This document shows positions 1 through 64,000 of a stretch of 64,000 bases of DNA, in pieces. Numbering within the stretch: the stretch's first letter is position 1; every line of letters begins with the position of its first letter. The translations under genes and the position numbers were made by a program. The notes below the pieces were generated by a model. The model saw only the letters and a program-made list of their open reading frames with translations. It was not told where the DNA came from and did no database searches. Where the stretch lies: positions 12,095,346 to 12,159,345 of the forward strand of contig CM055097.1 in the NCBI GenBank assembly GCA_029204225.1. The letters are read 5' to 3'. The DNA comes from Diphasiastrum complanatum. Taxonomy: Eukaryota; Streptophyta; Lycopodiopsida; Lycopodiales; Lycopodiaceae.

Positions 1-123
1 ATGATCTATGTGTAGATCAAGATCTAGTCAATATAGTTTGTTAGATCCTTTGATTTGGAAATGAACACCTCTTGTAGATTGATTAGTACAATCAATCATT
101 ATCCTTTTTTCAGAAAATTCACA
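1..123 (+). mobile_element. 3' end of a Copia-type 5' LTR
   Basis: The stretch ends in CA directly before a perfect 13-base initiator-tRNA-Met primer binding site, which is how a plant 5' LTR ends. The LTR start lies outside the window, so its length is unknown. A Copia reverse transcriptase scrap lies 0.8 kb downstream on the same strand and may belong to it. Confidence 0.6.
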
Positions 124-136
124 TGGTATCAGAGCC
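124..136 (+). other. Retrotransposon primer binding site (tRNA-iMet)
   Basis: TGGTATCAGAGCC is complementary to the 3' end of plant initiator tRNA-Met and abuts the LTR end at 123. This is the usual minus-strand primer site of plant Copia and Gypsy elements. Confidence 0.75.
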
Positions 137-920
137 TAGTATCAAGAGGCATGTAATGATTCATTAATCAGTTGGAAAATCATTGTCAAAGAGTTAATTT
201 GATCTAGTCTTGTGTGGGCGAGCTCTAAGAGAGTGATAGCTTCATTTGTTTTGGTCCAAATCAATTTGTGGGCTGCAGGTGTACTGTCCACACATGTGAA
301 ACCGTACAACAACCTTCAAATCAAGTTTCTATAGTGTCTTTTGTCCAAGATCTTGCATACTAGTCCAAAATTTATGTTTTTTAGTGCATTGTCTAGATCT
401 AAATTTATGTTTTTATTGCATTGTCTAGATCTAGGCTCAACCCATTAAATGCTAATAATCAAATAGAGGTTTGAGTCATTGAAGCATTAGATCATATCAT
501 TAAGGCTGATTACGGTTCAGATCTTAAGTGTGTGTGTAATATCAAGCAAAATAGTGCAAGAATCGGTTTTGTAAGGGAGTGATTTGCTAGGATTTTTGAG
601 TGTATCTATTACACCATCATCCAAGTTTGAACTAGGTTGATTGGGCTGAGATTAGAAGCTTTCTAGTGAGCTAAAAATCCATCTTAGATCATTCATTATC
701 AAGAGATCTTTGTGCATCTCATAGGCAATCATTCATAATGTCATTCAGATGTAATTATGAGTCTAGATGGAGATTAGCAGAAATTGACAATGGACAGAGA
801 ATATTATTTTTTCATCAAAAACTAGAAATGGTCTGTTTCTTCCAAATGAATTTATCAACTCAAATGCAAAGTTGATGATTCAATTGATCAATGGAAGGCA
901 CGATGCAGTCAATCAGGACT
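137..920. other. Retroelement leader / unassigned
   Basis: AT-rich sequence between a primer site and a reverse-transcriptase scrap. No reading frame worth reporting on either strand. It is probably the leader plus deleted gag region of the element whose LTR ends at 123. Confidence 0.35.
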
Positions 921-1011
921 GTGATTGACGATTTCTCAATCAGAGCTGCAGAAGACCTCGAAATGCACCAAATGGATGTCAAGACAACACATCAGAAGTT
1001 CTTCGACATGC
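921..1011 (+). pseudogene. Copia reverse transcriptase scrap
   Basis: The + frame from 921 reads through EDLEMHQMDVKT, the conserved start of Copia reverse transcriptase (an AA..LE.HQMDVKTAFL-type block). Homology is lost just after the DVKT motif. The gag, protease and integrase regions expected upstream are absent, so this is an internally deleted element. Only about 30 residues can be recognised. Confidence 0.6.
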
Positions 1012-2227
1012 TAAACCTGACGAAGATGCCAAGGCACCAACCGTGACCTCAAGGAGGACTATTGGAAATTAAGCCCACAGTTGTCTCCTTGGTGAATGAC
1101 TATTTCTATTTCAAAATTCTTCTTGCATGTTTATTGATCATTGATCTAGGGTCAGGTGAAACCAACTTTGGTTTTACGTCTGTTCACATCGGATACCTGC
1201 AGGAATCATAACTTAGACAACCAAATTATTTGAAGAACGTCTACAACGGACTTCTGACTAATTTCCAGCAAAGGGTAATCAATCCTATCATATTTCAAGT
1301 TCAAATGTTAAGTTCATCATCCACGCACAGTCTATGTGATGCTCCGTCCATGAGACGAATGATTTTGAGCCTCCCAGTTACGCCGTCATTCTACTTGTAA
1401 CTGTTATTTTGTTGTGCTTCAGTGTAATATAGTAGCAGCATGCTTTTCTATCTATGTATAACATAGATGAATGTTTGTTGTGATTTGAATGCACTTCATT
1501 GTTGTTCGATCACACTTGTTCACTCGTTCTGATCATAACATGGACGTCTACAAATCCTCAGCTTTTGATCAGACGATGGCTATCTTTGACACTTGAGAAA
1601 CTTGTGTTGTCATAATGTTCTTTCAATCTATTTCAGAACTAAACTTTTGATTAAATCCATTTTTCATTAATACCACACACAAACCATTTCTAATCTCTTT
1701 GGTGTATTGTACTTATTTTTGTTTTTGTGAGTATGAACTAATTTATAAGATCTTGTTGGGCAATAGAACACTTAAGCTGTAATTATAATTAGCATAAACA
1801 TTCCATTAGACTATTTTTGCATATAGCAGCCCATTGTAGCGGGAGAGTTGTTTTGCAAATATTCCTGCTCTCTTCTCCACTCGCGTTCTCCATACTCCCT
1901 TGCCTCGTCAGATTGAATGAGGAACATCATCTTGCATACAAAGCAACCATAAATAGAAAGGGCAAATGCATATTTCAAGGGAAATCAATCTAATTTCACA
2001 ACCATCTTAATTACCCACCCTTAAATCACACTCAAATAACTTGAGCCAAACGATTAAGGACCCTGAAGAGACTAATTGTAGAGAGAGGGGTGGAACACCC
2101 GCTCAACATACCGGTACCTTTGGTAATGAGAATATCTTTCTAGCTCATTATGAGAATGCCAACAATGATAGAATTGTGACCATAGGAACCATCCACGTAA
2201 TTGTGACCATCGAGTTGTGGCCATATA
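1012..2227. other. No recognisable feature
   Basis: AT-rich sequence without a credible reading frame. It may include the 3' LTR of the Copia element above, but I found no boundary or matching LTR copy to prove it. Confidence 0.3.
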
Positions 2228-2449
2228 ATGACAAACATAATTGTCGAAGCCAAACTCCCAAAGTATATTGAAAGATATAACTTATCATTGGCAATTGGAC
2301 TATTGGACCAGTTTCAACCAGAATATGATGAAAGGATACCATGTACATGCACACAATGCAAAGGCCTTAGGATTCGGACAAGGAGGATTGTCAATGATCA
2401 TATTAGGGCCAATGGAGTGCACAAAAGGATCCAAGAGTACGAGAGGTAA
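2228..2449 (+). pseudogene. CACTA-like transposase-associated domain fragment
   Basis: A 73-codon frame contains a C-T-C-x2-C cluster followed by an arginine-rich segment, RIRTRR, then an H and a G-V-H block about 15 residues on. This spacing resembles the N-terminal transposase-associated domain of En/Spm (CACTA) elements, where a Cys-rich knuckle precedes R.R..V..H....G. The rest of a transposase is missing and the following sequence shifts frame. Family assignment is by pattern only and could be wrong. Confidence 0.35.
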
Positions 2450-2503
2450 ACTCTTTAAAGTGTTCTTTGGAAATGCTTTAATATTTTACATGGAAACATT
2501 GCT

Positions 2504-2722
2504 GCATATATAAATAGTTCCATTGGCCACCCTTTGTTGACAAATTGTGATTTTGAAGAACGCACCAATGGAAAAGAAGAATATTTTACTAGGAATGTAA
2601 AGGGCACATATAAAATGATCTGTGCCACTAGATCTATCAAGGTTGGGGAGGAATTGTTCATCAAGTATAGTTTCAACCGTAATCTACCCAAATGTTTGCA
2701 GAGGACAATAAGTCAAATGTGA
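2504..2722 (+). pseudogene. SET-domain-like fragment
   Basis: The frame reads YINSSIGHPLLTNC, comparable to the SET-domain NHSC.PN motif (FINHSCDPNC type). About 30 residues later comes CATRSIKVGEELFIKYSF, matching the A.R.I..GEEL...Y.F block that closes SET domains. No N-terminal half or post-SET cysteines are visible. This is a fragment of a lysine-methyltransferase-like gene, perhaps carried by the transposon debris around it. The catalytic Tyr of the GEEL..Y block is present, but the NHS motif is degraded. Confidence 0.5.
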
Positions 2723-3023
2723 ATATTTAAATTTTGTTGATATGCAAAGATGTATAATTCATTCATTCTTGATTGTATTTGGTTTGTGTCATTAAATATG
2801 TCAAATGTTAGGAGCATTATTCGTCATTTGACTAGATATTTACATAAGATAATAAGTGAAAGCTAATGAATGTTAAATTTATAAATATGTAAATTTGTAG
2901 AAGCATGCAATTCTTTGAGTTCATTGAATGTTAACAAGTTGAAAAGAAGAATGGTCTAATAGATACACTAGTATGTTCATTACTTTTAAACAAAGAGGTA
3001 ATTAATATTCATATGCAACATTT

Positions 3024-3073
3024 AGATCTATCGAGTCTTGGGAGGAAATGTTTATCAAGCATTATTTCAACCT
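3024..3073 (+). repeat. Partial second copy of the SET-like block
   Basis: About 50 bases resemble 2634-2683 (agatctatc, then aaggttgg or gagtcttg, then ggaggaa, ttatcaag and tttcaacc). This suggests an old local duplication of the end of the SET-like fragment. Confidence 0.45.
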
Positions 3074-3153
3074 ACTTCTTGTTGTTTTGGTATATAGGAT
3101 TCTTCATCCTCATTTAGCGTTGGAGACAATAATTCTCGTAAAGGTCAACGTAG

Positions 3154-3408
3154 ATGACGAATGTCATACAACGGTCCTCATATAAAGCAATTACTTCTTC
3201 ATCTACATCAAGGCTTAAAAGAGATGAGTGCATCAATCAAGAGACTAATGCGTCTGAATCTAGCTCATCTAGATCTACCTCTTCGCAAACAAATTCCAAC
3301 AATGAAAATGAGCTTCCAATGAATGAAGAATTTGAAGCATCTAATTTAAACAATCTTCCTTGCTTAAATCCTCTTGTTATGCATACATCATTCTACAAAA
3401 TGGAATAG
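3154..3408 (+). other. Serine/asparagine-rich reading frame, unknown
   Basis: An 84-codon frame rich in Ser, Asn and Glu, with no motif I recognise. Its end overlaps the antisense Copia protease fragment that starts at 3393. It has no convincing splice context and may be chance. Confidence 0.15.
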
Positions 3409-4646
3409 ACTCCATGCTTGAAGTGAACATCTAATCCATTATCCACTAGTTGTCCAACACTTAGTAAATTTCTAGTGATTGATGGAACATAAAACACATT
3501 TCTTAGATCTATCCTTTTAGTAGATCCAAGACATAATGGAATGGTACCAATACCATCTAATCTACATTCTTGATTACTTGATATAAAGATAAACTTTCTA
3601 GCATCATCATAAGAGTGTAGAGTTGAGTAAGAATCCCTTAGATATGTCATGTGGGAGCTTGCCCCACTATCAATCCACCATGCCTCACTAGAATCTCTCT
3701 TTTTTGTGGATGTAGATGCCATAAAAAATGAGATTTCCTCATCTTCCTCCTCTTATGCAAGGTTTCCTTGTTTGCTCTCTTCTTGTGCACTTTGCTTCTT
3801 GTAGCATTCGGATGCTATATGTCCCTTCTTCTGACAAAAGAAGCATGTGAGTTTGGATTTGTCTCTCTTCCTTGAACTTTATGCTTGATCCTCCACCTTG
3901 GCCTCCTTGCCTTGGATCTTCATGGATGCATTGGTCTTCTTCTTTCCTTTTAATGAGAAGTTGACCTTCTCATCTCCATCTTGCAAAGATAAGGAACTCA
4001 TCCTAGTCTTACATGTAGAATTCTACTCTCCTCGGCCACAAGCACACTATGTAGCTTGTCAATAGAAGGTAGGCTCTCTTGCATGGCAAAACTTTGGACC
4101 GTATTCATCTCCAAGTCCATTTAGGATTACTTGAACAAGTTCATTATCAAGAATTTTGTCACCAATAGCAGCTAACTCTTTGTTTAGTGACTTAATTCTA
4201 AGCACATATTTTTGTGCACTCTCGTCGCCTCCTCTCCTGCTTTGAAAAATAAATTTCTTAGCATAAGCACTCTTGAAATGTTGTTGGATTCATAGATACT
4301 CTTTAATGAATCCCAAGCCTCTTTTGATGAGGCACAAGAAGCCACCTCTTTCAAGAGGTCCTACATGCATCTTTAGACAATGTAGGGCCAATCTAGCCCT
4401 CTTCTTGTATTTCAATTGTTCTTGGGCTACTTGAGGTTCTTCCTCAACTCTAAGAACATTATCATAGGGATCATGGATCACAAATAGTGATTCCATCCTC
4501 ACTTTCCATATGGAATAGTTTGTAGAAGTTAGTTTTTCACTAGATTCTAACAAATATTCAACGGGTTCCTCCACTAAGTAACATGAGGCATCATCAATGA
4601 ATCTGTTGGGAGAAAAGGTGTCGATCTTATGGGCTATTCGACTCAT
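3393..4646 (-). pseudogene. Copia gag-protease, decayed
   Basis: Read on the minus strand. A gag start at 4646 carries NYSIWKVRMESL, and UBN2-type gag homology continues in other frames to about 4050. A CCHC zinc knuckle follows at about 3855-3795 (CFFCQKKGHIASEC). Then comes the protease start at 3722-3393 with the active-site motif WWIDSGASSHMT and the C-terminal RNLLSVGQL block. The order gag, knuckle, protease is as in intact Copia elements. Several frameshifts and stops separate the parts, and integrase and reverse transcriptase do not follow, so the copy is dead and truncated. Confidence 0.8.
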
Positions 4647-4649
4647 CTT

Positions 4650-5220
4650 CTTCTAAATTATTGACTGTTGTAGATTTGGGATTCGAACTTGATGCAATAT
4701 CATGCATTGATTCAACAGCTATGTCTTTATCTTTTTTCTTCTGATTATAAAATTGATCTTAGAGAAAAATAACATCTCTACTTACAACAATCTTCTTAGT
4801 CAATGGATTATCCAGCCTATATTAGAAGAATAACCAACAAAAATGGACTTAGTAGCATTTTGTCTAAGCTCTGTTAAAATCTATGTGAATGCGATACAAC
4901 CAGAAATTCTATAGATGGTTTCAAACCTATCCATACATCTTCAATAGTTTTGTCGAATAATACCTTGGTTGTAATTTGATTATGTAAGTATACAACTTTT
5001 AAGATAGCTTCTGCCCAAAAAGTCTTCAATAGTGATGCATGGAACAACACATTTCACACTTTCGATAAGATTTCGACTGTAGAGAATAGTTGGTGGTGTA
5101 CTATTGCAAAATATCATTTGCTTTGCAATAGTCTTTGAATTTAATCAAAATAAACTCAACTCCACCATTAGTCAAAATTGCCTTGATCTTATTTGTTAAA
5201 TTCTTGCTTAAAATTGCTAA
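4650..5220 (-). pseudogene. Copia integrase-to-RT linker fragment
   Basis: Minus-strand translation, broken by stops, gives FWAEAILKVVYLHN (the integrase C-terminal AEA block) and later KKIVVSRDVIF (the SRDV.F block before reverse transcriptase). It lies upstream of the gag fragment at 4646 on the same strand. One element cannot have that order, so this is a second Copia copy abutting the first. Confidence 0.65.
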
Positions 5221-5561
5221 AAATACCTCATGTGCATATGGTCATAATTAATGGTTGGAGGCCTAAACTTACGATGGTGATTTTTATGGGTCTATTAGTG
5301 AGTCATAGGGGAATTGGATGATGTGGCCTAGATAGGTTGCAGAGGTGTCCAGTGAGATGTCACAGTGCACTACTAGTGGTGCATGGGCCTTGGAGGATAT
5401 AAGTATACCCATTGGGCTCTCACTAGTGTATGCTTGGTTGTGGCAATGGTAGGAATATGCTGCCAGTGACATCTCTCTTATTGAGCATTGATTGGTGATC
5501 CATAGCTTGGGGGCTAGATCCGTAAGATCTAGATTTGGTTGGGTTGGTTTGTCCACCATCC
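5221..5561 (-). repeat. LTR-like repeat, inverted copy of 43230-43575
   Basis: The reverse complement matches 43230-43575 closely over about 340 bases, including blocks that begin ATGGTGGACAAACCAACC and a region around gagagcccaatgggtatac. The copy at 43 kb sits next to a minus-strand tRNA-Met primer site, which makes an LTR origin likely. This copy has no primer site at its expected edge. Confidence 0.6.
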
Positions 5562-7214
5562 GTTTCCCTATTGTTCTATGGATTCAGGATCCTAGGTTTG
5601 ATCCTTGGTGGAGGGCTTTATACGAAAGTAGGTCATGTAGGATATCGTCAGAAAGCTCTCATCAAGCGCTTTTCAAAATGGTGTAATTTTTTTGTCTCAA
5701 TCGGAGCTCCGGTTAGAAAGTTATACTATTTTCAATGATAAATTACATATTACACTATGGATAACATGTCATGCTTGCGGGCTGCCCCTGACGCCGATGC
5801 TAGCCAAAAAGCATTATGCAGAGGCTCAAGAGTTTTTGTTGGGTGCTGCTCAAAACACAGGCGCTCCTTGAATATTTGCATTCAACCATTGTATGATTTG
5901 CATCATGTTTTTTTTTCCTCTTTGAGCTTCCTTAAACCATCCAAGATAGTTTTTGCACTCCCTATGCTTATTTGGTATTATTGCATATTTTTATTACATG
6001 TTATTTATAATGTGAATATAGGAGACAATTCTCCAAAAATAAATTTGATGGCTTGAACTTCTTTGAGACCATTACCATTTCCATTGAAAAACACTGATCT
6101 TGAAGTCAAACTGCTTTCCAACTTCAATTTTATATGGCAAATTATGTTATGGCCAGAGTTTTTGGGACACTTCTATGATTTGATGGCCTCTTGAATCTTC
6201 TTATGAAACTTTCAAGATTTTTGAAGTTCAGACATGATGGGATAGATAGATCCTTTTGATAGGTACTTTAATATTCTTACAAACGATAGTGAAAATAGTA
6301 GTGTAATCTTCCGTTATCGCTCCAAATCTAAATTACATTTATTCATGCGGACATCGAACCAGCTGTTTTTTTTTTTACAAATTTCAAGATACATCAATTT
6401 CATGATTATGAACACTCATTTTGAGCTCTCTCTGTAACAAGCAAATCCTACTTACAGAAATTCAAACTCTATCCTCCGTCTTTAAGTGTCTTCATGCTTT
6501 CGAAATATTACAATTAAGGCTAAGGAGGTGCGAACATACGAGTATCCGTGAAGAAGGAATGTTTTGCAATTTTCTCTTTGTATGTCATCTATCGTTTTCA
6601 TTACCTCCCTCTACCTGAACATTATCTTGGTTTTTGAGAGAAAACACAAGTAAATGTCCTCCGTATCTTTATCTTGAGAATAAAAGCGTGTATAATTCAA
6701 TCACTGGTGTTAAATCTGTAGCAAATCTAAAGGGTACAAGAATCAAATGCAAGCACCAAATCACCAACACTACTTGCATGAGGAGATTGTGGTAAAAAAC
6801 TACACAAAATAATGCTATCCTTCAATATTGTTTAGAAATTAGTTTGAAATATGATATGAAACGGAAGCAAAGTCTACAATATTGTTTTATTTAATATTCA
6901 ATAACAACTTTGATGTTAAATGAAGCAATGAGCATTTGAGTGTGATGGTATTGCAAGCAGCAAAGCTATCATAGCTGTTTGATAGTGAATCATGCTATAA
7001 TATCTCCATTAAAGTTGTAAACCTTTGTTAGCATTCCATCAATTTCCATTACATGTGATTCCAAAACAAAAGTAACATGTGATTTCAAAACAACTATACA
7101 TATCATGCCAAAATTTAATCGTCACTACATAGCATTACAGAGCAATCATATAATATACACAACATGGACCGCTTCAGCATTACATAGGATTTGCTCCAGA
7201 TTCGCAGTCACAAT
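5562..7214. other. No recognisable gene
   Basis: AT-rich sequence with short random frames on both strands and no RNA gene or repeat boundary that I can see. Confidence 0.4.
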
Positions 7215-7395
7215 ATAGTCAGAAAAACACGTTGGGTCAGAAAAACACACTAGGTCGGAAAACACACAGGGTCAAAAAATACACCGGGTCGAAAAAATAC
7301 ACTAGGTCGCGCTGGGTCATAAAATTTGTTTTTGACAAGGATGACATTGGGTCAGAAAATACTTTGGATCGGAAAAATACACTGGGTCGGAATTT
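7215..7395. repeat. Tandem array of a GGGTCGGAAAAACACAC-like unit
   Basis: About ten diverged 15-20 base units based on GGGTCAGAAAAACACACT. They lie just before the GACTCGAATTTTT array and probably belong to the same element. Confidence 0.7.
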
Positions 7396-8770
7396 TTCTA
7401 CTTTTTCGAGGATTCGAATTTTTTTGCAAAAAATCGAACTATTCGAGACTCGAATTTTTGGAAAGACTTGAATTTTTCGAATGACTCGAATTTTTGGAAC
7501 GACTCGAATTTTGAAACGACTTGAATTTTGAAACGACTCGAATTTTGATACGACTCGATTTTTAAAATGACTCAAATTTTGAGACGACTCGAATTTTGGA
7601 ACGACTCGATTTTTGGAACGACTCAAATTTTTGAAACGACTCAAATTTTTGGAACGACTCGAATATTTGAAACGACTCAAATTTTTTGAATGATTCGAAT
7701 TTTTGGAATGATTTGAATTTTTCCGAAGACTCTAACTTTTATGAAGGATCAAACTACCAACTCGAATTTTTCTGAAGGATCGAAAGACCCTTTGTACTGT
7801 CAAGTCAAATTTTTCAAAAGACTCGATTTTTTTTTTCCAAAGATTCGAATTTTCCCGAAGACTATAATTTTTTCAAAGAATCGAATTTTTTTGAAGACTC
7901 GAATTTTTCAAAGACTCGAAATTTTCCAATGACTCGAAATTTTCCAATGACTCGAATGTTTGATATTCGAGATGCGAGATGTGTGAGATAGGCTATCATT
8001 CAAATCATCGGCCGCCACCTAGATTGGCCTCCAGTTTTCGGAACGGTTTGAATTTTTGGAATGGCTTGAATTTTTGAAACAGCTCGAATTTTATATTGTA
8101 ACGACTCAAATTTTTTGAGACTCGAAATTTTGGAACGACTCGAATTTGGAAAGACACAAATTTTTCAAAAAAATTGAATTTTTTCAATGACTTGAATTTT
8201 TCAAAGACTCAAATTTTTCCAAAGGATCAAATTTTTGGAGACTCAAATTTTCGGAGACTTGAATTTTTCGAGACTCGAATTTTCGGAGATTCGAATTTTC
8301 GGAACAACTCAAATTTTTGGAGACTCAAATTTTTGGTGATTCGAATTTTCTTAGAGTCAAATTTTCGAAGATTCGAATTTTTGAAACAACTCGAATTTTT
8401 AGAGACCAACTCGATTTTTCGTAAAGACTCAAATTTTTGCGTATGATTGAATTTTTCCAATGACTCGAATTTTCCAATATTCGGATTTTTCCAACGGAAT
8501 GATTTTTGGAACATCTCGAATTTTTTCGACGACTCAAAATTTTCGAAAGACTCGAATTTTTTCAAAGGATCGAATTGTCAACTCAAATTTTTTCGAAGGA
8601 TTCAAGGACCCTTTGTACTGTCAAGTCGAAGTTTCAAAAGACTCGAATTTCTTCGAAGACTCGAATGTTTTGAAAGACTCGATTTTTTCAAAAGACTCGT
8701 TTTTTTTTATGAGAATCGGATTTTCCAAAGACTCAAATTTTTTCGAGGCTCGAATTTTTCCAAAGACCCG
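7396..8770. repeat. GACTCGAATTTTT minisatellite
   Basis: Dozens of diverged 13-20 base units with consensus GACTCGAATTTTT followed by tgg, ccaa or cgaa. The array produces long artificial reading frames on both strands (Phe/Ser/Lys-rich) that are not genes. A short remnant of the same array lies at 50025-50075, upstream of the other Helitron terminus. Confidence 0.85.
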
Positions 8771-8820
8771 AGATCGGCCATCATCCAAATCATCGGCTTC
8801 CACCTAGATCGGCCTCCATT

Positions 8821-8849
8821 GCCCGTCAACGACGGGCACTCTTTACTAG
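8821..8849 (+). other. Helitron 3' terminus (hairpin + CTAG)
   Basis: GCCCGTC, AAC, GACGGGC forms a perfect 7-bp stem. The spacer ACTCTTTA and the terminal CTAG follow. The next base is T, matching Helitron insertion between A and T. Confidence 0.8.
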
Positions 8850-8886
8850 TATATATATATATATATGTATATACATAGACATACAT

Positions 8887-8929
<43 letters not shown>

Positions 8930-8950
8930 ATATATATATATATATATTAA
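8850..8950. repeat. (AT)n / (CA)n microsatellites
   Basis: Runs of AT, then CATA, then about 16 CA units and more AT. The array begins at the T after the Helitron CTAG, so the element landed in or created an AT-rich target. Confidence 0.9.
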
Positions 8951-9145
8951 AAGTTGGATAATCAATGAGGGGATGTCATTTTATATCTTCTTATTCCTTA
9001 GCCATTCTTATCACAGTGGTCCAAGTATTGGAGCTATAAAAGCTACCTTCAGAAAACTTTGTTAGATGTTTTTTAGGACCTAGTATTTGCGTGATCTAGA
9101 GTCACAATTAGGTTCAACAATATTCTCATGGTATCTATTATTATC

Positions 9146-9185
9146 TATTAGAGAAATTCTGAATTTAAAAAAGACCCTATGTAGA
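9146..9185 (+). repeat. Short block shared with the gene A upstream regions
   Basis: About 40 bases around ATTAGAGAAATTCTGAA and AAAAGACCCTATGTA match 50481-50520 at roughly 80 percent by eye, and 61989 onward more weakly. It may be a scrap of the element family at 50.5-64 kb. Confidence 0.35.
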
Positions 9186-9464
9186 TTAACAAAGTTAATC
9201 AATGCAAATTGTATAAAATGCAAATTTTTTGGAGATAACTTAAAAAAGGTTTCAGGAGGAGTGGTATAAGAGACAACAATGTTTTAAAAATGGAAAATAT
9301 TAAGATTGGAGGCAATTTGTACCAAGGTTTTAGAAGCATTGCTCTTGATTAAAGCCTTAAAGGTCTATTTCATGGGGAACAATTCTAAAGGAAATGGACC
9401 ATGAATGTCATAAATGCTGTGGGCGCCAGAGATAATGATTTTTTTCCTTTTTCTTGTTCTGTAC

Positions 9465-9487
9465 GGGGAGGGGGGGGGGGGGGGGGT
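9465..9487. repeat. Poly-G tract
   Basis: A run of about 20 G residues interrupted once by A. Runs like this are prone to sequencing and assembly length errors. Confidence 0.85.
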
Positions 9488-9941
9488 GGTTTGGGGGTGT
9501 AAAGCGCATAATTAAGTTTAACTAGGCATTGGGGCCAAAAACATCTGGTCTCAGCAAGAGCTCGTGAGATAGTACATTCTCGCGTGTAATTTTAAATTTA
9601 GTGTCGTCTTGTCAATTAGTGCAGCTGGCAGCGACCTCTCAAAGCGAGGAGCTGTCGGTACATTTTGTCGAAAGCTGTTCGAGCTTATGCTTACCATTCC
9701 AATTTCCTTCATAAACGAAAACAACATTAGTGTGTGATTTATGATTGCTCTAATGATTTCTTGTTTATCGTGCTTCGTAGCACAGCAGAATCAGAAAACA
9801 AGAATCAGAAACTAATTCCATTCCATATCTGTGAACAGGCCAGGCGGATATGCCGAAGAGCTTCTTGATTGTAACAGCGTCCGGATCTTCGCTTTAGTGA
9901 TGGACGTGGTTGCTCATGTGCGGGCATGGTGATGCTGGAAT

Positions 9942-10052
9942 GAAGCTTGTGGCGCAGATATCGTTGATTGGTGAGGATTCTGTGGAATGCCTTTGGGTGA
10001 AGGTAACGTCGAAGCTTTCTTGTGCAGATATTATCGATTGGTGAGGATTCTG
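9942..10052. repeat. Imperfect tandem duplication (about 70-bp period)
   Basis: 9942-9982 and 10011-10052 share the block from GAAGCTT through GCAGATAT to GATTGGTGAGGATTCTG with a few mismatches. It lies 1.2 kb upstream of the MLO start codon. Confidence 0.7.
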
Positions 10053-11260
10053 ATCAATGTATTGTGCTGTGCACCAGCTTTGGCTATTTCTACGACACGA
10101 TGGATGCAGCAGGTCATTGCATGCAAGGATGGAATGGGACAGTTGCCTTCGATTAGGAAGCGTCGTGTACGTCAGTTAAGTATTTGTATTTCGCATATAT
10201 GGTTAAGCCTGAACAAATTCTTTCTGCTTTCTGCAGGGAAGTTGTACAGGAGAATCTGAATATTCCAAAACCTGGTAGAGATTTATAATAAATACAAAAT
10301 CTAAATTCTACCTGGCTTGAGAAATTAGATTGAAGAGTAGAACTTAAGTCCCTACTTGTAAGTTGTCCAAGATTTGAAAAGCAACCGAAAGAACGTGGTG
10401 GGAGCCACACTCGTGTACTAACTATACAGTAACTTGGTCACTTTTTCTTTTCATAAACTGAGCCAAAGTTTGCAATCGTTCCTTTTAATCGATCATTTTG
10501 CAAGTTTACACTGTGTGAACCATCGGCGACGAATCGGAATCAGTTCGTGTGTTAAGTTAGTCTTTACTGTTTAAAATACCTCTTCTATGGAAAGCAAACG
10601 ATGAATGAAAACTTGAACCGAGTTACGAGTACCTCGACGCTGCAGTGAGCATATCTCAGGTAAATCTGCGGATCAACAATGATGATTGTAGGTCTCTTAA
10701 GCGGAAAAAGGATATAGACACTGTTAGAGAGAAAATTAGAAGAAGCCCATGCCAGGATAGTGTTGCTTGTATGAAATGTACGTCTGTAACAAGTCCTCTG
10801 AAATGCTGTGATTAAAAGACTAGAGATAGCTTAAAAGTTGAAAGTCGACTGGCCATGGTCGTAGCATATTTGCGGTCCATTTTCTGAATAAGTGTATATA
10901 TGCCTCCCACGTTTTGACTTCTCGAATTACGATGCCGTTCCCTAATCAATTTTGCTGATTGGCGTAGAGACGCCTCCCAAGACCGCAGCTCTGGGTTATC
11001 GTACTGACAGAGGATTCATTCGGATGGAACCAAAGATGGTGCTGGGAATCGAGAAATGCAGCTGTAGCAAAAAAATGTACATGAGATAGTTGTGGTTGAT
11101 CAGAACATCGGATTATACTGACAAGCTGATAATTCCAATTTAAGGCAAGGAAAGAAGGCACGGGTATGGTTGGTCAGGTCATCGCACTGAATCGTGACTA
11201 GTGCAGGAAAATTCAGTGGAAACAGTGAAAGCAGAAGCTACCGATCAGAGAGAGCGAGAG
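10053..11260. promoter_or_regulatory. 5' flank of the MLO-like gene
   Basis: No convincing upstream gene. A TATATA at 10895-10900 lies about 360 bases before the start codon and could be a TATA box. The 40 bases before ATG are purine-rich (gagagagcgagag). The transcription start cannot be read from sequence alone, and an untranslated first exon is possible. Confidence 0.25.
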
Positions 11261-46761
<35,501 letters not shown>

Positions 46762-46863
46762 GAATGACTGTGATTATGGATGAGAGCATCCTTTAAATGG
46801 GGTTATATTAAAAGCATCAGTGTTGGCAGCTGAACAGTTTGTTCTGCATCGGAAACCCTATAG

Positions 46864-46869
46864 AATAAA
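46864..46869 (+). terminator. Possible MLO polyadenylation signal
   Basis: AATAAA 103 bases after the MLO stop codon. Plausible distance, but plant signals are degenerate. Confidence 0.35.
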
Positions 46870-48429
46870 GAAGAGCAAGGCCCTCCAAGCTACCAAGGGG
46901 ATCAAGCTCGCAAACTCAAATAATAGCATGCGATCATCTACTAAAAAGGTGTCACAGTTACGAAAATGTAAATCATATTAACTAGATAGTAAAAATGTAC
47001 ACAGTACATGAGATTTTAGTCTTGAGATACTACTGCAGTTGTAACAAATATGCTTGAATGGTTTTGAAATATGCTTGATTGTGTGCACCTCAAGCAATTA
47101 GTCTAGTGAACTACTTCTTGCATGAAAATGATCTCACATCGATTCTATGTAATTTCTTAGCACACTTGGGGAATTATTATACATGAAAGGATCTCTCTCT
47201 CTCTCTCTTCAAAGTTCTTCATGAGTAAAGCAAAATAAATAATGGGTGCTATTAACTGATTATGATAAGCAGCTTCTAATAAAACACATCTGATTCTAAA
47301 TCAGAAATGGGAGATATTTTGAATTTTTTTTTTGTGTAAATCACCTATCTATTGTCAAATTTTTAGATTTTGTTAGTCATTTCAAAATCAATACAACCTC
47401 TTAAATAGGCTGTGACCTTTTGCCCACCTCATCACTTGCAATGACTTCATTATATTGTCATCACTTGCAATGACTTCATTATATTGTCAAAAGCCGACAA
47501 GGCCTATTCTTACTAAATGATATTCACTTATTAGTATATAATAATAGTGATTTAGTATTGTCTCCTAACTTTGAGAAGATTGCTTAATTTTTTGGGTACC
47601 AAATAATCTATGCATGCAATTTGAAAGAAATTGGCCATCATATCATAGACTAAATTCTTTATCAAATAAACCAAGTAGCATTTCTTGGCTATCAAAGTCA
47701 ACATTTTATTGGCTGAGGCAATATTTCTTATCAAATTTGGAATGGATTTTCTGATAGCAGCACGACTTTTTTGAATGAATACATTAGTGACAAAACAATA
47801 AAATATATGAGATATTTTTCTTCATGTTAATTTTCATACTTTGGCTTGAGATTTTTTGTCATGACATTTGTTATGGACACAATTTATTTAGGCTACCAAT
47901 GTTTCAGTGAGCATGCTTATTCTAGAGATTGATGCAAGGTCAAAGGTAATGCTATTTTCTATGGAAGAAGATATGATAAGATATAGCTTTGTCATTATCT
48001 TCTTTCCATTCGTGAAGTTCCTTGTATGTCCTAGTAGGCATCTCTTCGGTGCCGTCCACCCAGGGCCATAGCAATACTGTCTCAATTAATTTTGGACTTT
48101 CCTAAAATTTATTTTCAGAAATGGACTCGAGAATTTACAACACATCAAATTAAACATCTTTTTGATATATTTGATATTTTGATTCATCCATCTAAATTGG
48201 TATTATCTAACGATAAAAACATCGTTTAAATTGACAGTACTTTCAGTATAACTGGAACAACATGATGACTAGCATCTGAATATATTCAAACATCTTATGC
48301 GATATTTAACAAACATCTATCACAACTGATTTTAAATCTCACTTTCAAATGAAAATATTCAAACATCTTATGAGACATTCAACAAACATCACTACCGCCT
48401 GAGGCATTTACAGTGTATTGAAGTTGACA
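46870..48429. other. Intergenic, one short tandem duplication
   Basis: Nothing gene-like. A 29-bp unit (ATCACTTGCAATGACTTCAT plus TATATTGTC) is duplicated at 47431-47459 and 47460-47488. Confidence 0.5.
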
Positions 48430-49838
48430 TCGAGAGATTGAATGTGGATCAGCGAAAGATTTTCGACCGTGTAGTACATGAGCATGTTGTTTGGAGAGTG
48501 GGTGGAGTGTTTTTTGTAGATGGTCCGGGTGGTACATGCAAGACTCACCTTTATAGTGTCATATTGTCGTACATGCATGCACATGCATTGGTAGTTGCAT
48601 CGTGTGGGATTGTTGCATTGTTGATGAAAGGTGGTAGGACCGCACACTCTCGGTTTAAAATTCCTCTGACGGAATTGAATGAGAGCTCGACATGCAACAT
48701 TTCTAAGCAATCTGCATTAGGTATGCTTTTGATGGCATGTCGATTGATCATTTGGGATGAGGTTCCCATGGTGCCTAAGTATGCTATAGAGTGCATAGAT
48801 CGATCTCTGCGAGATATATTGAGTATCGACGCTCCATTTGGAGGAGTTCCAGTTGTTTTCGAGGGTGATTTTTGACAGATTCTACCAGTGGTATTGCGTG
48901 GAAGTCGGGCGCAGATTGTCAATGCTTTGCTGAAGTGTTCACATTTGTGGAAACACATGGAGGTGCATAAATTGACAAAGAACATGCGCGTCATGGGCGT
49001 GGAGGGATGAGCAGTTGAGGTTTGCAGCTGTTGAGTGTGGGAGATGGTCGTGAGCCCACATTCGTGCATCGTGATTTGGACCTGATTTCCCTGTCGGAGT
49101 GCATGTGTGTAAGGACGCGTGATGTGGGCAAATTGATTTCATTCACATTTTCTGATGTTGCGCGACATTTTAAGAATGTTGAGTTTTTGAGGAGTCGTGC
49201 AATATTGACCCCATTGAACAAAGATGTGGATGAGATCAATGTGAGGGTTGTTGAGCAGCTTCCGGGTGACGTTTTCACCTTTTATAGTGCCGATAGTGTT
49301 GTTGAGTGTGAGGGCTCTAATGTCCACCCTATAGAGTATTTGAACAACTTGCAACCAAGTGGGTGTCCTCCACATAAGTTGGTGTTGAAGATTAGGATGA
49401 TTGTGATGTTGTTACGATCGATAGCATCGCACAAGGGATTGTGCAATGGCACAAGATTGATCATCCTCAGATTGGGTAGACAGGTCATAGAGACAGAGAT
49501 AGTGACCGAGAAAAATATAGGGAGTAGAGTCCTTATTCCACGTATCCCTATAGTGCCAAGCGATTTGAACATACCATTTGAATTGCAGAGGGTCCAGTTT
49601 CCTATCAGAGCAGCATTTGCCATGACAATAAGCACAAGGGCAAACTATGGACACAATTGGATTGTATTTGCCTCGGCCTGTGTTTAGTCATGGGCAGCTG
49701 TATGTTGCACTTTTGAGAGTGCGAAATGCAGCAAGTCTTCGTGTGCTGATTATTGACAAGGACAATCGATTTACGGATGTGGATGGAGTGGCGAGGTACA
49801 CTCAAAACATTGTGTATTCAAAGGTGTTGTGGCAGTAA
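48430..49838 (+). pseudogene. Helitron PIF1-like helicase, C-terminal part
   Basis: Helicase motifs in order: LNVDQRKIFDRVV, Walker A as GPGGTCKTHL (Cys where Gly is expected in GTGKT), Walker B LIIWDEVPM, VFEGDF followed by TGA and QILPVV (the usual GGDFRQ.LPV), then after a frameshift near 49015 the C-terminal domain to GQLYVALLRVRN (motif VI, FSHGQLYVALSRV). Two stops and at least two frameshifts. Helitron helicases unwind DNA during rolling-circle transposition. This copy is inactive. Confidence 0.9.
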
Positions 49839-49879
49839 GTTTGAAGTGATGTTTATGGTTTATGGTTTTGAGATTCAAG

Positions 49880-50010
49880 GTATAGTTAGAGTTAGAATTG
49901 CAGTTAGACTTAGCATTTGGGATGTAGGATAGAGTTAGAGTTAGAGTTGGAGTTAGATTTGGAGTTAGACTTAGCATTTGGGATGTAGGGTAGAGTTAGA
50001 GTTAGAGTTT
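49880..50010. repeat. (GTTAGA)n-like array
   Basis: Repeats of GTTAGA with variants, arranged as two copies of a unit ending CATTTGGGATGTAGG. It resembles but is not the plant telomere repeat TTTAGGG. Confidence 0.7.
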
Positions 50011-50387
50011 TTTGAAGCCTATAACTTTTTCGAAGGCTTGAATTTTTTCAAAGACTCGAATTTTAGATATTTGAGATGCGAGATGTGCAAAATCGGTCAT
50101 CATCCAAATCTTGAACTAAGTGAACGAACATCAACCGCACTGTAAAGTATCGCTTACGGTCTGAACAAAGTGAACGAATCGCAAACCGCACTGCAAGGGT
50201 CTCGCCTATTGCTACATATGGTTTGAACGAAGGCATAGGGACTGCCTTTAGGTCGCATAAGGACCGCTGCAGAAGGACCGCATTAAGGCCGCACAGGGAC
50301 CACCGCCACCTAGATCGGAAAATCAGCGTCCGTCAACGACATACTAAATTTCCAAATCATCGGCCGCCACCTAGATCGACCGCCATT

Positions 50388-50415
50388 GCCTATCAACGAC
50401 GGGCACTCTTTACTA

Positions 50416-50416
<1 letters not shown>
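50388..50416 (+). other. Helitron 3' terminus, second copy
   Basis: GCCTATC, AAC, GACGGGC forms a stem weakened by one mismatch and one wobble relative to the copy at 8821. The same spacer ACTCTTTA and CTAG follow. Confidence 0.78.

Positions 50417-50463
<47 letters not shown>
50417..50463. repeat. (AT)n
   Basis: About 23 AT units starting at the base after the Helitron CTAG. Confidence 0.95.
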
Positions 50464-50465
<2 letters not shown>

Positions 50466-50480
50466 CAAATCTAATCCTCA

Positions 50481-50800
50481 TTAGAGAAGTTCTCAATATC
50501 AAAAAGACCCTTTGTAAAGATACTTTTATTTTTTTCTTTAGTTTCGACCGTCACCAGGCCCAATGAAAATGCACAGATTTGAAATCTACGTAACATAGTT
50601 CAAATTAGCTAAAAAATAAAAATGCAATATAGAAAACTTTGAAATTTGTGTCCGAGCAGCATGGACGTATCCCATTGGTTTCTTCTTCCTGCCCGACACG
50701 TGCTAATCTGCCCGATGTCAATACCTCAAGTTAAATTTACTTGACTATGCTGGTTAGTATAATGAGATTTTCTAACTATACTAGTTACAGTTATAGAAAT
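50481..50800 (+). promoter_or_regulatory. Upstream block shared by both gene A copies
   Basis: Starting at CATTAGAGAA, this region aligns with 61987-62250: a T-rich stretch, a CTACGTAACRTAG near-palindrome, an A-rich stretch, then GCAGCATG and ATTGGTT (50674-50680; an inverted CCAAT box) before a CTGCCC. Non-coding homology this far upstream means the two gene A copies arose by DNA-level duplication or transposition. Confidence 0.6.
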
Positions 50801-50943
50801 ATAGTATGTACATTTACATAAAATATGGTATACGCAGTAACTGTGACTATGTTGGCATTCACATTAGATTAAATGTGATACAAAAAATTGAAATTAAGTA
50901 TCATATTAGAGAGATTTTTGGTGCCCAAGCTTTGAAAATAGCA

Positions 50944-52312
50944 ATGGCAAGGAGACCCATATCTACAATCGAGTCTGTGATTCTTTACAATGAGAAAGAT
51001 GAAGCTGATAACTGGAAGCCAACAAAATATACGAAGAACTCATGGGTATTGGTGCATCCATCATCAAAGGGCAATTTTCGACAAAAGGAAAGAGCAAAAA
51101 TGACTTACAAATCTTATTGGAAAGCAAAAAATTTGGAGTTTAAGACTACCCTGAGAGGTCAATCTATATCAGAAGTCTTAGTACAACATGTATATATGCA
51201 TTCAGAAATCAAAGTACATGATATCCATCCTCATGATCATAAAAAATGTAATTGTAAGTATATCAAAACATATGCACTCTACAACAATCATAGGTGATTT
51301 TCTTTATTGATGCTCTTCAGATTATGACTTAAATGCTTCAACATTGTTTTTTTCTTTCAGATTTATACCCATCAGACATAAGTGAATGGGAGCCCGCACA
51401 ATCACTTGCAAAAATATTAGACGTGATTCACTCTGATGTTGGAAAGCTACAATACAGAGGAAGAAGTCCAAAGGAGCTTGCAGATTGTGGTATCTATTTT
51501 TATGAATATATATATATGCCACAGATGGAAGTTTTGGCAAGCTCGAAGCAAATCCATTGCCTGGTTTTCAAAGTGATGAGTGGCCTACTCTTGACAGCAT
51601 TGCTTCTAAATCCTTGAGATGCAAGCTACTCATTGATATTAGAAATGCTATGAAGATAAGCACAGGCTCGAAAATTGTTCACCTAAGTTGGTTTATCTCA
51701 TTACATATATTTGTTGATTTTTTCTCGAGTGCTAGTGTTTGTAGGACACCAACTTTATTTGTTTGCAAGGATTTATCAAATGAGACTTTGTCAGATCTCA
51801 TGGATCAAGGTTGGGATAGTAAAACAAATAATGACATAAAATACAGGATTAAAAAGTTCTCAATGATCTTTCGTTATCATATCAAAAAGCAAATGCTCAG
51901 TCTCACATTTAGCTACCAAAGATACAAGAAAATTGAAAGTACATGGCTACCACTGGATCAAGACTTTGAACTAAATGGTCACACAAACCGAATGGAGATA
52001 AACATTATCTACAATGAGGAATATTTGACTATGGTTGAGGTGGAAGAGCATTGGAAGTTTGATTTTATCAGAACAGAGCTCATGCTATTACAAACCAATC
52101 TATCAACATATTTCAGATTTATCATCAACGGAAGACTCGTAAGTACTTTATGTTTATTGCCATTTCAAAATAGAACAAAATCATAGAAAATGTCATCATT
52201 TACAATTGCACATTCACTAATATTTGCCATGTCACAGATGCGAAAAAGACATGAGCTGATAACGTGCTGCAAAGATCTACCTACAACAATCACCATTGTG
52301 GGAGAACAATAG
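50944..52312 (+). CDS. Gene A1: unknown three-exon protein with ubiquitin-like C-terminus
   Basis: Exons 50944-51253, 51361-52138 and 52238-52312, with consensus donors (GTAAGT twice) and T-rich acceptors. I do not recognise the family. Features are a conserved N-terminal block with KNSWVLVHPSSKG, a middle block LDVIHSDVGKLQYRGRSPKE, a segment with FFSSASVCRTPTLFVCKDLS, and a C-terminal 75 residues whose pattern (INIIYN...MVEV...W...FIRTEL..........FRFIINGRLV, then RKRHEL and TITIVGE) resembles a ubiquitin/PB1-type beta-grasp fold. That is inference. One frameshift lies near 51530, where the frame changes between YIYMPQ and FGKLEANPLPGF, so this copy may be inactive. The start Met is the only one near the conserved N-terminus. 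It converges on gene B, 209 bp away. Confidence 0.6.
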
Positions 52313-52521
52313 TTTCAGATAAACTTTAGTAAAAATATGTGTATACACTCTTTCATTCAATAAATGAAATCCCAAGTTGGGCATCAGTACATGTATTTTG
52401 TGCTCCCAAATTCATAAACTGGAGCAACATTTGATATATCAATGTATATTTTTCTATGAATTCTATATATGTACTTTTGTTCTATTCTATCTATATTTGT
52501 TTTGATCTTAATTTAGTATAA

Positions 52522-54269
52522 CTACATCAACCTTTGCACCATCATCAATAACGGAGGCTGAAGCCTTGCCCTAGCTAGTATACTCAAGATAATTTCTTGT
52601 CTAAATCTGTACACTTGGCTTGATGTGTACTCAGGAAGTGTAAACTGCAAAATAGAACAATCATGTATTAGTAATGGCCAAAAACATCAACAAAATAGAA
52701 AACTAATCATGATTCCAAAATAAAAATAAATAGAATTTATTATCTTAAAAATATCAACATCTTGTTGAAGGTTGAACCACTCAAAAAATAACTTTGCATT
52801 GTATAATGTGTACCACCCACAGCTGAATGAATCATTTTGCTGGGGTGACTGCAAAATAATTCAGCACACAAGAAATCAATTATGAAACAAAATGAATTAG
52901 AATGAAACAATTACATTAGAATACTGATTTCAAAATGCTGTTCAGAAAGACGGAGTTTACCTCCAAACTGACAATCTGCCAGTCCACGGGATGGGAAACA
53001 TCTGTATGAATATATTTACTTAGATATGGAAGGTATATATCTACATCCTTATGTGTATTTCTCATCGAATTCATCTTGACACAAAAACCTTTAATAATAT
53101 TATCTACAGATCTCTTAATAGAGATCAAGTTTAAACTCCAATGGTCACTGCAAAATAAGATTGAAATTTCTTTAGCTGCAATTCTGAGAACTATTTCCAT
53201 TGACAATGCCATGTTAATGCATAAAACATCAAGAAGCATTTAATATATTTTACTTCGTATGATAAGGGATGAGTAGATACTTTGTTGCTGGTGTGAATCC
53301 ACTTGTCAGACACTGTGACAATGTGTCATTATTCTCCTTGAAGGCTTGAAGCAGAAAGTTACTCAGCACCAGCAACTCATTGGATGAATCTCTTGCAATG
53401 TCATATTCCAAGAGTGTAAGCCCGGACTCTATCACATGATCATTTATAGAAGCCCGTCTGTCTTTGAGATCCAAGCAATCTAGAACTCTAAAATTAATAC
53501 TAAAATCAAGTTCATCTAGTCTAAAACAAAAAGGAGTACCAATTGTATCTATAGCATCAGATATGTATTTCTCAAATTTAAGATAATCATCCGAATCTAT
53601 ATATGTATAAAAATTTGGAGGAGGAGGAGGAGGTGGATGTGTAGTATCTACATGAATTAAAGGGGTATCCAAAACAGATGTAGCTATATTTACAACATTA
53701 TCAATAGCAGCATTATCTACAATGGATTCCGGGTTAGGCTTCACAGAATCTGTGGTGTCTACCCTCCTTACTTTCTTCGGAGCTCTCTTGGGGGCTGTCT
53801 GCTTTCTAGGACGTTTCGTAGGTAGATCAATCCTATCTAGAGGAGTTGGTCTAGGAGCAGCAGGCTGAGATATGTGTAACCTACAATACCTATCCCTCAT
53901 TCTCATCAGGAGCTGAAAATCCTTGGGCATTATGGTGACTCTCTTGGAATGGATTGCAAGGAAAAGAGAATCCTCAAAAAAAAGACTAATGTAATCTTCA
54001 GCAGCCTCCTGAAGGCACTAAAGAGCACTGGGTGTGAATTTAACTAGCTGTCTGAGATCATTTCTTGTTATGTTTTGGACAGCACGATAGAATGGAGCTC
54101 TTGGGATCAACAAAGCTGTTGATCTCTGATACTTGCGTATCTCAGAGAGCCACCTGCTGCGGTTGCGCGTTCTAGGTCTACCGGGTGGTGTAATGGCAAC
54201 CGCAGGGGCTGAGGATGAGCCATGAGAGAAGAAGTCCCTCCTTTTCTGCTTTCTCCTATCCATGGACAT
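52522..54269 (-). pseudogene. Gene B: histone H3/CENP-A-like domain fused to a Ulp1-like protease
   Basis: Four minus-strand exons, 54269-53254, 53147-52961, 52848-52759 and 52644-52522, join in phase to 472 codons. Residues 42-130 are an H3 fold: EIRKYQRSTALLIPRAPF (alpha-N), [17 protein letters not shown] (alpha-2), [15 protein letters not shown] (loop 2, alpha-3). Loop 1 is one residue longer than in canonical H3 and the N-tail lacks ARTKQ, so it is closer to a CENP-A type. A basic stretch (150-170, possible nuclear signal) and seven prolines follow. From about 245 to the end is a Ulp1/C48 domain: [24 protein letters not shown] with His341, QQNDSFSCGW with Gln405 and Cys411. The Asp of the usual DSM motif is Asn365. 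Ulp1 enzymes cut SUMO or related modifiers. Codon 84 (54020-54018) is TAG, inside the fold; everything else is open. Confidence 0.72.
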
Positions 54270-54535
54270 GTACTATGGGATAGCGGACTTGTGCGTGATG
54301 GTTAGGATGAGCAGGGAGGGATGATAAAGACCTTGCAGGGGACCGATATGTACGGAGAAAATGTACGGTATATCGTACCTGTGCGAGCCGAATATAAGAG
54401 AGAGCGATTAGTTTTGAAGAAAGACGCACAAGTGCAATACGGGGAGACACGTAGGCAGATGTATCGGACATGTGTGCATGGAAGGCGGTAGGAGGAATAT
54501 CGATTTGAAGGATGCACACAAGTGCGATATGTGGA
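54270..54535 (-). promoter_or_regulatory. Gene B upstream region with CACAAGTGCGATA motif cluster
   Basis: Within 260 bases of the gene B start codon lie five copies or near-copies of CACAAGTGCGATA in both orientations: 54281-54293, 54371-54383, 54427-54439, 54462-54474, and an exact one at 54517-54529. A further variant is at 54923-54935. The same motif stands before gene C. They could be transcription-factor or transposase binding sites. Confidence 0.6.
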
Positions 54536-54589
54536 GCGAAAAAAAAAGTGAGAAAAATTCATCAAAGTTTGTGATTTTATATTGCGGTT

Positions 54590-54855
54590 CGCACGTGCGA
54601 AAGAACATTTTGTCACATGTGTGGGAGTTGTATGAACATATGCGAGAGAAACATGTGTCACCCTGTCACATTATTCGTGTGGGATTTGTACAAGCAAATG
54701 CGAGAGCGACACGTGTTGTCGAGCAAACGAATGAACACATGACACATGTCCAAGTGTCATTTCGCACGTGTCTAGGTGTCACCTCACACGTGCTAGTGCC
54801 TGTAGTCCAATTGAAAGTAGACACGTGTCCTTTGTCCGTTGACCACACGTGCAAA
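54590..54855. promoter_or_regulatory. Cluster of CACGTG (G-box) motifs
   Basis: Six CACGTG cores in about 265 bases (near 54592, 54711, 54766, 54787, 54824, 54846), several as ACACGTGTC. G-boxes bind bZIP and bHLH factors in plants. It lies 0.3-0.6 kb upstream of gene B. Confidence 0.45.
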
Positions 54856-57099
54856 AATTTAGTATAAATGGCACAAAAACTAATTAATTTTTTTACCTTT
54901 TCCGTTCTCAAAATTCGTGGCATATCGCTCTTGTGCTTGCGCATTGTTGTCCGTTTGCTTGCAACGATACCTACCTACGCACTGTTAGCCAATATTTTTG
55001 CACGGAAAATCGGGCTAATATTGAAGTTTAAGTTTGCAATAATTGAAAAAATCGGCATGTAAAACCCGGTTATTAGAGAAAAATCGTCACAAATTTGCCT
55101 CGAAATTGGGTCCCAGCCCATCCTAAAGTGGCTAGACATAGTTTAAAAGTAAGAAATTGACTTTCGAAAAAACCATCAAAAATATTATGTGGTCAAGTTT
55201 TGTAAGACCAAGCCAAAAGTGCCGGTCCACCTAGAATTGGGTCCCAGCCCGTCCTAAATGAGGCTAGAGCAAATTTTGCGGCCTTAGAAATGGCCGGTAA
55301 ATATTTTACCGCTTTTCTAAAAAATGGCCAGTTGTAAAAAAATAGCCGGTATGACCGTGCTAAAATCTCACCATGTACTGAGTCCATTTTTACTAATATA
55401 TGATCACTCAGTGTATTTTTCAGAGAAACCGTGTTGTCGTGGGAGCCCTAGTCATGAATGCCGAAAAGTCAACCACAGAAGAAAAAATCGAGAAAGAAAA
55501 GTTTCGGGTAAAAACCGGACCGGGAAATATGGATTCAGTGTCAATAAGTCACAGAAACCCTAACGACAAAGTTTGGACAATTTACGGACAATTAACGAAA
55601 TGTGTGGGCCAAGTGGTTACCCAACATGCCAAAAACCCAAACAAATGAGCAGTAGGCACACGACCCTTGAAAAAATGAAGAAAGGCCAAAAATGAAGGTA
55701 CCCAAAGAAAAAATGAAAGTCGCCTACTAAAAATAGGGATTTAAAAAAGGCCTCACCCAAAATTTGGATAATAAATGCCAAACCACCTTGGAGGCTAAAA
55801 AGTTTGGGAGGTACACCCACTAGCCATTGACATTTTGGGCTTCTAGGGTGTACAAAAGGAGAAACTTGAATGGCCTCCCTAGCCTTTGACAAAAATGGCG
55901 TCTTGGCTAATTTTGGAAAAGAGCCTTGAATGCACCACTCCCCCACTCTCTTATAGAGGCCACTAGGTATACTATCAAATGGGTTGAGGACAAATGGCAA
56001 AGAGGGCTTGAAGGACATGAAGAATGGCAAGATGACATTGTGAAGGGGATGCATTGGATTTTCCTATCAGAAGGAGCCAACTCCTTGTATTTCAAATGTT
56101 AGTGTATTTGGATGTTAGTGCTTTTGTGAGTTAGTGTATTCGGATGTTAGTGCTTTTGTGATTTGATAATTTGATAGTTGGATGATGATATGATAGTTGG
56201 ATAATGGGATGATGTTGATAGTTGCTAAGTTGAGAGTGGAGAGTTTGATGAATTTGATGTGATAGTTTTGATGTGATGTTGGTTGAGAGTCTTTTTGATG
56301 AGAACTTGCTTGCTTGAGGATGCTTGGAAGTTAGTTCCATTTTGATATTAGTGATTGTGGATGTTGTTGCTCCATGTTAGAGTTCGCTATGGGAGTTGGT
56401 GGTTATTGCTTGAATCTCATCTCTAGTAGGAGTGCATCATGGAGTGTTTGATTTTGCATTGAGAAAAAAAGTGAGTACTTTTGAGTGCATTGAGTGGGTA
56501 ACGTCGAAGTTGGAGTGATTGCTTGTATGATTTGGTTGTGCATGGTAAGAAGGAAGTCTTTTGATTGATGATTGATTGAGGAATACCAAGGTTTTGCTAA
56601 TGGTTGAATGATGGAAGTAGGTTGATGGTGTTTGATTCTTGTAGTTGGATGATGGTGGATGGAAATTTAGTAATGCTTGTTTCCTACTTGGTTAGTTGAT
56701 TGAAGAGTCATTATTGGGTGATTAGGCTATTATTTCTCGCTTGGTTGGACTCTTGTTAGGATTCTTGTTTCAATACAAGAGTCATGACATTGGTTTTTGT
56801 GAACGAGATTGAAAGTGTTGGTTTGCCTGAGAAGAAAAGGGTGTGAGGGAATGAGTTTATAGGTAAATACTCGGAAAGACTTGTTTACCTATTGAGTTTT
56901 GATGTGAAGAAGGAGAGTGAAGCAGTGTAATGTGATGATAAGTCATTTTCGTAGTTGTGTGAGCACCACTAGTACATTTACTTAATCAAACAATGAGACA
57001 AAGACGACAAGCGATGAAAGGAACCATCGTTGGCCTCTGATCGCTACTCATAATATGCAAAGGAACTGTCAAGCCCTGTTTTCCATTTAAGATGACTCG

Positions 57100-57620
57100 A
57101 CGACTTGCACACTTGCTGTCTACGGCCCTGTACCCTCGTTGCATCTGTGGAGAGCTTGGAACAGCTCGTTGGAGGCTACCTTTGTGCGCTACCCTGCCTT
57201 TGTTCGCTGCTCCTGCAGATCTTGTTGCCTTACCTCTACCTGCAGCTCCTCGCTGCCTCACTTACTGCAATCTGCCTTGCTGGCCCTGCGATCTCCCCGC
57301 TACCTCTGCCTTCAGTGTGCTCTCTGGAGGTCTTTCTGCATGTCTGCCTGTCTGCCTCTGTTTGTTGCTCCTACAAGTGCTTGCTGCCTCACCTACCTCT
57401 GCCTCCGTTGCTTCACCTGCGATCTACCTGCAGTTGCTCGCTGCCTCACCTGCTGGCCCTGCGAACTGTCTGTTGCACTCCTCTGTGTGCTCGCTGGAGG
57501 GATTCCTGGCAGACTACTATAGCTCCTTGCTGCCCCATCAACTGCTTGCTGCCCTCAGCTGATCGCTACCTCATCGCTGTCATGTGCCCACCTGCCATCT
57601 ACCTTTTGTTTCTCCCTGTG
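57100..57620. repeat. CTGCCT-rich low-complexity tract
   Basis: Diverged repeats of GCTCGCTGCCTCACCTGC and CTGGCCCTGCGATCT. All three forward frames are open across much of it because the composition lacks stops, so open frames here mean nothing. Confidence 0.7.
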
Positions 57621-57843
57621 CATTGTCTGTCTGCTAACATCATTCCCAGTGGGCATTCATTACACTATGGAGAGCCCTTCTATGCAAAACGTTGTGAATC
57701 CTAGAGCATCCTATCATTGACAGAGAGAGCATAATGGAAACTCAAGGAGCATGAACTCCACCCTGTTGTCCAATGCTGGGTCAAGCCTATGAATCTAATT
57801 CAGTGACCATCACAGAATACCTCTACTATTTTCCAGCTAAGCT

Positions 57844-57911
57844 GAGCGCACCGCTATGGCGAATCCACCTTACCTTTGAGCGCACCGCTATGGCGAATCC
57901 ACCTTACCTTT
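57844..57911. repeat. Perfect 34-bp tandem duplication
   Basis: GAGCGCACCGCTATGGCGAA plus TCCACCTTACCTTT occurs twice with no mismatch. Confidence 0.95.
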
Positions 57912-58116
57912 GAGGCAGAGATCCAAGGCATTGTTGTTGCTAATTTTTAGCATTCTTCTATACTCGGCCATCATTCAAGCACCTACCCATCGCCTTCCAG
58001 GAAGCCATGCGAGACAGTAAAGGCAAAACGACCGGGACTTTGAGACATTCATGACTAAGGGGTTCTTACGGCAAACCAGCTACCTAACTATTCATTGAGG
58101 TAAGCGTTTACTTAAT

Positions 58117-58183
58117 CTATTTGCACTGTCTATTCATTTCAGTTTCATAACCTATTTGCACTGTCTATTCATTTCAGTTTCAT
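58117..58183. repeat. Perfect 35-bp-period tandem duplication
   Basis: CTATTTGCACTGTCTATTCA plus TTTCAGTTTCAT occurs twice. Confidence 0.95.
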
Positions 58184-59234
58184 GAAGTTCTGTTGGTCAA
58201 TCCCTTCGTAGTGTGATATTATAGCCTTAATCACTTGTGATTGGAGTGAGATTTTTGCAGATGTTCTAGTAAGGCAAGTTTTTAAGGGATCAAGTACATC
58301 GATTTAAAAGAACAAGTCATACAGATTGTGTTTTGTTACGATTGCCTTTTGAGGTTGTATTTATATAACCAAGTGAATACTTGAGAGCTTTTATAGTGAA
58401 TTTGTTTTAGCATTAATTCAAACTCAGTTCAGAATTGTAATATATTATAAACAAATGCGGCATGGCTAATTAGAACAATGAGTGCCTATTTCCAACTTGT
58501 CTAGTGAAAGTGTTACGTAAATAACTCTGTTTTGTACTGATTTAGAATGTGTTGTACGGAGAGAATTGTAGATTGAGTAGTTTATATTTTGCTGAGTTAG
58601 ATTTATTAAACGGCTATAAGGAATCGTCAAGTTTTGAAGCGTTTCTTCCGATTTGTCAATTATGAAGCGTGTCAACTGGACCCGACCTCTGTGAAACACC
58701 AGAGCGGGTTGTCCACCATCCGTGGTTGAAATACATCACCTTGGTTAAAGCGTCACACTAGTCACACCCGCCGTCGGTACTGTCTAGCGAAATACCTAGA
58801 CCTGACGGTCGGCAAAAATACTGCCGCTTAGCAAACAAAGCGGTGCATATAACTTGCACCCCACGAGCACATCATAAATAGTAAATCGGTTTCTAGCCCA
58901 TGTAAGATTTTTACTAACTGTAAGCCGAATTCAATGGGGAAAGAGATATTAGCAAGATCCTAACGCGAATTAGTGATCAAAAGTTTTACGGAAGTGTGAC
59001 CCTAGAAAGTGAATCATTGCAACCAAAAGTACTAGCACCCCCTCCTTGCAACCGTATCTCTGAGAGCCTAGAAAACTCTCATCGGTTGGAGAGCACGGGG
59101 CAATAGAGAAGGCCATCAGGGTTGGAAGTGGCAATTTCTCTATTGCTCACGTAGGGCCAAACCGTCATTAGAGGTGGGGCCCCTTGACCCTTTTAGGACG
59201 TTTTGGCTAGACCAACCCCCCATCAAAATAAAGA

Positions 59235-59336
59235 CACAAGTGCGATATTCGGTATCTGTCTGCCGTACATATCCCTCTTGTGTGCCATCTTGATAGTTAG
59301 TTTTGTTTCAGTTCTCCCTCGCGCACAAGTGCGATA
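59235..59336 (+). promoter_or_regulatory. CACAAGTGCGATA motifs upstream of gene C
   Basis: Exact copies at 59235-59247 and 59324-59336 and a reverse variant at 59270-59282, 120-220 bases before the gene C start codon. The same 13-mer occurs before gene B. Confidence 0.6.
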
Positions 59337-59456
59337 TTCACATTATTGCCATGGATCCTCACGAGATTCAGGCTTGAGTTCATTTCTTAGTGAATTTGGG
59401 ATTACTGAAACCTAGACTACTTCCACAGCCTATTCAGGACATATCTACATGTTTTC

Positions 59457-60852
59457 ATGATTGCACAACCAAATTTCGATGTATTTTATGAACATTATGT
59501 TAGATTCAGAGATATACTTAGTAAGCCTGTTTTCTCCATAAGTCCACTCCAGTACATGCATTATACTGATTTTGTTCATTTCTTCCCAACTTTCAGACAT
59601 AGACTGGATAGAATGTTCACCAAATTGTTTGATCTTTTCAAAAGCAGTTCAATGTGTCCGTATTGCAACAAGAAATGTCGATTGGTTGAATATCAAAGTG
59701 GTTTCATACTTTTCCTATTAGTTCAGATCTCAGATGATGAGCAAGTTTCTGTTGCTGACCCTCCTTTTGCATCATCCTCTGTTCAATCAGCTATTAAGGA
59801 TATCAGTCACTTTCTTATCGACACTCCTGATAAGGAAAGTGACTTTATTGATGTAAATACTGATGTTCTTCGAGATTCTTTTATTGGCCAAAATACATCT
59901 GATGATGAATCCAACCCTATAGAAGAGTCGAAATGTCTTTTCAATTTTTATGTACATTATATTAATGACGATTATATTTTACTACTGCTGATTTATGTAA
60001 ATTTTTTGACTATTGTGAAGACGAGGTTCTATGTTTATTATCCAGTACAATTTTCGAATTCTCCGACTTTGTAGATTTTGAAACAGATGACCTTGTTGGT
60101 GGTATTGATTTTGATGATGAGGAGGGACTTATGACCAGTGAAGAATGCCTGACTAAGACTTTATCAAATATAGGTGAGGATGGGCGAGGTAGACCTTCCG
60201 ATGAAGAATTCACGGCATTTCAATCCCAGATGGGCTTTCCTCGTCCATCATTAATGCATTTCACTGATGATTCCCCTTCAGTACGTGGTCATTATATTGA
60301 TCATCCTAATTTGGTTGTTGTTGATGATGAAGAATGTGTAAGTGTTTAAACTTCCTTGCATTAGAATGTTTTTAATCACTAAATGTGTTTTTGTTAACAT
60401 ATTTCCTATTGCAGGATGCTCTCATAATAGATGATTTTGCTGCAAGACGAGGTGGTTTCAGACAACACGCATCCTCGTTCCAGAGGGGCAATGGACTGGG
60501 CCGCTATCTTAGCCATTTTTAGAAGAATGAGATCTATATTGCTCATTCCAAGCTGAGCCCAGTTGGGGAGAGTCTTATAATGGCAGTGAAAGCTTTATCA
60601 TTTTACCTAGGAGGACGTAAATTTGTTAAGACAAATGGGATCATTTTTGTCAAAAGATCTTATGTTATGAAAATTTTAGGCTTTACTGATGGAAATGTTC
60701 CTTTAAGGAGCTCCCATTATTCATTGGATTCCACTTATATTGAGCTTAGTGGAAATAAGGATAATGCACATCTATTAGATGCATATGCTAGCAAAGAATT
60801 TCTTCATGACAATACTGCCATAGAATCTGACACAAGATCTGATGATGAATAG
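59457..60852 (+). pseudogene. Gene C: acidic two-exon protein, unknown
   Basis: Starts ATG at 59457. Exon 1 runs to 60337 (donor GTAAGT) and exon 2 from 60415 (acceptor attgcag) to the stop at 60852. The N-terminus has a CPYCNKKC cysteine cluster. The middle is strongly acidic (SDDEQ, DFETDD, DFDDEEG, VVVDDEE). The C-terminal part is the most protein-like, with SPVGESLIMAVKALSFYLGG and RSYVMKILGFTDGN. Lesions are a frame change near 59970 and a TAG at 60520-60522. I recognise no family. It converges on gene D about 0.2 kb away. Its promoter shares motifs with gene B, so the two probably belong to one element. Confidence 0.5.
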
Positions 60853-61065
60853 CTGACACTTTGTATTTTGGTATAATACAATCGATACATATACATTGAA
60901 TATTTCTCCTCTCTTGTTCAATGAATTTGCAAAGCAATTCTGAACATGTCATGATTTGATGACAATGATGATCTTCTACTCAACAATCATCTAACTTTCT
61001 CTTCCTGTATAAACTTGCATGTTTTTTTAAACTTGTTGTATTGTGTGGACTTTGTTATATGTCGA

Positions 61066-61989
61066 ATCTGAACTCTGCGGTAGAACCACTGAAACGATTG
61101 ACAACTGTAGTTTCATTTTTCATTGGTTCCTTGATGTTGTGTATTTCGATGAAATGATGCTCGTGCTTGCCAGTGTGACTTCTCCATCCCTTGTGATGAC
61201 CATACACTCAAGCTTCCATATGTATTTGCAAAAAATTTGTATGATCTCTTAGTATGTGCTGCATATGTCAAAATCATAATGTTAGTCTTATGTTTGGATC
61301 TAAATATATATGAAAATTTGAAAGCATTTTAAAAATTTTATACTAACCATGTAATGAGTGATGTGATCTTCTCTCCATGCTTTTGATACTGCATTAACAA
61401 ACTCGACACAAGTCCTTTGGACAACTTTCTTATCAATATCAGAGTATTTTTTTCTTCTTAAAATAGCAATCATACTATCAAGCTTTTTCCATACATCATT
61501 TTTTAGTACTCTGGTTTTGCCGTCTTTCTCGAAGTCCTGAGTGACAACAATAATATCTGTCTAGACTGAGTCTTGAATATTAGAAGCCTTACCAGTATGA
61601 TTTGATAGGAAACGACGTGCTTTTGCTCCTCCTATGCTTGGCTTAGTTGGCATGTTCCCATTCTTTCTTGAAAGCTTTTCATCTTTATGAATTTTGACAT
61701 GTCCTTTATGGAGTCTTGCTTTTGATAAAACATCTTCTAATCGAGAGATAGCTTCCTTTGCTAATGATGCTGGCTTAGTATTCCAAGCAAAAACTATATG
61801 AAGATAAATGATCCTTTCTATTAATCTAACTTATGCATGAAGAGTGCAAACATGCACATTTTTTAAGGGGATAGGCAGCACAGACTTCCAGTTTGAATTT
61901 GCATATTCTCTAGTAATTCCTGTACTCCTAGTTATATCTTTTGCCATTTTCATGCAGTACAAACAAGGGCGTTTTGATATAGCACCGCA
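61066..61989 (-). pseudogene. Gene D: mobile-element-type protein fragment
   Basis: Minus strand. Exon 61989-61348 opens with a Cys-x2-Cys (RPCLYCMKMAKD), then HVCTLHA..RLIERIIYLHI, and ends DHITHYM at a GTTAGT donor. The next exon, from 61258 (acceptor tatgcag), continues HILRDHTNFL, and after a one-base shift YGSLSVWSSQGMEKSHWQAR and FHRNTQHQG. The HIL..H...FL..YG.L..WS.QG.EK..H pattern recalls, from memory, an uncharacterised repeated protein family of animals, fungi and algae that I suspect is transposase-related. In-frame stops at about 61836-61838 and 61555-61557 show decay. Its start lies about 0.35 kb from gene A2, head to head. Confidence 0.5.
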
Positions 61990-62250
61990 TTAGAGAAACT
62001 TAGAGCCCGACGAGGGCCTTTGAAAAAGATGCTTTTTTATTTATTTTTCTTATTTTCGTTGCCATGTGGACCAATTGAAACCTTAGCTTCGGGGTTCTAC
62101 GTAACGTAGAATTTTTCAAATATAAATAAAATAAAAACTTTTTAAATATATTGTTGTTTCATCGGGCAGCATGTGGAAATGCTATTGGTTGATGAGGCCT
62201 GCCCTTCCAGCTCATCACTGTCCGAAGAGACCCAAAAATATTGAAAATGA
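61987..62250 (+). promoter_or_regulatory. Gene A2 upstream block
   Basis: Counterpart of 50481-50800: CATTAGAGAAAC, T-rich stretch, CTACGTAACGTAG, A/T-rich stretch, GCAGCATG, ATTGGTT (62184-62190) and GCCTGCCC in the same order. It is also the shared upstream region with gene D. Confidence 0.6.
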
Positions 62251-62462
62251 ATATGACAGATGGTTGAGATGAGAAAATCGATGTACCATTAATGTATATG
62301 TATTGTCAAACCATGGTCAACAGGGATAACCAGAGTTAATTTGTGGTGCCAAATAGATCAGTGTTTCAAATTTTTGCCAACACTTTTTCTCAGATTCATG
62401 GCTTTTTGTCTATGCAAATTTTCAGATTCATAGTTCATTGTTTCAAATTTTTGCATGCAAAT

Positions 62463-63825
62463 TACGCACCATCAAGGAAGCCGTGCTCCTCAATCGACTC
62501 TGTGCTTCTATTCAACAAGATAGATGATAATGGATTATGGGTGCCAAGAAAATATTTAAAAAACTCTTGGGTTTTGATGCATCCATCATCAAGAGGAGCA
62601 TTTCGAAAAAGAAAAAAGGTCAAAACTATCATTTTGATCTTATTGGAAGGCTAGAATTTTGGATTTCAGAACATCATCAGGAGGAAAATCTATTTCTGAA
62701 ATTCTAGTCCAACATGTATATATGCATTCAGAGATAAATGTGCAAGGATTCAACCGTCAGGATCACAAAAAAAGCAACTATGAGTATTGATATTTTTGAT
62801 ACTTTGATTTTTGTCATTCATAAATATCTAATAGTAAATTTGCCAATTTGACCATTTTTCTCTTGTAGATTTATATCCATCTAACATAAATGAATGGAAG
62901 CCGAGTGGATCTTTAGCATGTGTGTTAGATGTTATGCATACTGATATTGGACAGTTGCAATATCGAGGTAGAACTGTAAAAGATCTAGTTGTTGGTGGAA
63001 TTTTTTTTTATGAATCAATGTACATTCCAGATACAAAAGGAAATTTTGGACAAATAGTACCAATTCCATTACCTAGCTTTGAAAGTGATGAATGGATTGC
63101 ACCAGATGCTATAGTTTTAGAATCATTTCGTTGCAAGATATATAATGATGTAAAAAATTTATTAAAAATGAACACGAGATAAAAAAACAGTCAGATTGAG
63201 TTGGTTTATTTCCTTGAATATATTTGTAGATTTCTTTTCAAGTGTCAATATACACAAAACTCCAACGATGTTTGTATGCAAAAATTTATCAGATATTATC
63301 TGAACTTATGGATGAAGGCTGGGACAAAAGATCAGATGGAGAGATAGAATGCAGAATTAAAATGTCTTCCATGTGCTTCCGTTATCAAATTGAAAAACAA
63401 ATGTTGAGCTTATGCTTCCATTATCAAAGATGAAAAAAAAATAAAGGTAAATGAGTGCCACTCGATCAAGACTTGGAAGCTAGTGGACATTCAAAACAAA
63501 AAAATATTGAAATTATATACAATGATATCGTTTTGACATGTGTTGAGGTGGAAGACGATTGGAGTCTAAACTACATCCGGCGGGAACTATTTCTCCTACA
63601 AGATGATGTACTTTCAGACTTCAGATTCATTTTCAATGGTAAACTCATAAGTGATTGTAAACACTCGATCTTTTATGAATAGTTTCAATCAAAACTTTCT
63701 AATACAAACTCTGCATTAATTCTAACTAACTTTGTATTAATTTTATGCAGGTACGTAAAAGACATGAGCTCGAGATCAAATGCAGAGATATTGACGAAAC
63801 AATCCAATTTATGGAAGAACATTGA
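62463..63825 (+). pseudogene. Gene A2: decayed paralogue of gene A1
   Basis: Three exons in the same places as A1: about 62463-62779, 62869-63646 and 63751-63825. Aligned blocks (KNSWVLMHPSSRG, LDVMHTDIGQLQYRGR, FKVSLP-type ESDEW, RKRHELEIKC) are roughly 50-60 percent identical to A1 by eye. The start Met is missing. Both donors have GT changed to AT (62780 and 63647). There are frameshifts near 62640 and 63180 and a TGA near 63431. It is therefore a pseudogene, but its shared introns and upstream block show it descends from the same DNA element. A second gene B would be expected just past the window end. Confidence 0.72.
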
Positions 63826-64000
63826 GATTCACTATCAGCAAATACATGCCAATGTCTTTTTATCATTATAGTAGACTATGGACACTAGCTGATTGTAAGA
63901 ATCTATTGTGATATCAATTAAAAAAAACCCATAAACGGGTTGTTTACAAGTAAAATGATTGTATCTTTTTTTTTTTTTATGTCTCTCTACTTACAAATAG
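63826..64000. other. Window end, no feature
   Basis: AT-rich. A small AACCC/GGGTT hairpin near 63926 and a T-run near 63968. In A1-B the next gene's end begins 209 bp after A1, so its counterpart would start right at or beyond the window edge. Confidence 0.4.

Follow-up and report, generated by a model that had tools for sequence, protein, structure and literature searches.

The window analysed here, a 64,000-nucleotide stretch of Diphasiastrum complanatum contig CM055097.1, holds on its minus strand a four-exon gene that joins a histone H3 core, through a basic and proline-rich linker, to a C48 (Ulp1-type) protease, and which we call H3-C48. The gene sits in a repeated element with inverted repeats, and the transposon association that the initial annotation had raised as a possibility is thereby borne out. 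The element belongs to what we term family 1, and it is interrupted in the window by an element of a related family 3; other loci of the same genome are given L numbers and contigs C numbers. In window numbering, the features are as follows.

48336-49838, plus strand: PIF1-like helicase (Pif1_2B domain, 1.6e-14; Walker motif by eye)
50479..50513, plus strand: right terminal inverted repeat of the family-1 element (CATTAGAG...); window homology to L015, L022, and L027 stops at 50477-50479
50944..52312 (ends approximate), plus strand: accessory gene orfB, with at least two exons, convergent to H3-C48
54269-52508, minus strand: H3-C48 gene as a whole, four exons
52508..52644, minus strand: H3-C48 exon 4, C-terminal tail; frame broken in the window copy (seven-copy alignment)
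52744..52848, minus strand: H3-C48 exon 3, with the C48 oxyanion Gln405 and nucleophile Cys411
52961..53147, minus strand: H3-C48 exon 2, with the catalytic His341 and, near the usual Asp, Asn365 in KMNS
53254..54263, minus strand: H3-C48 exon 1, with a tail remnant (MDRRKQ), the H3 core, the basic and Pro-rich linker, and the N-terminal half of the C48 domain
54018..54020, minus strand: in-frame TAG inside the H3 core (window translation), marking a pseudogene
54983..59234, no strand assigned: foreign insertion of 4.25 kb in the element; L015, L022, L026, and L027 are continuous here and lack it
59351..60852 (ends approximate, by eye), plus strand: accessory gene ORF-C, with an early stop in the window copy
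61002..61987, minus strand: 3' part of the DDE-like transposase gene, cut by the nested element (61002 is only the start of the searched piece)
61988..62142, plus strand: terminus of the nested family-3 element (CATTAGAGAAAC...); junction seen, 85% match to a stretch in L002/L003
62472..63652, plus strand: orfB of the nested family-3 element (tblastn and translation)
66068-64308, minus strand, beyond the window in L035: degenerate H3-C48 gene of the nested family-3 element (translation)

The four-exon gene described in the initial annotation is confirmed in its domains, linker, and exons on the minus strand, but the copy in the window is broken. The window gene is numbered from its first ATG (54269), and the start in its relatives is the second (54263); counting from the first, His341, Gln405, and Cys411 stand where they had been placed, and the junction between exons 1 and 2 (53254|53147) is indeed in phase, giving N-D-H-W, with an exon 2 acceptor that reads TTTTGCAG|TG in the seven-copy alignment. 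The Pfam check that had been proposed for the translated exons matched both Histone and Peptidase_C48: the window H3 was recovered in two pieces (2.5e-9 and 2e-10) and the protease from the joined exons (1.7e-9; 38.3 bits against a cut-off of 20.7), while the exon 3 frame by itself fell just below that cut-off (4.4e-4; 20.6 bits). The codon that is TAG in the H3 core of the window is open in the six other aligned family-1 copies; a stop also occurs at this position in a degenerate L028 copy. In the seven-copy alignment the window copy also has no GT at the intron-3 donor, after exon 3, and a frameshift in exon 4. Because of these three lesions the window copy cannot make a protein as drawn, and it is a dead transposon gene.

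Two other copies, L015 and L022, are uninterrupted, and each encodes 470 amino acids in four exons that are all in frame and flanked by consensus-like splice sites. In the L015 protein, Pfam Histone (PF00125) matches residues 27-123 (1e-27; 97.3 bits; cut-off 26.4; profile positions 27-122 of 122) and Peptidase_C48 (PF02902) matches residues 316-442 (1.1e-10; 42.2 bits; cut-off 20.7); the corresponding values for L022 are 8.7e-27 and 5.4e-10. A PDB sequence search with the C-terminal part recovered the Ulp1-like proteases 6dg4 (1.1e-3) and 1euv (1.5e-3) as well as SENP2 (0.011). A single-sequence AlphaFold2 model of exon 1 had a mean pLDDT of 34.9 and was hence not used. As in the Ulp1/SENP SUMO proteases, the His, Gln, and Cys motifs occur in order, and the three catalytic residues are present in both uninterrupted copies; unlike those enzymes, H3-C48 has a histone at its N terminus and an Asn near the usual Asp. 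This Asn lies in KMNS (MMNS in L020) in all six family-1 copies with exon 2, although the PDB comparison does not fix which residue faces the His; L027 is without exon 2, and the degenerate copy in L028 reads KMNF in the same segment. Active Ulp1 enzymes have an Asp in this segment, and because an Asn stands there in H3-C48, catalysis may be altered or absent. DeSUMOylation by H3-C48 is a plausible prediction.

To place the gene in its genome we searched the window's own assembly (1.74 Gb) with the Histone profile, which gave 6,325 first-look candidates, 150 of them scored, and at least 153 matches. Among the matches listed, 13 scored about 164 bits, like canonical H3, and the others 110 bits or less, with open frames of up to 417 amino acids at the noncanonical loci. 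Twenty of these noncanonical loci were compared with the window gene: six (L015, L016, L020, L022, L026, and L027) are 82 to 86% identical to it in exon 1, L028 holds two more divergent copies, and the remaining 13 belong to a more distant family 2. With exon 1 of L022 as the query, all 122 places scored (of 9,691 first-look candidates) were collinear for H3, linker, and the start of C48, over at least 311 of 328 residues and at 81 to 100% identity. Chance is excluded because every scored match has this arrangement. Stops interrupt exon 1 in 100 of the 122 copies, and in the 22 without stops H3, linker, and half of the C48 domain are read in a single open frame, which rules out two neighbouring genes wrongly joined and upholds the earlier contention that the fusion is no such artefact. 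Further loci with both domains in one frame, which had been named as potential support, proved to be numerous, both among these exon-1 matches and in family 3. We regard the fusion and its residence in a transposon as near certain.

The decay of these copies has a distinct pattern. Tallied by hand, the 192 stop codons in the 122 places comprise 162 TAG, 19 TAA, and 11 TGA, and exon 1 of L022 has 8 CAG, 3 CAA, no CGA, and 1 TGG codons, so that there are about 20 TAG per CAG versus 6 TAA per CAA. Because the TAG excess fits the decay of methylated CAG (CHG) to TAG, the copies look silenced. For the parts of exon 1, simple pairwise counts over seven copies, with stop codons skipped and pairs that are not independent, gave mean dN/dS values of 0.20 for the H3 core, 0.45 for the N-terminal half of C48, and 0.55 for the linker; between two subgroups the values were 0.16, 0.40, and 0.48. 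Exon 1 is under purifying selection, which is strongest in H3.

Comparison of the copies at the DNA level showed a family-1 element of ∼9.3 kb (9,308 bp in L022) that has at its two ends inverted repeats of ∼35 bp, CATTAGAGGAGTTCTCAATATCAAAAAGACCCTTT. A 31-nucleotide piece of the terminus had 1185 + 1261 = 2,446 genome matches at up to 3 mismatches (reversed-pattern control, 0), and the exact 70-nucleotide left terminus occurred 127 times (control, 0). We looked inward from 100 of these 127 left ends, using 110 of the 122 exon-1 places, and met an H3-C48 exon 1 within 12 kb at 16 of them (median distance, 5,619 bp), with the strand of end and gene agreeing in 15. On contig C1, 28 of 99 exact termini lie in about 1.8 Mb (64.97-66.68 Mb) and another 27 in 95.0-100.7 Mb, with irregular spacing in both stretches.

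When H3-C48 is taken as the plus strand, the gene order is a transposase-like gene, ORF-C on the opposite strand, H3-C48, and orfB, again on the opposite strand. The transposase-like gene has D, D, and E-like motifs, picked by eye (LDESEI; GDLKTLKCMY..CLYC; SSQGMEKSH), that are conserved between families 1 and 2, and it is itself interrupted in L022. Its pieces have no meaningful Pfam match at E values up to 1 and no PDB match; KDZ, MULE, and other named transposases were set aside on the same Pfam result, with no MULE profile among the matches. Pieces of orfB are 86 to 90% identical at the amino acid level in L015, L020, L022, and L027 (70% for one further L020 piece) and about 28 to 37% identical in family-2 loci, while the ORF-C region has about 90 to 92% DNA identity to five other copies; neither accessory gene matched a Pfam family over its cut-off. 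One of six end pairs has a 3-bp target-site duplication (TCA), and none was seen in the other five. The element is a DNA transposon with inverted repeats, presumably of the cut-and-paste kind.

In the window this element lies reversed, carries the 4.25-kb insertion, and is cut at 61988 by the second, related element; the 3' part of its transposase gene has 93 to 94% DNA identity to positions 2177-3078 of the L022 element. The insertion itself shows no clear inverted or long terminal repeats. The PIF1-like helicase was considered as part of the element and rejected, with no match in 28 other loci compared, and is probably a Helitron remnant adjoining it. Elsewhere in the window, long retroelement frames were recognised by eye at 19501-24030 (minus strand) and 33468-41829 (plus strand), with Ty1/copia-like ones and three long ones that together encode a Ty3-like polyprotein.

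Three families of these elements were found through the H3 search, a route that families without H3 would escape. The fusion recurs in family 3, whose H3 core is 59 to 64% identical to that of family 1 (64% between L015 and the MARTESTAR copy in L028). All 134 family-3 places scored (of 8,594 candidates) match H3, linker, and the first C48-like residues, 20 of them without a stop. The full family-3 protease is seen in one degenerate copy only, that in L035, where H3, linker, C48 start, an HWSL exon, a QQND..C exon, and a last exon follow one another in the order and with the junctions of family 1, amid stops and frame breaks. Compared with the window exons, exon 3 of this copy is 73% identical (1.8e-15) and exon 4 is 68% identical (1e-5), and exon 2 matches weakly (0.004); of the degenerate family-3 protease pieces, one scored 12.8 bits (E, 0.1), under the Pfam C48 cut-off, and the other had no match.

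Family 2, to which 13 of the 20 compared loci belong, has a transposase 43 to 44% identical to that of family 1 over two segments, and its H3 forms the end of a Pro/Ser-Arg-rich protein. Its loci keep the transposase, orfB, and H3, and they gave no match to the C48 exons. The N-terminal tails also differ among families: family 1 has only MDRRKQTRR and family 3 has MARTESTAR (L028), and upstream of the family-2 core ARTKQTAR is exact in 5 of 13 copies, present with one change in 3, and not found in 5. Tail and core share a single stop-free frame in L009 only; in L011, L012, L017, and L025 they also share a frame, but one with stops, and in L010, L013, and L014 their frames differ. In L009, L010, L011, L012, and L017, ARTKQTAR is followed by a Ser-Arg- and Pro-rich stretch and then by the H3 core. 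The presence of this tail in family 2 points to the capture of an ordinary H3.

The initial annotation had described the histone fold as CENP-A-like and had raised targeting to centromeres. The H3 core of L015 is 53% identical to host H3, 52% identical to an Arabidopsis CENH3, and 45% identical to the CENP-A core, taken from the chimaeric PDB chain 7by0; because the first two values are so close, identity cannot tell H3 from plant CENH3, and with nothing that points to CENP-A specifically the description is not supported. Loop 1, compared with H3, is longer by one residue in family 1, unchanged in family 3, and longer by two in CENP-A, and a nine-row tree places families 1 and 3 together (97/92), apart from H3, CENH3, and CENP-A. 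The protein resembles canonical plant H3 in its core histone fold, its KRVTIMPKD segment, and its tail remnant, to which the intact tail of some family-2 copies can be added, and differs from it in a core identity of about 50%, a changed tail, a long linker, and the C48 domain behind. In the alignment it keeps what we take to be H113, D123, L126, and R129 (H3 numbering) of the H3-H3' interface. Every one of the 24 long contigs carries copies of the gene (105 of 122 places, the others being on small contigs), and the 100 young left ends listed are mostly dispersed over 20 of the first 21 contigs, with none on C11 and with a few small groups, for example four at C3:57.6-57.9 Mb. Centromere targeting thus finds no support in the contig spread of genes or of young ends.

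Transposon-borne H3, in fungal hAT elements, and transposon-borne Ulp1, in KIU/VANDAL elements, are each already known, and no description of an H3-Ulp1 fusion was found in the open-access literature searched. The KIU (Kaonashi)/VANC genes of VANDAL Mutator-like elements resemble the present case in that multigene plant DNA transposons have captured a Ulp1/C48 domain (PMC13317346; PMC6117577). According to a review, VANDAL elements with a Ulp1 domain in a VANC-type gene (KIU) lower the methylation of their own kind, and the role of that domain is called unknown (PMC13317346); another paper relays the opinion that SUMO is an unlikely target for KIUs (PMC6117577, in part). The review classes these elements as non-TIR MULEs and does not contain the word histone, in contrast to the ∼35-bp inverted repeats, the transposase without a Pfam match, and the H3 found here (PMC13317346). 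In Dothideomycetes, a DNA transposon of ∼9.5 kb of the hAT type has captured histone H3 and been amplified to hundreds of copies, and a comparable capture in Pyrenophora tritici-repentis has yielded many copies that are potentially active; the Pseudocercospora versions are mostly truncated and inactivated by RIP, and the hAT transposase is associated with 8-bp duplications (PMC6710886, in part). These elements are of similar length and likewise carry an amplified H3, but the sections available mention no protease, whereas the H3 described here is under selection and fused to C48 (PMC6710886). A scan of viral contigs with the 470-amino-acid protein recovered no relative; because such a scan reaches close relatives only, this negative says little on origin.

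The fusion, together with the signs of selection on it, suggests that the transposon uses H3-C48 to deal with host chromatin. H3-C48 belongs, as an accessory gene, to a high-copy DNA transposon. The reading toward which we lean, tentatively, is that its product, a protease addressed by its H3 part, counters silencing. An ancestral element would have captured a host histone H3 gene together with its tail; two of the three families carry this H3 joined to a Ulp1-type (C48) protease. The H3 part would pair with H4 or with histone chaperones and so bring H3-C48 onto chromatin. There its protease part may strip silencing factors, or nucleosomes of the element, of SUMO or a related modifier, and such removal would keep the element transcribed and mobile. 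The collinear copies, the recurrence in family 3, the purifying selection, the retained H3-H3' interface residues, the H3 tail of some family-2 copies, and the TAG-rich decay speak for this reading. VANDAL elements with a Ulp1 domain are a plant precedent for it, though a weak one on the part played by that domain. The Asn near the usual Asp, the H3 of family 2 without a protease, the full family-3 protease in a single degenerate copy, and the target-site duplication in one of six end pairs weigh against it. A broader statement seems to us possible but rather unlikely as a whole: that these elements form an unnamed, large superfamily of plant DNA transposons, with three divergent families that encode H3 and two in which an H3-tethered Ulp1-type protease loads into or mimics the nucleosomes of the element and strips SUMO-type silencing marks, so that the transposon would encode its own editor of chromatin.

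Other functions could account for part of the same evidence. H3-C48 might serve transposition itself, with H3 holding target nucleosomes or packing the element's DNA and the protease maturing or disassembling the complex; the fixed distance of the gene from the transposase-side terminus in many copies and the concentration of constraint on H3 would suit this idea, which we consider unlikely, though a serious candidate, given that family 2 retains transposase, orfB, and H3 yet shows no C48 and that no sharp genome-wide insertion preference was seen. The Asn near the usual Asp in all six aligned copies with exon 2, the ARTKQTAR of 5 of 13 family-2 copies, and the status of H3 as the most conserved part would fit an inactive protease and a protein that acts only as a decoy H3, mimicking tail and fold to titrate H4, chaperones, or H3-tail enzymes. 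That explanation appears distinctly improbable when set against the retention of the catalytic His, Gln, and Cys in L015 and L022 and the purifying selection on the N-terminal half of C48.

Passive capture, in which pieces of host H3 and protease were swept up and amplified without function, is disfavoured, and we judge it very improbable: dN/dS is well below 1, uninterrupted copies exist, and the architecture and junctions are common to a family only 59 to 64% identical in the H3 core, even though 100 of 122 scored copies carry stops and the fungal hAT elements offer a precedent with an H3 killed by RIP (PMC6710886, in part). The least probable of the alternatives, and one to which we give little credence, is that a CENP-A-like domain steers the element to centromeres. 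The 28 exact termini within 1.8 Mb of C1 would be in keeping with it, as would an identity to Arabidopsis CENH3 as high as that to host H3; against it stand the low identity to the CENP-A core, the canonical H3 tail kept by the related family 2, and the mostly dispersed genes and young ends.

That transposons acquire single host genes is familiar; in the present case a DNA transposon has apparently retained, under selection and in divergent families, a fusion of H3 to a SUMO-protease-like domain. For the annotation of this genome the finding is also a warning, in that many of its matches to "histone H3" sit in transposons. Should H3-C48 act on chromatin, the transposon would have in it a means of opposing silencing directly, and the control of plant transposons by SUMO and histone variants would become testable with a single protein.
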